From positions 4,531,001 through 4,595,000 of the forward strand of contig NZ_CP073104.1 in NCBI RefSeq assembly GCF_018138145.1: a stretch of 64,000 nt of DNA. Reading direction: 5' to 3'. Shown piece after piece: positions 1-64,000 of this stretch (position 1 is its first letter; each line of letters opens with the position of its first letter). A program made the translations under genes and the position numbers. A model generated the notes under the pieces. That model had not been told where the DNA came from, did not search any database, and saw nothing but the letters and a program-made list of their open reading frames with translations. This DNA is from Pseudomonas sp. SCA2728.1_7. GTDB taxonomy: Bacteria > Pseudomonadota > Gammaproteobacteria > Pseudomonadales > Pseudomonadaceae.

Positions 1-587
1 TGTTGTTGCTCGACGAACCGATGTCGGCCCTCGACGCCCGCGTCCGCGAGCATCTGTGCACCGAGCTGCGCCAACTGCAACGCAACCTCGGCATCACCAC
101 GCTGATGGTCACGCACAATCAGGACGAAGCCATGTTGATGGCCGACCGCATCGCGGTGATGAACAACGGCCGCGTCGAGCAGTACGCCACGCCGCAGGAA
201 ATCTACAACCGCCCGGCCACACCGTTCGTGGCCGAGTTTGTCGGTCAGGGCAACTGGTTGCCGTTCCAACGCAGCAGCGACACTCACGCGCAGGTCGGCG
301 GGATGAACCTGCGCCTCAGCGATGGCAGCATTCAGCGCGCCTCGGGCCGTTTGTTTTGCCGCCCGGAAGCGATCAACGTCAATCCACCGGTGCACGAAGA
401 AAACCTGTTCCCGGCCAAAGTCCGCGAGATCACCTTTCTCGGCAATCGCTGCCGCATGAGTTTCGAACTCGATCAACTGCCGGGCCACGCACTGCTCGCT
501 GAACTCGCCCCGGAAGCCATGCCGCGCCTCGGCGCCCAGCAGATCATGGTCGCCTTGCCGCCGCGCAGCCTGCAGGTGTTTGCCTGA
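1..587 (+). CDS. ABC transporter ATP-binding protein, C-terminal part (putative 2-aminoethylphosphonate importer)
   Basis: The reading frame is open at the left edge, so the N-terminus with Walker A is outside the window. What remains starts at Walker B (LLLDEP), followed by the D-loop (SALDAR) and the H-switch (VTHNQDEA). About 110 residues of C-terminal TOBE-like regulatory domain follow, as in importers of the spermidine/iron/phosphonate type. The stop shares one base with the permease start at 587. The permease, binding protein and phosphonate-degradation genes downstream suggest it energises aminophosphonate uptake (TIGR03265-like). The substrate is inferred from context only. Confidence 0.85.
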   Translation, partial: LLLDEPMSALDARVREHLCTELRQLQRNLGITTLMVTHNQDEAMLMADRIAVMNNGRVEQYATPQEIYNRPATPFVAEFVGQGNWLPFQRSSDTHAQVGGMNLRLSDGSIQRASGRLFCRPEAINVNPPVHEENLFPAKVREITFLGNRCRMSFELDQLPGHALLAELAPEAMPRLGAQQIMVALPPRSLQVFA

Positions 588-2311
588 TGAACAGCAACCT
601 CGCGCTGCCGCTACCGCACAAGCAGGTGCGACAGTCTTCGAAAGCCGAGATCGGCGACCGCATTTTTGTCGTTGGCGGCAAAGTCCTCTTGCTGCTGTTG
701 CTCGGCGTCGCGGTGTTGCTGCCGTTGTTGGCGATCTTCTGGCGCGGTTTCAGCAGTGAGGCCGGGCAGGGCGGTGGCTGGGTCGCGGCGAAGGAACTGG
801 TGACCAGCGAGAATTTCCACTGGCTGCTCGGCAACAGCCTGAAAGTTTCCCTCAGCGTCGCGGCCATCGTCGTACCGCTGGCCTACCTGTTTGCCTACGC
901 GCTGCAACGCACGCTGATTCCGGCGAAAGGCATCTGGCGCGGAATTTCTCTGTTGCCGCTGATGGCGCCGTCGATGCTGCCGGGGATTGCGTTGGTCTAT
1001 CTGTTCGGCAATCAGGGCATGTTGCGCGGGCTGCTCTCGGACAACATCTACGGGTTCTGGGGGATTGTGCTGGGCGAGGTGATCTACACCTTCCCGCATG
1101 CGCTGATGATTTTGCTCTCGGCGTTGTCGCTGGCTGATGCGCGATTGTTCGACGCTGCGTCGAGCATGGGCGCGAGTCCGGCCAAGGCGTTTCGCAGCAT
1201 CACCTGGCCGGCGACGCGTCAGGCTGTGTTCGCCGCGTTCTGTCTGGTGTTCACCCTGACCATCACCGATTTCGGTGTGCCAGTGGTGGTTGGTGGCGAC
1301 TACCAAGTGCTGGCGCTGGAGGCCTACAAAGCCGTGGTCGGTCAGCAACAATTCGGTCGCGGCGCGTTGATCGGCATGGTGCTGTTGCTGCCGGCGCTGT
1401 TCAGCTTCGGCGTCGATGCCTGGCTGCGTCGGCGTCACGGCGACTCCATGAGCGGGCGTGCTCAAGTGTTCAAACCGGCGCCGTCGACACTGCGCGATGG
1501 CTGCTATCTGGCGATTGTCTTGTTGATCAGCGCGGCGTTGATTCTGGTGTTCGGCATGGCGGTGTTCTCGTCGCTGGTGAAGTTCTGGCCGTACAACCTG
1601 TCGCTGTCGCTCAATCACTATCAGTTCAACGAAACCGCCGGCGGTGGCTGGCTGGCCTACAGCAACAGTTTGAAAATGGCCTTGGGCACGGCGCTGATCG
1701 GCAGTGTGCTGATTTTCACCGGCGCTTATCTCATGGAGAAAACCCGCGATCAGCGCGGCCTCAACCTGGCGTTGCGCATGCTCAGTTTTGTGCCGATGGC
1801 GGTGCCGGGGCTGGTGCTTGGTCTGGGTTACGTCTTCTTCTTCAACCTCACGGGTAACCCGCTGCATGTGCTCTACGGAACGATGACGCTGTTGATCGTC
1901 TGCACCATCGCGCACTACCTGACCACCGCACAAATGACCGCGACCACCGCGTTGCGCCAGCTCGACGCCGAGTTCGAAGCCGCCGCGCTGTCGCTCAAAG
2001 CGCCGCTGTACCGGCATTACCTGCGCGTCACCGTGCCGATCTGCCTGCCGGCGCTGCTCGACATCGTGCGCTACCTGTTTGTCTCGGCGATGACCACGGT
2101 GTCGGCGGCGATCTTCCTCTACAGCCCCGACACCATCCTTGCGGCGGTCGCGGTGCTGAACATGGATGACGCCGGCAACGTCGGCGGCGCGGCGGCGATG
2201 TCGACCCTGATTCTGTTCACTTCGGCGGGCGTGTCCTTGCTGCTGGCGTGGGCTTCGCGCGGCTTGCTGCGCCGTTCTCAAGCCTGGCGGCAAACCGCGC
2301 CCGGTCACTGA
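587..2311 (+). CDS. ABC transporter permease, two fused permease domains (putative 2-aminoethylphosphonate)
   Basis: A 574-residue inner-membrane protein with about twelve hydrophobic segments. It carries two binding-protein-dependent permease domains in one chain. Each has an EAA-type loop that would contact the ATPase: one near residue 188 (DAASSMGASP) and one near residue 463 (FEAAALSLKAP). Such double-length permeases occur in iron/thiamine/phosphonate importers, so a single protein may supply both halves of the channel. The start overlaps the ATPase stop by one base, indicating translational coupling. It resembles the TIGR03262 (PhnU2) type; substrate assignment rests on the neighbours. 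Confidence 0.85.
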   Translation: MNSNLALPLPHKQVRQSSKAEIGDRIFVVGGKVLLLLLLGVAVLLPLLAIFWRGFSSEAGQGGGWVAAKELVTSENFHWLLGNSLKVSLSVAAIVVPLAYLFAYALQRTLIPAKGIWRGISLLPLMAPSMLPGIALVYLFGNQGMLRGLLSDNIYGFWGIVLGEVIYTFPHALMILLSALSLADARLFDAASSMGASPAKAFRSITWPATRQAVFAAFCLVFTLTITDFGVPVVVGGDYQVLALEAYKAVVGQQQFGRGALIGMVLLLPALFSFGVDAWLRRRHGDSMSGRAQVFKPAPSTLRDGCYLAIVLLISAALILVFGMAVFSSLVKFWPYNLSLSLNHYQFNETAGGGWLAYSNSLKMALGTALIGSVLIFTGAYLMEKTRDQRGLNLALRMLSFVPMAVPGLVLGLGYVFFFNLTGNPLHVLYGTMTLLIVCTIAHYLTTAQMTATTALRQLDAEFEAAALSLKAPLYRHYLRVTVPICLPALLDIVRYLFVSAMTTVSAAIFLYSPDTILAAVAVLNMDDAGNVGGAAAMSTLILFTSAGVSLLLAWASRGLLRRSQAWRQTAPGH

Positions 2312-2347
2312 TTCCAACCCCGTTCAACTCATTACAGGAAAACGATC

Positions 2348-3373
2348 ATGTTCAAGCCTATGGCCCTGGCCGCTGCTGTGCTCGCTACTTTCAGCCTGAA
2401 TGCCTTTGCGGCAAAAACCGAGTTGACGGTGTACACCGCCCTCGAAGCCGAGCAACTGAAGTCCTACAAAGAAGCCTTCGAAAAGGCCAACCCGGACGTC
2501 GAGATCAAATGGGTGCGTGATTCCACCGGGATCATCACCGCCAAACTGCTCGCCGAAAAGGCCCGTCCGCAGGCTGACGCGGTGTGGGGTCTGGCGGCTT
2601 CGAGCCTGGCGATCCTCGATCAGCAAGGCATGCTGCAAAGCTACGCGCCGAAGGACCTCGGCAAGATTGGCGCGAACTACCGCGACGCCGCCAACCCGCC
2701 AGCCTGGGTCGGCATGGATGTGTGGGCCGCGACCATTTGCTTCAACACCGTCGAAGCCGAGAAGCAGGGTTTGAGCAAACCGGTGAGCTGGCAGGATCTG
2801 ACCAAGCCTGAGTACAAGGGCAAGATCGTCATGCCGAATCCGGCGTCGTCCGGCACCGGTTTCCTCGACGTCAGCGCCTGGCTGCAAACCTTTGGCGAGA
2901 AGCAGGGCTGGGCCTACATGGACGGTCTGCACCAGAACATCGGCCAGTACGTTCACTCCGGTTCCAAGCCTTGCAAGTTAGCAGCGGCGGGCGAGTTCCC
3001 GATCGGGATTTCCTTTGAATACCCGGCGGTACAGCTGAAGCGTCAGGGCGCGCCGCTGGACATCATCTTGCCGAAGGAAGGCCTGGGCTGGGAGATCGAA
3101 GCGACTGCCGTGATCAAAGGCACGCCGCATGAAGAGGCGGCGAAGAAACTGGCTGACTTCTCTGCCAGCGCTGAGGCGATGGATTTGTACAAGGAGAACT
3201 TCGCTGTTCTTGCGCAGCCGGGGATCGCCAAGCCGCAGACCGAATTGCCGGCGGATTACGAGCAGCGTTTGATCAAGAACGACTTCGCCTGGGCCTCGAA
3301 GAATCGCGACGAGATCCTGACCGAGTGGCGCAAGCGTTATGACGGCAAGTCCGAGAAAGTGGCTGCCAAGTAA
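2348..3373 (+). CDS. Periplasmic substrate-binding protein (putative 2-aminoethylphosphonate)
   Basis: A 341-residue protein with a clear signal peptide (basic start, hydrophobic core, cleavage probably after NAFA near residue 21). The mature part begins KTELTVYTALEAEQL, typical of iron/2-AEP class solute-binding proteins (TIGR03261-like). The start is preceded by AGGA at good spacing and lies 36 bases after the permease stop, so it belongs to the same transport operon. It would capture the ligand in the periplasm and hand it to the fused permease. A REP pair follows before the catabolic genes and may make this transcript part more abundant. Confidence 0.85.
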   Translation: MFKPMALAAAVLATFSLNAFAAKTELTVYTALEAEQLKSYKEAFEKANPDVEIKWVRDSTGIITAKLLAEKARPQADAVWGLAASSLAILDQQGMLQSYAPKDLGKIGANYRDAANPPAWVGMDVWAATICFNTVEAEKQGLSKPVSWQDLTKPEYKGKIVMPNPASSGTGFLDVSAWLQTFGEKQGWAYMDGLHQNIGQYVHSGSKPCKLAAAGEFPIGISFEYPAVQLKRQGAPLDIILPKEGLGWEIEATAVIKGTPHEEAAKKLADFSASAEAMDLYKENFAVLAQPGIAKPQTELPADYEQRLIKNDFAWASKNRDEILTEWRKRYDGKSEKVAAK

Positions 3374-3397
3374 ATCTTCGCAAGCTGACAGGGCCTC

Positions 3398-3462
3398 ATC
3401 GCGAGCAGGCTCACTCCTACAGGGGAACGCATTCCAACTGTAGGAGCGAGCCTGCTCGCGAT
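3398..3462. repeat. REP pair, ACTCCTAC class
   Basis: Two inverted copies of the fluorescens-type REP core (ATCGCGAGCAGGCTCACTC and its complement) separated by about 20 bases. The right copy reads GTAGGAGCGAGCC, a one-base variant. It lies inside the phosphonate gene cluster, between the binding protein and the FAD oxidoreductase. Confidence 0.9.
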
Positions 3463-3491
3463 TGCGGTCTTTCATTCAGGACATCATCCAG

Positions 3492-4625
3492 ATGACACAA
3501 CACCAAGACCTGCTCATCGTCGGCGCTGGCATCCTCGGCCTGTCCCACGCCTACGCCGCTGCCAAACGCGGCCTCAAGGTCGCCGTCTTCGAACGCACCG
3601 CCACGCCGCTGGGCGCCTCGGTGCGCAACTTCGGCCAGGCCCTGGTCACCGGCCAACCGCCGGGCCCAATGCTCGAACTGGCCAAGGCCAGCCGCGAAAT
3701 ATGGGGCGACTGGGCGCAACTCGCCGGGCTGCAAATCAAACGCAACGGCTCCTACTTGTTTGCCCGCACCGAAGCCGAAGAACACCTGCTCGAGACCTTC
3801 TGCAACGGTCGCGCCGTGGAACACGGTTACAATATTCAATTGCTGCGCGGCGCCGCGCTGCGCGACCTCTACAACGGCCAGTTCAGTCACCACCGCGCCG
3901 CCCTCCACGGTATCGACGATCAACAGCTGTACTCGCGTGAAGCAATCCCAGCGCTGATCGATTACCTGCGCCGCGACCTCGGCGTCGAGTTCCACTTCTC
4001 GACGCTGGTGCGCGACGTCGAACCCGGACGTCTGCACAGCACCGTCGGCAGCTTCACGGCGAAGCAGATCATCGTCTGCTCCGGCCACGATTATCAGACC
4101 TTGCTCGCCGAGCCGATCGCCGCCCTCGATCCGCAAATCTGCCGCCTGCAAATGCTCCGCGCCAAACCTGCGACCGAGCTGAATCTGCAACACGCCTTGC
4201 TCACCGGCCTGAGCTGCGTGCACTACGGCGCCTTCGCCGATCTGCCGGAAGCGGCGGCGGTGCAGGCGCAAATCATCCGTGAGCAACCGCACCTGCACGA
4301 CAACGGTATCCACCTGCTGATCAGCCCCACGCCGTACGGCGAATTGATCATCGGCGACTCGCACCATTACGGCAGCGACCCTTCACCGTTCAACGCTGAG
4401 CAAGTGGATAACTGGATGCTCGAACTGGCCGAGCAGACGCTGGGCTGCAAGGTGCAAGTGGTCGAGCGCTGGCAGGGCGTCTATGGTTCCCGGGGGCCGG
4501 GGCCGTTTTCGTTCTTGCGCCCGGCACCCGGGTTGAGTGTGGCGCTGATGCACACCGGCGTCGGCATGAGCGTCGGCCCGGCCATGGCCGAGCGCAACAT
4601 TGCGCAGTTGCTGGAGGACATTTGA
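3492..4625 (+). CDS. FAD-dependent oxidoreductase of the phosphonate-associated TIGR03364 (HpnW) type
   Basis: A 377-residue D-amino-acid-oxidase-like flavoprotein. The dinucleotide-binding motif VGAGILG lies at residues 9-15, followed by an acidic/basic strand end (VAVFER). The C-terminus carries the GVGMSVGPAMAER stretch expected to close the FAD site. I chose the ATG at 3492 because the flavin motif then sits next to the N-terminus; an ATG at 3462 would add ten residues encoded partly by REP-adjacent sequence. Members of this family are linked to phosphonate operons and are thought to oxidise aminophosphonates related to 2-aminoethylphosphonate. The stop overlaps the next start by one base. 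Confidence 0.85.
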   Translation: MTQHQDLLIVGAGILGLSHAYAAAKRGLKVAVFERTATPLGASVRNFGQALVTGQPPGPMLELAKASREIWGDWAQLAGLQIKRNGSYLFARTEAEEHLLETFCNGRAVEHGYNIQLLRGAALRDLYNGQFSHHRAALHGIDDQQLYSREAIPALIDYLRRDLGVEFHFSTLVRDVEPGRLHSTVGSFTAKQIIVCSGHDYQTLLAEPIAALDPQICRLQMLRAKPATELNLQHALLTGLSCVHYGAFADLPEAAAVQAQIIREQPHLHDNGIHLLISPTPYGELIIGDSHHYGSDPSPFNAEQVDNWMLELAEQTLGCKVQVVERWQGVYGSRGPGPFSFLRPAPGLSVALMHTGVGMSVGPAMAERNIAQLLEDI

Positions 4626-5185
4626 TGACGGGTCACGAGCAAGTCGTCGCACGGGTATTCGGACTGTACGAGCGCTTTGGCACCAGCGATTACATCGGCG
4701 AGCCGGTGTCGCAGATCGAGCACATGTCCCAGGCTGCTGAACTGGCTATCGCCGAGGGCTTTGATGATGAAGTGGTGCTGGCGGCGTTCTTTCATGACAT
4801 CGGTCATCTGTGTGCCGAGGGCGCTGAGAACATGGGCGGCTTTGGCGTGGTCAGTCATGAACGGCTGGGTGCGGACTATTTGCGTGAGGCCGGTTTCAGC
4901 GAACGTATGGCGAGGCTGGTGGAATATCACGTGCAGGCCAAGCGGTATCTGACGTTGCGTGAGCCGGGGTATTTTGATCGGCTGAGTGAGGCGAGTCGGC
5001 GGACGCTGGGGTATCAGGGTGGGGTGATGAGCGAGGCGGAGGCGAATGTGTTTGAGCGCGATCCGTTGTGTGCGGTCAGCTTGCGGATGCGGCAGTGGGA
5101 TGAGTTGGCCAAGGAGAGGGCGGTGCCGGTGATGGATCTGGCGGTGCTCAAGCGCAAGGCTGAGGTTTTGTTGTTGGCTGAGTGA
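4625..5185 (+). CDS. PhnZ-like HD-domain phosphonate oxygenase
   Basis: A 186-residue HD-domain protein of the phosphonate-degradation type (TIGR03276). Residues matching the mixed-valence diiron oxygenase PhnZ are all present, shifted by one or two: Tyr23 and Glu26 (DYIGEP), His33, His57-Asp58-x-x-His61 (HDIGH), His78, His102, Lys106 and a late Asp159. PhnZ cleaves (R)-1-hydroxy-2-aminoethylphosphonate oxidatively to glycine and phosphate. The ATG at 4625 overlaps the upstream stop; a TTG three bases earlier is less likely. The hydroxylase that makes PhnZ substrate (PhnY type) is not in the window and could lie to the left. Confidence 0.85.
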   Translation: MTGHEQVVARVFGLYERFGTSDYIGEPVSQIEHMSQAAELAIAEGFDDEVVLAAFFHDIGHLCAEGAENMGGFGVVSHERLGADYLREAGFSERMARLVEYHVQAKRYLTLREPGYFDRLSEASRRTLGYQGGVMSEAEANVFERDPLCAVSLRMRQWDELAKERAVPVMDLAVLKRKAEVLLLAE

Positions 5186-5191
5186 TTGTCG

Positions 5192-5363
5192 CCCTCACCC
5201 CAGCCCTCTCCCGGAGGGAGAGGGAGCTGACCGTGTTGTTTTGGGGCCATACATCGACCTGAGATATCCAGTCGAACTCAGGTTTGAAAAGCCTGGAGAT
5301 CTGCTCCCTTCCCCCTCTACCCCTTGGGGGCGGTCCGACGTTTCGGGAGGGCTGGGGTGAGGG
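5192..5363. repeat. Single copy of a CCCTCACCCC-bounded palindromic repeat
   Basis: About 170 bases between two converging genes, bounded by inverted ends (CCCTCACCCCAGCCCTCTCC on the left, its near complement ending GGTGAGGG on the right). The interior holds ATATCCAGTCGAACTCAGG and TTGAAAAG stretches that recur in the tandem block at 46702-47157. It is the same family in single-copy form. It may act as a bidirectional hairpin at the gene ends. Confidence 0.8.
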
Positions 5364-5372
5364 GGTAGCGAT

Positions 5373-6758
5373 CTAAAGCTCAAGCACCCGATCAACCAAC
5401 GCCTCAATCTGCTCCTGCCTTTCCCCCTGATTCAACTTTGCATGGGGATTCAACGACGACCACTGCGGATGCGCCCGCGCCTTGTTCAGCGCTTCCGGCA
5501 ACTTGCCCTCACGCCAGGTCTTGTCTTGGGGCGTGGCCACCTGAACCGCATCCATCGCCGCATGCCCGCGCTGATCCAGCGCCAACACCAACTGCCGCTG
5601 ACGCAACGCCAACAGCCGCAGCACTCCGTCATCCACCGTCAACTCGCGCTGCCCTTTGATCTTGCCCAGCAAGCGACTGCCATAACTGCGCGCCGTCTGC
5701 AGCGCCCCCCCGGCAATCGCCCCCGCCAATGCCGCCGCGCCGAGGGTAATCCCGCCAACCAGCAGATCCACACCAGCCCCCGCCGCCGCACCGGCAGCAA
5801 TACCGCCGCCCACGCGCACACCGAGTTGCTTGAGGGTTTCCGGGTTGAACAGGTCATCACCCCAACGCCCATCGAGCAATGGCAAATCACTCGCCGCCGC
5901 ATCCTGCGGGCGAAACGCATACAGCTTGAGCAGCGCCTCAACACACTTCTGCTCACGCTGGCGCACAGCCTTGCGCAGTTCACTGATCGCTTGCTGTTCC
6001 TGCGCAGCTTCGCTGACCACACTGCGCCGACAAGCCGCGCAGTCGATCAGCAATTCAGCAATCAACCGCGCCGCACTTTGCTGGCGGGCGAGGCGCTGGG
6101 CCTGTTGATCAGCAATCAATCGTTCCAATTGCGGACGAGCATTTTCCAGCAGTAGCGCAAGGCTTTCATACAGCCGGCGCTCGCCATCCTCGGGCGGCGC
6201 GACGCTGTCGAAACGCACCAGCGCATGCAGCCCGAGCCGTGCCAGTGCCTCGCGCCAATCCGGCTCACGATGATTGGCACTGCTGACGAAATTCAGCACC
6301 GGCAGCAGCGGTTTGCCGCAACTGGCCAACACTTCGAGCTCATCGCGGTACTTGGCCAGCACCGGTTCGCGCGCATCGATCACATACAAACCGGCGTCCG
6401 AGGCGAGCAGTTGTCGCAGCACTTTGGCTTCCTGCTCAAAGCGCTGGCGCGCCTCGCTGCCGTCGAGAAACCGCGCTAGTCGCGCCGGGCCGTCGAGGCG
6501 TTCACCGGGGCGTTCCAGGCGTTCGAGAAAATCCAGCAGGGCGATGGCGTCTTCCAGGCCGGGCGTGTCGTAGAGGTCGAGCAACGGTTCGCCGTCCACC
6601 GACAACCGCGCGCCCTCGACATGCCGGGTAGTGCTCGGGCGATGGGACACTTCGCCAAAACCCACGTCGCGGGTCAGCGTGCGCAGCAGTGAGGTCTTGC
6701 CGACGTTGGTGTGGCCGACCACCGCGAGTTTCAGCGGCGCTTTCCTGGCATCAGTCAT
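5373..6758 (-). CDS. GTPase with C-terminal DUF3482 domain
   Basis: A 461-residue protein. The N-terminal third is a TRAFAC-type GTPase: P-loop GHTNVGKTS at residues 15-23, a switch-I threonine region (PSTTRHVEG) and G3 motif DTPG near residue 64. The C-terminal DUF3482 part is helical, then very rich in Gly and Ala around residues 310-350 (GGGIAAGAAAGAGVDLLVGG), which could insert in or lie on a membrane. It overlaps the upstream membrane-protein gene by eight bases. The two DUFs travel together in many gammaproteobacteria; their function is not known to me. Confidence 0.8.
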   Translation of the reverse strand: MTDARKAPLKLAVVGHTNVGKTSLLRTLTRDVGFGEVSHRPSTTRHVEGARLSVDGEPLLDLYDTPGLEDAIALLDFLERLERPGERLDGPARLARFLDGSEARQRFEQEAKVLRQLLASDAGLYVIDAREPVLAKYRDELEVLASCGKPLLPVLNFVSSANHREPDWREALARLGLHALVRFDSVAPPEDGERRLYESLALLLENARPQLERLIADQQAQRLARQQSAARLIAELLIDCAACRRSVVSEAAQEQQAISELRKAVRQREQKCVEALLKLYAFRPQDAAASDLPLLDGRWGDDLFNPETLKQLGVRVGGGIAAGAAAGAGVDLLVGGITLGAAALAGAIAGGALQTARSYGSRLLGKIKGQRELTVDDGVLRLLALRQRQLVLALDQRGHAAMDAVQVATPQDKTWREGKLPEALNKARAHPQWSSLNPHAKLNQGERQEQIEALVDRVLEL

Positions 6759-8130
6759 GACCCGTCTCCAACCAGTTCAACGGCGCGCAATCGGCAAACT
6801 TCAGATCAAGCTGTTGCAGCGCCACGTGCCAGTCGCCGAGACGCTCGGCATCCAGCGCTTCGCCGGGCGGCGCTTGCAGCAACCACACGCGGGTTTCGCC
6901 AGCGCTGCGCGCCAGTTCGGCGATCAAGGCGAGGCTGCCGCGATCCGGCGAGCGTCGCGGGTCGCAGGCAATGGCCAGACGTGCCGGTGGAAAACGGCTG
7001 AGTTGTTCGAGGAGTTTGTGCCGCGATTCGCGGCTGTCGAGGATGCCGGCGTTGCTGACGGTTTTCGGCAGCGCGGGCGGCCATGGGCGCTGCTCATCGA
7101 GTTCAATCGCGACCAACAACGCGCCTTCGCTAACCAGTTCGCCAACGCCGCTTTCGACACGGTGCAGTTGCGCCGGCTCAGGATCGTTGACGCCAAGGCG
7201 TTCGCTGGTCGGCATCAAGCGTTCGCGCAGTTGCGCGTAGCCGGGCAGGTTCAGCTCCAGACGCAATCGATCACGTCCATGCTTCCAGCGCCAACGGCAG
7301 AACAGCATCAGCAGCAGGCGGGGTAGCACGCCGTAGATCAGCACCGCGCCGACCAGCCATATCGCCCACATCTGGCGAACCAGAACGCGGTTGTAATCGG
7401 TATCCAGTGTCACGCGGATCATGTCCACGCTCGGCGCACTCCAGCCCAGCGCATGGGGAACGACCGTCAACGCATCAGTCAGTGCCGCGAAGAAGTCAGC
7501 GCCCAGCAGCGTGCTTTCCCAGATGAAGTCATATTGCCGAGTGGCCATCATCAATATCAGCATGCTCAGCGCGCTGAACATGATCAGCAGCCACAGGCCA
7601 TTGACCAGTGAGCCAATCGCCCAGCGATTGAGTTTGTGGCGTTGCAGCAGGACCAGTAATGCGGGGGGTAATTGCGCGGCTTTGGCGTCCCGGGCAAATT
7701 TCTCGCTGAGCCACAGCCACAACCTGCCAAGCGCTGCCGCGTGTTCGCCAGCGAATAGCAGGCCGAATGCCCAGCTCAGCAACAGGATCAGATTGACCCC
7801 GAGCAAAGTGCCCAGCGCCCAGAAAATGTTCACCGCTCGCGTACCGTCGCCCAGCGCAGAAAATGCCATGCCTGCGCCAGTGACGCAGGCCAGCACCACC
7901 ATCAATAGCAGTGCCAGACGCGCGCCTTGCAGCCAGTGTTTGAGGGCAGCCGTCAGTCCGTCACGTTCGGCCAGCCATAACGCCCGGCGCTGAATGCGGC
8001 TCGGCAGATCGCCGCCGGCCGTGCGCGCCAGTCGGTTGGCTTCCAGATCTTCCAGGGGGCCTGCGTGTTCTTCGCGCAGGCGCACGGTCTCGGTCAGCCA
8101 GAGGTTTTGCAGTGGAGTCAGTTCAGTCAC
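6751..8130 (-). CDS. DUF2868 membrane protein, partner of the DUF3482 GTPase
   Basis: A 459-residue protein with hydrophobic segments near residues 70-92, 102-125, 195-215 and 260-285. It also has a C-terminal soluble domain of about 170 residues that looks like a nucleotide- or protein-interaction domain. The start is a GTG at 8130. The stop lies inside the start region of the GTPase gene (eight-base overlap), so the two are translationally coupled and probably act as a complex at the inner membrane. No catalytic motif was recognised. Divergent from folA. Confidence 0.75.
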   Translation of the reverse strand: MTELTPLQNLWLTETVRLREEHAGPLEDLEANRLARTAGGDLPSRIQRRALWLAERDGLTAALKHWLQGARLALLLMVVLACVTGAGMAFSALGDGTRAVNIFWALGTLLGVNLILLLSWAFGLLFAGEHAAALGRLWLWLSEKFARDAKAAQLPPALLVLLQRHKLNRWAIGSLVNGLWLLIMFSALSMLILMMATRQYDFIWESTLLGADFFAALTDALTVVPHALGWSAPSVDMIRVTLDTDYNRVLVRQMWAIWLVGAVLIYGVLPRLLLMLFCRWRWKHGRDRLRLELNLPGYAQLRERLMPTSERLGVNDPEPAQLHRVESGVGELVSEGALLVAIELDEQRPWPPALPKTVSNAGILDSRESRHKLLEQLSRFPPARLAIACDPRRSPDRGSLALIAELARSAGETRVWLLQAPPGEALDAERLGDWHVALQQLDLKFADCAPLNWLETGHD

Positions 8131-8215
8131 GCGGCGTCCCGTCGCTTAAATGAGCGCTGAGCATAACCGCTGTGGCGCTTATCGGGGTAAGCGCGGCTCT
8201 GGTATCCTCGCCGGC

Positions 8216-8728
8216 ATGACTAAATCACTCCCCCTCAGCCTGATCGCAGCCCTCGGTGAAAACCGCGTGATCGGCGTCGACAACAGCATGCCCTGGCACC
8301 TGCCGGGGGACTTCAAATACTTCAAGGCCACGACCTTGGGCAAGCCTATCATCATGGGTCGCAAGACCTGGGATTCGCTCGGTCGGCCATTGCCGGGGCG
8401 CTTGAACATTGTGGTCAGTCGTCAGGCCGGTCTGGTGCTCGAAGGTGCCGAGGTGTATCCGTCGCTGGAAGCTGCCGTGGTTCGCGCCGAAGAGTGGGCG
8501 AAAGCCCAAGGCGTCGATGAGCTGATGCTGATTGGCGGTGCGCAGTTGTATGCGCAAGGGCTGGCGCAGGCGGATCGTCTGTATCTGACGCGCGTGGCGT
8601 TGAGCCCGGAAGGGGATGCGTGGTTTCCGGAGTTTGATTTGGAGCAGTGGAAGCTGGTGTCGAATGTGCCGAATCCGGCTGAGGGCGACAAACCCGCGTA
8701 CAACTTTGAGATTTGGGAAAAAGCCTAA
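8216..8728 (+). CDS. folA: Dihydrofolate reductase
   Basis: A 170-residue enzyme reducing dihydrofolate to tetrahydrofolate with NADPH in the cytoplasm. Recognisable elements are ALGENRVIGVDNSMPW near residues 11-26, LPGDFKYFK with the substrate-site acidic and aromatic residues, IIMGRKTWDSLGRPLPGR for NADPH binding, and the late IGGAQLYAQ. The ATG at 8216 gives the family's usual length and N-terminus; an upstream in-frame ATG at 8150 would add 22 residues of untypical sequence. It appears monocistronic and is followed by a REP pair. Confidence 0.96.
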   Translation: MTKSLPLSLIAALGENRVIGVDNSMPWHLPGDFKYFKATTLGKPIIMGRKTWDSLGRPLPGRLNIVVSRQAGLVLEGAEVYPSLEAAVVRAEEWAKAQGVDELMLIGGAQLYAQGLAQADRLYLTRVALSPEGDAWFPEFDLEQWKLVSNVPNPAEGDKPAYNFEIWEKA

Positions 8729-8732
8729 AAGC

Positions 8733-8798
8733 ATCGCGAGCAGGCTCACTCCTACAGGGGGAACGCATTCCAATTGTAGGAGTGAGCCTGCTCGCGAT
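8733..8798. repeat. REP pair, ACTCCTAC class
   Basis: Inverted REP cores with a spacer of about 20 bases between the converging ends of folA and the symporter gene. Confidence 0.9.
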
Positions 8799-8818
8799 AG
8801 CGGTCTGTCAGGCGCTAC

Positions 8819-10210
8819 TTAAGCCTGAGCCAACTCCGCATGCTCATCAGCATCCAGCAGCTCTTTATCGGTCTGCTGCATCACCTGACTGGTAATCGCA
8901 CCAGCGGTAATCGAACCACTCACGTTCAACGCCGTACGGCCCATATCGATCAGCGGCTCAACCGAAATCAGCAACGCCACCAGTGACACCGGCAAACCCA
9001 TCGCCGGCAGCACGATCAGCGCCGCGAACGTCGCGCCGCCACCGACCCCGGCCACGCCCGCCGAGCTCAACGTCACAATCGCCACCAGCGTCGCGATCCA
9101 CAGCGGATCCAGCGGGTTGATGCCCACGGTCGGCGCAACCATCACTGCCAACATCGCCGGATACAGACCCGCGCAGCCGTTCTGGCCGATGGTCGCACCG
9201 AACGACGCGGCAAAACTCGCCACCGATTGCGGAATGCCCAGACGACGCGTCTGCGCTTCAATGCTCAGCGGAATGCTCGCGGCACTGGAACGGCTGGTGA
9301 ACGCGAACGTCAGCACCGGCCAGATCTTGCGGAAGAAACGCAGCGGGTTGATCCCGGCCGCCGACACCAGCAAACCGTGCACGACAAACATCAGGCCCAG
9401 ACCGAGGTACGACACGACGACAAAACTGCCGAGCTTGATGATGTCCTGCAGGTTGGAACCGGCGACCACTTTGGTCATCAGCGCCAACACGCCGTAAGGG
9501 GTCAGCTTCATCACCAGACGTACCAGACGCATCACCCAGGCTTGCAGGGTGTCGATGGCGTTGATCACTTTTTGACCTTTTTCGACGTCATCCTTGAGCA
9601 GTTGCAGCGCGGCAACCCCGAGGAATGCGGCGAAAATCACTACGCTGATGATCGAGGTCGGCTTGGCCCGTGCCAGATCGGCGAACGGGTTCTGCGGGAT
9701 GAACGACAGCAGCAGTTGCGGCACATTCAGGTCGGCAACCTTGCCGGCGTAGTCAGTCTGAATGGTTTGCAGACGGGCCATTTCCTGGGTACCGGCGACC
9801 AGACCTTCAGCGGTGAGGCCGAACAGGTTGGTCAGGCCGATGCCGATCAGCGCGGCAATCGCGGTGGTGAACAGCAGGGTGCCGATGGTCAGGAAACTGA
9901 TCTTGCCCAGCGACGAAGCATTGTGCAGGCGCGCCACGGCGCTGAGGATCGAGGCGAACACCAGCGGGATAACGATCATTTGCAGCAACTGCACGTAGCC
10001 GTTGCCGACCAGATCGAACCAGCCGATCGAGGCTTTCAGCACCGGGTTGCCGGCACCGTAAACGGTGTGCAGGGCCACGCCGAACGCGACGCCCATCGCC
10101 AGCGCGAGCAGGACTTTTTTCGCCAGGCTCCACGTGGTGTGGCGGGTTTGTGCCAGACCGAAGAGCAGGGCGAGGAACACCAGCAGATTGAGGATCAGCG
10201 GCAGATTCAT
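8819..10210 (-). CDS. Dicarboxylate/amino acid:cation symporter family, L-cystine transporter type (TcyP/YdjN-like)
   Basis: A 463-residue inner-membrane symporter of the DAACS family with about eight hydrophobic segments and re-entrant loops. Motifs include [18 protein letters not shown] in the N-terminal half, the serine-rich [19 protein letters not shown] loop, and [16 protein letters not shown]. These fit the TcyP/YdjN cystine branch better than the aspartate or succinate branch. I placed the start at 10210 because CGGAG precedes it at good spacing and the protein then begins directly with the first membrane helix; an in-frame start at 10252 adds 14 residues. The substrate is a family-based inference. 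Confidence 0.85.
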
Positions 10211-10385
10211 GAAAACTCCGATAAGACTTGTGCCAGTCGCGTTCTTGGGCAACTGCGAACCGGCAAGCCTAACAGTTTGATTTGCAATGAATTAATACCA
10301 AAATCGCAGGTCGTCCGTCGTTTTTGGAATAAGGCTGTGTTGCTCTCGGCAATGCATCTGGCGCAATAGGGACGTGGGCGGTCGC

Positions 10386-10404
10386 TGACAGACGAGGACT
10401 GTCA
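10386..10404. promoter_or_regulatory. Inverted repeat TGACAG-N7-CTGTCA upstream of pchP
   Basis: A perfect six-base inverted repeat with a seven-base spacer, about 50 bases upstream of the pchP start in the 241-base gap to the divergent symporter gene. It has the form of an operator for a dimeric regulator. In P. aeruginosa pchP is controlled by the AraC-type activator GbdR; whether this site is its target is unknown. Confidence 0.4.
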
Positions 10405-10451
10405 CACTTATTTGTTAGCGTCGATCTCTTTGAATCAGGGAGAAGAGGCTT

Positions 10452-11510
10452 ATGAAGTTCGCACCGAAATTTCTGGCTGTCGCACTGGCTGTGGGCATGG
10501 GTCTGGCCACTCAGGCTTTCGCCACCGACCTGAAACACTGGCCGGCCGATCAGGCCAAAGCGCTGGACGCGATGATCGCGGCCAACGCCAACAAGGGTAA
10601 CTACGCGGTGTTCGACATGGACAACACCAGTTACCGCTACGACCTCGAAGAGTCGTTGTTACCGTTCATGGAAAACAAGGGCCTGATCACCCGCGACAAA
10701 CTCGATCCTTCCCTGAAACTGATGCCGTTCAAGGACACCGCCGACCATAAGGAAAGCCTGTTCAGTTACTACTATCGTCTTTGCGAAGTCGACGACATGG
10801 TCTGCTACCCATGGGTGGCGCAGGTGTTCTCCGGCTTCACCCTCAAGGAACTCAAAGGCTACGTCGACGAGCTGATGGCTTCGGGCAAACCGGTGCCCGC
10901 GACCTATTACGAAGGCGATGTGGTGAAGAAACTCGACGTCAATCCGCCGAAAATCTTCACCGGCCAGCAAGAGCTGTACAACAAGCTGATGGAGAACGGC
11001 ATCGAGGTCTACGTGATGACCGCAGCCTCGGAAGAGCTGGTGCGCATGGTCGCGGCGGATCCGAAGTATGGCTACAACGTCAAACCGCAGAACGTCATTG
11101 GCGTGACCACGCTGCTGAAGAACCGCGAAACCAACGAACTGACCACTGCACGCAAGCAGATCACTGCTGGGAAGTATGACGAGAAGGCCAACCTTGGCCT
11201 GGAGTTGACGCCGTACCTGTGGACCCCAGCGACGTGGATGGCCGGCAAGCACGCGGCGATTCTCACCTACATCGACGAGTGGAAAAAACCGGTACTGGTT
11301 GGCGGCGATACCCCGACCAGTGACGGTTACATGCTGTTCCACGATGTTGACGTGGCCAAGGGCGGGATTCACTTGTGGATCAACCGCAAGGACAAGTACA
11401 TGACGCAGTTGAACGGCATGATGGCCAAGCATGCGGCGGCGCAGGCCAAGGAAGGTTTGCCGGTGACGGCGGACAAGAACTGGGTGATCGTCAAGCCTGA
11501 AGAGATTTAG
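10452..11510 (+). CDS. pchP: Phosphorylcholine phosphatase, periplasmic HAD-family enzyme
   Basis: A 352-residue exported HAD phosphatase that releases choline from phosphorylcholine. The signal peptide ends near AFA at residue 24. The catalytic motif DMDNTS lies at residues 55-60 and the late acidic motif in GGDTPTSDG near residues 282-290. Conserved stretches such as YRYDLEESLLPF, YYYRLCEVDDMVCYPWV and PYLWTPATWMAGK match Pseudomonas PchP as I remember it. In P. aeruginosa the enzyme works with haemolytic phospholipase C to obtain choline from host lipids. A GGGAGAAGAGG ribosome site precedes the ATG. Confidence 0.85.
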   Translation: MKFAPKFLAVALAVGMGLATQAFATDLKHWPADQAKALDAMIAANANKGNYAVFDMDNTSYRYDLEESLLPFMENKGLITRDKLDPSLKLMPFKDTADHKESLFSYYYRLCEVDDMVCYPWVAQVFSGFTLKELKGYVDELMASGKPVPATYYEGDVVKKLDVNPPKIFTGQQELYNKLMENGIEVYVMTAASEELVRMVAADPKYGYNVKPQNVIGVTTLLKNRETNELTTARKQITAGKYDEKANLGLELTPYLWTPATWMAGKHAAILTYIDEWKKPVLVGGDTPTSDGYMLFHDVDVAKGGIHLWINRKDKYMTQLNGMMAKHAAAQAKEGLPVTADKNWVIVKPEEI

Positions 11511-11528
11511 TAAGACCGGGTCGCTCCC

Positions 11529-11593
11529 ATCGCGAGCAGGCTCACTCCTACAATTGGAATGCGTTCACCTGTAGGAGTGAGCCTGCTCGCGAT
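11529..11593. repeat. REP pair, ACTCCTAC class
   Basis: Inverted REP cores with a short spacer, between pchP and the ilvD terminator. Confidence 0.9.
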
Positions 11594-11634
11594 GGGGCCC
11601 TCATGCTCACCAACAACTTTAGCCCGACAAAAAA

Positions 11635-11658
11635 ATGCCCCGCACATTGGCGGGGCAT
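11635..11658 (-). terminator. Rho-independent terminator after ilvD, usable in both directions
   Basis: Nine-base GC-rich stem ATGCCCCGC / GCGGGGCAT with a six-base loop and an A-tract on the left that becomes a T-run for leftward transcripts. It lies 21 bases beyond the ilvD stop and also faces the end of pchP. Confidence 0.85.
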
Positions 11659-11679
11659 TTTGTCTCGGCGATTTGACGC

Positions 11680-13521
11680 TTACAGCCCGTCGAGCATCGC
11701 TTTGTTACGCACAGCACCCTTGTCGGCACTGGTCGCCAGCAGGGCGTAGGCCTTCAGTGCGGTGGTCACTTTACGTGGACGCACTTCAACCGGTTTCCAG
11801 CCTTTCTTGTCCTGCTCGGCACGGCGTGCAGCCAGTTCTTCGTCGCTGACCAACAGGTTGATCGAGCGGTTCGGAATGTCGATCAGCACTTTGTCGCCGT
11901 CCTGCACCAGACCGATAGCGCCACCGGCGGCGGCTTCTGGCGAAGCGTGGCCGATGGACAGACCCGAAGTACCGCCAGAGAAACGCCCGTCGGTGAGCAA
12001 CGCACAGGCTTTGCCCAGGCCTTTGGATTTCAGGTACGAAGTCGGGTAGAGCATTTCCTGCATGCCCGGGCCGCCTTTCGGGCCTTCGTAGCGAATGATG
12101 ACGATGTCGCCAGCCTTCACTTCGTCAGCGAGGATGCCGCGTACGGCGCTGTCCTGGCTTTCGAAGATCTTCGCGTTGCCTTCGAAAACGTGAATCGACT
12201 CGTCAACACCGGCGGTTTTCACCACGCAGCCATCGAGGGCGATGTTGCCGTACAGCACGGCCAGGCCACCTTCTTGCGAATAGGCGTGCTCGAAGCTGCG
12301 GATGCAGCCGTTTTCACGGTCGTCATCCAAAGTTTCCCAGCGCGTCGACTGGCTGAACGCCGTCTGCGTCGGGATACCGGCAGGGCCGGCCTTGAAGAAG
12401 TGATGCACCGCTTCATCGGTGGTCTGGGTAATGTCCCATTTGGCGATGGCTTCTTCCATGCTGCGGCTGTGCACGGTCGGCAGGTCGGTGTGCAGCAAGC
12501 CGCCACGGGCCAGCGAACCGAGGATGCTGAAGATGCCGCCGGCGCGGTGTACGTCTTCCATGTGGTACTTCTGGATGTTCGGCGCGACTTTGCACAGCTG
12601 CGGAACGGTGCGCGAAAGACGATCGATGTCGCGCAGGTCGAAATCGATTTCCGCCTCTTGGGCAGCAGCGAGCAAGTGCAGGATGGTGTTGGTCGAACCG
12701 CCCATGGCGATGTCGAGCATCATCGCGTTCTCGAACGCCTTGAAGTTGGCAATGTTGCGCGGCAATACCGATTCGTCGTTCTCGCCGTAGTAGCGTTTGC
12801 ACAGTTCGACGATGGTACGGCCGGCCTGCAGGAACAGCTGTTCGCGGTCGCTGTGGGTGGCGAGGGTCGAACCGTTGCCCGGCAATGCCAGGCCCAATGC
12901 TTCGGTCAGGCAGTTCATCGAGTTGGCGGTGAACATGCCGGAGCACGAACCGCACGTCGGGCAGGCACTGCGCTCGTACTCAGCGACTTTCTCGTCAGAA
13001 GCGCTTTCGTCGGCGGCGATTACCATGGCATCGACGAGGTCGAGACCGTGGGACGCGAGTTTGGTCTTGCCGGCTTCCATCGGGCCGCCGGAAACGAAGA
13101 TCACCGGAATGTTCAGGCGCAAGGCAGCCATCAACATGCCCGGGGTGATCTTGTCGCAGTTGGAGATGCAGACGATGGCGTCGGCGCAGTGGGCGTTGAC
13201 CATGTACTCGACGGAGTCGGCGATGATTTCGCGGCTCGGCAGCGAATACAGCATGCCGTCGTGACCCATGGCGATGCCGTCATCCACGGCGATGGTGTTG
13301 AATTCTTTCGCTACACCGCCAGCGCGTTCGATTTCGCGGGCGACCAGTTGGCCCAGATCCTTCAGGTGCACGTGACCCGGTACGAACTGGGTGAACGAGT
13401 TGGCAATCGCGATGATCGGCTTTTTGAAGTCGTCATCTTTCATCCCCGTGGCGCGCCACAATGCGCGGGCACCGGCCATGTTGCGGCCGTGGGTGGATGT
13501 TTTCGAGCGGTAATCTGGCAT
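11680..13521 (-). CDS. ilvD: Dihydroxy-acid dehydratase
   Basis: A 613-residue Fe-S dehydratase of valine, leucine and isoleucine synthesis, converting 2,3-dihydroxy acids to 2-oxo acids. Cluster-ligand regions are visible as [11 protein letters not shown] and [18 protein letters not shown]. The C-terminal domain contains [20 protein letters not shown]. The start at 13521 ([15 protein letters not shown]) is the family's standard N-terminus and has GGAGTG upstream; an alternative at 13545 adds eight residues. The 268-base gap upstream, to the MFS gene, is its leader/promoter region. Confidence 0.97.
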
Positions 13522-13779
13522 GGAGCACTCCGGGCGGCTAATCACTTACTAATCAGGTGCAAAAGGGGAGTGAGCTTCTATTGACGTCTGGAACACTCAG
13601 AAATGACCGTGTGTCCGTGAAGTTGCCGATGACGTTGCGGGATCGCCGCTGGTCTCAGCCTGAGCTCATAAACCCGCCGGGGGATGAATGGCGATGAATC
13701 AGCCGATTCTACACCGCTGGCGTCTGGAGGGAATGGCGCAAAGCATTGTTCCAGTGCAGACGGCGTGTGTGGGATGACG

Positions 13780-13806
13780 ACCGGCGGGTTTAATCACCGC
13801 CGGTCT
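13780..13806 (-). terminator. Hairpin at the end of the MFS gene
   Basis: Perfect nine-base stem GACCGGCGG / CCGCCGGTC whose nine-base loop includes the TAA stop of the MFS transporter. There is no T-run, so it may protect the operon 3' end rather than terminate alone. Confidence 0.45.
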
Positions 13807-15022
13807 GTGCAACGACATTGGCCTCTACGTTTCTTGCGCGGCGGCTGAGCCTGTTGTTGAGCACCAGCGCTGTCGCGCTCAATAGCACAAAGCTGTAGCC
13901 CAGCGTTGATTGCAGATTGGTCGGACTGAGGCTGATCAATGCGCTGATAAGCCCGCCACAAATAAAGATGATCGTGCTGCCCGCCGAGGCCGAGGTGCCG
14001 GCGTTTTCAGGAAACAGGCCCATGGCCCGAGAGGTGGCAGCGGGACGGGCGATGGTGGTGCCCGCCGTGCAGATCAGCATCGGAATCAACACAGTGGCCG
14101 GCGCCAGCGCATGATTGGCCGCCAGGTACAGCATCGCCAGCCCCGACAGCAGTATCAGGCTCAGTCCGGTGAGGATTTGCTGAACCGGCGTGATGCGTCG
14201 ATTGAGTACGGCGGCAAGGATGCCACCGACAACGTAGGCAGCGCCGTAAACCAGCAGGATCAGTGAAAAGTCATACGGCGCGAGCTGCAATTGATCCATG
14301 AAGATCAACGGCGAAATCACGATGAAGGAGAAGTGGCAGGCGAAGGCAAACGCTGAAATCAGCCAGTAGCCGACAAACTCGAAGTCCCCCAGCACGCGGC
14401 GGTAGGACTGAATGAAACCGAGCCGCACGCCACTGTTAGCCGGTCGGCTGTTCGGTAAAAACAGCCAGGCCTTGATCAGCACCATGGCGGACAGCGCGGT
14501 AAATACCCAGAAGCTGCCGCGCCAGCCGAGTGTGGCCTGGAGAAAGGTGCCGGCCAGCGGCGATACCGAGATGAAAATCCCGGTGGCGGTGACCATCAGA
14601 ATCCGCAAACGATCGCGTTCCTCACCTTCGAACAGATCCTGCACCAGCGCCTGGGACAGCACGAAACATCCACAGCCCAAGGCCTGCATCACTCGAAAGA
14701 CCAGGAACAGCGAGTAATCGGAGGTCATCACGCAACCGAGCGCGCCAAGCATCGATACGCTCATGCCGGCGAGTAACAAGCCCTTGCGCCCGATCACGTC
14801 CGAGAGTGGGCCGATCAGGACCTGAGCAAATGCGATCCCCACGGCGAACAGACTGATTGACAGTGCGATGTCTGCCGGTGAATGGCGAAAGTGCGTCGCC
14901 AGTGCCGGAAAGGAAGGAAGTAGCACATCCAGTGGAAACACGCCCAACAGCACCATGGCCAGTAACAGGCTGACAGCGGCGCGGCGCTGTCGAGTGGTTG
15001 CCACGGATTTTCCTTTATCCAT
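13790..15022 (-). CDS. Bcr/CflA-type MFS efflux transporter
   Basis: A 410-residue drug:proton antiporter with twelve predicted helices. Typical features are PLDVLLPSFPALATHF after helix 1, the loop motif GPLSDVIGRKGLLLAG at helices 2-3, and the motif-C-like GIFISVSPLAGTFLQ in helix 5. Its start overlaps the diiron oxygenase stop by eight bases, making it the last gene of the accessory operon 17204-13790. There it would most simply export the operon product or give self-resistance. In other settings the family exports bicyclomycin, chloramphenicol or cysteine, so the cargo cannot be named. Confidence 0.85.
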   Translation of the reverse strand: MDKGKSVATTRQRRAAVSLLLAMVLLGVFPLDVLLPSFPALATHFRHSPADIALSISLFAVGIAFAQVLIGPLSDVIGRKGLLLAGMSVSMLGALGCVMTSDYSLFLVFRVMQALGCGCFVLSQALVQDLFEGEERDRLRILMVTATGIFISVSPLAGTFLQATLGWRGSFWVFTALSAMVLIKAWLFLPNSRPANSGVRLGFIQSYRRVLGDFEFVGYWLISAFAFACHFSFIVISPLIFMDQLQLAPYDFSLILLVYGAAYVVGGILAAVLNRRITPVQQILTGLSLILLSGLAMLYLAANHALAPATVLIPMLICTAGTTIARPAATSRAMGLFPENAGTSASAGSTIIFICGGLISALISLSPTNLQSTLGYSFVLLSATALVLNNRLSRRARNVEANVVAQTGGD

Positions 15023-15992
15023 CGATCAGTCCTGCCTTGGCGAAAAGTTTCTGGTTATGGGGAAGGGCAAAAAAACCGGCCTTGCGCAGTGCATCCAGCG
15101 TAGCGATGGAACCTGATCGTGCACGCGCACGATTGGCGTGCACCGTTGCCATGCTGCCGACAATTTCCATCACGTCGCTGTCAGCAATGCCGGCTCCACG
15201 CAAGCTCTGTTGTAGCCAGCGTTCGTCCGCCTCGAAAAAAATCCCGATGATTTCCAGCAGTGTTCTGCTCGCAAAGGTGCGCTGGCGGCTGTTCATCGAC
15301 AGCCAGAAGTAATGGAACGCTTCGGCGAAGTAGCGACTGTGGCGGGCTTCGTCGGCCAGATGGTCACGCAGCATGTCGTTGACGCTGGACACCAGACTGT
15401 CTCGGCAGACGTCCAGCAGCTCCCGGGCAATGATGGTTTCCGAGACGAAACCCAGCAGAAACCATGCCAGTGCCCGGCTCTTTTCTGGCGTGCGGGCAAT
15501 CAGCGCATTCAGGCGGGTGATGCGCTGCGGAGTCGCCGGCCGTCCGGTGATTCCATAGAAATTGGCGATCTGCTCAGCGAGCCGATTGGAGAACAGCGCG
15601 TGGTAACCCTCGTCGGTGTAGAGCTGCAGCGCCGCGTGCTTCATCGGCAGAGGCACATAAATGGGCAGTTCGCGGTGCACGATGACTTCCACGGCACGAT
15701 TGACGATGCGGTGTTCGAGCAGGGTGGTGTAATCGAGAAAGTGCACCAGGTGGTTGGCTGACAGCCGGTGCAATACATCGCGCCCCGCCGCCTGAATGGC
15801 CGGATGTGCCAGATAAGGCAGAAACGCCGGTGGAAACCAATGGCGGGTTTGCAGTTGCAGCGGCACATCGTCGGGCAATTGATAATCATGGGTACTGCTG
15901 CGCACGGAGGCACGGCTGTCCCAGTCTCCCAGGGTGAATTTGAGCGCCCAGGACACCGGTGCTTGATCTGCGTCGGTAATCGACTGGGTCAT
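15015..15992 (-). CDS. AurF-like diiron N-oxygenase family protein
   Basis: A 325-residue helical protein with all seven ligand positions expected for AurF (p-aminobenzoate N-oxygenase): Glu93 (LLEH), Glu128-x-x-His131 (EGYH), Glu185 (SETIIA) and His211-x3-Glu215-x2-His218 (HLADEARH). Spacings nearly equal AurF (35, 57, 26, 4, 3 versus 35, 60, 27, 4, 3). The family oxidises amines to hydroxylamines or nitro groups and includes enzymes of several Pseudomonas natural-product pathways. The start at 15992 has AGAGGT upstream and overlaps the dehydrogenase stop (ATGA). The substrate is unknown; a modified peptide or amino acid is possible from the context. Confidence 0.8.
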   Translation of the reverse strand: MTQSITDADQAPVSWALKFTLGDWDSRASVRSSTHDYQLPDDVPLQLQTRHWFPPAFLPYLAHPAIQAAGRDVLHRLSANHLVHFLDYTTLLEHRIVNRAVEVIVHRELPIYVPLPMKHAALQLYTDEGYHALFSNRLAEQIANFYGITGRPATPQRITRLNALIARTPEKSRALAWFLLGFVSETIIARELLDVCRDSLVSSVNDMLRDHLADEARHSRYFAEAFHYFWLSMNSRQRTFASRTLLEIIGIFFEADERWLQQSLRGAGIADSDVMEIVGSMATVHANRARARSGSIATLDALRKAGFFALPHNQKLFAKAGLIDG

Positions 15993-17061
15993 GCTGACCT
16001 CTCGTGCAACAGTTCGCGCATTTCGTGACACATCACTTGCCCGTCGCTTTCTCCGCAGCCAACAAAAAACAGCGGTTGTTCAGCGCTGCCTTCGATATTG
16101 AGGAGTGCTTCGACCTGCTGGTCGGCAAACGCGCCGGTCAGCCAGGTATTGAGGCCCAGTGCTGTGGCGACCAACTGGAAGGTTTGCGACAGGTGACCGG
16201 CCTCGACGAAGGCCATGCGATAGGCGCGCGAGTGTTCGTACTTCCACCAGAGCCGGTCAAAACGGGGGTGATGAACAACCCCAGCGGCAGGTTGTTGATG
16301 AAATGCTGACCGCCGAGCAGGTGGCCCAGCGCTGGTTCAGGTAATGGACTGACCCGGCTCAAGGTATGGTCGGCCGGATGATAGACATAGATGCCGGGAT
16401 CCAGGCCGTCGACGTTCTGCACCAGCAGGAAGCCTTCGCAAGCGTTCAGGCCGCCGGCGGAAGGACTGCTGCGACGAGCGCTGAGTCCGACGGCGATACT
16501 GTCGTCGCGATCATTGTCACGTTCGTGGAGATAACCGAGGGAAAGGTAGAGCAGGGTACCGACGTCATTCAGCGTTATTGCTGCGCCTGTGTAGCTGCGG
16601 CAGGTTTTGCGCTGGAGCAGAACATTTCCAAGGCTGTTGTCATTCAATGCGCACGGCGCGGGCAGGGCGATACGCTGCTCGGGTGCGGGCGTCGGGCGGG
16701 CTGTAGTGGGCTGAGGGGTGGCCAGTACCTCGTTGCAGTGCGCCAGATATTGTCTGGACCACTCGTGAATATTCTGTGGGGTCTGTTCGCAGGGAATGTT
16801 TTGCGTGCCGATGTGATAAATCTTCGACAGTTCATCCCAACCCCATTGCGGACTGTCTATTTTTGAAATGGTTAGAATGCCCGCGCTTAATAGTTGTGTG
16901 TCTATTATGTTGTGGGTGTCGAAAAGTTTCGGGTTGTGGATTAGTTGTGCAAGTCGATTGGCATAATTCAGATCGAGTTCATGCTGAGTATGGTTTTTAT
17001 AGTTCCACACAATTTGCCCGGGTGAGCGCGGCAATATAAATAAGTAAGGGTTGATGTACAT
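15989..17061 (-). pseudogene. SagB-type nitroreductase-fold dehydrogenase, interrupted by a one-base frameshift
   Basis: Residues 1-267 read in one frame from MYINPYLF (start 17061), and the last 75 or so read in another frame ending at 15989. The first part has a SagB-like N-terminal region (PRSPGQIVWNYKNH) and the FMN-binding nitroreductase fold: RKTCRSYTG near 151, RRSSPSAGGLNACEG at 196-210, PGIYVYHP near 222. The junction is near 16255-16268, where the expected FDRLWWKYEHSRAYRM appears after loss of one base next to runs of four A and five G. The second part (MAFVEAGHLSQTFQLVATAL) is intact. It could be a real mutation, a sequencing error or recoding. SagB proteins oxidise azolines to azoles with FMN, but no YcaO partner is present. 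Confidence 0.8.
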
Positions 17062-17092
17062 ATCTGTCAGTTCACTCTGGAAAAAGTCAAAA

Positions 17093-17124
17093 GGACGCCG
17101 GGATGCCGGCACTTCCCAGCGTCC
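17093..17124 (-). terminator. Intra-operon terminator or attenuator between the peptide gene and the dehydrogenase gene
   Basis: On the minus strand an eleven-base stem GGACGCTGGGA / TCCCGGCGTCC (one G-U pair) encloses a ten-base loop and is followed by TTTTGACTTTTT. It begins nine bases after the peptide stop. This placement would give abundant short peptide mRNA and limited read-through into the enzymes, or allow attenuation. It also argues against a GTG start at 17112, which lies within it. Confidence 0.75.
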
Positions 17125-17132
17125 TGACTTAC

Positions 17133-17204
17133 TTAGCGGGCTTTAGGGGCAACCAGAAAAGCCAGGTTCGCGATTTTTTTACTTTCCAGAGAAATACTTT
17201 TCAT
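17133..17204 (-). CDS. 23-residue precursor-like or leader peptide
   Basis: A short frame absent from usual gene calls: ATG at 17204, TAA at 17133-17135. It is preceded by a strong AAGGAG site eight bases upstream and by a good promoter. The peptide begins MKSISLESKK, has a hydrophobic middle and ends AFLVAPKAR. It has no Cys; three Ser are near the N-terminus and Lys/Arg at both ends. It is too short for a transport signal plus mature protein. Position and context (hairpin terminator, then dehydrogenase, diiron oxygenase, exporter) suggest a RiPP precursor. An attenuation leader is the main alternative, although no single amino acid is strongly enriched. I do not recognise a homologue. Confidence 0.6.
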   Translation of the reverse strand: MKSISLESKKIANLAFLVAPKAR

Positions 17205-17232
17205 GATGTGAACTCCTTGTTCATTGATGGTT

Positions 17233-17285
17233 GAAGTCACCTCGTGGTGACAACTTCATAATAGTTTGTAATGGATTATTGGCAA
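17233..17285 (-). promoter_or_regulatory. Sigma-70-type promoter with a 5' stem-loop for the peptide operon
   Basis: Minus strand: TTGCCA (17285-17280), 16-base spacer, TATTAT (17263-17258). The predicted transcript would begin near 17251 and fold at once into GTCACC-ACGA-GGTGAC, extended by GAAG/CTTC. Such a 5' hairpin can stabilise mRNA. The rest of the 17205-17456 gap is conspicuously AT-rich for this genome and shows no other gene. Confidence 0.6.
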
Positions 17286-17456
17286 GAGGATATTAGGTAG
17301 GAAATTTCCAGTATTTTTGTCGGAGCAGTCTTTAGTCGGAAATAAACTTGTAGGGAAAGTTTCAGCAATTAAAAGACGTAAGGAAATATCCTGCACGTTA
17401 ACGCGAAAATAATTGTAGGAAGTGTTGGGGGATAACGAAGAGGCAGGGCAGCGTGC

Positions 17457-17482
17457 AAAAAAAAGGGAGCCTGCTGGCTCCC
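17457..17482 (-). terminator. Rho-independent terminator after rlmI
   Basis: Seven-base stem GGGAGCC / GGCTCCC with a four-base loop, followed for leftward transcripts by eight T. It lies 16 bases past the rlmI stop and isolates rlmI from the peptide operon. Confidence 0.85.
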
Positions 17483-17498
17483 CTCTTATCCGCGTGTA

Positions 17499-18695
17499 TC
17501 AGCTGTTGGGCAGCAGGCGGCAGGTGATGCTCTTGATGTAGCGCGTTTCGGCGATGGCCGGGTGCACGGGGTGATCCGGGCCCTGACCGCCACGCTCGAG
17601 CAACTGGATGTTGCGATCCAGGTGACGGGCGCTGGTCAGCAGGATGTTCTGCAGGTCATCTTCCGGCAGGTGCATCGAGCATGATGCGCTAACCAGGATG
17701 CCGTCCTTGTTGAGCAGGCGCATGGCTTGCTCGTTCAGGCGGCGGTAGGCGCCTTCGCCGTTTTTCATGTCTTTCTTGCGTTTGATGAATGCCGGCGGAT
17801 CGGCAACGATCACGTCGAAGCGTTCTTCGCTGGCTTTCAATTCTTTCAGCGCTTCGAAAACGTCGCCTTCGATGCAGGTCATCTTGTCGGCGAAGCCGTT
17901 CAGCGCTGCGTTGCGCTCAACGCCATCGAGGGCGAAAGCCGAGGCATCGACGCAGAACACTTCGCTGGCGCCGAATGCGGCAGCCTGTACGCCCCAACCA
18001 CCAATGTAGCTATAGAGGTCAAGGACGCGTTTGCCTTTGGCGTAAGGGGCCAGGCGGGCGCGGTTCATGCGGTGGTCGTAGAACCAGCCGGTTTTCTGAC
18101 CCTGAATGACCGGGGCTTCGAACTTCACGCCGTTCTCTTCCAGCGCCACCCACTCCGGCACCAGGCCGAACACGGTTTCGACGTAGCGGTTGAGGCCTTC
18201 AGCATCACGGGCCGCGGAGTCGTTCTTGAACAGAATGCCGCTTGGCTTGAGCACTTGGGTCAATGCCGCGATCACGTCAACTTTATGTGCTTCCATGGTC
18301 GCCGAGGCGATCTGCACCACAAGGATGTCGCCGAAACGGTCAACGACCAGGCCTGGCAGCAAGTCGGAATCGCCGTAGACCAGACGATAGAACGGCTTGT
18401 CGAACAGACGCTCGCGCAGCGACAAAGCGACGTTCAGGCGATGCACCAGCAGCGACTTGTCCAGCGACAGCTTGATGTCGCGCGACAGCAGGCGAGCGCA
18501 GATCAGGTTGTTCGGGCTCACCGCCACGATGCCCAGCGGTTTGCCGCCGGCAGCTTCGAGGATGGCTTGATCGCCGGCCTGGAAGCCGTGCAAAGGGGTG
18601 GCGGCTACATCGATTTCGTTGCTGTAGACCCACAGGTGACCGGCGCGCAGGCGACGGTCGGCGTTGGCTTTGAGGCGCAAGCTAGGCAGGGACAT
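17499..18695 (-). CDS. rlmI: 23S rRNA (cytosine-1962-C5)-methyltransferase RlmI type
   Basis: A 398-residue class I SAM-dependent rRNA methyltransferase with an N-terminal PUA-like domain (LRLKANADRRLRAGHLWVYSNEI). The Rossmann domain has VLDLYSYIGGWGVQAAAFG as SAM motif I, VDAS for the acidic residue and VADPPAF as the PPxF-like motif. The catalytic-region SASCSMHL supplies the m5C cysteine. The start at 18695 has CGGAG upstream; an ORF start at 18866 would run through a REP pair. It modifies ribosomal RNA in the large-subunit peptidyl-transferase region. Confidence 0.88.
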   Translation of the reverse strand: MSLPSLRLKANADRRLRAGHLWVYSNEIDVAATPLHGFQAGDQAILEAAGGKPLGIVAVSPNNLICARLLSRDIKLSLDKSLLVHRLNVALSLRERLFDKPFYRLVYGDSDLLPGLVVDRFGDILVVQIASATMEAHKVDVIAALTQVLKPSGILFKNDSAARDAEGLNRYVETVFGLVPEWVALEENGVKFEAPVIQGQKTGWFYDHRMNRARLAPYAKGKRVLDLYSYIGGWGVQAAAFGASEVFCVDASAFALDGVERNAALNGFADKMTCIEGDVFEALKELKASEERFDVIVADPPAFIKRKKDMKNGEGAYRRLNEQAMRLLNKDGILVSASCSMHLPEDDLQNILLTSARHLDRNIQLLERGGQGPDHPVHPAIAETRYIKSITCRLLPNS

Positions 18696-18779
18696 GACGT
18701 CGCTCCGGAAAAAAGAGCGGGAGTATAGCGTGTTGCGACTTGTGTCGGGTTTGATGAGCGATGAAACGCTGATGGCCCC

Positions 18780-18853
18780 TTCGCGAGCAGGCTCGCTCCC
18801 ACAAAGGGCTTGTGACCGACACAAGACCAATGTGGGAGCGAGCCTGCTCGCGA
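18780..18853. repeat. REP pair, GCTCCCAC class
   Basis: Inverted copies of TTCGCGAGCAGGCTCGCTCC with a spacer containing TTGTG...CACAA, which extends the pairing. Located between the PfpI-like gene and rlmI. Confidence 0.9.
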
Positions 18854-18868
18854 ATGCGGTCCCCAATG

Positions 18869-19408
18869 CTACGCCAACAGTGCGTCGATCAGCTCTTTGT
18901 TGAACGCCGGAATATCATCCGGCTGACGGCTGCTGATCAGGTGACCGTCCTTGACCACTTCCTTGTCGACCCAATTGGCCCCGGCATTTACCAGGTCATC
19001 CTTGAGCGTCTTGTAACTGGTCATGGTTTTGCCGTTGACCAGCCCCGCCGAGATCAACAACCAGCCGCCATGGCAGATCACTGCAATCGGTTTTCCGGCA
19101 GACGCGCCAGTCTTGACCAGATGCTGGGCGTCCTGGTCGATGCGAATGGTGTCGGAGTTCTGCACGCCGCCCGGCAGGACGATCGCGTCGTACTGTTCGC
19201 TGCTGGCGCTCTGGAAGGTCTGATCGACCTTGAAATCATCCGCCGGCTTGTCGTGATTCCAGCCTTTGACCTTGCCGGCCTCGGTGGAAAGGATGTCGAC
19301 TTGGGCGCCGGCTTGCTCCAACGCTTGCTTGGGACCGGTCAGTTCGACCTGCTCGAAACCGTCTGTTACCAAAAAAGCGACGCGCTTGCCGTTGAGGGAA
19401 GTGGCCAT
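18869..19408 (-). CDS. DJ-1/PfpI family protein (class I glutamine-amidotransferase-like)
   Basis: A 179-residue protein with the DJ-1/PfpI fold. VAFLVTDGFEQVEL opens the Rossmann-like domain with a conserved Glu, and AVICHGGWLLISAG carries the nucleophilic Cys near residue 112 and its partner His. Family members act as deglycases, chaperones or peptidases; Pseudomonas PfpI has been tied to stress resistance. The start at 19408 has AGGAG at good spacing; a longer in-frame start at 19513 adds 35 unlikely residues. Monocistronic. Confidence 0.85.
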   Translation of the reverse strand: MATSLNGKRVAFLVTDGFEQVELTGPKQALEQAGAQVDILSTEAGKVKGWNHDKPADDFKVDQTFQSASSEQYDAIVLPGGVQNSDTIRIDQDAQHLVKTGASAGKPIAVICHGGWLLISAGLVNGKTMTSYKTLKDDLVNAGANWVDKEVVKDGHLISSRQPDDIPAFNKELIDALLA

Positions 19409-19582
19409 CGATAAGCTCCTGAGTCTGTGGGAGTTTGCCGCCGCAAGGGATCGGAGTGATCCGTTGGGCATTACAGATTCCGAAGCCGTGGCCTGAATGA
19501 AAGTTCCTGACAATTGCCCACTGGTGTGTCGTCGCGCGGTTTTTAGAGGTTAGAATCGCCGCCTGTCCCAGAGTGTGTACTT

Positions 19583-20449
19583 ATGTCCCAAGAGCTGACC
19601 ACCGAACAGATTCAACAATCGCTGCAAGGCATCAGTGTGCCTGCGCAACCGCAGATCATGGTGGATCTGCAAATGGAGCAGTACATGCCCGACCCCGACC
19701 TGGAGGTGATCGCCAAACTGATCGCCCAGGATCCAGGGTTGTCCGGCTCGCTGCTGAAAATCGTCAACTCGCCGTATTACGGTCTGAGCAACAAGATCAC
19801 CTCGATTCAGCGCGCAGTGAACCTGCTGGGCAGCCGATCGATCATCAACCTGATCAACGCGCAGTCGATCAAGGGCGAGATGAACGACGACACCATCGTC
19901 ACCCTCAACCGTTTCTGGGACACCGCCCAGGACGTGGCGATGACCTGTCTGACGCTGGCCAAACGTATCGGTACTCAAGCCGGCGACGAGGCTTACGCCT
20001 TGGGTCTGTTCCACGATTGCGGCGTGCCGTTGATGTTGCAGCGGTTCCCCAATTACATGACGGTTCTGGAAAAGGCCTACGCCAATGCCGGCGCCGAATG
20101 TCGCGTAGTGGACACTGAGAACAGCGAGTTCAACACCAACCACGCCGTGGTCGGCTACTACACCGCCAAGTCCTGGCGCTTGCCGGAACACGTCAGTGCG
20201 GCGATCGCCAATCACCACAACGCCTTGGCAATTTTCAGCGATGAGTCTTCGCGCAACAGCCAGATGAAAAACCTGCTGGCGATCCTGAAAATGGCCGAAC
20301 ACATTTGCGCTTCGTATCGCGTGCTGGGCAACCAGACCGAAGATTTCGAATGGAACGCCGTCGGGCCGTTGGTACTCGACTATGTAGGGCTGTCGGATTA
20401 CGACTTCGAAACCCTCAAACAAACGATCCGCGACCTCGGCGCGCATTGA
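19583..20449 (+). CDS. HDOD domain protein
   Basis: A 288-residue signalling protein consisting almost wholly of an HDOD domain. Visible elements are IAQDPGLSGSLLKIVNSPYYG near residues 47-67, ITSIQRAVNLLG, and LFHDCGVPLML in place of a full catalytic HD motif. HDOD proteins are non-enzymatic output or scaffold modules in chemosensory and cyclic-di-GMP pathways. It lies 12 bases before mutM and is probably cotranscribed, without evident functional link. Confidence 0.85.
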   Translation: MSQELTTEQIQQSLQGISVPAQPQIMVDLQMEQYMPDPDLEVIAKLIAQDPGLSGSLLKIVNSPYYGLSNKITSIQRAVNLLGSRSIINLINAQSIKGEMNDDTIVTLNRFWDTAQDVAMTCLTLAKRIGTQAGDEAYALGLFHDCGVPLMLQRFPNYMTVLEKAYANAGAECRVVDTENSEFNTNHAVVGYYTAKSWRLPEHVSAAIANHHNALAIFSDESSRNSQMKNLLAILKMAEHICASYRVLGNQTEDFEWNAVGPLVLDYVGLSDYDFETLKQTIRDLGAH

Positions 20450-20461
20450 TTCGAGGACGCT

Positions 20462-21274
20462 ATGCCTGAACTGCCGGAAGTCGAAACCACCCGTCGCGGG
20501 ATTGCTCCGCATCTGGAAGGCCAGCGCGTCAGTCGGGTGATCGTGCGTGATCGGCGCCTGCGCTGGCCGATCCCGGAAGACCTCGATGTGCGCCTGTCGG
20601 GGCAGCGCATCGTGCTGGTCGAGCGTCGTGCCAAGTACCTGTTGATCAACGCCGAAGTCGGCACGTTGATCAGTCATTTGGGCATGTCGGGCAACTTGCG
20701 TCTGGTCGAGGTCGGCTTGCCGGCGCTCAAGCATGAACATGTCGATATCGAGCTGGAATCGGGGCTGGCCCTGCGCTACACCGATCCGCGACGGTTCGGC
20801 GCGATGTTGTGGAGCAATGATCCACTCAATCATGAACTGCTGATTCGTCTCGGCCCGGAACCACTGACCGATCTGTTCGATGGCGAGCGCTTGTTCCAGC
20901 TGTCGCGCGGGCGTTCGATGGCGGTCAAGCCGTTCATCATGGACAACGCAGTGGTCGTGGGCGTCGGCAATATCTACGCGACCGAAGCGCTGTTTGCTGC
21001 CGGGATCGACCCGCGTCGCGAGGCGGGAGGGATTTCCCGGGGGCGATACCTGAAACTGGCGATCGAGATCAAACGCATTCTTGCCGCTGCCATTGAGCGA
21101 GGCGGTACGACGTTGCGTGATTTCATCGGCGGTGACGGTCAGCCGGGTTATTTCCAGCAGGAGCTGTTTGTCTATGGCCGTGGCGGCGAACACTGCAAGG
21201 TCTGTGGCACCGGGCTGCGGGAAGTGAAGCTGGGCCAGCGTGCCAGTGTGTTCTGCCCGCGCTGCCAGAGCTGA
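20462..21274 (+). CDS. mutM: Formamidopyrimidine-DNA glycosylase
   Basis: A 270-residue DNA repair enzyme removing 8-oxoguanine and ring-opened purines with AP-lyase activity. The N-terminus [13 protein letters not shown] supplies the Pro2 nucleophile and Glu3. The H2TH region contains [13 protein letters not shown], and the C-terminal zinc finger is CKVCGTG...FCPRCQS. Length and all landmarks are normal. It sits immediately downstream of the HDOD gene. Confidence 0.97.
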
Positions 21275-21343
21275 GGCAAAAAGCTGAAAAAGTCCTACGG
21301 TCTATAGTGAGTTGTCTCACTGTTCAGCCCGAAGGATCGTGCC

Positions 21344-21667
21344 ATGAAATCCTTGCAAGCCCTCTTTGCTGCGCTGCTGCTGTGTTCCAGTCTGGCTGTT
21401 CAGGCCACGGAAAACGGCAGCGGTGACCCGCGCTACACCATCCAGAATCCACCGGCCTACGCGATGATCGGCGACTTGCTGATTGCCCGACCTTTATTGG
21501 TGGTGGCGACGGTGATCGGTGCGGGGGCGTTTGTCGTGTCGTTGCCGTTTACCGCACTGGGTGGCGGGATTGGCGATGCCGGGCAGGCGTTGGTGGTCGA
21601 TCCGGCGAAGGCCGCTTTTGTGCGGTGCCTGGGGTGTATCGGGGAAGGGTTTGAGCAGCGCGAGTGA
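21344..21667 (+). CDS. Small exported or membrane protein of unknown function
   Basis: A 107-residue protein with a signal peptide (hydrophobic core to about residue 22, AVQA cleavage site) and one strongly hydrophobic glycine-rich segment near residues 50-80. Two Cys near the C-terminus (RCLGCIGEG) could bind metal or form a disulfide. Similar short proteins are widespread in Pseudomonas and are sometimes labelled multidrug transporter without basis. ATG at 21344 follows GAAGGATC. Function unknown. Confidence 0.65.
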
Positions 21668-21702
21668 GCTGATCAGGGTTTAACTGTGAGGCTGACGGCC
21701 TC

Positions 21703-21767
21703 ATCGCGAGCAGGCTCACTCCTACAATTGAAATGCGTTCCAATGTAGGAGTGAGCCTGCTCGCGAT
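21703..21767. repeat. REP pair, ACTCCTAC class
   Basis: Inverted REP cores with a short spacer between converging genes. Confidence 0.9.
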
Positions 21768-21791
21768 GGCGTCGGTACAGGCGCTGAAAAA

Positions 21792-22082
<291 letters not shown>

Positions 22083-22125
22083 TCAATGCGCGCAATTGTG
22101 CCGCATTGGCGCGCGCAGTGCACGC

Positions 22126-22751
<626 letters not shown>

Positions 22752-22779
22752 CTATAGACGATGGCAATAATCGGTTTTT

Positions 22780-24375
22780 TCACGGGTTTCTCAGCCGATC
22801 GACGAGGGATGTCGCCAGTTGCGCAGTGAGGCCATACACCGACAGCTGCGGGTTGGCGCCAATGCTGGTGGGGAACAGCGAGCCGTCGTGGATCGACAGA
22901 TTAGCCAGTTGATGATGCCGTCCGAGACTGTCGGTGACCGCGCTTTTCGGGTCTTCGCCCATCGCGCAGCCGCCCATGACATGCGCGCTGCCCAACCGAG
23001 TGCGGTACAGCTCAAGGCTCAAACCGTCGATCAGCGTGCGCGCTTCGGCCAAAGTTTTTACGTAACGGGCGTCGGCGTGCATCGGCATTACCGATTTCGC
23101 ACCGCCGGCGAACTGGATTTCGGCCATGACCTGAAAGGCCCGGCGCAGGCCTTCCCAGGCGTAGGGCGAAACCTGATAGTCGAGCACCGGCGAACCATCG
23201 CCACGTAATTCGACTGCACCGCCCGTGCTGTCCGGGTGAAATCCATCACGCAGCAAGGCCAGCATGGCGTGGGTGTGTGGCAGGTCAGCCATGTGTTGCG
23301 CGCTTTCCTCGCCAAAGCCGCCGAGCAGGGTGGCCGCCAGTGCCGGGTGCAGCGGTGGTACTTCAAGTTTGAAGGCCATCGGCCCGGTGGTGCCGTCCTT
23401 CCACTGGAAATGGTCGGAATAGATTGACTGCGGCGCCCCGTAAAACGGGTTGATGACTTCGTCGAAGCGCGCGGCGGACATGTTCACCGGGTGCAGGAAG
23501 GTACGTTTCCCCAGGGTTTTATGCGGGTCCGGAGCGTCCGAACGCAGCAACAGCGCCGGGCTGTTGATACCACCGCCGGCCAATACGTAATGCCGCGCCT
23601 TGACGCTGATCGTGCGCCCGGTCGGTTCGACGCAGCGCTCATCCATCGCCACGCATTGCAGGCCAGTGACTTTGTCGCCGTTGATCAGCAGTTTCTCCGC
23701 GCGAGCGAGATAAAGCAGCTCGCCGCCCTTTTCCAGGGTCGCCGGAATGGTCGTGACCATCATCGATTGCTTGGCGTTGGTCGGGCAGCCCATGCCGCAA
23801 TAGCCGAGGTTCCAGCAGCCGCGCACATTGCGCGGGATCACGTGCCAGCTGTAACCGAGGTGTTCGCAGCCTTTGCGGATCACATCGTTGTTGGCATTGG
23901 GCGGGACCATCCACGGCGCGACGCCGAGGCGTTGTTCCATTTTCTCGAACCACGGCGCCATCTCGGCGGGGCTATGGCCTTTGACGTTGTGTTCTTTGGC
24001 CCAGTGCTCGAGGGTCGGCTCCGGGGTGCGGAAACTCGATGTCCAGTTGATCAGCGTGGTACCACCGACCGCGCGCCCCTGCAGGATGGTGATCGCGCCG
24101 TCCTTGCTCATGCGGCCGATGCCTTCCTGATAGAGGCTGCTATAGGCCTGGTCTTCAAGCATTTTGAAATCGGAGCTGGTTTTCAGTGGGCCTTCTTCGA
24201 TCAGCAGGACTTTGTAGCCGGCAGCGCTGAGGATTTCCGCCGTGGTGCCGCCACCGGCGCCGCTGCCGATGATCGCCACGTCGGCCTCAAGGGTGAGGTC
24301 GTCGCTCAACTGTGCGCCGTTGTAGGTTTTCCAGCCTCGGGCGAGGCCTTCGCGGAACGGGTCGGGTACGGGCAT
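22780..24375 (-). CDS. GMC-family FAD oxidoreductase (alcohol/sugar dehydrogenase type)
   Basis: A 531-residue flavoprotein with the FAD motif IIGSGAGGGTTAEIL near residues 35-49, the GMC signature GRAVGGTTLINWTSS and a second signature GGGINSPALLLRS. The C-terminal catalytic His region reads GSAHVMGGCAMG, with a late NPQLSVYGL. No signal peptide is visible. Upstream in the same operon are a Tat-exported lipoprotein and an aldehyde dehydrogenase, suggesting alcohol to aldehyde to acid oxidation. Substrate not identifiable. Confidence 0.87.
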   Translation of the reverse strand: MPVPDPFREGLARGWKTYNGAQLSDDLTLEADVAIIGSGAGGGTTAEILSAAGYKVLLIEEGPLKTSSDFKMLEDQAYSSLYQEGIGRMSKDGAITILQGRAVGGTTLINWTSSFRTPEPTLEHWAKEHNVKGHSPAEMAPWFEKMEQRLGVAPWMVPPNANNDVIRKGCEHLGYSWHVIPRNVRGCWNLGYCGMGCPTNAKQSMMVTTIPATLEKGGELLYLARAEKLLINGDKVTGLQCVAMDERCVEPTGRTISVKARHYVLAGGGINSPALLLRSDAPDPHKTLGKRTFLHPVNMSAARFDEVINPFYGAPQSIYSDHFQWKDGTTGPMAFKLEVPPLHPALAATLLGGFGEESAQHMADLPHTHAMLALLRDGFHPDSTGGAVELRGDGSPVLDYQVSPYAWEGLRRAFQVMAEIQFAGGAKSVMPMHADARYVKTLAEARTLIDGLSLELYRTRLGSAHVMGGCAMGEDPKSAVTDSLGRHHQLANLSIHDGSLFPTSIGANPQLSVYGLTAQLATSLVDRLRNP

Positions 24376-24414
24376 CGGTCAGGTTCTCTTGTTTTTGTTG
24401 TTCTGGCGGGCCTC

Positions 24415-24479
24415 ATCGCGAGCAGGCTCACTCCTACATTTGGAATGCGACCCCCTGTAGGAGTGAGCCTGCTCGCGAT
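24415..24479. repeat. REP pair, ACTCCTAC class, inside an operon
   Basis: Inverted REP cores between the Tat lipoprotein gene and the GMC oxidoreductase gene. It may create differential transcript stability. Confidence 0.9.
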
Positions 24480-24494
24480 AGGTGCGACTCGGTC

Positions 24495-25040
24495 TCAGAC
24501 CGAAGGCGGGCCGGGATAGCCGCAATGCGCCCACGATTCTGCGCGGGTATACCAGGCCATCATCACCATCTGCTGCAGCGAGCTATGCCCCATGCGCAGC
24601 AGGCTCAACGAGCTGTTTTCCCAACGATCAAGAAAATGCCGCATGGCTTCGGCACTGGCATTTTCCCAACTGCCCCAGATCCCGGTGAGTGGCCCGCGCG
24701 TCACCGCCATGCCGAGGACGTCGAACAGCTGCCGGGTGAGTTTGAGCATTTCCGGCGACAGGTGATTAAGGCTGTAGTCCAGCGACTTGAGCGTGCCATC
24801 GACAGCGGCCGGCATCTTTTCGGCCACCACGGCGCCGTCGAGCATCACCGGAATCAGTGCGCGCAGAAACAGCAGATCGCCGTCACGCAACGAGACAAAA
24901 CCGTTGGCCGCGACGCTCGACGAGCAGCCGCTGAGGCTGGCGCCGAGTCCGGCGGTGGCGAGAAACGCCGTGGCGCCGAGGCTGAACTTCAGCAGGCCAC
25001 GGCGCGACAGTGCGGGTGTTTCGGTCAGGCTTGGGTGCAT
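24495..25040 (-). CDS. Tat-exported lipoprotein, probable small subunit of the GMC dehydrogenase
   Basis: A 181-residue protein with a twin-arginine signal (SRRGLLKF, residues 12-19), a hydrophobic stretch and a lipobox ending at Cys39 (LSGC). The mature part is helical and soluble, resembling small gamma-type subunits of FAD dehydrogenases such as gluconate 2-dehydrogenase. It begins 29 bases after the aldehyde dehydrogenase gene and precedes the GMC gene. It could carry the signal-less GMC subunit out through Tat as a complex; this is inference. The start at 25040 was chosen because it places the twin arginines correctly. Confidence 0.78.
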   Translation of the reverse strand: MHPSLTETPALSRRGLLKFSLGATAFLATAGLGASLSGCSSSVAANGFVSLRDGDLLFLRALIPVMLDGAVVAEKMPAAVDGTLKSLDYSLNHLSPEMLKLTRQLFDVLGMAVTRGPLTGIWGSWENASAEAMRHFLDRWENSSLSLLRMGHSSLQQMVMMAWYTRAESWAHCGYPGPPSV

Positions 25041-25069
25041 TATTTTTATTACCCGGCGGTGACGAAGGT

Positions 25070-26500
25070 TTAGCGAATGAACAGCTTCTGGATCAGTTTC
25101 TGAATCGATGTGCCGTAAGGCGGGTAAATCAGTCGGGCGGCGTTGAACCGCTGTTTGATCAGCACGCCTTTGGCTTTGCTGAAGGTCAGGAAGCCTTCGT
25201 GACCGTGGTAGTGGCCCATGCCCGAAGCGCCGATACCGCCGAACGGCATATCGTCCTGAGCGACATGCAGCAACGTGTCGTTCAGGCACACGCCGCCGGA
25301 ATGGGTTTGGTGCAGCACCCGGTTCTGTTCGCGTTTGTCGTAGCCAAAGTAGTAAAGAGCCAGAGGACGTGGCCGCTGATTGATGTAAGCAAATGCCTGC
25401 TCGAGATCCTGATACGGCACGATCGGCAGCAGCGGGCCGAAGATTTCGTCCTGCATCACGGTCATCTCGTCGCTGACATTCAGCAGCACACTGTGCGGCA
25501 TGCGTCGGCCCTGGCCCTGTTCGAACAGCGGAATCAACAGCGCGCCCTTGCTGGTCGCGTCGCTGACGTAGCCGTTGAGCCGCGCCAATTGGCGTTCGTT
25601 GATGATCGCCGTGTAGTCCGGATTGTCGGTCAGTGTCGGGTAAAAACCCTGCACCGCCTGGCGATAGGCTTCGACGAAGCCACCGACCCGGTCTTCCGGG
25701 ACCAGCACGTAATCCGGGGCGACGCAGGTCTGCCCGGCGTTGAGGGTTTTGCCGAAGGCGATGCGCTCGGCGGCATCCTTGAGCGGTACGTCGCGGGAGA
25801 CGATGGCCGGCGATTTGCCGCCCAGTTCCAGTGTCACCGGGGTGAGGTTTTCGGCGGCGGCACGCATCACGTGTTTGCCGATGCTGGTGGCGCCGGTGAA
25901 CAGCAAGTGATCGAAGCGCAAACGGGAAAACGCCACGCCGATGTCGGCTTCACCGAGCACCACGCAGACCAGGTCTTCGGGGAAAATTCGCGCCAGCAAC
26001 TCTTTCATCAGCAAGCCGGTGGCCGGGGTCGATTCGCTGAGTTTGAGCATCACCCGGTTGCCCGCCGCCAAGGCGCCGACCAGCGGGCCAACCGCCAGAT
26101 ACAACGGGTAATTCCACGGCACGATGACGCCAACCACGCCGAGTGGCTGATAGACCACTTTTGCCGAAGCAGGCTGGAACGCCATGCCGACCTTGCGCCG
26201 CGAAGCTTTCATCCAGCCTTTGAGATGGCGGCTGGCGTAGTGAATGCCGTGCAGGCTCGGCATCAGCTCGGCGAGGAGGGTTTCATCGGCGCTGCGGTGA
26301 CTGAAATCGGAGCTGATCGCCGCGATCAATGCCTGACGCTCGTTGCTGAGCAAATCACTCAGTGCCTTGAGCCATTGCTGACGCTGGGCGGCGGGTGGCA
26401 TCGGATTGGCGGCATACGCGGCCCGCTGCGCCTCGAACAACCGGTCCAGCTCGGCCAGCGGTTGTTGCAGCGTTTGCAGGTAAGCAATGTCGGCAGTCAT
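25070..26500 (-). CDS. Coniferyl-aldehyde-dehydrogenase-type NAD(P) aldehyde dehydrogenase
   Basis: A 476-residue class 3-like aldehyde dehydrogenase. Motifs are PWNYPLYLAVGPLVGAL, FTGATSIGKHVM, TLELGGKSPAIV with the general-base Glu, and NAGQTCVAPDY with the catalytic Cys. The C-terminal half has EIFGPLLPIVPY. The N-terminal helical region resembles proteins annotated as coniferyl aldehyde dehydrogenase (CalB). It is the first gene of the leftward operon, divergent from a TetR regulator that probably controls it. Confidence 0.87.
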   Translation of the reverse strand: MTADIAYLQTLQQPLAELDRLFEAQRAAYAANPMPPAAQRQQWLKALSDLLSNERQALIAAISSDFSHRSADETLLAELMPSLHGIHYASRHLKGWMKASRRKVGMAFQPASAKVVYQPLGVVGVIVPWNYPLYLAVGPLVGALAAGNRVMLKLSESTPATGLLMKELLARIFPEDLVCVVLGEADIGVAFSRLRFDHLLFTGATSIGKHVMRAAAENLTPVTLELGGKSPAIVSRDVPLKDAAERIAFGKTLNAGQTCVAPDYVLVPEDRVGGFVEAYRQAVQGFYPTLTDNPDYTAIINERQLARLNGYVSDATSKGALLIPLFEQGQGRRMPHSVLLNVSDEMTVMQDEIFGPLLPIVPYQDLEQAFAYINQRPRPLALYYFGYDKREQNRVLHQTHSGGVCLNDTLLHVAQDDMPFGGIGASGMGHYHGHEGFLTFSKAKGVLIKQRFNAARLIYPPYGTSIQKLIQKLFIR

Positions 26501-26535
26501 GGTCTGCTCCGGATTTATTGTAGTGATGAACTTTT

Positions 26536-26566
26536 TAGAGTCTATGCTCTAGAAAGTCAAATGACT
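26536..26566. promoter_or_regulatory. Two adjacent palindromes between the aldehyde dehydrogenase and TetR genes
   Basis: TAGAG-TCTATG-CTCTA at 26536-26551 and AGTCA-AA-TGACT at 26555-26566 lie in the 146-base divergent intergenic region. Paired palindromes in this place are expected for a TetR-family operator that represses both directions. Confidence 0.5.
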
Positions 26567-26646
26567 TCCTTGCACAGCATTGTTTTATCCATTTCCGGTT
26601 AGGTCGTAAGATGCCCCCCAACGCACTCTGAATTAAAGCTCAAGCC

Positions 26647-27318
26647 ATGGCCCCACGAATAAAAACCAGCGAGCGTATCGTGCTGAACAGCCTTGAGCTG
26701 TTCAATCAGCAGGGCGAGCGCAGCATCAGCACCAATCACATTGCCGCCCACATGGAGATTTCTCCGGGCAATCTGTACTACCACTTCCCCAACAAGCAGG
26801 CGATCATCGCCGTCTTGTTCAGTGAGTACGAAAGCCTCGTGGACAGCTTCCTGCGCCCACCGCAGGGGCGCGCGGCGACGGTCGAGGACAAGCGTTTCTA
26901 TCTCAAGGAACTGCTCTCGGCGATGTGGCGCTACCGTTTTCTGCACCGCGATCTGGAGCATCTGCTCGACAGCGATCCGGAACTGGCCGCCCGTTATCGG
27001 CGCTTTTCCCAGCGCTGCGTGATTCAGGGCGCGGCGATCTACGAAGGTTTCGTCGCTGCCGGGATCCTCGACATGGATCGCGTGCAGATCGAATCCCTGA
27101 CCCTCAATGCCTGGATCATCCTGACGTCGTGGGTGCGCTTCCTGTGCACCACCCGCGAAAACTCCAACCACCTCAGTGAACAAGCCATTAAACGTGGCGT
27201 GTATCAGGTGCTGGTGCTGGAAGCTGGATTTGTCACCGAGCAGGCGCGAGACGAGGTCAATGCGTTGTTCGAGGAGTTCTACGTGCCGCTGGCCCAGGCC
27301 CTTGAAGACGTGAAATAA
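26647..27318 (+). CDS. TetR/AcrR family transcriptional regulator
   Basis: A 223-residue regulator. The N-terminal HTH is typical: ERIVLNSLELFNQQG, ISTNHIAAHMEISPGNLYYH and FPNKQAIIAVLF (residues 8-60). A ligand-binding helical domain with many aromatic residues follows. The last part matches TetR proteins associated with hydroxyacyl or alcohol oxidation clusters. It is divergent from the aldehyde dehydrogenase/GMC operon and likely represses it. Confidence 0.88.
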   Translation: MAPRIKTSERIVLNSLELFNQQGERSISTNHIAAHMEISPGNLYYHFPNKQAIIAVLFSEYESLVDSFLRPPQGRAATVEDKRFYLKELLSAMWRYRFLHRDLEHLLDSDPELAARYRRFSQRCVIQGAAIYEGFVAAGILDMDRVQIESLTLNAWIILTSWVRFLCTTRENSNHLSEQAIKRGVYQVLVLEAGFVTEQARDEVNALFEEFYVPLAQALEDVK

Positions 27319-27350
27319 ACCGTTCTGTTGAAATCCCCCAGGAGCCCGTT

Positions 27351-28205
27351 ATGCCGATTGCGCAACTGATCAGCCCCGAAGCACTGGATGCCCGCAAGGC
27401 GCAGCCGGGGCTGGTGATTCTCGATTGTCGTTTTGCCCTCGAAGACCCGGACTACGGTCAGCGCAGCTATGCAGAAGGGCACATTGCCGGGGCGAGCTTC
27501 GCCGATCTTGAGCGAGACCTCAGCGGTAAAGTGGTCAAAGGCGTGACTGGCCGTCACCCGTTGCCCGAGCCGGCGGCGTTGATCGAGCGGCTGCAAGCGT
27601 GGGGCATCAACGCTGACAGCGACGTGGTTTTGTACGATGACGGTCCCGGTGCCTACGCGGCGCGGGCGTGGTGGTTGCTGGCGTGGCTGGGCAAGCGCGA
27701 TGGCGTGTTCATTCTCGATGGCGGGCTCAAGGCGTGGCATGCGGCGGGGCTGCCGCTGAGCCTGGATGCGCCGACGGTCAGTCGCGGTAGTTTCAGTGGT
27801 CAGGCGGATCTGAGCCTGCTGATCAGCGCCGAAAAATTGCAAAAGCGTCTTGGCCAACCTGCGTTGACCTTGATTGATGCTCGGGCTTTGCCGCGATTCA
27901 AGGGTGAAGTTGAGCCGATCGATCCGATTGCCGGGCACATTCCTGGCGCGCAATGCGCGGCATTCACCGACAACCTCGGCAGCGATGGGCGATTCCTGCC
28001 GGCGGATCAGCTCAAGCAGCGTTTTGCTGCGAAGCTCGGCGAGCGTTCGCCAGCGGATCTGGTTGCTTATTGCGGTTCTGGCGTGACGGCGTGTCACAAC
28101 CTGTTTGCATTGTGTCTGGCGGGTTATCCGCTCGGATCGTTGTATGCCGGGTCGTGGAGCGAATGGATCAACGAACCGGCTCGCGGCATCGCCACTGGCG
28201 AATAG
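27351..28205 (+). CDS. sseA: 3-mercaptopyruvate/thiosulfate sulfurtransferase
   Basis: A 284-residue two-domain rhodanese. The N-terminal inactive domain has VILDCRFALEDPDYG and DDGPGAYAARAWWLL. The C-terminal domain carries the active-site loop CGSGVTA near residues 240-246, the form found in mercaptopyruvate sulfurtransferases. It transfers sulfur to thiols or cyanide in the cytoplasm. AGGAG precedes the ATG; it starts 32 bases after the TetR gene. Confidence 0.88.
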   Translation: MPIAQLISPEALDARKAQPGLVILDCRFALEDPDYGQRSYAEGHIAGASFADLERDLSGKVVKGVTGRHPLPEPAALIERLQAWGINADSDVVLYDDGPGAYAARAWWLLAWLGKRDGVFILDGGLKAWHAAGLPLSLDAPTVSRGSFSGQADLSLLISAEKLQKRLGQPALTLIDARALPRFKGEVEPIDPIAGHIPGAQCAAFTDNLGSDGRFLPADQLKQRFAAKLGERSPADLVAYCGSGVTACHNLFALCLAGYPLGSLYAGSWSEWINEPARGIATGE

Positions 28206-28220
28206 TCACCACACATCCCT

Positions 28221-28307
28221 GTAGGAGTGAGCCTGCTCGCGATAGCGGTGTGTCAGTCACCTTTACCTTTACTGACACACCGCTATCGCGAGCAGGCTCA
28301 CTCCTAC
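28221..28307. repeat. REP pair with long arms
   Basis: The arms run from GTAGGAGTGAGCC through GATAGCGGTGTGTCAG and are perfectly complementary over about 36 bases around a 15-base loop. The REP cores point outward relative to the short-spacer pairs. Confidence 0.92.
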
Positions 28308-29155
28308 AAGGGAACGGCGTTGTCTGAAGGAAATTGTCGGGCGCTGCGGTACGCGGCGGGTCCGACGCCATAAGCCTGCTTGAACTGCCGACTCAAGTGG
28401 CTCTGGTCGGCAAAACCCAATTGTGTGGCGACCTCCACGGGCAGGCAGCCGTGTTGCAGAAGTGCGCGCGCCTGAGCGATGCGTTGCTGCATCAGCCAGC
28501 TGTGCGGCGGCATGCCGGTGGCGCGGCGGAACACCCGGGCGAAATGGAACGGCGACAGATTGACCGCCGCTGCCAGCTCTTCCAGTGACGGTGGCGCTGC
28601 CAGTTGTGCGTGCAGCAGTTCTTTGCCCAACAGCACCGCGCGGTGTTCCTTGCCAGCCCGACCGGGCACCGGCACCGCTGCATGGCGCTGCAACAGCAGC
28701 AACATCATCTCGCGCCACAGCGTTTGCTGTTGCAGCGCGGTGGCCGGGCTTTCCAGCAAACGGTGCAACTGGGCAAAGCCGTTGACCAGATCCGCATCGC
28801 GGTACAGCGTGGCGCCAAACGCCGGCAGGTTGCTGGTAGACAGTTCAAGCTCATCCAGCAGCGAAACGATTTGCGCGGTATCGGGATAAAACGCCCGATA
28901 CAGCCAGCCGTCCTCGGTGCCCTTGTGCCCGGTGTGCAGCTCGTCCGGATTGATCAACACCAGTGTGCCGCTGCCGGCCAGATGTTCGGCGCCGCGATAG
29001 CGATAACGCTGGGCGCCGGCCATGATCATGCCGATCACGAATCCGTCGTGCACATGCGGTGCAAAGCGCTGCTCGATGTAACGCGCCGACAGCAACTCGA
29101 CCCCGGCCAGCGGCGCGGTTTGCCAGAAACGGATCGACTCGCCCTGATCGCTCAT
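28304..29155 (-). CDS. AraC-family transcriptional regulator with cupin sensor domain
   Basis: A 283-residue regulator. The N-terminal AraC-type cupin includes HVHDGFVIGMIMAG and NPDELHTGHKG. The C-terminal double HTH includes LEELAAAVNLSPFHFARVFR and VATQLGFADQSHLSRQFK, then GVGPAAYR. I placed the start at 29155, where its ATG overlaps the upstream hydrolase stop (ATGA); 29176 would add seven residues. Its last codons run into the adjacent REP arm. Similar regulators often control an adjacent LysE exporter, but none is visible here, so the target is unknown. Confidence 0.86.
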   Translation of the reverse strand: MSDQGESIRFWQTAPLAGVELLSARYIEQRFAPHVHDGFVIGMIMAGAQRYRYRGAEHLAGSGTLVLINPDELHTGHKGTEDGWLYRAFYPDTAQIVSLLDELELSTSNLPAFGATLYRDADLVNGFAQLHRLLESPATALQQQTLWREMMLLLLQRHAAVPVPGRAGKEHRAVLLGKELLHAQLAAPPSLEELAAAVNLSPFHFARVFRRATGMPPHSWLMQQRIAQARALLQHGCLPVEVATQLGFADQSHLSRQFKQAYGVGPAAYRSARQFPSDNAVPL

Positions 29156-30195
29156 GCGGGCACGCGAGCCAGCCACTGCGGGATGCGTCGTTCCAGATAG
29201 TAGCCGGGCTGACGAATGGAGCCGTCGATGAAGCCGACATGTCCGCCACGTGCCTGCAGTTCGAAGGCTGTCGAGGCCGACAGCTCACTGGCCTGCGGCA
29301 AGCTGTGCGGGAACACGAACGGATCGTCCGCCGCCTGAATGATCAGGGTCGGCGTGCGGATTTCGCCGAGGAAGTAACGGCTCGAAGCGCGGCGATAGTA
29401 ATCCTCGGCATCATTGAAACCGTGCAATGGCGCGGTTACCCGGCCATCGAAATCCCAGAAGGTGCGCATGTTTTCCAGCGAACCAAGGGCTGCCAGCGCG
29501 GCGAGTCCGTCTTCGCGACCGTCATGCTGAAACTGCCGTTGCTTGTTCTTGATGTAGGCGACCATCTCGCGCATGAAGTGCGCCTGATAGACCTTGGAAA
29601 ATCCCTGGCCGATGCGGTCGGCGCATTGATCAAGGCGAAACGGCACGGACACCGCCACCGCGCCGAGTACGCCACTGGCGCTACCGGTTTCCCCGAGATG
29701 TTTGAGCAGCACGTTGCCGCCCAACGAATAGCCGACGGCATACAACGGTGCCAGCGGTCGTTTCGCGCGCAGGTGCTTGATGGTTTCGGCGAGGTCCTCG
29801 CTGGCACCGGAATGGTAGCTGCGCGGGAGCAGATTCGGCTCGCCCGAGCAGCCGCGCCAGTTCAGCGCGACACTGGCCCAGCCTTGATCGGCCAAGGCCT
29901 TTTGGATACCCGCTACATAAGGCGAATTGGAAGAGCCGGTCAGCCCATGCAGCACCAGCACCAGGGGCGCATCGGCGGTGTGCGGGCCGTGCCAGTCGAG
30001 GTCGAGGAAGTCGCCATCCTCAAGCCACAGGCGTTCGCGTTCACGCTCGATATGCACGGTTTTGCGCCACAGCGGTCCCCACAAGGTTTGCAGGTGCGGA
30101 TTGCCGAGGCCGAAGGCGGGGGTGAAGCGTTCTGACGAAGGGGGCACGATGGTTCTCGATGCAGAGCGGCGACCCTGTTGGAAGGGGCGCCGCAT
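29152..30195 (-). CDS. YheT-type alpha/beta hydrolase
   Basis: A 347-residue hydrolase of the YheT/AB-hydrolase 4 group. Landmarks are FGLGNPHLQTLWG near the N-terminus, LVLHGLTGSSNSPY for the oxyanion hole, the nucleophile elbow GYSLGGN, Asp in QAADDPFVF and His in ARGGHVGF. The family's physiological substrate is unclear; esterase activity is usual. The ATG at 30195 is used, but a GTG 16 codons in (before PPSSERFTPAF) would match typical N-termini equally well. Coupled by overlap to the AraC gene. Confidence 0.85.
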   Translation of the reverse strand: MRRPFQQGRRSASRTIVPPSSERFTPAFGLGNPHLQTLWGPLWRKTVHIERERERLWLEDGDFLDLDWHGPHTADAPLVLVLHGLTGSSNSPYVAGIQKALADQGWASVALNWRGCSGEPNLLPRSYHSGASEDLAETIKHLRAKRPLAPLYAVGYSLGGNVLLKHLGETGSASGVLGAVAVSVPFRLDQCADRIGQGFSKVYQAHFMREMVAYIKNKQRQFQHDGREDGLAALAALGSLENMRTFWDFDGRVTAPLHGFNDAEDYYRRASSRYFLGEIRTPTLIIQAADDPFVFPHSLPQASELSASTAFELQARGGHVGFIDGSIRQPGYYLERRIPQWLARVPA

Positions 30196-30210
30196 ATTCA
30201 GGCCGGTCGG

Positions 30211-30825
30211 TTAACCGGCGATCTCTGCCGTACGTTGCCACAGCGCGTAGTAAACCCGGCCGGATTTCTGTTCGCGGTGCAGGCGCCAGTTGCCCGGCAG
30301 GCCCAGCGTCGATGGCGCCGTTTCGCTTTCAGTGTAGATCCACGAGTCGGGCGCCAGCCACTGACGCTCTTCGAGCAAGGTGCAAACGGTTGGCAGCAGG
30401 TTCTGGTTGAACGGCGGGTCGAGGAACACCAGGTCGAACGCACTGGCGGTCTGGGTTTCCAGATAACGCAGGGCATCAGCCGTTTGTACCTGACCGTTGG
30501 TGCAGCGCAGGGTGCCGAGGTGTTCTTTCAGGCTGGACACCGCAATGTTGCTGGCGTCCAGCGCTTGACCCATGGCGGCGCCACGCGACAACGCTTCGAG
30601 AAACAGCGCGCCGCTGCCGGCGAACGGATCAAGCACCTTGGCCCCTTCAACGTACGGTGCGAGCCAGTTGAACAGGGTTTCACGCACGCGATCCGGCGTC
30701 GGGCGCAGGCCCGGCGCGTCGGGGAAGCTCAGCTTGCGGCTGCGCCATTGGCCGCCAATGATGCGCAACTGGTTCACGCCGTTGTGGACGTTATGCGCAG
30801 GCTTTTTAGGGGTACGAGTCGCCAT
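30211..30825 (-). CDS. rsmD: 16S rRNA (guanine-966-N2)-methyltransferase
   Basis: A 204-residue SAM-dependent methyltransferase acting on the small subunit. It shows RIIGGQWRSRKLSFPD, RPTPDRVRETLFNWL, SAM motif VLDPFAGSGALFLEALSRGA and catalytic DPPF (in FLDPPFNQNL). Its ATG shares one base with the stop of the upstream M16 gene, so it is the third gene of a coupled set. In many bacteria rsmD stands next to ftsY, as here across the M16 pair. Confidence 0.95.
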   Translation of the reverse strand: MATRTPKKPAHNVHNGVNQLRIIGGQWRSRKLSFPDAPGLRPTPDRVRETLFNWLAPYVEGAKVLDPFAGSGALFLEALSRGAAMGQALDASNIAVSSLKEHLGTLRCTNGQVQTADALRYLETQTASAFDLVFLDPPFNQNLLPTVCTLLEERQWLAPDSWIYTESETAPSTLGLPGNWRLHREQKSGRVYYALWQRTAEIAG

Positions 30826-32312
30826 TAATGCTCCGGAACCCCGAGCGGTTGCTCGGCAGGTTTATCAGATGGGGCCGGTAACGGCTTTTGCGGCACGGTC
30901 GGGCCAGCGGTGACGATGACCATTTTGTCCGTGCTCAAGTGTTTGTTCAGGGCGTCGCGGACTTGCTCCACGGTCAGGCTCTGCGACTGACGCATGAAGT
31001 CGTCCAGATAGCTCAGCGGCAGATTATAGAAGCCCATCGCGCCGAGTTGGCCGACGATATCGGCATTACTCGCGGTGGACAGCGGGAAGCTGCCGGCCAA
31101 TTCGCGTTTAGCGTCGTCGAGCTCCTTCTGCGTCGGCCCGGTTTTCAGGTAGTCGGCGAGCACGTCCTGCACCAGTTTCAGGGTGCCTTCGCTCATCTCC
31201 GCGCGGGTCTGCAGGTTGATCATGAACGGGCCGCGTGCCTGCATCGGGCTGAAGGCCGAGTACACGCCGTAGGTCAGGCCACGTTTCTCACGCACTTCGC
31301 TCATCAGGCGCGTGCCGAAACCGCCGCCACCGAGGATCTGGTTGCCCATCGACAGCGCCGCGTAATCCGGGTCATCACGGTCGATGCCCAGTTGCGCGAG
31401 CATCAGGTTGGTCTGCTTCGACGGGAATTCGATATGGCCAGTGCTGGCTTTCGGTTCCTGCGGCTGAGCGATCTTCGCCAGCGCCGGGCCTTTCGGCAGG
31501 GCCGAGGAGACCTGATTGGCAATCGCCTCGGCTTCGGTGCGAGACAGGTCGCCGACCAGCGCGATCACCACGTTGCCGGCCGCGTAGGCCTTGGCGTGGA
31601 ATTCACGCAATTGCGCGAGGGTGATCTTCGGCACGCTTTGCGGATTGCCGTCGCTCGAATGCGCGTACGGGTGATCGCCGTACAGACGCTTCATCAGCTC
31701 AAGGCTGGCGAGTTTGCCGGGGTTCTGTTTCTGGTATTCGAAACCGGCGAGCATCTGGTTCTTGATGCGCGCGAACGAGTCGGCCGGGAAGGTCGGTTTG
31801 CCGATGACTTCCGAGAACAGCTTCAAAGCAGGCTCGCGCTTGTCGGCAGCACTCAGGCTGCGCAGCGAGGCCAGCGCCATGTCCTTGAACGCACCGTTGC
31901 CGAAATCCGCACCCAGGCCTTCAAAGCCCTGAGCGATGGCGCCGACGTCTTTGCCGGCGACACCTTCGTTGAGCATCGCGTTGGTCAGCACCGCCAGCCC
32001 CGACGCGCTGCCGTCCTGGCTGCTGCCGGCGGCGAAGATCAGGCGCATGTCGAACATCGGCAGCTCGTGGGCTTCGACGAACAACACCTTGGCGCCCTCG
32101 GCGGTGTTCCAGGTCTGTACGTCGAGCTTGCGGCTGGCCGGGGCCTTGCCGTCGAGTTCGGTGAGTGATTGCAGCTTCTGGCTGGACTTGGCGTTGTCCA
32201 AGGCTTCGCTGGCATTGCTGTCAGCGCCTGGCGTCAGGTACAGCGCGGCAGAGCCGATCACCGCTACGGCGATCAGGCCAAGCAGCAGGCGTGGGGATTT
32301 GCGCTTACTCAT
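30825..32312 (-). CDS. M16-family peptidase-like protein lacking the zinc motif
   Basis: A 495-residue protein with an N-terminal signal or anchor (LLLGLIAVAVIGSAALYL). It has the M16 fold, but the HxxEH site is replaced (GLAVLTNAMLNEG), so it is probably the non-catalytic partner of the preceding protein. The C-terminal M16 half shows GGGFGTRLMSEVREKRGL and the YGVYSAF stretch with R/Y substrate contacts. M16 heterodimers of one active and one inactive subunit are known. It overlaps its partner gene by eight bases. Confidence 0.87.
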   Translation of the reverse strand: MSKRKSPRLLLGLIAVAVIGSAALYLTPGADSNASEALDNAKSSQKLQSLTELDGKAPASRKLDVQTWNTAEGAKVLFVEAHELPMFDMRLIFAAGSSQDGSASGLAVLTNAMLNEGVAGKDVGAIAQGFEGLGADFGNGAFKDMALASLRSLSAADKREPALKLFSEVIGKPTFPADSFARIKNQMLAGFEYQKQNPGKLASLELMKRLYGDHPYAHSSDGNPQSVPKITLAQLREFHAKAYAAGNVVIALVGDLSRTEAEAIANQVSSALPKGPALAKIAQPQEPKASTGHIEFPSKQTNLMLAQLGIDRDDPDYAALSMGNQILGGGGFGTRLMSEVREKRGLTYGVYSAFSPMQARGPFMINLQTRAEMSEGTLKLVQDVLADYLKTGPTQKELDDAKRELAGSFPLSTASNADIVGQLGAMGFYNLPLSYLDDFMRQSQSLTVEQVRDALNKHLSTDKMVIVTAGPTVPQKPLPAPSDKPAEQPLGVPEH

Positions 32313-33660
32313 GAGTCGTCTCCAGTGGCAGGACGTGGGCGACGCTGAGACGTTCGCGGGTGAAATACAGCTTGGCGGCGTTCTGGATGTCTTGCGGGGT
32401 CACACTTTCCAGATCGGCGAGTTCGGTGTCCATCAGCTTCCACGACAGACCGACGGTTTCCAGTTGGCCAATCGCCGTGGCCTGGCTGGTGATCGAATCA
32501 CGCTCGAAGACCAGACCGGCAATCACTTGCGCACGCACGCGCTCCAGTTCTGCGGTGGACGGCGCGGTGGTTTTCAGCTGTTCCAGCAGTTTCCACAGAC
32601 CAGCCTCCGCTTGCGCCATGGTCTTTTTCTTCTGCGTGTTCGGGGTTGCCGACAGGGTGAACAGGCTGTCGCCACGGGTGTAAGCGTCGTAGCTCGACGA
32701 ACCGCCAGAGACCAGCTCTTCGCCGCGCTCCAGTTGCGTCGGGATGCGCCCGCTGTAACCACCGTCGAGCAGCGCCGAGATCAGACGCAGAGCGTTGACC
32801 GAGCGCTTGTCTTCAGCGGTGGCAATGCTCGGTACGTTGAAGCCGAGCATCAAGCTAGGCAGCTGCGTTTGCACATGCAGGGTGATCTGGCGTTCGCCGG
32901 GTTCGGCCAATTCCAGTGGTTTTTTCGCCGGTGGCACGTCGCGCTTGGCGATCGGGCCGAAATAGCGCTGGGCGAGGGTTTTCACTTCGTCCGGAGTAAC
33001 GTCACCGACTACGACCAGCGTGGCGTTGTTCGGCACGTACCAGGATTGGTACCAGTGGCGCAGTTCTTCGACCTTCATGCGGTCGAGGTCGGCCATCCAG
33101 CCAATGGTCGGCGTGTGGTAGCCGCTGGCCGGGTAAGCCATGGCCTTGTAGCGCTCGTAGGCTTTGGACATTGGCTTGTCATCGGTGCGCAAGCGGCGCT
33201 CTTCCTTGATGACTTCGATTTCCTTGGCGAACTCGTCGGCCGGCAGGCGCAGATTGGCCATGCGGTCGGCTTCCAGTTCAAAGGCTACGCCCAGACGGTC
33301 GCGCGCCAGCACTTGGTAATAAGCGGTGAAGTCGTCGCTGGTGAAGGCGTTCTCTTCGGCGCCCAGATCGCGAAGGATCAATGACGCTTCGCCGGGGCCG
33401 ACTTTCTCGCTGCCCTTGAACATCATGTGCTCAAGCGCGTGGGACAGACCGGTCTGGCCCGGGGTTTCGTAGCTGGAACCAACCTTGTACCAGACCTGCG
33501 AGACCACCACCGGCGCGCGATGGTCTTCGCGCACGACGACCTTGAGGCCGTTGTCGAGGGTGAATTCGTGGGTCGGTTGCGGGTCGGCCGCCAAGGCCGA
33601 AAGGGGCAGGCAGACTGTGCTGAGCAGCAGGCCTGCGGCGCGGCGGGCTAGAGCATTCAT
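32305..33660 (-). CDS. M16-family zinc metallopeptidase (catalytic subunit)
   Basis: A 451-residue exported peptidase. The signal peptide ends near SALAA at residue 25. The inverted zinc motif HALEH is in GLSHALEHMMFKG, with the third ligand Glu in FELEADRMANL. The C-terminal half has GGYSGRIPTQLERG. It would degrade peptides or processed proteins in the periplasm as a heterodimer with the downstream inactive homologue. The start at 33660 was chosen for the signal peptide; 33759 would add 33 residues unlike a secretion signal. Confidence 0.88.
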   Translation of the reverse strand: MNALARRAAGLLLSTVCLPLSALAADPQPTHEFTLDNGLKVVVREDHRAPVVVSQVWYKVGSSYETPGQTGLSHALEHMMFKGSEKVGPGEASLILRDLGAEENAFTSDDFTAYYQVLARDRLGVAFELEADRMANLRLPADEFAKEIEVIKEERRLRTDDKPMSKAYERYKAMAYPASGYHTPTIGWMADLDRMKVEELRHWYQSWYVPNNATLVVVGDVTPDEVKTLAQRYFGPIAKRDVPPAKKPLELAEPGERQITLHVQTQLPSLMLGFNVPSIATAEDKRSVNALRLISALLDGGYSGRIPTQLERGEELVSGGSSSYDAYTRGDSLFTLSATPNTQKKKTMAQAEAGLWKLLEQLKTTAPSTAELERVRAQVIAGLVFERDSITSQATAIGQLETVGLSWKLMDTELADLESVTPQDIQNAAKLYFTRERLSVAHVLPLETTHE

Positions 33661-34005
33661 TCGTTTTTTAACCTGTTGGGCTGCCCGCTTGGTCTTAGCG
33701 TCAGCGGGCGAGAGGGTGCTAGGATACTGATCCGTTTTACTGGCGGCCACGCCTATCAAGCCACTGATCGGTCGATAGGTTGTATGGGTTCCCGGAAGAA
33801 GCTTTGAGTTTGTCAGCTAAACTCTGCGTTTTCGCCGACGATGCCGTTCCAGTCCTTCGTATTAATCGACCTTTGAGGTGCCTGTGGCGCCTCGACAAAA
33901 TGTTGCGCGTGAACAAGCTGGATGAAACACAGTCTGTTCTGCATCGAATATTTATTTGCCGGGGCGCCCTTATGGCGCGTCGCTACCGTGAGATAGCCGT
34001 CCTCC
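33661..34005. promoter_or_regulatory. Divergent intergenic region between the M16 pair and ftsY
   Basis: 345 bases with no convincing gene. It must hold promoters for both sides. Visible structure: a stem GCCCGCT / AGCGGGC at 33683-33709, in the likely 5' leader of the M16 operon, and the inverted repeat GAGTTT-N7-AAACTC at 33806-33824. Exact promoters could not be fixed. Confidence 0.5.
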
Positions 34006-35556
34006 ATGTTTGGTTCCAACGACGACAAGAAGACCCCAGCTGCGGCTGGCGAGAAGAAAAGCCTGTTCGGATGGCTGCGTAAGAAACCGCAGGAACCCGT
34101 CGTCGAACAGCCGCCGGTGATTCCTGAGCCAGCCCCTGCGCCGGCTCCAGTCATAGAAGAAGAGCCGGCACCGATTGTGCTGCCGATTGCCGAGCCGGTG
34201 CTGCAGCCGGTTGAGCCAGAACCCGAGCCCGAAGCGCCTGTGGCGGCTGAACTGCCGCTGACCCCGGCGGCCGAGCCGTGGCTGACTTTGCCAGTGGCGG
34301 AAGAGCCGGTGGCGTTGGTTGAAGAGGCTGCGCCGCACGTTACGCCAGTGATTCCTGCGCCTGCTGCGTTTGTGTCCGAGGTGGCGCCGGTGCCTGTGGT
34401 TGAACCGGTTGTCGAGCCTGCGCCGGTTGTTGCAGAGCCTGTGGTTGCTGAACTTGTTGTTCCTGAGTCTGTTGCTCCGGTGGTTGTCGCCCCCGTTGCC
34501 CCGGTCATTCAACAACCCGAGCCTGCACCTGCACCTGCACCTGCACCGGTTGTCGCTGCTCCTGTTACTCCAGTTGAAGTGATTGCCGAGGCCCCCGTCG
34601 AAGCCCCGCGCACCGAAGAAACCAAAGCCGGTTTCTTCGCCCGTCTCAAGCAAGGCCTGTCGAAAACCAGCGCCAGCATCGGCGAGGGCATGGCCAGCCT
34701 GTTCCTCGGCCGTAAAACCATCGACGACGATCTGCTTGATGACCTCGAAACCCGTCTGCTCACCGCCGACGTCGGTGTCGAAGCCACCACGCAGATCATC
34801 CAGCGCCTGACCCAGAAGGTCGCCCGCAAAGAGCTGGCCGATGCCGACGCGCTGTACAAATCCCTGCAGGCCGAACTGGCCGCGATGCTCAAACCGGTGG
34901 AACAACCGCTGAAGATCGTTTCGCAGAACAAGCCATTCGTGATTCTGGTGGTTGGCGTCAACGGCGCCGGCAAAACCACCACCATTGGCAAACTGGCGAA
35001 GAAGCTGCAACTGGAAGGCAAGAAAGTCATGCTCGCCGCCGGTGACACCTTCCGCGCCGCCGCTGTGGAGCAATTGCAGGTCTGGGGCGAGCGCAACAAG
35101 ATCCCGGTGATCGCTCAGCACACCGGCGCCGACTCGGCTTCGGTGATCTTCGACGCCGTGCAGGCCGCCAAGGCCCGTGGCATCGACGTATTGATCGCTG
35201 ACACCGCCGGTCGTCTGCACACCAAAGACAACCTGATGGAAGAACTGAAAAAGGTTCGCCGGGTCATCGGCAAGCTCGACGCCGACGCCCCGCACGAAGT
35301 GCTGCTGGTGCTCGACGCCGGTACTGGCCAGAACGCCATCAACCAGGCCAAGCAATTCAACCAGACCGTCGAACTGACCGGTCTGGCGCTGACCAAACTC
35401 GACGGTACCGCCAAGGGCGGGGTGATTTTCGCCCTGGCCAAGCAGTTTGGCCTGCCGATCCGCTACATTGGCGTCGGTGAAGGCATCGACGACTTGCGTA
35501 CCTTTGAAGCCGAACCCTTTGTCCAGGCACTGTTTGCCGAGCGGGAGCGTTCATGA
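34006..35556 (+). CDS. ftsY: Signal recognition particle receptor FtsY
   Basis: A 516-residue SRP receptor GTPase that docks ribosome-SRP complexes at the membrane. The N-terminal A domain (about residues 30-200) is a low-complexity run of Pro, Ala, Glu and Val. The NG domain follows: N helix bundle (GFFARLKQGLSKTS), P-loop GVNGAGKTT, DTFRAAAVEQL, DTAGRLHT, and TKLDGTAKGG. Its stop overlaps ftsE by four bases, giving the classic ftsY-ftsE-ftsX order. An in-frame start further upstream was not supported. Confidence 0.97.
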   Translation: MFGSNDDKKTPAAAGEKKSLFGWLRKKPQEPVVEQPPVIPEPAPAPAPVIEEEPAPIVLPIAEPVLQPVEPEPEPEAPVAAELPLTPAAEPWLTLPVAEEPVALVEEAAPHVTPVIPAPAAFVSEVAPVPVVEPVVEPAPVVAEPVVAELVVPESVAPVVVAPVAPVIQQPEPAPAPAPAPVVAAPVTPVEVIAEAPVEAPRTEETKAGFFARLKQGLSKTSASIGEGMASLFLGRKTIDDDLLDDLETRLLTADVGVEATTQIIQRLTQKVARKELADADALYKSLQAELAAMLKPVEQPLKIVSQNKPFVILVVGVNGAGKTTTIGKLAKKLQLEGKKVMLAAGDTFRAAAVEQLQVWGERNKIPVIAQHTGADSASVIFDAVQAAKARGIDVLIADTAGRLHTKDNLMEELKKVRRVIGKLDADAPHEVLLVLDAGTGQNAINQAKQFNQTVELTGLALTKLDGTAKGGVIFALAKQFGLPIRYIGVGEGIDDLRTFEAEPFVQALFAERERS

Positions 35557-36224
35557 TTCGTTTCGAACAGGTCGGTAAGCGCTACCCGAACGGTCACGTC
35601 GGCTTGCATGAGCTGAGCTTTCGAGTCCGTCGTGGCGAGTTCTTGTTTGTCACCGGCCACTCCGGTGCCGGTAAATCCACGTTGTTGCGCCTGTTGCTGG
35701 CGATGGAACGTCCGACCAGCGGCAAACTGCTGCTGGCCGGGCAAGACCTGAGCACTATCAGCAACGCGCAGATTCCGTTCCTGCGTCGGCAGATCGGCGT
35801 GGTGTTCCAGAATCACCAGTTGCTGTTCGATCGTACGGTGTTCAACAACGTCGCCTTGCCGCTGCAGATTCTCGGGCTGTCCAAAGCCGAAATCGCCAAG
35901 CGTGTCGATTCGGCGCTGGAGCGCGTGGCACTTTCGGATAAAACCGATCTGTATCCGGGCGACCTGTCCACCGGTCAGCAGCAGCGTGTCGGTATTGCTC
36001 GCGCCATCGTTCACCGTCCGGCCTTGCTGCTGGCGGACGAACCGACCGGTAACCTCGACCCGCGTCTGGCGGCGGAAATCATGGGCGTGTTCGAAGACAT
36101 CAATCGTCTGGGCACCAGCGTGCTGATCGCCAGTCACGACCTGGCGCTGATCGCACGCATGCGTCACCGCATGCTGACCCTGCAACGCGGCCGATTGATT
36201 GGCGACGGGGAGGCCGGCGAATGA
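35553..36224 (+). CDS. ftsE: Cell-division ABC ATPase FtsE
   Basis: A 223-residue ATPase that with FtsX regulates peptidoglycan hydrolases at the septum. Walker A is GHSGAGKST, the Q-loop VVFQNHQLL, Walker B LLLADEPTG and the switch ASHD. The ABC signature reads LSTGQQQR rather than the usual LSGGQQQR. It overlaps ftsY and ftsX by four bases each. Confidence 0.97.
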   Translation: MIRFEQVGKRYPNGHVGLHELSFRVRRGEFLFVTGHSGAGKSTLLRLLLAMERPTSGKLLLAGQDLSTISNAQIPFLRRQIGVVFQNHQLLFDRTVFNNVALPLQILGLSKAEIAKRVDSALERVALSDKTDLYPGDLSTGQQQRVGIARAIVHRPALLLADEPTGNLDPRLAAEIMGVFEDINRLGTSVLIASHDLALIARMRHRMLTLQRGRLIGDGEAGE

Positions 36225-37246
36225 GTGCCACACGCAGTCCGAAGGTTTCCGAACGCGTGGCCCCGAAGGCCGCCGATCCGCAGCCGCCAAAGAAGAAAAA
36301 GCACGACGAAGACGACGGCCCGGACTTTGCCACGTTGTTCCGTGCCTGGGTCGAAAGCCATCGCGCCAGCCTGCTCGACAGCCTGCGTCGTTTGGGCAAA
36401 CAGCCGATTGGCAGCTTCTTCACCTGCATGGTCATGGCGGTCGCGCTGAGTCTGCCGATGGGGCTTTCGCTGTTGCTTAACAACGTCGAACGTCTTGGCG
36501 GTTCGTGGCAGCGGGCGGCGCAGATTTCACTGTACCTGCAACTCGACGCCAGCCCTGAGCAAGGCGAGTCGTTGCGTGAACAGATCAAAGGCATGCCCGG
36601 CGTAGCTGATGCTGAATATGTCGGTCGCGATCAGGCGCTGGAGGAGTTCCAGCAACAGTCCGGACTGGGCGAAGCCCTGCGTGAGCTGCCGGAGAACCCG
36701 TTGCCGGGCGTGGTGCTGGTCACCCCGAACGAAGTCGACAAGCCAACGCTGGAAGCATTAAGACAAAAACTTTCCGAGTTGCCCAAGGTACAACAGGCGC
36801 AACTTGATCTAGTCTGGGTCGAGCGTCTGGCCGCCATCCTCAAGCTTGGCGATCGTTTTGTCTTCGGTCTGACGGTGCTTTTGGTTTCCGCATTACTTTT
36901 GGTGATAGGCAATACCATTCGTCTTCATATTGAAAACCGCCGCACCGAGATAGAAGTGATTAAACTCGTCGGCGGCACTGACAGCTATGTGCGTCGTCCC
37001 TTCCTTTATATGGGCGCGTTGTATGGCTTCGGTGCGGGACTGTTGTCCTGGGGTGTATTGGCGTTCGGCCTGAACTGGCTGAACGATGCGGTGGTTGGAC
37101 TGGCCGGCTTGTACGGCAGTGATTTCGCGCTGGCCGGAGTGCCAGTTGCCGACGGTCTGTCGCTCTTGCTTGGCGCGGTGCTGTTGGGTTATATCGGTGC
37201 ATGGATTGCAGTCGCACGCCATCTCAGGGAGTTGGCGCCGAAGTAG
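36221..37246 (+). CDS. ftsX: Cell-division protein FtsX
   Basis: A 341-residue membrane partner of FtsE. After a charged cytoplasmic N-terminus rich in Lys and Asp, it has four hydrophobic segments (about residues 65-85, 215-240, 260-285, 310-330). An extracytoplasmic loop lies between the first two (ISLYLQLDASPEQGE, and a Pro-rich stretch) and would contact a periplasmic activator of murein hydrolases. The start overlaps ftsE by four bases. Confidence 0.95.
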   Translation: MSATRSPKVSERVAPKAADPQPPKKKKHDEDDGPDFATLFRAWVESHRASLLDSLRRLGKQPIGSFFTCMVMAVALSLPMGLSLLLNNVERLGGSWQRAAQISLYLQLDASPEQGESLREQIKGMPGVADAEYVGRDQALEEFQQQSGLGEALRELPENPLPGVVLVTPNEVDKPTLEALRQKLSELPKVQQAQLDLVWVERLAAILKLGDRFVFGLTVLLVSALLLVIGNTIRLHIENRRTEIEVIKLVGGTDSYVRRPFLYMGALYGFGAGLLSWGVLAFGLNWLNDAVVGLAGLYGSDFALAGVPVADGLSLLLGAVLLGYIGAWIAVARHLRELAPK

Positions 37247-37285
37247 AATCTTTTTTGCGCGTGATTGACCTCGCGGTTTTTTTGG

Positions 37286-37312
37286 GAACTTGCACTTGAA
37301 TTCCCGGTCAAT
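37286..37312 (+). promoter_or_regulatory. Candidate AlgU/sigma-E-type promoter of rpoH
   Basis: GAACTT, 16-base spacer, TCAAT, in the 115-base gap between ftsX and rpoH. This resembles the extracytoplasmic stress sigma consensus (GAACTT-N16/17-TCnAA/TCTGA). A nearby TTGACC (37265) could belong to a sigma-70 promoter. A GTGCC-GAGA-GGCAC hairpin lies further down in the leader. Confidence 0.5.
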
Positions 37313-37361
37313 TTTTCGCAGTGCCGAGAGGCACGAGTATGTAAGTGGGAGGTTTTTTCGT

Positions 37362-38216
37362 ATGACCAATTCTTTGCAACCTGCGTATGCGTTGGTTCCG
37401 GGTGCGAACCTGGAAGCTTACGTGCACACCGTCAACAGCATTCCATTGCTGACGCCGGAGCAGGAGCGTGAACTGGCCGAGAGTCTCTACTATGAGCAGG
37501 ATTTGGGGGCGGCTCGGCAGATGGTGCTCGCCCACCTGCGTTTTGTCGTACACATTGCCCGTAGCTATTCCGGCTACGGTCTGGCTCAGGCTGACCTGAT
37601 CCAGGAAGGTAACGTCGGCCTGATGAAGGCCGTGAAGCGCTTCAACCCGGAAATGGGTGTGCGTCTGGTGTCGTTCGCCGTGCACTGGATCAAGGCGGAA
37701 ATTCACGAGTTCATTCTGCGCAACTGGCGCATTGTGAAAGTCGCGACCACCAAGGCCCAGCGCAAGCTGTTCTTCAACCTGCGCAGCCAGAAGAAACGTC
37801 TGGCGTGGCTGAACAACGAGGAAGTCCACCGTGTGGCGGAAAGCCTCGGCGTTGAACCGCGGGAAGTGCGCGAGATGGAAAGTCGCCTGACCGGCCATGA
37901 CATGGCCTTCGACCCGGCCGCGGAAGCGGACGACGACAGTGCTTTCCAGTCGCCGGCCAACTATCTGGAAGACCACCGGTACGACCCGGCGCGTCAACTG
38001 GAAGATGCCGACTGGAGCGACAACTCCAACAGCAACCTGCACGAAGCGCTGGAAGTGCTGGACGAGCGCAGCCGTGACATCCTCTACCAGCGCTGGCTGG
38101 CAGAAGAGAAAGCCACGCTGCACGACCTGGCGCAGAAGTACAACGTGTCGGCCGAGCGAATCCGTCAGCTCGAGAAGAGCGCGATGAACAAGCTCAAGTT
38201 GTCGATCGCCGCGTAA
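37362..38216 (+). CDS. rpoH: Heat-shock sigma factor RpoH (sigma-32)
   Basis: A 284-residue sigma factor. It shows region 2 ([20 protein letters not shown], then [18 protein letters not shown]), the RpoH box [15 protein letters not shown] near residues 132-146, and region 4.2 HTH ([22 protein letters not shown]). It directs transcription of chaperone and protease genes. The ATG at 37362 has GGGAGG upstream; an in-frame ATG at 37290 is inside the promoter region. In other bacteria expression is governed by mRNA structure and chaperones. Confidence 0.97.
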
Positions 38217-38232
38217 CCGGCGCCTCGGCAAT

Positions 38233-38270
38233 AAAAAAAACGCCCCGATCAGCGATGATCGGGGCGTTTT
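38233..38270. terminator. Bidirectional rho-independent terminator after rpoH
   Basis: Eleven-base stem CGCCCCGATCA / TGATCGGGGCG with a four-base loop (38241-38266), an A8 tract before and T4 after. Confidence 0.9.
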
Positions 38271-38295
38271 CATTTCTGCTTCAACACAAAACATT

Positions 38296-38382
38296 GTAGG
38301 AGTGAGCCTGCTCGCGATAGCGGTGTGACAGTCAGCATTGCCGTCACTGATGCACCGCTATCGCGAGCAGGCTCACTCCTAC
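38296..38382. repeat. REP pair with long arms
   Basis: GTAGGAGTGAGCCTGCTCGC followed by GATAGCGGTGTGACAG, and the near-complement, around a short loop with a few mismatches. Between rpoH and mtgA. Confidence 0.9.
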
Positions 38383-38398
38383 ATTTCGATCCTCGGTG

Positions 38399-39121
38399 TC
38401 ATCGAGACCACGGTGCCCGCCGTGAATCATTGAGCCCCAACAGATAGCTATCCCCACCCAACTGACTCATCTGCTGCCGAATCCACCCGGCCCGACGCGA
38501 CACATAAGCGGTCGGATGGCTGGCACTCCAGACACGCGGATTGGGTAGAACGGCAGCCAGATAACTCGCCTGCTGCCGTGACAACGATTTCGCGCTAACG
38601 CCAAAGTGATGGCGGGCTGCGGCTTCGGCGCCAAACACCCCGTCATCCCACTCGACGCTGTTCAGGTACACCTCAAGAATCCGCTGCTTGGGCCAGAATA
38701 CTTCGATCAGCGCGGTAAACCAGGCTTCCAGGCCTTTACGCAGGTAGCTGCGACCGGCCCACAGAAACAGGTTTTTCGACACTTGCTGGCTCAAGGTGCT
38801 GGCCCCGCGAATCGAGCCGCCGAGCTCGTTGTGCGCCAGTGCAGCTTGGATTGCGCTGAAATCAAAACCCCAATGCTCGGGAAACTTCTGATCCTCACCG
38901 GCCATGACCGCGACTTTAAGATCGTCGGAGATCTCATCCCAAGGCTTCCACGTGCGTTGCAGGTCAATCGGTTCACCATCGACCCAGGATTCAACCTTGC
39001 GCTCGACCATCAGCGCGGTACCCGGCGGCGGCACGAAGCGAAACACCAGCACCAGCAAAACGCTGCCACCGGCGAACCAGAGCAGGGCCTTCGTGAGACG
39101 ACGGAAAATAGTACGCAGCAT
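38399..39121 (-). CDS. mtgA: Monofunctional biosynthetic peptidoglycan transglycosylase
   Basis: A 240-residue GT51 enzyme polymerising lipid II into glycan strands. There is one N-terminal membrane anchor (LLWFAGGSVLLVLVF). Catalytic Glu lies in VMAGEDQKFPEHWGFD, with the motifs RGASTLSQQVSKNLFLW and RILEVYLNSVEWDDGVFG. The start at 39121 gives the normal short cytoplasmic tail; the frame is open to 39196, where the divergent DUF423 gene begins. Confidence 0.95.
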   Translation of the reverse strand: MLRTIFRRLTKALLWFAGGSVLLVLVFRFVPPPGTALMVERKVESWVDGEPIDLQRTWKPWDEISDDLKVAVMAGEDQKFPEHWGFDFSAIQAALAHNELGGSIRGASTLSQQVSKNLFLWAGRSYLRKGLEAWFTALIEVFWPKQRILEVYLNSVEWDDGVFGAEAAARHHFGVSAKSLSRQQASYLAAVLPNPRVWSASHPTAYVSRRAGWIRQQMSQLGGDSYLLGLNDSRRAPWSR

Positions 39122-39195
39122 AGAGATGGCTTGGCCGAACCGGTGGAGCGGGCCATTATACAGACCCTGCCGATCGCGTCTGACTGGAGTTCCCA

Positions 39196-39576
39196 ATGCT
39201 GCGTGGCTTTTTGATGCTGGCTGCTTTTTTCGGTTTCACCGGAGTCGCTTTGGGCGCATTTGCCGCCCATGGCCTGAAAAATCGCCTGACACCCGAGTAC
39301 CTGGCGATTTTCCACACCGGCGTGACCTATCAACTGGTGCACACCTTGGCGCTGTTTGGTGTGGCGCTGTTGGCCACGCAGATTCAGGGTCGGCTGGTTG
39401 CTTGGGCCGGCGTGTCGTTCACCGTCGGCATTCTGTTGTTCTCCGGCAGCCTGTACGTGCTGACCATGACCGGCATCAGCAAGCTCGGCATCATCACCCC
39501 GTTCGGTGGTCTGGCATTTCTGGCCGGATGGGTTTGCCTGGGGCTCGCCGCCTGGCGCTTGCAACCAACTGCTTGA
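39196..39576 (+). CDS. DUF423 small membrane protein (YgdD-like)
   Basis: A 126-residue protein with four hydrophobic segments. Conserved family features are FGAFAAHGLKN-type (here LGAFAAHGLKNRL), YLAIFHTGVTYQLVHTLAL and ITPFGGLAFLAGW. Function unknown; widespread in proteobacteria. Divergent from mtgA and 71 bases ahead of thiS. Confidence 0.85.
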   Translation: MLRGFLMLAAFFGFTGVALGAFAAHGLKNRLTPEYLAIFHTGVTYQLVHTLALFGVALLATQIQGRLVAWAGVSFTVGILLFSGSLYVLTMTGISKLGIITPFGGLAFLAGWVCLGLAAWRLQPTA

Positions 39577-39586
39577 CGCTTGGTAC

Positions 39587-39615
39587 TGACCTTTAGGTCA
39601 TGATCGGGCTAGAAT
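39587..39615 (+). promoter_or_regulatory. Palindrome and -10-like box upstream of thiS
   Basis: TGACCT-TT-AGGTCA, a perfect palindrome at 39587-39600, is followed by TAGAAT at 39610-39615. It lies between the DUF423 stop and the thiS start and looks like an operator overlapping a promoter. No known regulator is assigned. Confidence 0.4.
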
Positions 39616-39647
39616 GCCAGCCCCTAAAAATGATGGCGGCGTTACGC

Positions 39648-39848
39648 ATGCGCATTCAGTTGAACGGTGAATCCCTTGAACTGCCCGACGGCGAGACCGT
39701 TGCGGCCCTGATCACCCGTCTGGAGCTGACTGGACGCCGGGTGGCAGTCGAACTCAATCTGGATATCGTCCCGCGCAGCCAGCATGCCGACACCACCCTC
39801 AACGACGGCGACAACGTTGAAGTGGTGCACGCCATCGGCGGCGGCTGA
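39648..39848 (+). CDS. thiS: Sulfur carrier protein ThiS
   Basis: A 66-residue ubiquitin-fold protein ending in Gly-Gly(-Gly), the site that is adenylated and converted to thiocarboxylate for thiazole synthesis. The sequence [15 protein letters not shown] opens the fold and [10 protein letters not shown] closes it. The ATG at 39648 was chosen because it gives the family length; the frame extends upstream to 39600. It precedes thiG by 60 bases. Confidence 0.95.
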
Positions 39849-39908
39849 TCGCCCGGCCCGCAAGGGCACAGAATTCTGCAAGACCCTCACTCCTAAAGAG
39901 GATTTCCC

Positions 39909-40703
39909 ATGAGCATCGTTCGTAGCGACAAGCCTTTTGTTCTGGCCGGTCGTACTTACCAGTCGCGTTTGCTGGTCGGTACCGGCAAGTACCGTGACAT
40001 GGACGAAACCCGTCAGGCCATCGAAGCCTCGGGTGCCGAGATCGTCACCTTCGCCGTGCGCCGTACCAACCTGGGCCAGATCGAAGGCGAGACGAACCTG
40101 CTCGACGTGCTGTCGCCGGAGCGCTACACCTTCCTGCCGAACACCGCCGGTTGCTATGACGCCATCGAAGCTGTGCGCACCTGCCGCCTGGCCCGTGAGC
40201 TGCTCGATGGCCACAACCTGGTGAAGCTGGAAGTTCTGGCCGACCAGAAAACCCTGTTCCCGAACGTCATCGAAACCCTCAAGGCCGCCGAAACGCTGGT
40301 CAAAGAAGGTTTCGACGTGATGGTCTACACCAGCGATGACCCGATCATCGCCCGGCAACTGGCAGAAATCGGCTGCATCGCGGTGATGCCGCTGGCCGGT
40401 CTGATCGGTTCCGGTCTGGGGATCTGCAACCCGTACAACCTGCAGATCATCCTTGAAGAAGCCAAGATTCCTGTCTTGGTCGATGCCGGTGTCGGCACTG
40501 CGTCCGACGCGACCATCGCCATGGAACTGGGTTGCGATGCGGTGCTGATGAACTCGGCCATCGCCCACGCCCAGCAACCGGTGATGATGGCTGAAGCCAT
40601 GAAACACGCCATCGTTGCAGGCCGCTTGGCCTACCTCGCTGGCCGTATGCCGAAAAAACTCTATGCCAGCGCCTCTTCGCCGCTGGATGGTCTGATCAAG
40701 TAA
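39909..40703 (+). CDS. thiG: Thiazole synthase ThiG
   Basis: A 264-residue TIM-barrel enzyme forming the thiazole phosphate of thiamine from deoxyxylulose phosphate, ThiS thiocarboxylate and dehydroglycine. Motifs are [18 protein letters not shown], the Schiff-base Lys in [25 protein letters not shown] and [17 protein letters not shown] precedes the ATG. Next to thiS, its direct partner. Confidence 0.97.
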
Positions 40704-40712
40704 GAGCCATTG

Positions 40713-41438
40713 ATGACTGAATCGAACGACACGCCTATCCAGACGGAAGAAGGCGACGAGCGCCAACACCGCCGCATCAAGAGTTTCGTGATGCGCGCCG
40801 GGCGCATGACCGAAGGCCAGCAACGCGGTCTGGATCAGGGCGCGCCGCTGTACGTGCTGCCGCTGGCCGACGCGCCGGTGGATTACGATCAGATTTTCGG
40901 CCGTTCAGCGCCGCGCTCGCTGGAGATCGGTTTCGGCATGGGCCACTCGCTGCTGGAAATGGCCGCGGCGGCGCCGGAGCAGGATTTCATCGGTGTTGAA
41001 GTTCACCGTCCGGGTGTTGGCGCGCTGCTCAATGGCGTGCTGACCCAAGGCCTGACCAACCTGCGGGTCTACGATTGCGATGCGATCGAAGTGCTCAACC
41101 GCTGCATCGCCGACAACAGCCTCGATCGCCTGATGCTGTTTTTCCCGGATCCGTGGCACAAGAGTCGTCACCACAAGCGTCGTATCGTTCAGGCCTCGTT
41201 CGCTGAACTGGTGCGCAGCAAGTTGAAGGTCGGCGGCATTCTGCACATGGCCACCGACTGGGAACCGTACGCCGAATACATGCTGGAAGTGATGAACGTC
41301 GCCCCGGGCTACCGCAACCTCGCCGAAGACGGCAAGTGCGTGCCACGCCCGACCGAACGCCCAATCACCAAGTTCGAACGCCGCGGCGAACGACTGGGCC
41401 ATGGCGTGTGGGATCTGAAGTTCGAAAAACAGTCCTAA
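40713..41438 (+). CDS. trmB: tRNA (guanine-46-N7)-methyltransferase
   Basis: A 241-residue SAM-dependent enzyme making m7G46 in tRNA. It shows [15 protein letters not shown] for SAM binding, [12 protein letters not shown], the [15 protein letters not shown] motif near residues 145-159 and [11 protein letters not shown]. It starts nine bases after the thiG stop; a TTG three bases earlier is in frame but less likely. Confidence 0.96.
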
Positions 41439-41457
41439 GCATCACGCAATACCCAAT

Positions 41458-41545
41458 GTAGGAGTGAGCCTGCTCGCGATAGCGGTGGATCAGTCAGTAC
41501 TTATGCCGACTGACACACCGCTATCGCGAGCAGGCTCACTCCTAC
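41458..41545. repeat. REP pair with long arms, left of kptA
   Basis: GTAGGAGTGAGCC...GATAGCGGTG and complement around a loop, between trmB and kptA. Confidence 0.9.
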
Positions 41546-41569
41546 AGTTGTTTTCGGTTTCGTCAGAAG

Positions 41570-42118
41570 TTACAGGGTGGAAATGAAGCGCACTGGCACT
41601 TGCTCTGTCAGCCAGACGCCATTTTCAGCCTGATAAAACTTGAAGCCTTGCTCCTGCATTTGCTGTGCGGCGACTTTCAGGATTACCACGGTTCCGTAGC
41701 GTTGCCCGACGGCTGAGGCGGTGGCGGATTCTTCCGATAGATGCACGTGGTGACGCGATCCCGGGATCAAGCCTTGCTGGCTGATAGAGTCCATGAAGCG
41801 CGTCGCCGTACCGTGATACAGCGTTTGCGGTGGCTGCTTTTCCTCCAGTTGAAGCGCTACGCTTTTCGTCGAATGGCCCTGAACGGCGCGAATGGACTGG
41901 CCGTCTTCCGAGATCGAAAAGCGTTTTTTGTCGCTGCTCGCTACGACGTTTTCAATCAGTGAGCGATCCAGGCTTCGACCATCACGCGCAGCGCCGCTGA
42001 TCAGTGCTTCGATATCTGCCCAACCCTCCGAATCCAGCGTCAGCCCAATCGCCTGAGGCTCGTGGCGCAATACGTAGCTAAGAAATTTGCTCGTCTCATC
42101 CAGCAGTTTTTTACTCAT
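41570..42118 (-). CDS. kptA: Tpt1/KptA-family RNA 2'-phosphotransferase
   Basis: A 182-residue NAD-dependent 2'-phosphotransferase. Family residues are visible: [13 protein letters not shown] (Arg-His near 15-16), [30 protein letters not shown], and [11 protein letters not shown]. In yeast Tpt1 removes the splice-junction 2'-phosphate of tRNA, forming ADP-ribose cyclic phosphate; bacterial substrates are not settled. The start at 42118 has AGGGA upstream; starts further left would include REP sequence. It stands alone between two REP pairs. Confidence 0.9.
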
Positions 42119-42144
42119 GAGCTTCCCTGTCATTGCGATCAACT

Positions 42145-42232
42145 GTGGGAGCGAGCCTGCTCGCGAAAGCGATAGGTCATTCAGCAGTGATGTTGGCTGA
42201 AATGACGCCTTCGCGAGCAGGCTCGCTCCCAC
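42145..42232. repeat. REP pair, GCTCCCAC class with long arms, right of kptA
   Basis: GTGGGAGCGAGCCTGCTCGC, then GAAAGC/GGCGTTTC-type inner arms and the complement GCTCGCTCCCAC. Of the other REP class from the pair left of kptA. Confidence 0.88.
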
Positions 42233-42256
42233 AGTCGTTTTGGGGTGTTTGCGGGA

Positions 42257-42580
42257 TCAGCGACGATCGGCAACTACGCCGATCAGGACGAGAACCACCA
42301 GCAGCACCGGCGCCAGGCTGTAGTTGTTGAACTGGCTCAAACCCTTGATCACCCAAGGCGTGGCGTAGATCAGCGCCGCGCCGCTGCCGATCACGCACAG
42401 CAGCGACATCAGCGGTATGCGCAGGGCGCCGGCGATGCTGCCCAGGCGTTGCTCGACCCAGCCTTTGAAGTCGGCGCCGAACAGCACCAGCAGGCAGCCC
42501 ACCAAGGCCAGGGCGATTTCCGAGAGGTTGCTGCGGCTCCAGCGGGAGACGGTGGCGAGCAGGTCGAGTATCAAATCCAT
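42257..42580 (-). CDS. DUF3392 small membrane protein
   Basis: A 107-residue protein with three hydrophobic segments (about residues 18-36, 48-70, 85-104), beginning MDLILDLLATVSRW. A conserved Pseudomonas/marine gammaproteobacterial family of unknown role. Last gene of the leftward metX-to-hemW run, 35 bases after hemW. Confidence 0.8.
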   Translation of the reverse strand: MDLILDLLATVSRWSRSNLSEIALALVGCLLVLFGADFKGWVEQRLGSIAGALRIPLMSLLCVIGSGAALIYATPWVIKGLSQFNNYSLAPVLLVVLVLIGVVADRR

Positions 42581-42615
42581 GGGTTTTTCCTTGGGGCTGA
42601 AGTTGAGGGTTGGGC

Positions 42616-43821
42616 TCAGTTCAGAAATTGTTGCAGCAAGTCATTGAGAAACAGCTGTCCGCGCTCGGTGGCCGCCAGACGTGACGGTTCGACCTGCAAC
42701 AGACCGCTTTGTTCTGCCGCGGCCCGGCCTTCAGCGAGGCTTTCCAGCGACAGACCAGTGCGCTCCGGATACAGGCGCGATTCGACGCCTGCGGTCAGGC
42801 GCAAGGCGTTCATCAGAAACTCGAACGGCATCTCGTCATTGGTCAGCGCTTTCTCGCCGGCCTGAAAGCTTTTTGCCGGGTTGAGATAGTCCTTCGGCAA
42901 ACGGGTCTTCCAGGTACGCACGATGCGCCCGTCCGGGTGGCTGAGCTTGCCATGCGCACCCGCGCCGATGCCGATGAAGTCGCCAAAACTCCAGTAATTG
43001 AGGTTATGCCGCGCCGGGCGCCCGGCCTGTGCATAAGCCGACACTTCGTATTGCGCGTAACCGTGCTCGGCCAACAATGCCTGCCCGGCTTCCTGAATGT
43101 CCCACAGCGTGTCGTCTTCCGGCAGCACCGGCGGCTGGTTCCAGAACACCGTGTTCGGCTCCAGTGTCAGCTGATACCAGGAAATATGCGTCGGATTCAG
43201 TGCGATGGCCTGGCGCAGATCGCTCAAGGCATCGTCCAGCGACTGATCCGGCAAGCCATGCATCAAGTCGAGGTTGAAGTTATCGAACCCGGCCTGCCGC
43301 GCCATCCCGGCAGCACGCACCGCTTCGTCACCGTTGTGAATGCGGCCCAGCGCTTTGAGCTTTTCCTGCTGGAAGCTCTGGATGCCGATCGACAGGCGAT
43401 TGATCCCCAGCTTGCGATACGCGACGAACTTCTCTTGCTCGAAGGTGCCCGGGTTGGCTTCCAGGGTAATTTCGATGTCGGCGGCAAACGGAATGCGCTG
43501 CTCGACGCCTTCCAGCAGTCGCCCAAGCGCTTCGGCGCTGAACAGGCTTGGCGTGCCGCCACCAAAGAAGATCGAGCTGATTTCACGCCCATAAACAGCG
43601 TGCAGGTCCTGATCGAGATCGGCCAGCAACGCGTCGACGTATTCCTGCTCCGGCAAAACCGGGCTGGCAGTGTGCGAGTTGAAATCGCAATACGGGCATT
43701 TGCGCACACACCATGGGATGTGGATGTACAGCGCCAAGGGCGGCAGCGTTGGCAACGGCGCCCGAGGCGAAGAAGCGGCGCCGCCGATAATCAGCGACGG
43801 CGCAGAAGAGTCACGGGTCAT
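42616..43821 (-). CDS. hemW: Radical SAM protein HemW (coproporphyrinogen-oxidase-like haem chaperone)
   Basis: A 401-residue radical SAM protein. The cluster motif [10 protein letters not shown] lies near residues 37-46, with [10 protein letters not shown] and EANPGT of the SAM-binding barrel and the C-terminal HemN-like domain. HemW proteins bind and deliver haem to membrane targets and lack the residues for oxygen-independent coproporphyrinogen oxidation. The start overlaps rdgB by four bases. Confidence 0.92.
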
Positions 43822-44414
43822 TTCAAGCCCAGACGCTGGCGCAGCAGATCCATTGCACGGGCGCGGTGGCTGATCTGGTTCTTGTCGGCCGGGCTCAGTT
43901 CGGCGCTGGACACCTCACGTTCCGGCACCCAAAACAGTGGGTCATAGCCGAAGCCGTGCTCGCCGCTGGCGGCGGTCAGAATCCGTCCGTGCCACAGGCC
44001 TTCGCAGAGGATCGGCAACGGATCATCGGCGTGACGCACCAGCGCCAGCACGCAAACGAATTGTGCGCCGCGCTCGGCTTCCGGTACATCCTTCAGCGCG
44101 TCGAGCAGTTTGGCGTTGTTCGCCGCATCGCCCTTGCCGTCGGCATAGCGCGCCGAATAGATGCCCGGCGCGCCGCCAAGGAAATCCACTGCCAGACCGG
44201 AATCGTCGGCCAGCGCCGGCAACCCGGAAATACGTGCGGCATTACGTGCCTTGAGAATAGCGTTCTCGACGAACGACAGGCCGGTTTCCTCCGGCTCGAC
44301 CTTGCTCCACTCGCCAATCGAGCGCAGTTGCACCGAGTCGCCGAGCATGGCCTGGAGTTCTTTGAGTTTGCCGGCGTTATGGCTGGCCAGTACGAGCTGC
44401 TTGATGTTCATCAT
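43818..44414 (-). CDS. rdgB: dITP/XTP pyrophosphatase
   Basis: A 198-residue Ham1-family enzyme hydrolysing non-canonical purine nucleotides (dITP, XTP) to protect DNA. It has [13 protein letters not shown] at the N-terminus, [13 protein letters not shown] with acidic metal residues, GIYSARYAD, and GFGYDPLF. The start is ATGATG at 44414/44411, overlapping the stop of the DUF4426 gene. Confidence 0.95.
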
Positions 44415-44845
44415 TCGCCGGGAAAGAGTTCTTGGTTGAAATTGATGGTGTTGATCTTGTCGCCGTTCTGCACCTTGATTTCAAAGGTGCGGGTTTCCTG
44501 CTGTTCCACCGGGTACTGGGCGATGTAGTAGATCGCACCTTGTTCGGTGATCTGGCGGAAATTCAGCGGCACGCTCTGGCTGGTCAGGTCTTTGACCGTG
44601 CCGGTGACGTTGGCGATCAGCGGTTTGCCGTCCTTGATCACCGAGACGTTGATCACGCCCTGATTCTTGCTGCGGATCAGCTCGGCGGCCTTGGCGATGT
44701 CCGGTTGCAGGAACGTCGAGTTGAAGGTGTTGTAGTGCACCGTGACGTCGCCAAAGGTTTCCTTGCGCTCACCCTTGATGACATCCGCCGCCAGAGCGCT
44801 GGCGCTCAGGCAGGCGGTCAATAACAACAACGCTAAACGACCCAT
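44411..44845 (-). CDS. DUF4426 periplasmic protein
   Basis: A 144-residue exported protein: signal peptide to about residue 19 (ASALA), then a small beta-rich domain with [20 protein letters not shown], the hallmark of DUF4426. Function unknown. Located between metW and rdgB with short gaps, in the conserved Pseudomonas order. Confidence 0.85.
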
Positions 44846-44871
44846 GATCGTGCTCCTCGAAATGACGGGAT

Positions 44872-45492
44872 TCAGACCGCGACTTTGTGGTCTGCAAGCT
44901 GCGGGCTGCTGACGCGGTAGATACCGATCTCACCTAACAGATTAGGCCATAGCTTACTGGCCCACCCGTGACGGTGCTGTTGATCCACGGCAAGCCGATC
45001 AATGACCTTCGCATCACGTTCGCGGCAAAGTTCTTCAAAGTCTTCGAAGGTGCAGAAGTGGATGTTCGGGGTGTTGTACCAGGTGTACGGCAGAAACTCG
45101 GAGACCGGCATGCGACCCTTGCTCGCCAGGTACCAGCGGCAGCGCCAGTGACCGAAGTTCGGGAAAGTGATGATGCATTGACGGCCGACGCGGAGCATTT
45201 CGTCGAGGATCTTGTCCGGGTAGTGCACGGCTTGCAGGGCCTGGGTCATGACGACGATGTCGAAACTGTTGCTGGCGAAGTTGCCCAGTCCCTTGTCCAG
45301 ATCCTGCTCAATGACGTTGACGCCTTTGGCCACGCACTGGGCGATGTTGTCGGCGTCGTTTTCCAGGCCATAACCGGTGACATTCTTGTTGTCGCGCAGC
45401 CAGGTCAGCAACTCGCCGTCACCGCAACCGAGGTCGAGGACGCGGCTGCCGGCGGGGATCCATTCCTGGATGATTTCCAGATCAGCTCTCAT
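44872..45492 (-). CDS. metW: Methionine biosynthesis protein MetW
   Basis: A 206-residue methyltransferase-fold protein (VLDLGCGDGELLTWL near residue 19; YGLENDADNIAQCVAKG). It works together with MetX in homoserine acylation in pseudomonads rather than as a known methyltransferase. It lies seven bases downstream of metX on the same strand. Confidence 0.93.
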   Translation of the reverse strand: MRADLEIIQEWIPAGSRVLDLGCGDGELLTWLRDNKNVTGYGLENDADNIAQCVAKGVNVIEQDLDKGLGNFASNSFDIVVMTQALQAVHYPDKILDEMLRVGRQCIITFPNFGHWRCRWYLASKGRMPVSEFLPYTWYNTPNIHFCTFEDFEELCRERDAKVIDRLAVDQQHRHGWASKLWPNLLGEIGIYRVSSPQLADHKVAV

Positions 45493-45499
45493 GGCTTTC

Positions 45500-46639
45500 T
45501 CACAACGTGATGCGGTTCATGTAATTGCCGAACGCCTGCAAGTAGCGAGGGATCGGAATCAGAAAGGCGTCGTGGCCCTGCGGTGCGTCGATTTCCAGAT
45601 AACTGACGTCTTTGCGCGCCGCCATCAGCGCGTCCACCAGTTCTCGCGAACGGGCCGGGGAGAAGCGCCAGTCGGTGGTGAACGACATCACGCAGAACCT
45701 GGCCGTGGCGTTCTCGAAGGTTTTCGCCAGGTTATCGTCGAAGTTCGCCGCCGGATCGAAGTAGTCCAGCGCTTTGGTCATCAACAGATAGGTGTTGGCG
45801 TCGAAGCGTCCGGAGAACTCTTCGCCCTGATAACGCAGGTAGCTTTCGACCTGGAACTCGACACTGTGGAAGTCGTAGTTGAGCTTTTCGCTCTTCAGGC
45901 CACGGCCGAATTTCTCGCCCATCGAATCGTCGGACAGGTAAGTGATGTGGCCAACCATCCGTGCCAGCATCAGGCCGCGCTTGGGGATCACGCCGGCTTC
46001 CTGGAACGAACCGCCGTGGAACTCCGGGTCGGTGAGGATCGCCTGACGTGCGACTTCGTTGAAGGCGATGTTCTGCGCCGACAGCTTCGGTGCCGAGGCG
46101 ATGGCCAGGCAGTGCCGCACGCGATCCGGATAAGTGATGGTCCATTGCAGCGCCTGCATGCCGCCGAGGCTGCCGCCGATCACCGCCGCCCACTGGCCGA
46201 TGCCGAGCAGGTCAGCGAGACGCGCCTGGCTGTGCACCCAGTCTTCCACGGTGAGCACCGGGAAGTCGGCGCCGAACGGTTTGCCGGTCTCCGGGTTGAC
46301 GCTGCTCGGGCCGGTGGAACCGTTGCAGCCGCCGAGGTTGTTCAGGCTGACCACGAAGAATTTATTGGTGTCGATCGGCTTGCCGGGGCCGATGCAGCTG
46401 TCCCACCAACCGGGTTTACGGTCGTCGACGCTGTGATAGCCGGCCGCGTGATGATGGCCGGACAAGGCGTGGCAAATCAGTACGGCGTTGCTCGCTTGTA
46501 CGTTCAGCGTGCCGTAGGTTTCGTAGATCAGGTCATAGGCGGCCAGCGAACGGCCACAGGCCAGCGCCAGCGGTTCGCTGAAGTGCGCGGTTTGCGGCGT
46601 CACCAGACCAACAGAATCGGGGGGAAAGGCAGTTGGCAT
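45500..46639 (-). CDS. metX: Homoserine O-acyltransferase MetX (O-succinyl type likely)
   Basis: A 379-residue alpha/beta-hydrolase-fold acyltransferase committing homoserine to methionine. It shows [13 protein letters not shown], the [12 protein letters not shown] oxyanion-region motif, the nucleophile elbow [12 protein letters not shown] and the late His in [10 protein letters not shown]. It is annotated in relatives as acetyl- or succinyltransferase; work on MetX paralogues assigns succinyl-CoA use to the Pseudomonas MetX-MetW pair. First gene of a leftward operon. Confidence 0.93.
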
Positions 46640-46701
46640 CGACCCTGCTCTCGTTGAAATGAGGCGTAAGTCTAAAGACCGGGGGGGTTAGCGGCAAGCG
46701 G
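46640..46701. promoter_or_regulatory. metX leader region
   Basis: Short stretch between metX and the repeat block; it should hold the metX promoter unless transcription starts inside the repeats. No riboswitch fold was recognised. Confidence 0.3.
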
Positions 46702-47157
46702 CCCTCACCCTAGCCCTCTCCCAGAGGTAGAGGGGACTGACCGAGGTGTTCTTTTGAGCTACGCCGACCTGATCTATCGAGTTGAACTCAGGTTTTGAAA
46801 ACCACCCAAATCGGCTCCCTCTCCCGAAGGAAGAGGGGACTGACTGGGGTGGATGTTCGAGATACGCCGACGTGGGATATCGAGTCGAACTCAAGTTTTG
46901 AAAACCACCCAAATCGGCTCCCTCTCCCGGAGGAAGAGGGGACTGACCGGGGTGTTCTTTTGAGCTACGCCGACCTGATCTATCGAGTTGAACTCAGGTT
47001 TTGAAAACCACCCAAATCGGCTCCCTCTCCCGGAGGAAGAGGGGACTGACTGGGGTGGATGTTCGAGATACGCCGACGTGGGATATCGAGTCGAACTCAA
47101 GTTTTGAAAACACCATAGATCGGCTCCCTCTCCAGGGGGAGAGGGCTGGGGTGAGGG
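46702..47157. repeat. Tandem block of the CCCTCACC-bounded repeat, 206-bp period
   Basis: Four related units of about 103 bases alternating as A-B-A-B. The unit markers are GGTGTTCTTTTGAGCTACGC for A and GGTGGATGTTCGAGATACGC for B. Each unit has an AGGTTTTGAAAACC- or AAGTTTTGAAAAC-type centre and CCCTCTCCCGGAGGAAGAGG at the joints. The block is framed by CCCTCACCCTAGCCC and GGGCTGGGGTGAGGG. The single element at 5192-5363 is of the same family. Open frames inside it are shadows of the repeats. Confidence 0.88.
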
Positions 47158-47175
47158 GCACAGACGCCGCAAAAC

Positions 47176-47472
47176 TCAAGACAAGCGCCCAACCAACCCC
47201 GGCAAATCCGGCAACTTCTTCGGCGAACAAATCTTCACGCGCTTCTGCCGGTTCAACTCGCCGCTGAGCAAACTGACCTGGCTTTTGGACACCCCAAACG
47301 CCTTGGCCAGAAAGCCCATCAGATACGCATTGGCCTTGCCCTCGACCGGCGGCGCGGTCAGGCGGATCTTCAAACGATCGCCGTGCAGCCCGGCGAAGTC
47401 ATCGCTGCGGGCTGCTGGTTGCAGGTGACACTCGAGGATCAAGTCGTCACCGTCCCATCGAAACCAGCTCAC
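47176..47472 (-). CDS. DUF167/YggU family protein
   Basis: A 98-residue protein with the YggU fold: LECHLQPAARSDDFAG, LKIRLTAPPVEGKANAYL and FGVSKSQVSLLSGE. Function unknown; possibly nucleic-acid binding. Its start overlaps the yggT stop by four bases, in the conserved yggS-proC-yggT-yggU order. Confidence 0.88.
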   Translation of the reverse strand: MSWFRWDGDDLILECHLQPAARSDDFAGLHGDRLKIRLTAPPVEGKANAYLMGFLAKAFGVSKSQVSLLSGELNRQKRVKICSPKKLPDLPGLVGRLS

Positions 47473-48059
47473 ATCAGCAGACGGAGGATTTCCGGCATCA
47501 TCGTCATCGCCGCCAGATTGTTGATCACCAGCATGTCGATCAGCTTCAGCGCGAGGAAGGCGAAGATCGGCGACAGGTCCAGGCCGCCGAGATTCGGCAG
47601 AAAGCGGCGGAACGGTGCCAGGGCCGGCTCGCAGATCTGGTTGACCAGTTCAGCGCCCGGGTTGTGGCTGCCCGGTGCAACCCACGACAGAATCACGCTA
47701 ATGATCAAGGCGAAGAAGAAGATCTTCAGGAACAGCGCGGTCACCCCGATCAGCGACCAGATCACCAGTTGCAGCGGGTTACCGGTGGTGCCGTAAGTCA
47801 GCAGCAGGGTCAGCGCCATCAGCGCCAGTTGCACCAGAATCGCCAGCACCAGCGACGACATGTCCAGACCGAACATGCTCGGAATGATCCGGCGCAGTGG
47901 TTTGAGCAGTGGCTGGGTCGCTTTGACGATGAACTGGCACAGCGGGTTGTAGAAGTTCGCCCGTACCAGTTGCAGCACGAAGCGCAGCAGCACGATCAGC
48001 AAATACAGACTGCCGAGGGTTTGCAGCACGTAAACCGCTGCAGTGTTCAATCCAATCAT
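47469..48059 (-). CDS. YggT family membrane protein
   Basis: A 196-residue protein with two YGGT repeats, each of two hydrophobic segments followed by a Pro/Arg loop: NPLCQFIVKATQPLLKPLRR in the first and NQICEPALAPFRRFLPNLGG in the second. Associated with osmotic stress or division in some bacteria, mechanism unknown. The start at 48059 gives the standard N-terminus; it follows proC by ten bases. Confidence 0.88.
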   Translation of the reverse strand: MIGLNTAAVYVLQTLGSLYLLIVLLRFVLQLVRANFYNPLCQFIVKATQPLLKPLRRIIPSMFGLDMSSLVLAILVQLALMALTLLLTYGTTGNPLQLVIWSLIGVTALFLKIFFFALIISVILSWVAPGSHNPGAELVNQICEPALAPFRRFLPNLGGLDLSPIFAFLALKLIDMLVINNLAAMTMMPEILRLLM

Positions 48060-48069
48060 GTAAGGCTCC

Positions 48070-48888
48070 TTATTTGCCCAGTTGTTCGGCCATTTCGGCC
48101 GAGCGGTGCGCGGCGGCGCCGAGTGCGGTTTCGACCAGGGCTTCGAAGCCATTGGCCTGGAATGATTTGATCGCGGCTTCGGTTGTGCCGTTTGGCGAGG
48201 TCACACGGCGCCGTAGTTCGGCAGCGTCAACGTCGCTGGAGACGGCCATATGCGCGGCGCCCAGTGCGGTCTGCAGGGTCAGTTGTTCTGCGATGTCTTT
48301 CGGCAGGCCGAGTTTGACGCCGGCGGCGGTCATGGCTTCGATCAGCAGGAAGAAGTACGCCGGGCCGGAGCCGGACACAGCGGTCACGGCGTCGAGTTGT
48401 TGTTCTTCTTTCAGCCACAGGGCGATACCGACGGCGGACAGCAGCTCTTCAGCTTGCTGACGTTGCTCGGCGGTCACTTCGCTGGTCGCGTACAAACCGC
48501 TGACGCCTTGGCGCAGCAGCGCCGGGGTGTTTGGCATGCAGCGCACGATCGGCTGCTCGCCAAGCCACGCGGTCATGCTCGCGCAAGTGATGCCAGCGGC
48601 AATCGACACCACTAGTTGATTGGGTGTCAGGCTCGGGCGAATCGCCTCGCACACAGCCTTCATGGCTTGCGGCTTGACCGCCAGCACGATCACATCGACG
48701 CCGTCGATGGCTTGGGCGTTGTCGGCAAACGTTTCGATGCCGTGCTCGGCGCTGACCTTGGCGCGAGTTTCTTCACCCGGGTCGCTGGCACGGATGTGTG
48801 CAGCTTCCAGACCTTTGGCGCGCAGGCCGCCGATCAGACTGGCCGCCATGTTGCCCGCACCGATAAACGCAATACGTGTGTTGCTCAT
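48070..48888 (-). CDS. proC: Pyrroline-5-carboxylate reductase
   Basis: A 272-residue enzyme for the last step of proline synthesis using NAD(P)H. It shows the Rossmann motif IAFIGAGNMAASLIGG, VRCMPNTPALLRQG, AVSGSGPAYFFLLIEAM and the C-terminal RRRVTSPNGTTEAAI. The start and length are normal. Between yggS and yggT. Confidence 0.97.
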   Translation of the reverse strand: MSNTRIAFIGAGNMAASLIGGLRAKGLEAAHIRASDPGEETRAKVSAEHGIETFADNAQAIDGVDVIVLAVKPQAMKAVCEAIRPSLTPNQLVVSIAAGITCASMTAWLGEQPIVRCMPNTPALLRQGVSGLYATSEVTAEQRQQAEELLSAVGIALWLKEEQQLDAVTAVSGSGPAYFFLLIEAMTAAGVKLGLPKDIAEQLTLQTALGAAHMAVSSDVDAAELRRRVTSPNGTTEAAIKSFQANGFEALVETALGAAAHRSAEMAEQLGK

Positions 48889-48911
48889 GTGTGGTCCTTA
48901 TCTGGAAACGT

Positions 48912-49598
48912 TCAAGATTGGGAATAGTCGCGGGCGCCAAACAGGGCCGTACCGATACGAACCCAAGTGGCGCCTTGGGCGATGGCCGACTCGAGGTCGT
49001 GGCTCATGCCCATGGAAAGTGTGTCGAGCGGCAGATCTAGGCTCGCTTGCAGCTTCTGCACGGCGGCGAACGCCGCGTCTTGCTCGGCGCGATCTTCAGT
49101 CGGCTCGGGAATTGCCATCAGCCCACGCAGTTTCAACCGGGGCAGGCCGTTGATAGCCTCGGCCAATGCCGGCAGGTCAGCCGGAGTGCAGCCGGATTTA
49201 CTGGCTTCGCCGCTGACGTTGACCTGAATGCAGATGTTCAGCGGCGGCAGTTCAGCCGGGCGCTGTTCGGACAGGCGTTGAGCGATTTTCAGGCGATCCA
49301 CGGAATGCACCCAGTCGAAATGCTCGGCGATGGCGCGAGTCTTGTTCGATTGAATGGGGCCGATGAAGTGCCAGATCAAGGGCAGATCCGCCAGTTCGAG
49401 CTGTTTGCCCAAGGCTTCCTGCAGGTAGTTCTCGCCAAAGTCACGCAGGCCGGCGGCATACGCTTCGCGCAGGGCTGCGGCGGGTTTGGTCTTGCTCACG
49501 GCGAGCAACTGGACGCTGTTTTCAGGACGGTGTGCGGCTTGGGTCGCGGTCTGGATGCGCGAACCAACCTGGAGAATGTTGTCTGCTATCGTGGACAT
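48912..49598 (-). CDS. YggS/PipY-type PLP-binding protein
   Basis: A 228-residue single-domain fold-type III PLP protein involved in vitamin B6 and amino-acid homeostasis. Lys of the LLAVSKTKPAA motif (near residue 36) binds PLP; also GENYLQEAL, WHFIGPIQSNK, SMGMSHDLESAI and RIGTALFG. The ATG at 49598 is used rather than TTG at 49601. Divergent from pilT. Confidence 0.93.
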   Translation of the reverse strand: MSTIADNILQVGSRIQTATQAAHRPENSVQLLAVSKTKPAAALREAYAAGLRDFGENYLQEALGKQLELADLPLIWHFIGPIQSNKTRAIAEHFDWVHSVDRLKIAQRLSEQRPAELPPLNICIQVNVSGEASKSGCTPADLPALAEAINGLPRLKLRGLMAIPEPTEDRAEQDAAFAAVQKLQASLDLPLDTLSMGMSHDLESAIAQGATWVRIGTALFGARDYSQS

Positions 49599-49654
49599 CA
49601 AGAGGCGCCGGCGGTCTGAAGGTTCGCGGCATTCTACTGGAATTGAGGAGCGCT

Positions 49655-50689
49655 ATGGATATCACTGAACTGCTGGCCTTCAGCGCCAAACAAGGCGCTT
49701 CCGACCTGCACCTGTCGGCCGGTCTGCCGCCGATGATCCGTGTCGATGGCGATGTGCGGCGGATCAATCTGCCGGCGCTGGATCACAAGCAAGTGCATGA
49801 GCTGATCTACGACATCATGAACGACACCCAGCGGGTCGACTTCGAGAAACATCTGGAAACCGACTTTTCCTTTGAAGTGCCGGGTGTGGCGCGTTTCCGG
49901 GTTAACGCCTTTAACCAGAACCGTGGCGCCGGCGCCGTATTCCGTACCATTCCGTCGAAAGTGCTGAGCATGGAAGACCTCGCCATGGGCGACGTCTTCC
50001 GCAAGATCACCGATGCGCCGCGCGGGCTGGTGCTGGTCACCGGGCCGACCGGTTCCGGCAAGTCGACCACGCTGGCGGCGATGATCGATTACCTCAACAC
50101 CCACCGTCATCACCATATCCTGACCATTGAAGACCCGATCGAATTCGTTCACGAATCGCGCAAATGCCTGATCAATCAACGCGAAGTCCATCGTGATACC
50201 CGCAGTTTCGCCACGGCTTTGCGTTCGGCGTTGCGTGAAGACCCGGACGTGATTCTGGTCGGCGAGATGCGTGACCTGGAAACCATTCGCCTGGCGCTGA
50301 CCGCAGCCGAAACCGGGCATCTGGTGTTCGGCACGCTGCACACCACCTCAGCGGCGAAAACCATCGACCGGGTGGTCGACGTGTTCCCCGGTGACGAGAA
50401 GTCGATGGTGCGCTCGATGCTGTCGGAGTCGTTGCTGGCGGTGGTCTCGCAGACGCTGATCAAGAAGATCGGCGGCGGGCGGGTGGCGGCGCACGAGATC
50501 ATGCTGGGCACGTCGGCGATCCGTAACCTGATCCGTGAGGACAAGGTCGCGCAGATGTATTCGGCGATTCAGACCGGTGGGTCGTTGGGCATGCAGACAC
50601 TGGACATGTGCCTGAAGGATCTGGTGGCCAAGGGCTTGATCAGCCGCGAGCATGCGCGGGAGAAGGCGCGTACGCCGGATAACTTTTGA
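49655..50689 (+). CDS. pilT: Type IV pilus retraction ATPase PilT
   Basis: A 344-residue hexameric ATPase that powers pilus retraction. It has an N-terminal PAS-like domain (ASDLHLSAGLPPM), Walker A GPTGSGKST, the Asp box TIEDPIEF, Walker B VGEMRDLET and the His box GHLVFGTLHT. The C-terminal AIRNLIRE motif (AIRNLIREDK) required for retraction is present. GAGGAG precedes the ATG at 49655. The usual downstream pilU is absent; a REP pair follows. Confidence 0.96.
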   Translation: MDITELLAFSAKQGASDLHLSAGLPPMIRVDGDVRRINLPALDHKQVHELIYDIMNDTQRVDFEKHLETDFSFEVPGVARFRVNAFNQNRGAGAVFRTIPSKVLSMEDLAMGDVFRKITDAPRGLVLVTGPTGSGKSTTLAAMIDYLNTHRHHHILTIEDPIEFVHESRKCLINQREVHRDTRSFATALRSALREDPDVILVGEMRDLETIRLALTAAETGHLVFGTLHTTSAAKTIDRVVDVFPGDEKSMVRSMLSESLLAVVSQTLIKKIGGGRVAAHEIMLGTSAIRNLIREDKVAQMYSAIQTGGSLGMQTLDMCLKDLVAKGLISREHAREKARTPDNF

Positions 50690-50718
50690 GGGGGGGGTGT
50701 GTCGCTATTACCGGCCTC

Positions 50719-50782
50719 TTCGCGAGCAGGCTCGCTCCCACATGGAAATGCATTCCAATGTGGGAGCGAGCCTGCTCGCGAA
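50719..50782. repeat. REP pair, GCTCCCAC class
   Basis: TTCGCGAGCAGGCTCGCTCC and complement with a short spacer, directly after pilT. Confidence 0.9.
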
Positions 50783-50821
50783 GGGGCCAGTACTGCTTGA
50801 GCAGATTCCGGATCAGTCAGC

Positions 50822-51439
50822 TCAGCGCTGAACCACGCGCATCTGGCTCTGTTCTTTCGGCAACACACGCTTGGCCACTACGTAATGCTGCTGCCAGTAC
50901 GGCTTGTTCAGCGTATCGATGCTCACCGCTTTGCCACGACGAGGCGCGTGGATGAAGCGGTCGTTGCCCAGGTAGATGGCAACGTGGTTGACCCGACGGC
51001 TCTTGATGTTGAAGAAAATCAGATCGCCCGGCTTCAGATCCTTGCGTTCGACTTTCTCGCCGTGACCGCTGGCCATGGCGTTCGAGGTGCGTGGCAGGTC
51101 GAACGTGGCGTCGTTGAACGCGTATTTCACCAGACCGCTGCAATCGAAACCTTTACTTGGGCTGCTGCCGCCCCAACGATAAGGTGTACCGAGGACGTTT
51201 ACCGCACGGCTCAGCACGTTGCTGCTTTCCTTGCTCGCCATCGGTGGCACCAGCTTGCTGTGGCTCTTGCTGCTCAGCGTGGTGGTTTTGCTTTTGCTGC
51301 TTTTGCTCGATGGAGCCGAAGCATGGGATTTAGGGGTAAAGCCGTTAACGTTAGGAAGACGTTGCTCACGATTGGTGGCGTGGGCGGCCAGTGGCATTAA
51401 TAGGCAGATGGTCAGCCATGTCTTGAAAAATGGTCGCAT
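50822..51439 (-). CDS. C40-family (NlpC/P60) peptidoglycan peptidase
   Basis: A 205-residue exported peptidase. The signal peptide (LTICLLMPLAAHA) is followed by a Ser/Lys-rich linker of about 50 residues. The NlpC/P60 domain has catalytic Cys in FDCSGLVKYAF, His in VNHVAIYLG and a third polar residue His in FIHAPRRG. It cleaves stem-peptide bonds in murein. I chose the start at 51439 because the signal peptide begins there; ATGs at 51493 and 51547 are in frame and possible. Confidence 0.85.
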   Translation of the reverse strand: MRPFFKTWLTICLLMPLAAHATNREQRLPNVNGFTPKSHASAPSSKSSKSKTTTLSSKSHSKLVPPMASKESSNVLSRAVNVLGTPYRWGGSSPSKGFDCSGLVKYAFNDATFDLPRTSNAMASGHGEKVERKDLKPGDLIFFNIKSRRVNHVAIYLGNDRFIHAPRRGKAVSIDTLNKPYWQQHYVVAKRVLPKEQSQMRVVQR

Positions 51440-51687
51440 TAGGCGTGGCTCTTCAGTGATAGCGCGCAACTTTATAACAGAGTTTTTTTTCATTCCGAGT
51501 CCGTTGGTCGATTCAGTTGGCGGCCAACGGAACCAAATAAGCGGCAAATGGACGCAATTGTCGGACAGAAGTCAGGTGCTATAAGGCTTTGACGGTAGCA
51601 ACGGTAACATTTGCCGTACGTCGGCTACCTGTAAAAAAGTCACAAAGAATTCAAGAATATTTATCTATCGCGTGAATCGAGGTCTTC

Positions 51688-52119
51688 ATGAACCCCTATC
51701 AACAAGTTGTTCAGCAGCAAGATACGCACAGCAAAATCATCGGCTATCTGCTGTGGATTTTCGGTTTTACCGGCGCCCACCGTTTCTACTACGGTAAACC
51801 GGTGACCGGGACGATCTGGTTCTTCACCTTCGGTTTGCTCGGCATTGGCTGGCTGATCGACCTGTTTCTGATCCCGGCAATGGATCGCGAAGCGGATCTG
51901 CGTTTTACCGCCGGGCCGATCGAGTACAACGTGGCGTGGATTCTGCTGACGTTCCTCGGAGCATTGGGCGTGCACCGGATGTATCAGGGCAAGTGGATCA
52001 GCGGCCTGATCTATCTGCTGACGGGCGGGTTGTTCTTTCTGGGTGTGCTGTATGACTTCTGGACGCTGAATGATCAGGTGTCGGTGCGTAACGCCGAAGG
52101 CAGAGGCGCCTTCCAGTAA
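51688..52119 (+). CDS. TM2 domain membrane protein
   Basis: A 143-residue protein with two TM2 modules: GFTGAHRFYYGKPVTG and, in the second half, GALGVHRMYQGKWISG. Each is followed by hydrophobic segments, four in total. The family is widespread and of unknown function. ATG at 51688 after GAGGTCTTC. Flanked by a REP pair on the right. Confidence 0.85.
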   Translation: MNPYQQVVQQQDTHSKIIGYLLWIFGFTGAHRFYYGKPVTGTIWFFTFGLLGIGWLIDLFLIPAMDREADLRFTAGPIEYNVAWILLTFLGALGVHRMYQGKWISGLIYLLTGGLFFLGVLYDFWTLNDQVSVRNAEGRGAFQ

Positions 52120-52122
52120 GTC

Positions 52123-52197
52123 TTCGCGAGCAGACTCGCTCCCACACTGGATCTGTGAACAACACAAATCCCCTGTAGGAGTGAGCCTGCTCGCGAT
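52123..52197. repeat. Hybrid REP pair
   Basis: Left arm is of the GCTCCCAC class (TTCGCGAGCAGACTCGCTCC), right arm of the ACTCCTAC class (GTAGGAGTGAGCCTGCTCGC). Between converging genes. Confidence 0.85.
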
Positions 52198-52212
52198 CGG
52201 CTCAACCCGTTA

Positions 52213-53484
52213 TCAAGCCTGGTGGCTGATCCGCCCATCCACCAGCGTGTAGCGAACCACACCCGGCAAAGTGTGCCCAATGAACGGGCAGTTCTCACCC
52301 TTCGACAACCAGTTCTCACCAGCCACCGTCGATGCCTGCGGATCGAACAGCACGATATCCGCCGCACCACCCACCGCCAGTTTGCCAGCCGGTAGACGCA
52401 GCGCTTCAGCCGGGCCAGCGCTCAGGCGCGCCAGCAAGGTCGGCAAATCAAGCAACCCATCCTCCACCAGCGTCATCGCCAATGGCAGCAACAGCTCAAC
52501 ACTGCTGATGCCCGGCTCGGTCGCGCCGAACGGTGCCAGTTTGGCGTCACGTTCGTGCGGCTGGTGATGGCTGGAGATCGCCGAGACCACACCGGACTTC
52601 ACCGCTGCACGTAAACCATCGCGGTCAGCACGCGTACGCAGCGGTGGTTGCACGTGATACAGGCTGCTGAAGTCGATCAGCGCTTCGTCGGTCAGAATCA
52701 GCTGATACAGCGCGACATCCGCCGTCACTTTCAAACCACGCGCCTGCGCCTGAGCGATCAGGGCAACGCCGCGAGCGCTGGTCAACTGGCTGAAGTGCGC
52801 ACGCACGCCAGTCTGCTCGACCAGCAACAGATCCCGGGCCAAGGCCACGGTCTCAGCGGTTTCCGGAATCCCCGGCAGACCGAGGAAACTGGCCACCGCG
52901 CCTTCATGAGCCAAACCACCTTCGGCCAGATCGTGATCCTGCGAATTGAAAATCACCGTCAGGTCGAAAGTCGCCGCATATTCCAGCGCCCGGCACAGGG
53001 TGCGGGTGTTGCGGAAGCTTTCGAGACCGTTGCCGAACGCCACACAACCGGCGTCGCGCAGCGCAACCAGCTCAGCCAGTTGCTCGCCATCCAGACCTTT
53101 GCTCAGCGCGCCAATCGGGAAGACTTTGGTGTTGCCGGCCTCACGAGCGCGATCAAGGATCAGCTCAGCCACAGCGGAGGTGTCGAGCACCGGTTTGGTT
53201 TTCGGCGGGCAGCACAGGCTGGTCACACCGCCGGCAGCCGCGGCGCGGGTTTCGCTGATGATCGAGCCTTTGCGGCTGTAACCCGGCTCGCGCAGGGCTA
53301 CGTTCAGATCAACGAGGCCCGGAGCGGCAACGAGGCCTTGGGCATCAATGGTTTCAACTGCCGTGAAACCCGCTGGGGCCGCGCCGAGGGCGACGATCTT
53401 GCAGGCTTCAACGTGAATGTCGGTGATTTGATCCAGGCCGCTGCTTGGATCGATGACGCGTGCGCCGAGAATGCTGAGCTTCAC
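52213..53484 (-). CDS. pyrC: Dihydroorotase-like PyrC' (probably inactive, ATCase partner)
   Basis: A 423-residue amidohydrolase-fold protein. The metal HxH motif of real dihydroorotases is changed ([11 protein letters not shown] instead of VDxHVHLREPG), and the late DHxPH motif reads SHHQPHE, so metal binding and catalysis are unlikely. In Pseudomonas such a PyrC' (pyrX) subunit is needed to assemble aspartate carbamoyltransferase; an active dihydroorotase must be elsewhere. The start is GTG at 53484, overlapping pyrB by four bases. Confidence 0.88.
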
Positions 53485-54485
53485 TGGGCGTTCTCCTGCT
53501 CGAATTGGCGCTGGGCCGTTTGCCCGCTCATGGCCATGGACAGCACGGCCATACGAATGGCAATGCCGTAGGTCACCTGATTGAGGATCACCGAGTGCGG
53601 GCCGTCGGCCACTGCTGACTCGATCTCCACCCCCCGGTTGATCGGCCCCGGGTGCATGACGATGCAATCGGGTTTGGCCCCGGCCAGGCGCGCGGTGGTC
53701 AGGCCGAACAGGCGGTAGAACTCGCCTTCGCTCGGCAGCAGGCCGCCGGTCATGCGTTCACGCTGCAGGCGCAGCATGATCACCACGTCGACGTCTTTCA
53801 GGCCTTCGGTCATGTCGGTGTAAACCTTCACGCCGTATTGCTCGATGCCGATCGGCAGCAGGGTTTTCGGCGCGATCACGCGGATGTCCGGGCAACCGAG
53901 GGTTTTCAGCGCAAGCATGTTCGAGCGCGCCACCCGCGAGTGCAGGATGTCGCCGACGATGGCCACCGAGAGGTTTTCAAAGCCGCCCTTGTGCCGACGG
54001 ATGGTGAGCATGTCGAGCATGCCCTGCGTCGGGTGCGCGTGACGGCCGTCGCCGCCGTTGATGATCGCCACTTGCGGGCAAACATGCTCGGCGATGAAGT
54101 GCGCGGCACCGGAATCACCGTGGCGTACGACGAACATGTCGGCGGCCATGGCTTCGAGGTTGCGCAAGGTGTCGAGCAGCGTTTCGCCCTTGCTGGCCGA
54201 CGAGGTCGACACGTTCAGGGTGATCACGTCTGCCGACAGTCGCTGGGCGGCCAGTTCGAAGGTGGTGCGGGTGCGCGTGGAGTTTTCGAAGAACACGTTG
54301 CACACGGTCTTGCCGCGCAGCAACGGGACTTTCTTCACCGCCCGGGCACCGACTTCGAGGAACGAGTCGGCAGTGTCGAGGATTTCCGTCAGCAACTCGC
54401 GGCGCAGGCCGTCGAGCGAGAGGAAGTGGCGCAGCTGGCCCTGATCATTGAGCTGCAGCGGGCGCTTGGTATCTAGAGGCGTCAT
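53481..54485 (-). CDS. pyrB: Aspartate carbamoyltransferase catalytic subunit
   Basis: A 334-residue enzyme joining carbamoyl phosphate and aspartate in pyrimidine synthesis. The carbamoyl-phosphate motif [18 protein letters not shown] lies near residues 66-83, with [12 protein letters not shown], the active-site [10 protein letters not shown] and [12 protein letters not shown]. The long N-terminus (about 15 residues) is typical of the Pseudomonas dodecameric form. The ATG at 54485 is used; 54503 is in frame. Between pyrR and pyrC'. Confidence 0.96.
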
Positions 54486-54512
54486 CGCGAAGGGGACTCT
54501 CAATAGGGCGGA

Positions 54513-55019
54513 TTAAAGGTTGAAGTCTTGCAGTTCCAGCGTCAGCGGCTCGGGGCCGGACAGCTTGACCCGTTCGTGAGCGGCCAGCGACAGCGTCGCG
54601 CCCACCACATTCGGGCGGATTGGCAGCTCGCCGGCGTCCAGATCGAGCAGGCAGACCAGGGTCACGCTGGCCGGGCGGCCGTAGTCGAACAATTCGTTCA
54701 TGGCGGCGCGGATGGTGCGGCCGCTCATCAGTACGTCGTCGATCAGCACCAGATGCTGGCCTTCGATTTCGAAGGGCAGGGCGGACGGGCGCACTTGCGG
54801 GTGCAGGCCGTTCTGGCTGAAGTCGTCGCGGTAGAAAGACACGTCGAGCGTGCCCAGTGGCGCGTCGCTGCCCAGTTCCTTGAGCAAGGCCTGCGCGACC
54901 CAGATGCCGCCAGTGCGAATGCCGATGTAACGCGGTTCAGTGATGTCACGCTGGGCAAGGTGCGCCTTGAGGCGGGTCGCCATCTGGCTGATCAGATCGG
55001 CGGGATTTGGCAGGCTCAT
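54513..55019 (-). CDS. pyrR: PyrR-type uracil phosphoribosyltransferase/regulator
   Basis: A 168-residue PRTase-fold protein with the PRPP motif [16 protein letters not shown] near residues 98-113 and the [11 protein letters not shown] loop. In Pseudomonas PyrR affects pyr gene expression and may lack the RNA-attenuation role known in Bacillus. AAGGAG at good spacing fixes the ATG at 55019. Upstream of pyrB by 27 bases. Confidence 0.93.
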
Positions 55020-55099
55020 GGTTGCTCCTTGTTGGGGGCGAGTCAGGTCCTTGGACGCAACTCGGTTTTTCACTCAAAAGAAAAGCGCCGAAGCGCTTG

Positions 55100-55537
55100 T
55101 CAGGATTCAAACAATGCAGTGTTTTCATCGAGCCAGCCCTGCAACAGCAGAGCGGCGGCGATGGCGTCCACCGGGTTGTCGCGGTAACTGCCCTTTTGGC
55201 CGCCACGCACCAGACGCTCGCCTTTGGCCTCGAAGGTGGTCAGGCGTTCGTCGTGGGTATAGAAGGGCACATTGAAGCGGCCATTGAGGCGGCGGGCGAA
55301 TTTCTCTGCGCGCAGGCACATTTCGCTCGGCGTGCCGTCCATGTTCAGCGGCAGGCCGACGACCACGGCGTCGGGCTTCCATTCCTTTATAAGGGCTTCG
55401 ACCTGGTTCCAGTCGGGAACGCCGTTCTGTGCCTTCAAGGTGCACAGCTCGCGGGCCTGGCCGGTAATCACCTGGCCGACCGCGACGCCGATCTGTTTGG
55501 TGCCGTAGTCGAAGCCGAGAATCAGGCGCAGGGCCAT
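55100..55537 (-). CDS. ruvX: RuvX/YqgF RNase-H-fold nuclease
   Basis: A 145-residue Holliday-junction-resolvase-like protein now linked to 16S rRNA 5'-end processing. Acidic residues are in ILGFDYGTKQIGVAVG (first Asp), VVVGLPLNMDGTP (conserved GLP) and the late DNPVDAIAAALLL. The ATG at 55537 overlaps the yqgE stop by one base. Confidence 0.93.
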   Translation of the reverse strand: MALRLILGFDYGTKQIGVAVGQVITGQARELCTLKAQNGVPDWNQVEALIKEWKPDAVVVGLPLNMDGTPSEMCLRAEKFARRLNGRFNVPFYTHDERLTTFEAKGERLVRGGQKGSYRDNPVDAIAAALLLQGWLDENTALFES

Positions 55538-56109
55538 CAGGCGTGACCTGCCTGGCTGGTCAGCAGGCTGAGGTTGATCCCCAAGTGCCTGGCCGCTGCT
55601 TCGAGGCGCAGTTCGCTGCTGGTGTTGAACAGGATGTCGGCGTCGTATGGGCAGTTCAGCCAGGCGTTGTCCGCCAACTCGGCTTCCAGTTGCCCGGCTT
55701 CCCAACCGGCGTAACCGAGGGCAATCAGGCTTTTCGCCGGGCCGACGCCGTCCGCGATGGCGAACAGCACGTCCTGCGAGGTCGACAGGGCCAGATCGCC
55801 GTCCAGTTGCGCGGTGGCCTGAAAGGTCTTGCCCGCCGGGTGCAACACGAAACCGCGATCGGTCTGCACCGGGCCGCCGATAAAGATCGGTACGTGTTGG
55901 CACAGTGCTGGCGGGTCGATGTCCGGGCGCAGCTGCTCAAGGATGTCGGCCAGATTCAGCTCTTGCGGTCGATTGACCACAATCCCCATAGCGCCATTGG
56001 CCGTGTGCTCGACGATGTAGGTCAAGGTGTGGGCAAAGTTCGGGTCGGCCATGTGAGGCATGGCGATCAGGAATTGATGCTTGAGGTAGCTGGGGCTGAC
56101 GTTTTTCAT
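55537..56109 (-). CDS. YqgE/AlgH family protein (UPF0301)
   Basis: A 190-residue single-domain protein with YLKHQFLIAMPHMADPNF, IVVNRPQELNLADIL, the FIGGPVQTDRGFVLH motif and GYAGWEAGQLE. Members are called AlgH in Pseudomonas; biochemical function is unclear. The start at 56109 (MKNVSPSYL) matches the family; 56145 is in frame. Ahead of ruvX with overlap, the usual pairing. Confidence 0.93.
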   Translation of the reverse strand: MKNVSPSYLKHQFLIAMPHMADPNFAHTLTYIVEHTANGAMGIVVNRPQELNLADILEQLRPDIDPPALCQHVPIFIGGPVQTDRGFVLHPAGKTFQATAQLDGDLALSTSQDVLFAIADGVGPAKSLIALGYAGWEAGQLEAELADNAWLNCPYDADILFNTSSELRLEAAARHLGINLSLLTSQAGHA

Positions 56110-56177
56110 GTGCGCTAGTGTGGCGTTCGGGGGGCGAACTGACAAGCTGGAGATGCTGACAACAACACAGATCCATT

Positions 56178-56264
56178 GTAGGAGTGAGCCTGCTCGCGAT
56201 AGCGGTGTGCCAGAATCGAAATTGTTGACTGATACACCGCTATCGCGAGCAGGCTCACTCCTAC
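56178..56264. repeat. REP pair with long arms
   Basis: GTAGGAGTGAGCC...GATAGCGGTGTG and near-complement, between tonB and yqgE. Confidence 0.9.
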
Positions 56265-56280
56265 AAGGGGTTGTGGTGTG

Positions 56281-57180
56281 TCAGTTGCTCGAGAGTTTGT
56301 CGCCCCGGGCGAATTTCCAGGTACGAATGATTTCCAGACGGTCGATATCCGACAAGTCCCCGGTAAACGGGGCAAACGGTGCTGCCAACCGGACGATGCG
56401 CTGCGCCGCCTGATCCAGCAGCGGCTGGCCGGAGGATTCCAGCACCAGCACTTCATACAGCGAACCATCGCGGTTGATCGAGACCATCAGGCGCAAATTG
56501 CCGTAGATCTGCTTGCGCCGCGCTTCCTCGGGGTAATTGAGGTTACCGATGCGCTCAACCTTCTTGCGCCAGTCGTCCTTGTACCAGGCACCCTTGTCGC
56601 GCATGGTCGATGCCGCGCTCAAGCGGTGAATACGCGGGCGCTTGGCGTACAGCTGTTGTTCCTTGGCCAGTTCGGCTTCGAGGCTGGCGATGTCGCTGGA
56701 CAGCTGCGAGCTGTCGAATTCCGGCGCATCAACCGTCGGTTTGACCTCGGTCTTGCTTTCTTCTTTCTTGGTCGGTGCTTTTTTCGGCTTTGGCGCGACG
56801 GTGGTCACCGCAGCCTTCGGCGCGGCCTCCTGCACTTCCGGTTTGGCGGCCGGTGGCGGGGTGACTTTTTTGACCTGATTGTCCTGGAACGGCGCCACCT
56901 CAGTGGTTTTGGGGATCGCCTTCTTGTCCAGCGTGCCGCTGCCTTCCTGATGCTCTTGGGCGAGAAAGTCAGCCTTCTCCGGCTTCTTTTCGCTCTTGAA
57001 GGTAGCGAGGGTGATTTCCAGGGTTTTGCTGATTTGCTTGGGCTCGACCATCGTGAAGCCGACGCCGAGCAGCAGCGCCAAATGGATCAGCGCTGCGAGA
57101 AACAGGGTAAAACCGAGGCGATCGGCCGGGCGCACGCCACGGTGGGCGAGTTCTGCGGGCAGATCGGACGGGAGGGTCAT
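56281..57180 (-). CDS. tonB: TonB-family energy transducer (TonB3-like)
   Basis: A 299-residue protein with one N-terminal membrane helix (LGFTLFLAALIHLALLLGVGF) and a long Lys/Pro/Glu-rich periplasmic linker (about residues 60-165). The C-terminal TonB domain has YPEEARRKQIYGNLRLMVSI. By position (between gshB and yqgE-ruvX-pyr) it corresponds to P. aeruginosa tonB3, which has been linked to twitching motility rather than iron uptake. No exbB/exbD nearby. Confidence 0.88.
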   Translation of the reverse strand: MTLPSDLPAELAHRGVRPADRLGFTLFLAALIHLALLLGVGFTMVEPKQISKTLEITLATFKSEKKPEKADFLAQEHQEGSGTLDKKAIPKTTEVAPFQDNQVKKVTPPPAAKPEVQEAAPKAAVTTVAPKPKKAPTKKEESKTEVKPTVDAPEFDSSQLSSDIASLEAELAKEQQLYAKRPRIHRLSAASTMRDKGAWYKDDWRKKVERIGNLNYPEEARRKQIYGNLRLMVSINRDGSLYEVLVLESSGQPLLDQAAQRIVRLAAPFAPFTGDLSDIDRLEIIRTWKFARGDKLSSN

Positions 57181-57287
57181 GACAAGAAAACCAACATCGC
57201 GTTTTTCAGAGGCTGCGCATGATAACGCAATGTTGGTTTCACGCCTTGGGCTTCACGCTTCAAGCGACAGACTGCATGTGACGTGCA

Positions 57288-58259
57288 TCAAGCTTGTGGC
57301 AATTTGCCGGCGGCTTGCAGCTTCTTGGCGATTGCATCCATCAACATGCCGCCAATGTCGGTGCCGAAGGCGTTGTCGATTTCACGGATGCAGGTCGGGC
57401 TGGTGACGTTGATTTCAGTGAGGCTTTCACCGATCACGTCGAGACCGACGAACAGCAGGCCTTTCTCACGCAAGGTCGGGCCCACTTGGGCAGCGATCCA
57501 GCGATCCTTTTCAGTCAGCGGACGCGCTTCGCCACGGCCACCGGCCGCCAGGTTGCCACGGGTTTCGCCCTGCGCCGGAATTCGCGCCAGGCAGTAATCC
57601 ACCGGCTCGCCGTCGATCATCAGGATGCGTTTGTCGCCGTCCTTGATTGCCGGCAGGTAAGCCTGGCCCATGATCTGCTGGCCACCGAGGGCGGTCAGGG
57701 TTTCGAGGATCACCGACAGGTTCGGATCGCCTGCGCGGTGACGGAAGATCGACGTGCCGCCCATGCCGTCCAGCGGCTTGAGGATCACGTCGCCGTGCTT
57801 GGCGGCGAATTCACGCAGCACGTCAGCGCGGCGGCTGACGATGGTTGGCGGTGTGCACTGCGGAAACAGCGTGGCGAACAGCTTTTCATTGCAGTCGCGC
57901 AGGCTCTGCGGCTTGTTTACCACCAGCACGCCAGCGGTTTCGGCCTGTTCGAGCAGGTAGGTGGAGTAGACGAACTCCATGTCGAACGGCGGATCCTTGC
58001 GCATCAGAATCACGTCCAGATCGCTCAGCAGGTTGTCCTGCTCGTCGTCCAGTTCGAACCATTTTTCCGGGTTGGCGAAGACTTTCAGCGGCTTCATGCG
58101 CGCCCGAGCCTGACCTTCACCCTGATACAGGTCGCGCTGTTCCATATAGAACAGTTCCCAGCCACGCTTCTGCGCGGCCAGCAGCATGGCCAGCGAGCTA
58201 TCCTTTTTATAGGAGATGCTGGCGATAGGGTCCATGACAATCCCGACGCGAACGCTCAT
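57288..58259 (-). CDS. gshB: Glutathione synthetase
   Basis: A 323-residue ATP-grasp enzyme adding glycine to gamma-glutamylcysteine. It shows RVGIVMDPIASISYKKDSSLA, LMRKDPPFDMEFVYSTYLLE, the ATP-binding VILKPLDGMGG and the Mg-binding VGLDVIGESLTEINVTSPT. Normal length. It is 107 bases upstream of tonB on the same strand and divergent from pilG. Confidence 0.97.
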   Translation of the reverse strand: MSVRVGIVMDPIASISYKKDSSLAMLLAAQKRGWELFYMEQRDLYQGEGQARARMKPLKVFANPEKWFELDDEQDNLLSDLDVILMRKDPPFDMEFVYSTYLLEQAETAGVLVVNKPQSLRDCNEKLFATLFPQCTPPTIVSRRADVLREFAAKHGDVILKPLDGMGGTSIFRHRAGDPNLSVILETLTALGGQQIMGQAYLPAIKDGDKRILMIDGEPVDYCLARIPAQGETRGNLAAGGRGEARPLTEKDRWIAAQVGPTLREKGLLFVGLDVIGESLTEINVTSPTCIREIDNAFGTDIGGMLMDAIAKKLQAAGKLPQA

Positions 58260-58484
58260 TGGGTTTTCCTCGAAAATTGGCTACCGGATCGGTATTGAAA
58301 AAGTGCCGCCAGAGTGGCGCCGGGCGGGTTTTCGGTCAAGGAAAAACCCGTCGATAGATTGCATCTGGAGACTGTGCTAAAAAGACTGCCAAGCGGTGCT
58401 GGCCCTTGAGCATCAAGGGTTTCCAGCCATCAGTCATCGCAAAACGGACAATTTGATTCGCAAAGGCGACGGTAGAGCCCTCTT
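58260..58484. promoter_or_regulatory. Divergent region between gshB and pilG
   Basis: 225 bases without a gene, holding promoters for gshB and the pil-chp operon. An AAACCCG...CGGGTTTT inverted repeat is visible at about 58325-58350. No promoter fixed with confidence. Confidence 0.35.
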
Positions 58485-58889
58485 ATGGAACAGCAGTCCA
58501 GCGCCTTGAAGGTCATGGTGATCGACGACTCGAAAACGATTCGTCGCACCGCCGAAACATTGTTGAAGAATGTCGGTTGCGAAGTGATCACGGCGATCGA
58601 CGGTTTCGACGCCTTGGCCAAGATCGCCGATAACCATCCCGGGATCATTTTTGTCGACATCATGATGCCGCGTCTGGATGGTTATCAGACCTGCGCTTTA
58701 ATCAAGAACAACAGTGCGTTCAAGGCGACGCCGGTGATCATGCTGTCATCGCGTGACGGGCTGTTCGACAAGGCCAAGGGGCGGATTGTCGGTTCCGATC
58801 AATTTTTGACCAAACCGTTCAGCAAGGAAGAGCTGCTCAGCGCGATCCAGGCCCATGTTCCGGGCTTCGCCGCCGTTTTGCCGCAGTAA
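58485..58889 (+). CDS. pilG: Twitching motility response regulator PilG
   Basis: A 134-residue single-domain receiver. The acidic pocket is in MVIDDSKTIRR, the phospho-acceptor Asp in IIFVDIMMPRLDGY (near residue 58), with Ser/Thr in MLSSRDG and Lys in LTKPFSK. PilG promotes pilus extension and cAMP production downstream of the ChpA kinase. First gene of the chemosensory operon. Confidence 0.96.
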   Translation: MEQQSSALKVMVIDDSKTIRRTAETLLKNVGCEVITAIDGFDALAKIADNHPGIIFVDIMMPRLDGYQTCALIKNNSAFKATPVIMLSSRDGLFDKAKGRIVGSDQFLTKPFSKEELLSAIQAHVPGFAAVLPQ

Positions 58890-58949
58890 GACACGTACAG
58901 TGACGCTCGGCCAGCGGGCCGGGGGTCGACAAGAAAAATGGGGAAAACC

Positions 58950-59315
58950 ATGGCACGTATCCTGATCGTCGATGATTCGCCGACTGAAATGTACAAACTG
59001 ACCGGCATGCTCGAAAAGCACGGCCATGAAGTGCTGAAGGCCGAAAACGGCGCCGACGGCGTGGCCCTGGCCCGTCAGGAAAAACCCGACGCGGTATTGA
59101 TGGACATCGTCATGCCCGGTCTCAATGGTTTTCAGGCCACCCGCCAGTTGACCAAAGACGCCGACACCAGCCACATCCCGGTGATCATCATCACCACCAA
59201 GGATCAGGAAACCGACAAGGTCTGGGGCACCCGTCAGGGCGCCAAGGACTACCTGACCAAACCGGTCGACGAAGACACCCTGATCAAGACCCTGAACAAC
59301 GTGCTCAAAGGCTGA
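58950..59315 (+). CDS. pilH: Twitching motility response regulator PilH
   Basis: A 121-residue CheY-like receiver: ILIVDDSPTEMYKL, phospho-acceptor in AVLMDIVMPGLNGFQ (Asp near 52), IIITTKDQETDK and DYLTKPVDED. PilH opposes PilG, acting on retraction or as a phosphate sink. The ATG at 58950 is used; a start at 58938 would add four residues. It lies 60 bases after pilG. Confidence 0.96.
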   Translation: MARILIVDDSPTEMYKLTGMLEKHGHEVLKAENGADGVALARQEKPDAVLMDIVMPGLNGFQATRQLTKDADTSHIPVIIITTKDQETDKVWGTRQGAKDYLTKPVDEDTLIKTLNNVLKG

Positions 59316-59325
59316 TCGCGCGACC

Positions 59326-59865
59326 ATGAGCGAATCGCTGACCGCGTTCGAACTGCTCTGGCAAATCGACCAGCGTTGCCGCTTGCTGGCGGCGGATTTG
59401 CCGTCGCAACCAGCGCGCCAGGATCGCTGGAGCGGCATCGGCTTTCGCCTCGGCGAGCATTGGTATGTGGCGCCGATGGGCGAAGTCAGCGAAGTGCTCC
59501 ACGAACCGCGCTTCACCCAGTTGCCCGGGGTCAAGCCGTGGGTCAAAGGCGTGGCTAACCTGCGCGGGCGGCTGTTGCCGATCATGGATTTGTGCGGATT
59601 TTTCGGCCATGAACTGTCGCCGCTGCGTAAACAACGGCGGGTATTGGTGGTCGAGCATGGCGATGTGTTTGCCGGGTTGATGGTCGATGAGGTGATTGGT
59701 CTGCAGCATTTCGAGCAGGACAGCTTCGAACCGATCTCGATCAGCAAGCGCCAGGGCTCCAAGGCCGAGTTCGTCAAAGGCTATTTTCGGCGCGAGCAGA
59801 ACTGGCGGGTGTTCAGCCTGTTTGCGCTGGCCAAGTCCCCGGTGTTCATGAGCGTCGCGATATAG
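59326..59865 (+). CDS. pilI: CheW-like adaptor PilI
   Basis: A 179-residue CheW-domain coupling protein: GIGFRLGEHWYVAPMGEVSEVL, GVKPWVKGVANLRGRLLPIMDL, and RRVLVVEHGDVFAGLMVDEVIGL. It links the receptor PilJ to the kinase ChpA at the membrane. It begins ten bases after pilH. A REP pair follows before pilJ. Confidence 0.95.
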   Translation: MSESLTAFELLWQIDQRCRLLAADLPSQPARQDRWSGIGFRLGEHWYVAPMGEVSEVLHEPRFTQLPGVKPWVKGVANLRGRLLPIMDLCGFFGHELSPLRKQRRVLVVEHGDVFAGLMVDEVIGLQHFEQDSFEPISISKRQGSKAEFVKGYFRREQNWRVFSLFALAKSPVFMSVAI

Positions 59866-59886
59866 CCGTTACAACAAAGATCCCTT

Positions 59887-59973
59887 GTAGGAGTGAGCCT
59901 GCTCGCGATTCAGGCACCGCGGTGTATCAAGTACACCGCGTTATCGTTCAATCGCGAGCAGGCTCACTCCTAC
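59887..59973. repeat. REP pair inside the pil-chp operon
   Basis: Arms GTAGGAGTGAGCCTGCTCGC and complement, with an inner partly complementary CACCGCGGTGTA / TACACCGCG stretch. It fills the gap between pilI and pilJ. Confidence 0.9.
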
Positions 59974-60009
59974 AGGTTCTACCGGTGAGCTTCAAACAGG
60001 CGAGGACCG

Positions 60010-62058
60010 ATGACAAAAGCAAAAACAGGCAAGCCGGCGGAAGGCTCGCGCAGTCGCTCGCAGATCATCGTGCTGTTCATCGCACTGATCGTGTTCATCA
60101 TGCTGCTGTTCGCCAACTTCGCGTACCTCAATACCCAGGCGAACTACGACAAACAGTACATCGGCCACGCCGGTGAACTGCGCGTGCTCTCGCAGCGCAT
60201 CGCCAAGAACGCCACCGAAGCCGCCGCCGGCAAGGCTGCCGCGTTCAAGCTGCTCAGCGATGCGCGCAACGATTTCGCCCAGCGCTGGGGTTACCTGAAA
60301 AAGGGCGACCCGGCCACCGGCCTGCCGCCAGCCCCGGCCACCGTGCGCCCGGAAATGCGCGCTGTGCAGCTGGATTGGGAACGCCTGCTGAAAAACACCG
60401 ACGCGATTCTTTCCAGCGAACAGACCGTGCTGTCGCTGCATCAGGTCGCCGCGACCCTGGCCGAAACCGTGCCGCAGTTGCAGATCGAATACGAAAAAGT
60501 TGTCGAAATCCTCCTGCAACGCGGCGCCCCGGCGGCGCAAGTGGCGATGGCTCAGCGTCAATCGTTGCTGGCCGAGCGCATCCTTGGCGCGGTCAATACC
60601 GTACTCGCCGGCGACGAAAACTCGCAGCAAGCCGCCGATGCCTTCGGCCGCGACGCCACCCGTTTCGGCCAAGTGCTCAACGGCATGCTGCAAGGCAACC
60701 CGACCCTGAAAATCAGCCAGGTCGAAGACCGCGACGCCCGTGCCCGTTTGAGTGAGATTTCCGAGCTGTTCCAGTTTGTCTCCGGCTCCGTCGATGAAAT
60801 CCTCGAGACCTCGCCGGAGCTGTTCAAGGTTCGTGAATCGGCGAGCAATATCTTCAGCCTCTCGCAAACCCTGCTCGACGAAGCCTCGCACCTGGCCACT
60901 CGCTTTGAGAACCTTGCCGGTGGGCGCAACACCGACACCATCGGCGGTTACGTCCTCGGTTTGCTGGCGCTGGCCTCGATCATCCTGATCGGCATGGTCA
61001 TGGTTCGTGAAACCAACCGGCAACTGCGTGAAACTGCCGAGAAGAACGAGCGCAACCAGAACGCGATCATGCGTCTGCTCGACGAAATCGAAGACCTCGC
61101 TGATGGCGACCTCACCGTGACCGCCTCGGTGACCGAAGACTTCACCGGCACCATTGCTGACTCGATCAACTATTCCGTCGACCAACTGCGCGATCTCGTC
61201 GCGACGATCAACCTCACCGCCGGCCAGGTCGCCGCTGCGGTGCAGGAAACCCAGGCCACCGCCATGCACCTGGCGCAGGCCTCGGAACATCAGGCCCAGC
61301 AGATTTCCGAAGCCTCGACGGCGATCAGCGACATGGCCGAGTCCATCGATCAGGTTTCGGCCAACGCCGCCGAGTCTTCAGCGGTCGCCGAGCGCTCCGT
61401 GGAGATCGCCAACAAGGGCAACGAGGTGGTGCACAACACCATCCACGGCATGGACAACATTCGCGAACAGATCCAGGACACCGCCAAACGCATCAAGCGT
61501 CTGGGCGAGTCGTCGCAGGAAATCGGCGACATCGTCAGCCTGATCGACGACATCGCCGACCAGACCAACATCCTCGCCCTCAACGCGGCCATTCAGGCGT
61601 CGATGGCCGGTGATGCCGGGCGCGGTTTTGCCGTGGTCGCCGATGAAGTGCAGCGGCTGGCCGAACGCTCGTCCGCCGCTACCCGGCAGATCGAAACCCT
61701 GGTGCGGGCGATTCAGACCGACACCAACGAAGCCGTAATTTCCATGGAGCAAACCACCACCGAAGTGGTGCGCGGCGCGCGACTGGCGCAGGATGCCGGT
61801 GTGGCCCTGGAAGAAATCGAAGGCGTGTCGAAAACCCTCGCGGCGCTGATTCAAAGCATCTCCAACGCGGCGCAGCAGCAGACGACGTCGGCCGGGCAGA
61901 TTTCCCTGACGATGAACGTGATCCAGCAGATCACCTCGCAGACTTCGTCCGGCTCCACGGCCACGGCCGAGAGCATCGGCAACCTGACGAAAATGGCCAG
62001 TCAGTTACGGCGTTCGGTGTCCGGCTTCACCTTGCCGGCGGCGACAGATAAAGCGTGA
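60010..62058 (+). CDS. pilJ: Methyl-accepting chemotaxis receptor PilJ
   Basis: A 682-residue receptor of the Chp system. First membrane helix near residues 20-42, a periplasmic region with two PilJ-type helical modules (each with a [18 protein letters not shown] start), second helix near 312-335, HAMP, then the signalling tip [20 protein letters not shown] near residues 516-535, with the [18 protein letters not shown] motif. It senses pilin and surface contact in P. aeruginosa. Confidence 0.95.
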
Positions 62059-62069
62059 GTGGAGTGGTT

Positions 62070-64000
62070 ATGGGTGATCGGCACGACTATGTGGCCCTGG
62101 AATGGGTCAAAGGCGAAATTGCCGAAACGCTGAAGCTGGCGCATCAGGCGATTGAAGCCGTGCTCGATGATCCGCAGGCTTTTCCCGGGCTGGACGAGTG
62201 CCTGGATTACATCCATCAGGTCCATGGCAGCCTGCAGATGGTCGAGTTCTACGGCGCAGCCTTGCTCGCCGAAGAAATGGAGCATCTGGTTGAAGCCCTG
62301 CAACACGAACGCGTCAGCCACCGCGACGAAGCCCTGCACCTGTTGTTGCAAGCGCTCGGGCAATTGCCGATATACCTCGACCGCGTGCAGAGCGCCCGGC
62401 GTGATCTGCCGCTGGTGGTGCTGCCGCTGCTCAACGATCTGCGCAGCGCCCGTGGCGAAAGCCTGTTGTCTGAAACCAGCCTGTTCAGCCCGCAGTTGCC
62501 CGACTTCCCGCCCCTGAGCGCCGAAGCACTGGCGCTGCTCGAGCCGGCAGAGCTGGCGAACGTGCTGCGCAAATTGCGTCAGATGCTGCAAATGGCCTTG
62601 GTCGGTTTGCTGCGCGAGCAGGATGACCAGACCCACCTCGGTTATCTGGCCAAGGTCTTCACCCGCCTCGAAGCGCTGAGCGGCGATTCACCCCTGAGCC
62701 CGTTGTGGCAAGTCGCCTCGGCGCTGGTCGAAGGCATGCGCGAAGGCGTCATCGCCAACAGTCCGGCGCTGCGCAGCCTGTTCAAGGATGCCGACAAAGA
62801 ACTCAAACGCCTGCTCGATCAGGGCATGGCCGGCCTCAACCAGCCGCCACCTGCGGAGCTGCTGAAAAGCCTGTTGTTCTATATTGCCAAAGCCGAACAT
62901 CCCACCGGGCAGATGCTGACCATGAAAGATCGCTACTCCCTGGACGACGCGTTGCCCGACAGCGCGATGGTCGACGAAGAACGCGCGCGCCTGGCCGGCC
63001 CCGACCGCGATGCGATGCGCTCGGTGCTGGCGGCATTGTGCGAAGAGCTGGTGCGGGTCAAGGAACGCCTCGACCTGTTCGTGCGCAGCGACCGCCAGCA
63101 CACTTCGGATCTGGAAAGCCTGCTGGCGCCGTTGCGGCAGATCGCCGACACCCTCGCCGTGCTCGGTTTCGGCCAGCCGCGCAAAGTCATCATCGATCAA
63201 TTGGCCGTGGTGCTCAGCCTTGCCCAAGGCCAGCGCGAACCGAACGATGCGATCCTGATGGACGTTGCCGGCGCGCTGCTCTACGTCGAAGCGACGCTGG
63301 CCGGGATGGTCGGCACCGTAGAGCCGGAAAGCCTGGAAGACGCGCGTTTGCCGACCACCGACCTGACGCAGATCCATCAGATCGTGATCAAGGAAGCGCG
63401 CATCTGCCTGCAACAGGCCAAGGACATGATCGTCGACTACATCGACGCCGATTGGGATCGCCAGCACCTGCAACCGTTGCCGGCGCTGCTGACTCAGGTG
63501 CGCGGTGCGCTGGCGATGATTCCGCTCAGCCGGGCGGCGAGTCTGGTCGAAGCGTGCAACGGTTTTATCCGCGAACATTTGCTGCTCGATCCGCATGAGC
63601 CGGGTTGGGAACAACTCGATCATCTGGCCGACGTCATCAGCAGCCTCGAGTATTACCTCGAACGCTTGAGCGATGACCCTCAGGCCCCGGGCGAACAATT
63701 GCTGGACGTCGCGCAGAAGTCCCTCGCCAGTCTGGGTTTCTTTCCAAATGAGCCGCATGTGCCGGTGCTCGAAGACGTGCTCAGCCCCAGCGAAGCGCTG
63801 GTGATGCAGGACATGCAGGCGCTGGACGACCCCGATATTGTCCAATCGTTGGCTGAGGTACTGGCGAGCCCGGTTTCGGCGCTGAATCCACCGGCCCTGA
63901 TCACCCCGGGCAGCCTGATGCCGCCACCGGCCGATGAAGAACCGGTCGACGACGAATTGCGCGAAGTGTTCCTCGAAGAGACCGACGAAGTCCTCGAAGT
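62070..64000 (+). CDS. chpA: Chemosensory histidine kinase ChpA (PilL), N-terminal part
   Basis: The frame opens at ATG 62070 (GGAG upstream), 11 bases after pilJ, and runs off the right edge with 643 codons visible. The N-terminus (GDRHDYVALEWVKGEI) and the long helical, FimL-like region with repeated YIHQVHGSLQMVEFYGAALL-type stretches match the start of Pseudomonas ChpA, a hybrid kinase with many Hpt modules. The kinase core and receiver lie outside. The methyltransferase gene pilK normally found before it is missing. Confidence 0.92.
   Translation, partial: MGDRHDYVALEWVKGEIAETLKLAHQAIEAVLDDPQAFPGLDECLDYIHQVHGSLQMVEFYGAALLAEEMEHLVEALQHERVSHRDEALHLLLQALGQLPIYLDRVQSARRDLPLVVLPLLNDLRSARGESLLSETSLFSPQLPDFPPLSAEALALLEPAELANVLRKLRQMLQMALVGLLREQDDQTHLGYLAKVFTRLEALSGDSPLSPLWQVASALVEGMREGVIANSPALRSLFKDADKELKRLLDQGMAGLNQPPPAELLKSLLFYIAKAEHPTGQMLTMKDRYSLDDALPDSAMVDEERARLAGPDRDAMRSVLAALCEELVRVKERLDLFVRSDRQHTSDLESLLAPLRQIADTLAVLGFGQPRKVIIDQLAVVLSLAQGQREPNDAILMDVAGALLYVEATLAGMVGTVEPESLEDARLPTTDLTQIHQIVIKEARICLQQAKDMIVDYIDADWDRQHLQPLPALLTQVRGALAMIPLSRAASLVEACNGFIREHLLLDPHEPGWEQLDHLADVISSLEYYLERLSDDPQAPGEQLLDVAQKSLASLGFFPNEPHVPVLEDVLSPSEALVMQDMQALDDPDIVQSLAEVLASPVSALNPPALITPGSLMPPPADEEPVDDELREVFLEETDEVLE

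Follow-up and report, generated by a model that had tools for sequence, protein, structure and literature searches.

A four-gene operon on the minus strand of the window (the whole 64,000-nucleotide stretch of Pseudomonas DNA that was analysed) very probably encodes a leader-guided RiPP pathway working without YcaO. Taken as a whole, it is likely a minimal YcaO-free RiPP operon in which a 23-aa precursor is modified by a SagB-type and an AurF-type enzyme and the product is exported. It appears to represent a type of ribosomal natural product not described so far, and no paper on such an operon was found in the literature search. An earlier note on this DNA had already proposed a RiPP-like reading, which is sustained by the conservation of the peptide, an RRE-like domain, a common leader, C-termini tracking the tailoring genes and the duplicated segment of one relative, whereas the intact sagB gene that it assumed proved to be broken by a single-base frameshift.

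Operon organization

The peptide gene is followed by a strong hairpin, then by sagB, the diiron gene and the MFS gene. sagB and the diiron gene overlap by ATGA (15992-15989), and the diiron and MFS genes by 8 bases (15015-15022). The promoter, the peptide gene, the terminator-like hairpin and the three overlapping genes were all recovered as previously described. The features are as follows.

17499..18866, minus strand: rlmI (ORF), flank of the chromosomal site
17258..17285, minus strand: sigma-70-like promoter TTGCCA-16-TATTAT (consensus match only, 10/12 positions)
17233..17257, minus strand: 5' untranslated stem-loop GTCACC-ACGA-GGTGAC (predicted fold)
17209..17223, minus strand: predicted hairpin TGAAC-AAGGA-GTTCA, presenting GGA at the Shine-Dalgarno site
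17133..17204, minus strand: putative precursor peptide gene, 23 aa, MKSISLESKKIANLAFLVAPKAR, with leader-like MKxIxLE and Asn13
17084..17130, minus strand: peptide-sagB spacer hairpin, terminator-like in this genome (fold and terminator-like site)
16138..17061, minus strand: sagB N-terminal part, RRE-like domain (residues ~1-85) and nitroreductase start (fold from an intact relative)
15989..16216, minus strand: sagB C-terminal part in another frame, from its first ATG (PF00881, 1.2e-07)
15015..15992, minus strand: AurF-type ferritin-like diiron oxygenase, 325 aa (PF11583, 1.7e-20)
13790..15022, minus strand: MFS exporter, 410 aa, closest to Bcr/CflA (PF07690, 1.1e-39)
11680..13545, minus strand: ilvD (ORF), flanking the site on the opposite side

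Both flanking genes are present at 79 of the 80 database loci. Peptide, SagB, diiron and MFS genes follow each other in the same order at all 110 loci compared first (the window, 29 relatives and the 80 database loci, with strains partly overlapping), and every operon gene is found at 30/30 loci of the relatives set (the window and the 29 relatives). An AurF paralogue of the same genome (L002, 24%) was left out of the operon counts.

The proposed precursor peptide

As in RiPP pathways, an encoded peptide conserved as a protein adjoins the modifying enzymes. Its frame has a pN/pS of 0.405 vs 1.13 and 2.77 in the two alternative frames (89 distinct sequences; codon table limited to the 99 copies with 23 codons), purifying selection being thus confined to its own frame among the three. 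A common leader precedes a variable core, another RiPP feature. Indeed, the MKxIxLE-type start, defined by a pattern written afterwards, is shared by 93/93 distinct peptides from types A-D, L192 and L193; the candidate frame upstream at L187-L189 does not match it. The C-terminal part varies with the set of tailoring genes, and the L192 peptide includes an internally duplicated segment. Precursor length is 21-26 aa in types A/B and 33-58 aa in relatives. The peptides of the database loci were searched with a pattern containing Asn, the single missed locus (L108) being read by hand; for divergent loci, every frame was listed and the peptide picked by eye. The peptide had been predicted to be conserved in relatives carrying both enzymes, and the enzymes not to occur regularly without a short frame upstream; both were borne out, apart from the decaying loci L136 (neither peptide nor SagB) and L159 (diiron gene and most of SagB lost).

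The SagB-type enzyme

In the window, sagB is split by a single-base frameshift, with the N-terminal frame running out past the break. Own-genome matches stop and then resume in another frame at about window positions 16267-16288, the C-terminal homology starting again near 16288. The stretch between two conserved sagB blocks measures 845 bases in the window, whereas its length is divisible by three in each of the 29 relatives, and intact homologues of 356-361 aa form one open frame in 29/29 relatives and at 79/80 database loci. Programmed frameshifting finds no support, as relatives have one open frame and the other broken copies break elsewhere. Because of the frameshift, the pathway is probably silent in the window's genome, provided that the break does not stem from faulty sequencing.

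Intact relatives display the FMN nitroreductase fold and the Lys-Tyr motif of SagB/ThcOx enzymes (the window copy being frameshifted). Among structural matches over the full length, ThcOx, BmdC and McbC rank highest. In the structure predicted for an intact relative, the N-terminal domain matches RiPP recognition elements best, and additionally part of ThcOx, so that a modifying enzyme appears to carry its own RRE-like domain as in other RiPP pathways. SagB matches at E <= 1e-40 occur in 116/398 sampled genomes, a count that includes AurF-less copies, broken copies and two genomes (G793 and G816) in which the nitroreductase domain alone is matched.

The AurF-type enzyme and Asn13

The diiron protein belongs to the AurF family, scoring 73.8 bits against PF11583 (cut-off 29.6) and carrying the seven AurF iron ligands, which are invariant in 114/114 aligned rows (the window counted twice). 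It matches the solved structure 3chh, named p-aminobenzoate N-oxygenase, at 1.6e-14, and stays far from the NCBI 4-aminobenzoate N-oxygenase model (61.8 vs a cut-off of 620 bits).

Asn13 is present in 74/74 distinct peptides from loci with a diiron gene and in 0/12 from loci without one, each distinct peptide being entered once. It is the only invariant residue after Met1 in the peptides of AurF loci, and in type B peptides, whose loci lack AurF, position 13 is occupied by A, G or H. Left out of this comparison were L136, which has neither peptide nor SagB and a broken diiron gene, L159, L149 (at a contig end), L160, L166 and the frameshifted L145, L161, L164 and L165. As the four frameshifted loci keep both the diiron gene and Asn13, only L159 contradicts the pattern among the rows left out: at this decaying locus, the diiron gene is lost, SagB is mostly lost and a peptide with Asn13 is kept. 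The association between Asn13 and the diiron gene goes back to few independent events.

Exporter and related operons

The transporter is an MFS protein whose nearest family is Bcr/CflA, with a score just under the cut-off of TIGR00710 (191.4 vs 200.9 bits). Related operons have no AurF, or have a carbamoyltransferase (types C/D) or a LysE exporter (L192) instead, which suggests a modular family.

Proposed pathway and competing explanations

In the proposed pathway, the 23-aa peptide would be the precursor, and the RRE-like N-terminal domain of SagB would bind its MKxIxLE start. By analogy with PflD, the FMN nitroreductase domain may then dehydrogenate a residue, most likely the bulky one at position 14 (L/F/W/M/H), into a dehydroamino acid. 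Because Asn13 and the diiron gene co-occur, the AurF-type enzyme is proposed to oxygenate Asn13, adjoining the dehydro-residue, on nitrogen or carbon. After trimming by host proteases, a small product, perhaps an antimetabolite, would leave the cell through the MFS pump. A fuller version can only be put forward tentatively: an undescribed RiPP class combining an RRE-fused YcaO-independent SagB, a short precursor, swappable tailoring (AurF, none, or carbamoyltransferase with or without methyltransferase) and exporters (MFS or LysE), and AurF asparagine oxygenation, the substance exported being, for instance, a small dipeptide antimetabolite built on N-hydroxy- or beta-hydroxy-asparagine.

It is possible, though doubtful, that the same RiPP pathway performs other chemistry, the AurF-type enzyme acting on another residue or on a proteolysed fragment (e.g., a freed N-terminal amine) while Asn13 serves recognition only, or the product being an N-oxygenated small amine. 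Characterised AurF relatives are amine N-oxygenases, as is the 3chh match by its name, and the small number of independent events linking Asn13 to AurF also speaks for it, whereas the invariance of Asn13 at AurF loci and its replacement in AurF-less type B peptides argue against it. SagB/ThcOx-type enzymes usually oxidise azolines, and an azole-forming (TOMM/LAP) pathway with a cyclodehydratase elsewhere in the genome would fit the structural matches of SagB. This is very unlikely, as the peptide alignment has few Cys/Ser/Thr beyond position 8, none at a constant place, and hence no TOMM/LAP core, and as none of the genes in or flanking the operon encodes a YcaO, in agreement with the earlier note.

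A regulatory role, with the peptide serving as an attenuator or ribosome-arrest leader for enzymes that act on a free small molecule, could also be suggested by the short frame with a strong hairpin behind it, by a stem of 6 pairs or more in 121/121 distinct peptide-sagB spacers (GCCGGC in 101/121) and by the presence of an exporter. This is improbable given the RRE-like domain on SagB, a peptide varying in step with the tailoring genes, the L192 duplication, a T-run 3' of the stem in only ~22/121 distinct spacers and, in the window, a sagB ribosome site left uncovered by the hairpin. A pearlin-like scaffold, on whose C-terminus a building block would be added or worked on and then cut off, would account for the short peptide, its mostly basic end (R in 97/99 23-aa copies) and small-molecule exporters, but seems hardly probable, as the operon genes include neither a peptide-aminoacyl-tRNA ligase nor an ATP-dependent ligase and conservation culminates at A12-N13-L14 rather than at the end.

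If the leader-guided RiPP pathway is confirmed, an AurF-type diiron enzyme would have a peptide substrate, SagB-type enzymes would have a second YcaO-independent role in RiPPs after PflD within the literature searched, and the product family would be widespread in Pseudomonas. With three proteins and a 23-aa peptide, the operon is small enough for the full pathway to be testable in a single co-expression, and whether residue 13 is tied to the oxygenase can be tested directly with the natural swap series (AurF, no AurF, carbamoyltransferase).

Relation to known systems

PflD, a nitroreductase making dehydrophenylalanine without YcaO in a Pseudomonas RiPP, is one close precedent for SagB-type dehydrogenation without YcaO (PMC12636437). 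The pfl/pos clusters (PflA-F; Os1348-1351 of strain Os17) also share a precursor, a YcaO-free SagB-type nitroreductase, transporters and the genus, and their oxygenase targets the residue adjoining the dehydrogenated one, which is only proposed here (PMC12636437, PMC7726476). Their precursor, of 85 aa in Os17, is longer and bears an ARMD tail, and they include an MNIO-nitroreductase fusion, a HEXXH enzyme and a GNAT protein. The present operon instead combines a peptide of 23 aa with a SagB that has a fused RRE-like domain and with a diiron enzyme of the AurF type; neither the MNIO-nitroreductase fusion nor the HEXXH enzyme is among its genes.

The pantocin A operon (PaaP, PaaA, PaaB, PaaC) likewise has a 30-aa precursor with a conserved centre, an RRE-bearing first enzyme, one oxygenase and one exporter within ~3.5 kb, but its ThiF-like PaaA (an RRE-ThiF enzyme), 2OG-Fe(II) oxygenase and EamA-family exporter are absent from the operon genes here (PMC12250964). 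The gvg cluster for formylaminooxyvinylglycine shares required small ORFs, a redox enzyme, a carbamoyltransferase (cf. types C/D) and LysE exporters (cf. L192), whereas its gene table includes a heme-oxygenase-like GvgC, an aminotransferase and a formyltransferase, and neither SagB nor AurF (PMC8067088, PMC8064604).

The nitroreductase fold is common to SagB, the TOMM/LAP dehydrogenases (McbC, SagB, ThcOx) and the NRPS oxidase BmdC; unlike in TOMM/LAP systems, SagB here adjoins neither a YcaO cyclodehydratase nor a Cys/Ser/Thr-rich core. The diiron enzyme resembles AurF in its PF11583 score, structural match and iron ligands, but its substrate is probably a peptide and it misses the NCBI 4-aminobenzoate N-oxygenase model.

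Putative expression signals

A consensus scan gives 2 promoter-like sites in the region vs 0.8 in shuffles. The 5' stem-loop reported earlier is present, but its strength is unexceptional: folded together with the Shine-Dalgarno hairpin (17258-17193), it reaches -14.2 kcal/mol with a z of -1.33. The spacer hairpin is far stronger (-30.4 kcal/mol, z -3.82; 0/200 shuffles as good) and would leave more peptide mRNA than enzyme mRNA.

The Shine-Dalgarno hairpin is possibly, from its sequence, an RsmA/RsmE (Gac/Rsm) control element, and Gac/Rsm control at the peptide ribosome site may, in the window's lineage, delay expression of the operon until late growth. ANGGA stands at this site in 91/100 distinct upstream stretches, and a perfect stem of at least 4 bp in 38/100 vs 0.35% in shuffled flanks; the hairpin is faint or missing in many other copies, deep branches included. 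In the variant TGAC/GTCA, both arms are altered.

Organization of the operon

The operon is encoded on the minus strand of a 6.78-Mb Pseudomonas chromosome assembled as a single contig, flanked by ilvD and rlmI. The gene order and overlaps described in the earlier note were recovered, sagB and the AurF-type gene sharing ATGA and the AurF-type and MFS genes sharing 8 bases. That note took sagB as intact, but its N- and C-terminal parts are read in different frames, separated by a single-base frameshift.

Features of the operon in the window
17285-17258, minus: sigma-70-like promoter (consensus match)
Between promoter and peptide gene, minus: 5' stem-loop (predicted fold)
Upstream of the peptide frame, minus: hairpin TGAAC-AAGGA-GTTCA enclosing the Shine-Dalgarno region
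17204-17133, minus: 23-codon peptide frame MKSISLESKKIANLAFLVAPKAR
After the peptide frame, before sagB, minus: strong hairpin (-30.4 kcal/mol, z -3.82)
17061-15989, minus: sagB, split into two frames
15992-15015, minus: AurF-type gene (Pfam PF11583, 73.8 bits, cut-off 29.6)
15022-13790, minus: MFS gene (Pfam PF07690; NCBIfam TIGR00710 slightly under its cut-off)

Conservation of the peptide gene

On sequence grounds, the peptide frame is a genuine gene. A search with the AurF protein matched 37 of 194 genomes at E <= 1e-20, all of a single genus and including the window's own. Among the 31 loci fetched first, 30, including the window, each carry the peptide, SagB, diiron and MFS genes, the remaining one (L002) being a distant AurF paralogue of the own genome, whose 3.5 kb locus has no match to the other operon genes. 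This relative, at C1:4014750-4015283, shares about 25% identity with AurF. A database set of 80 loci, taken from a species-representative collection, all Pseudomonas and sharing some strains with the first set, gave diiron and MFS matches in 80/80 and the peptide in 79 by pattern and in the last one, L108, by hand and tblastn. Some copies in these sets are frame-broken, for example in sagB (L107) or in the diiron gene (L026 and L030). Eight weaker AurF matches were fetched separately; the peptide was detected by tblastn in five and by eye in two (L134, MKEVILECKKLANLNYIVKAK; L135, MKVIHMETTQLANFALVVQACK), and is absent from L136. Altogether, 67 distinct peptides occur in 117 copies (105 distinct), and the pN/pS of the peptide frame is 0.405 versus 1.13 and 2.77 in the other frames (89 distinct 23-codon sequences).

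Broken sagB and decay of the operon

The frameshift is located at about 16267-16288, where profile matches stop and then restart. Two conserved blocks are spaced by 845 bases in the window versus 846 in the nearest relative, the spacing being a multiple of three in 29/29 relatives. The gene is a single frame of 356-361 codons in 29/29 first-set relatives and in 79/80 database loci, and no second copy was found in the own genome at E <= 1e-20. The frameshift may be a genuine mutation or a sequencing error; the pathway is described from intact relatives, the two SagB pieces of the window having been searched separately.

Decay of the operon is recurrent, by breaks at differing sites or by loss of parts, with the peptide mostly retained. 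L136 is a decayed operon devoid of both peptide and sagB. The sagB frame is broken in L107/L163, L133, L145, L150, L161, L164 and L165, the diiron gene frame in L026, L030 and L148, and operon parts are missing in L136 and L159.

Hairpins and putative regulation

The hairpin following the peptide is kept though its sequence varies: each of the 121 distinct spacers forms a stem of 6 or more pairs, and the median z is -2.34 against mononucleotide shuffles (z < -2 in 73/121). Because a T-run stands behind the stem in only about 22 of the 121, this hairpin cannot be taken as a terminator in every case. GCCGGC in the loop region (window spacer 17062-17132 and relatives) is kept in 101/121 distinct spacers though the stem changes.

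Of 100 distinct upstream stretches, 91 carry ANGGA at the Shine-Dalgarno site. In 38/100 it is enclosed by a perfect stem of 4 bp or more, versus 0.35% in shuffled flanks, the stretches being related by descent and the 38 thus not independent cases; the other 62 are without such a stem. In Pseudomonas, ANGGAN motifs at or close to the Shine-Dalgarno sequence are bound by RsmA/RsmE (excerpt of PMC7726476), which makes Gac/Rsm control plausible for the lineage of the window.

Related operons

SagB was detected at E <= 1e-40 in 116/398 surveyed Pseudomonas genomes, the match in two of them (G793 and G816) being confined to the nitroreductase domain; mainly the divergent carriers were fetched for peptides and neighbours.

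Operon types
Type A (window): AurF and MFS
Type B (L137-L143): SagB and MFS, without AurF in the operon
Type C (L154, L155, L160): without AurF or a close MFS relative
Type D (L156-L158): without AurF or a close MFS relative

The peptides of types C and D, of 33-58 aa and with SN[ND]AY, lie beside a SagB-like protein. The sole annotated loci of these types, L154 and L156, carry a carbamoyltransferase (PF02543/PF16861) and an MFS_1 protein downstream, L156 additionally with a TPR-methyltransferase. Outside the genus, L192 (L192:1908-3742) includes SagB, a LysE exporter (PF01810) and a peptide of 38 aa with two copies of KKFCALMPVM, followed by a terminator-like hairpin spotted by eye and, farther along, past an RRXRR gene, by a class I/II aminotransferase. 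The upstream frame of L193 reads MKRVYIEDTAPYALGVAVAVYTTC. The pattern M-x-x-[IVA]-x-[LMIV]-[EQ], composed post hoc, matches each of the 93 distinct peptides (types A-D, L192, L193) but not the candidate frame ahead of the more distant L187-L189. Taken together, the gene sets suggest that SagB-based operons form a modular family.

L187, L188 and L189 come from another family and have a near-identical 31-aa frame (MAKKVNNAPKLTVAAGTQTVFFSQGMHYNKR in L187/L188) ahead of a SagB-like gene, possibly a further precursor type.

Types A and B are mostly located between rlmI and ilvD: both flanks were found in 79/80 database loci (rlmI alone in the other one) and in 7/7 type B loci. Among the 38 loci L129-L166, which include type B and were fetched with shorter flanks, 16 have both, five have one and 17 have neither; several deep type A loci belong to this last group, as do types C and D. 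In the window this site spans 13546-17498, and most carriers examined have a type A or B variant there.

Asn13 and the diiron gene

Asn occupies position 13 in 74/74 distinct peptides from diiron-gene loci, the database-set search pattern itself containing Asn, and in 0/12 from loci without this gene (7 type B and 5 types C/D, the latter insecurely aligned at this position). Position 13 is A, G or H in type B and Ala in L192. The contrast rests on few events, because type B is nested among AurF carriers in a quick tree (SH-aLRT 99) and its unity has 68% bootstrap in a careful tree. Outside this count, the decaying L159 retains Asn13 without AurF. The seven AurF iron ligands are kept in 114/114 aligned rows (113 loci and the query, the window counted twice). 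An AurF relative lies elsewhere in 7/7 type B genomes and, of three type A genomes tested alongside, in G019 and G046, G116 having the operon copy only.

Proposed chemistry

PflD of Pseudomonas provides the closest precedent: its nitroreductase domain makes Z-dehydrophenylalanine without YcaO, and its other domain hydroxylates the adjacent Asp. The authors of that study raise the possibility that different dehydroamino acids are formed by other nitroreductases acting without YcaO (excerpt of PMC12636437). Because of this precedent, SagB, guided by its RRE-like domain, is proposed to dehydrogenate position 14, which is occupied by a bulky residue (L, F, W, M or H). AurF would oxygenate the adjacent Asn13 at nitrogen or carbon, although it may act elsewhere. 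Proteolysis would then yield a small product, as the exporters of MFS and LysE kinds suggest. Pantocin A is alike in layout, with a 30-aa precursor, an RRE-bearing enzyme, an oxygenase and an exporter (partial text of PMC12250964).

A regulatory leader peptide is disfavoured, since SagB bears the RRE-like domain, the peptide varies with the gene set and the L192 peptide contains a duplicated segment. An azole pathway fits poorly with a peptide poor in Cys, Ser and Thr and with the lack of a YcaO gene beside the operon, and a scaffold-peptide pathway with the absence of its ligase. RiPPs, SagB enzymes and AurF enzymes are each known already; the combination of peptide, SagB and AurF was not found among the open-access PMC papers listed by the literature searches (15 of 898 in one of them), and the operon probably represents a new RiPP class.

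Open frames of 655-665 aa partly matching SagB were also observed at G083:C12:68907-69557, G079:C59:22440-23081, G108:C1:1522183-1522818 and G061:C1:1498686-1499309, which may encode the MNIO-nitroreductase fusion of pfl clusters.
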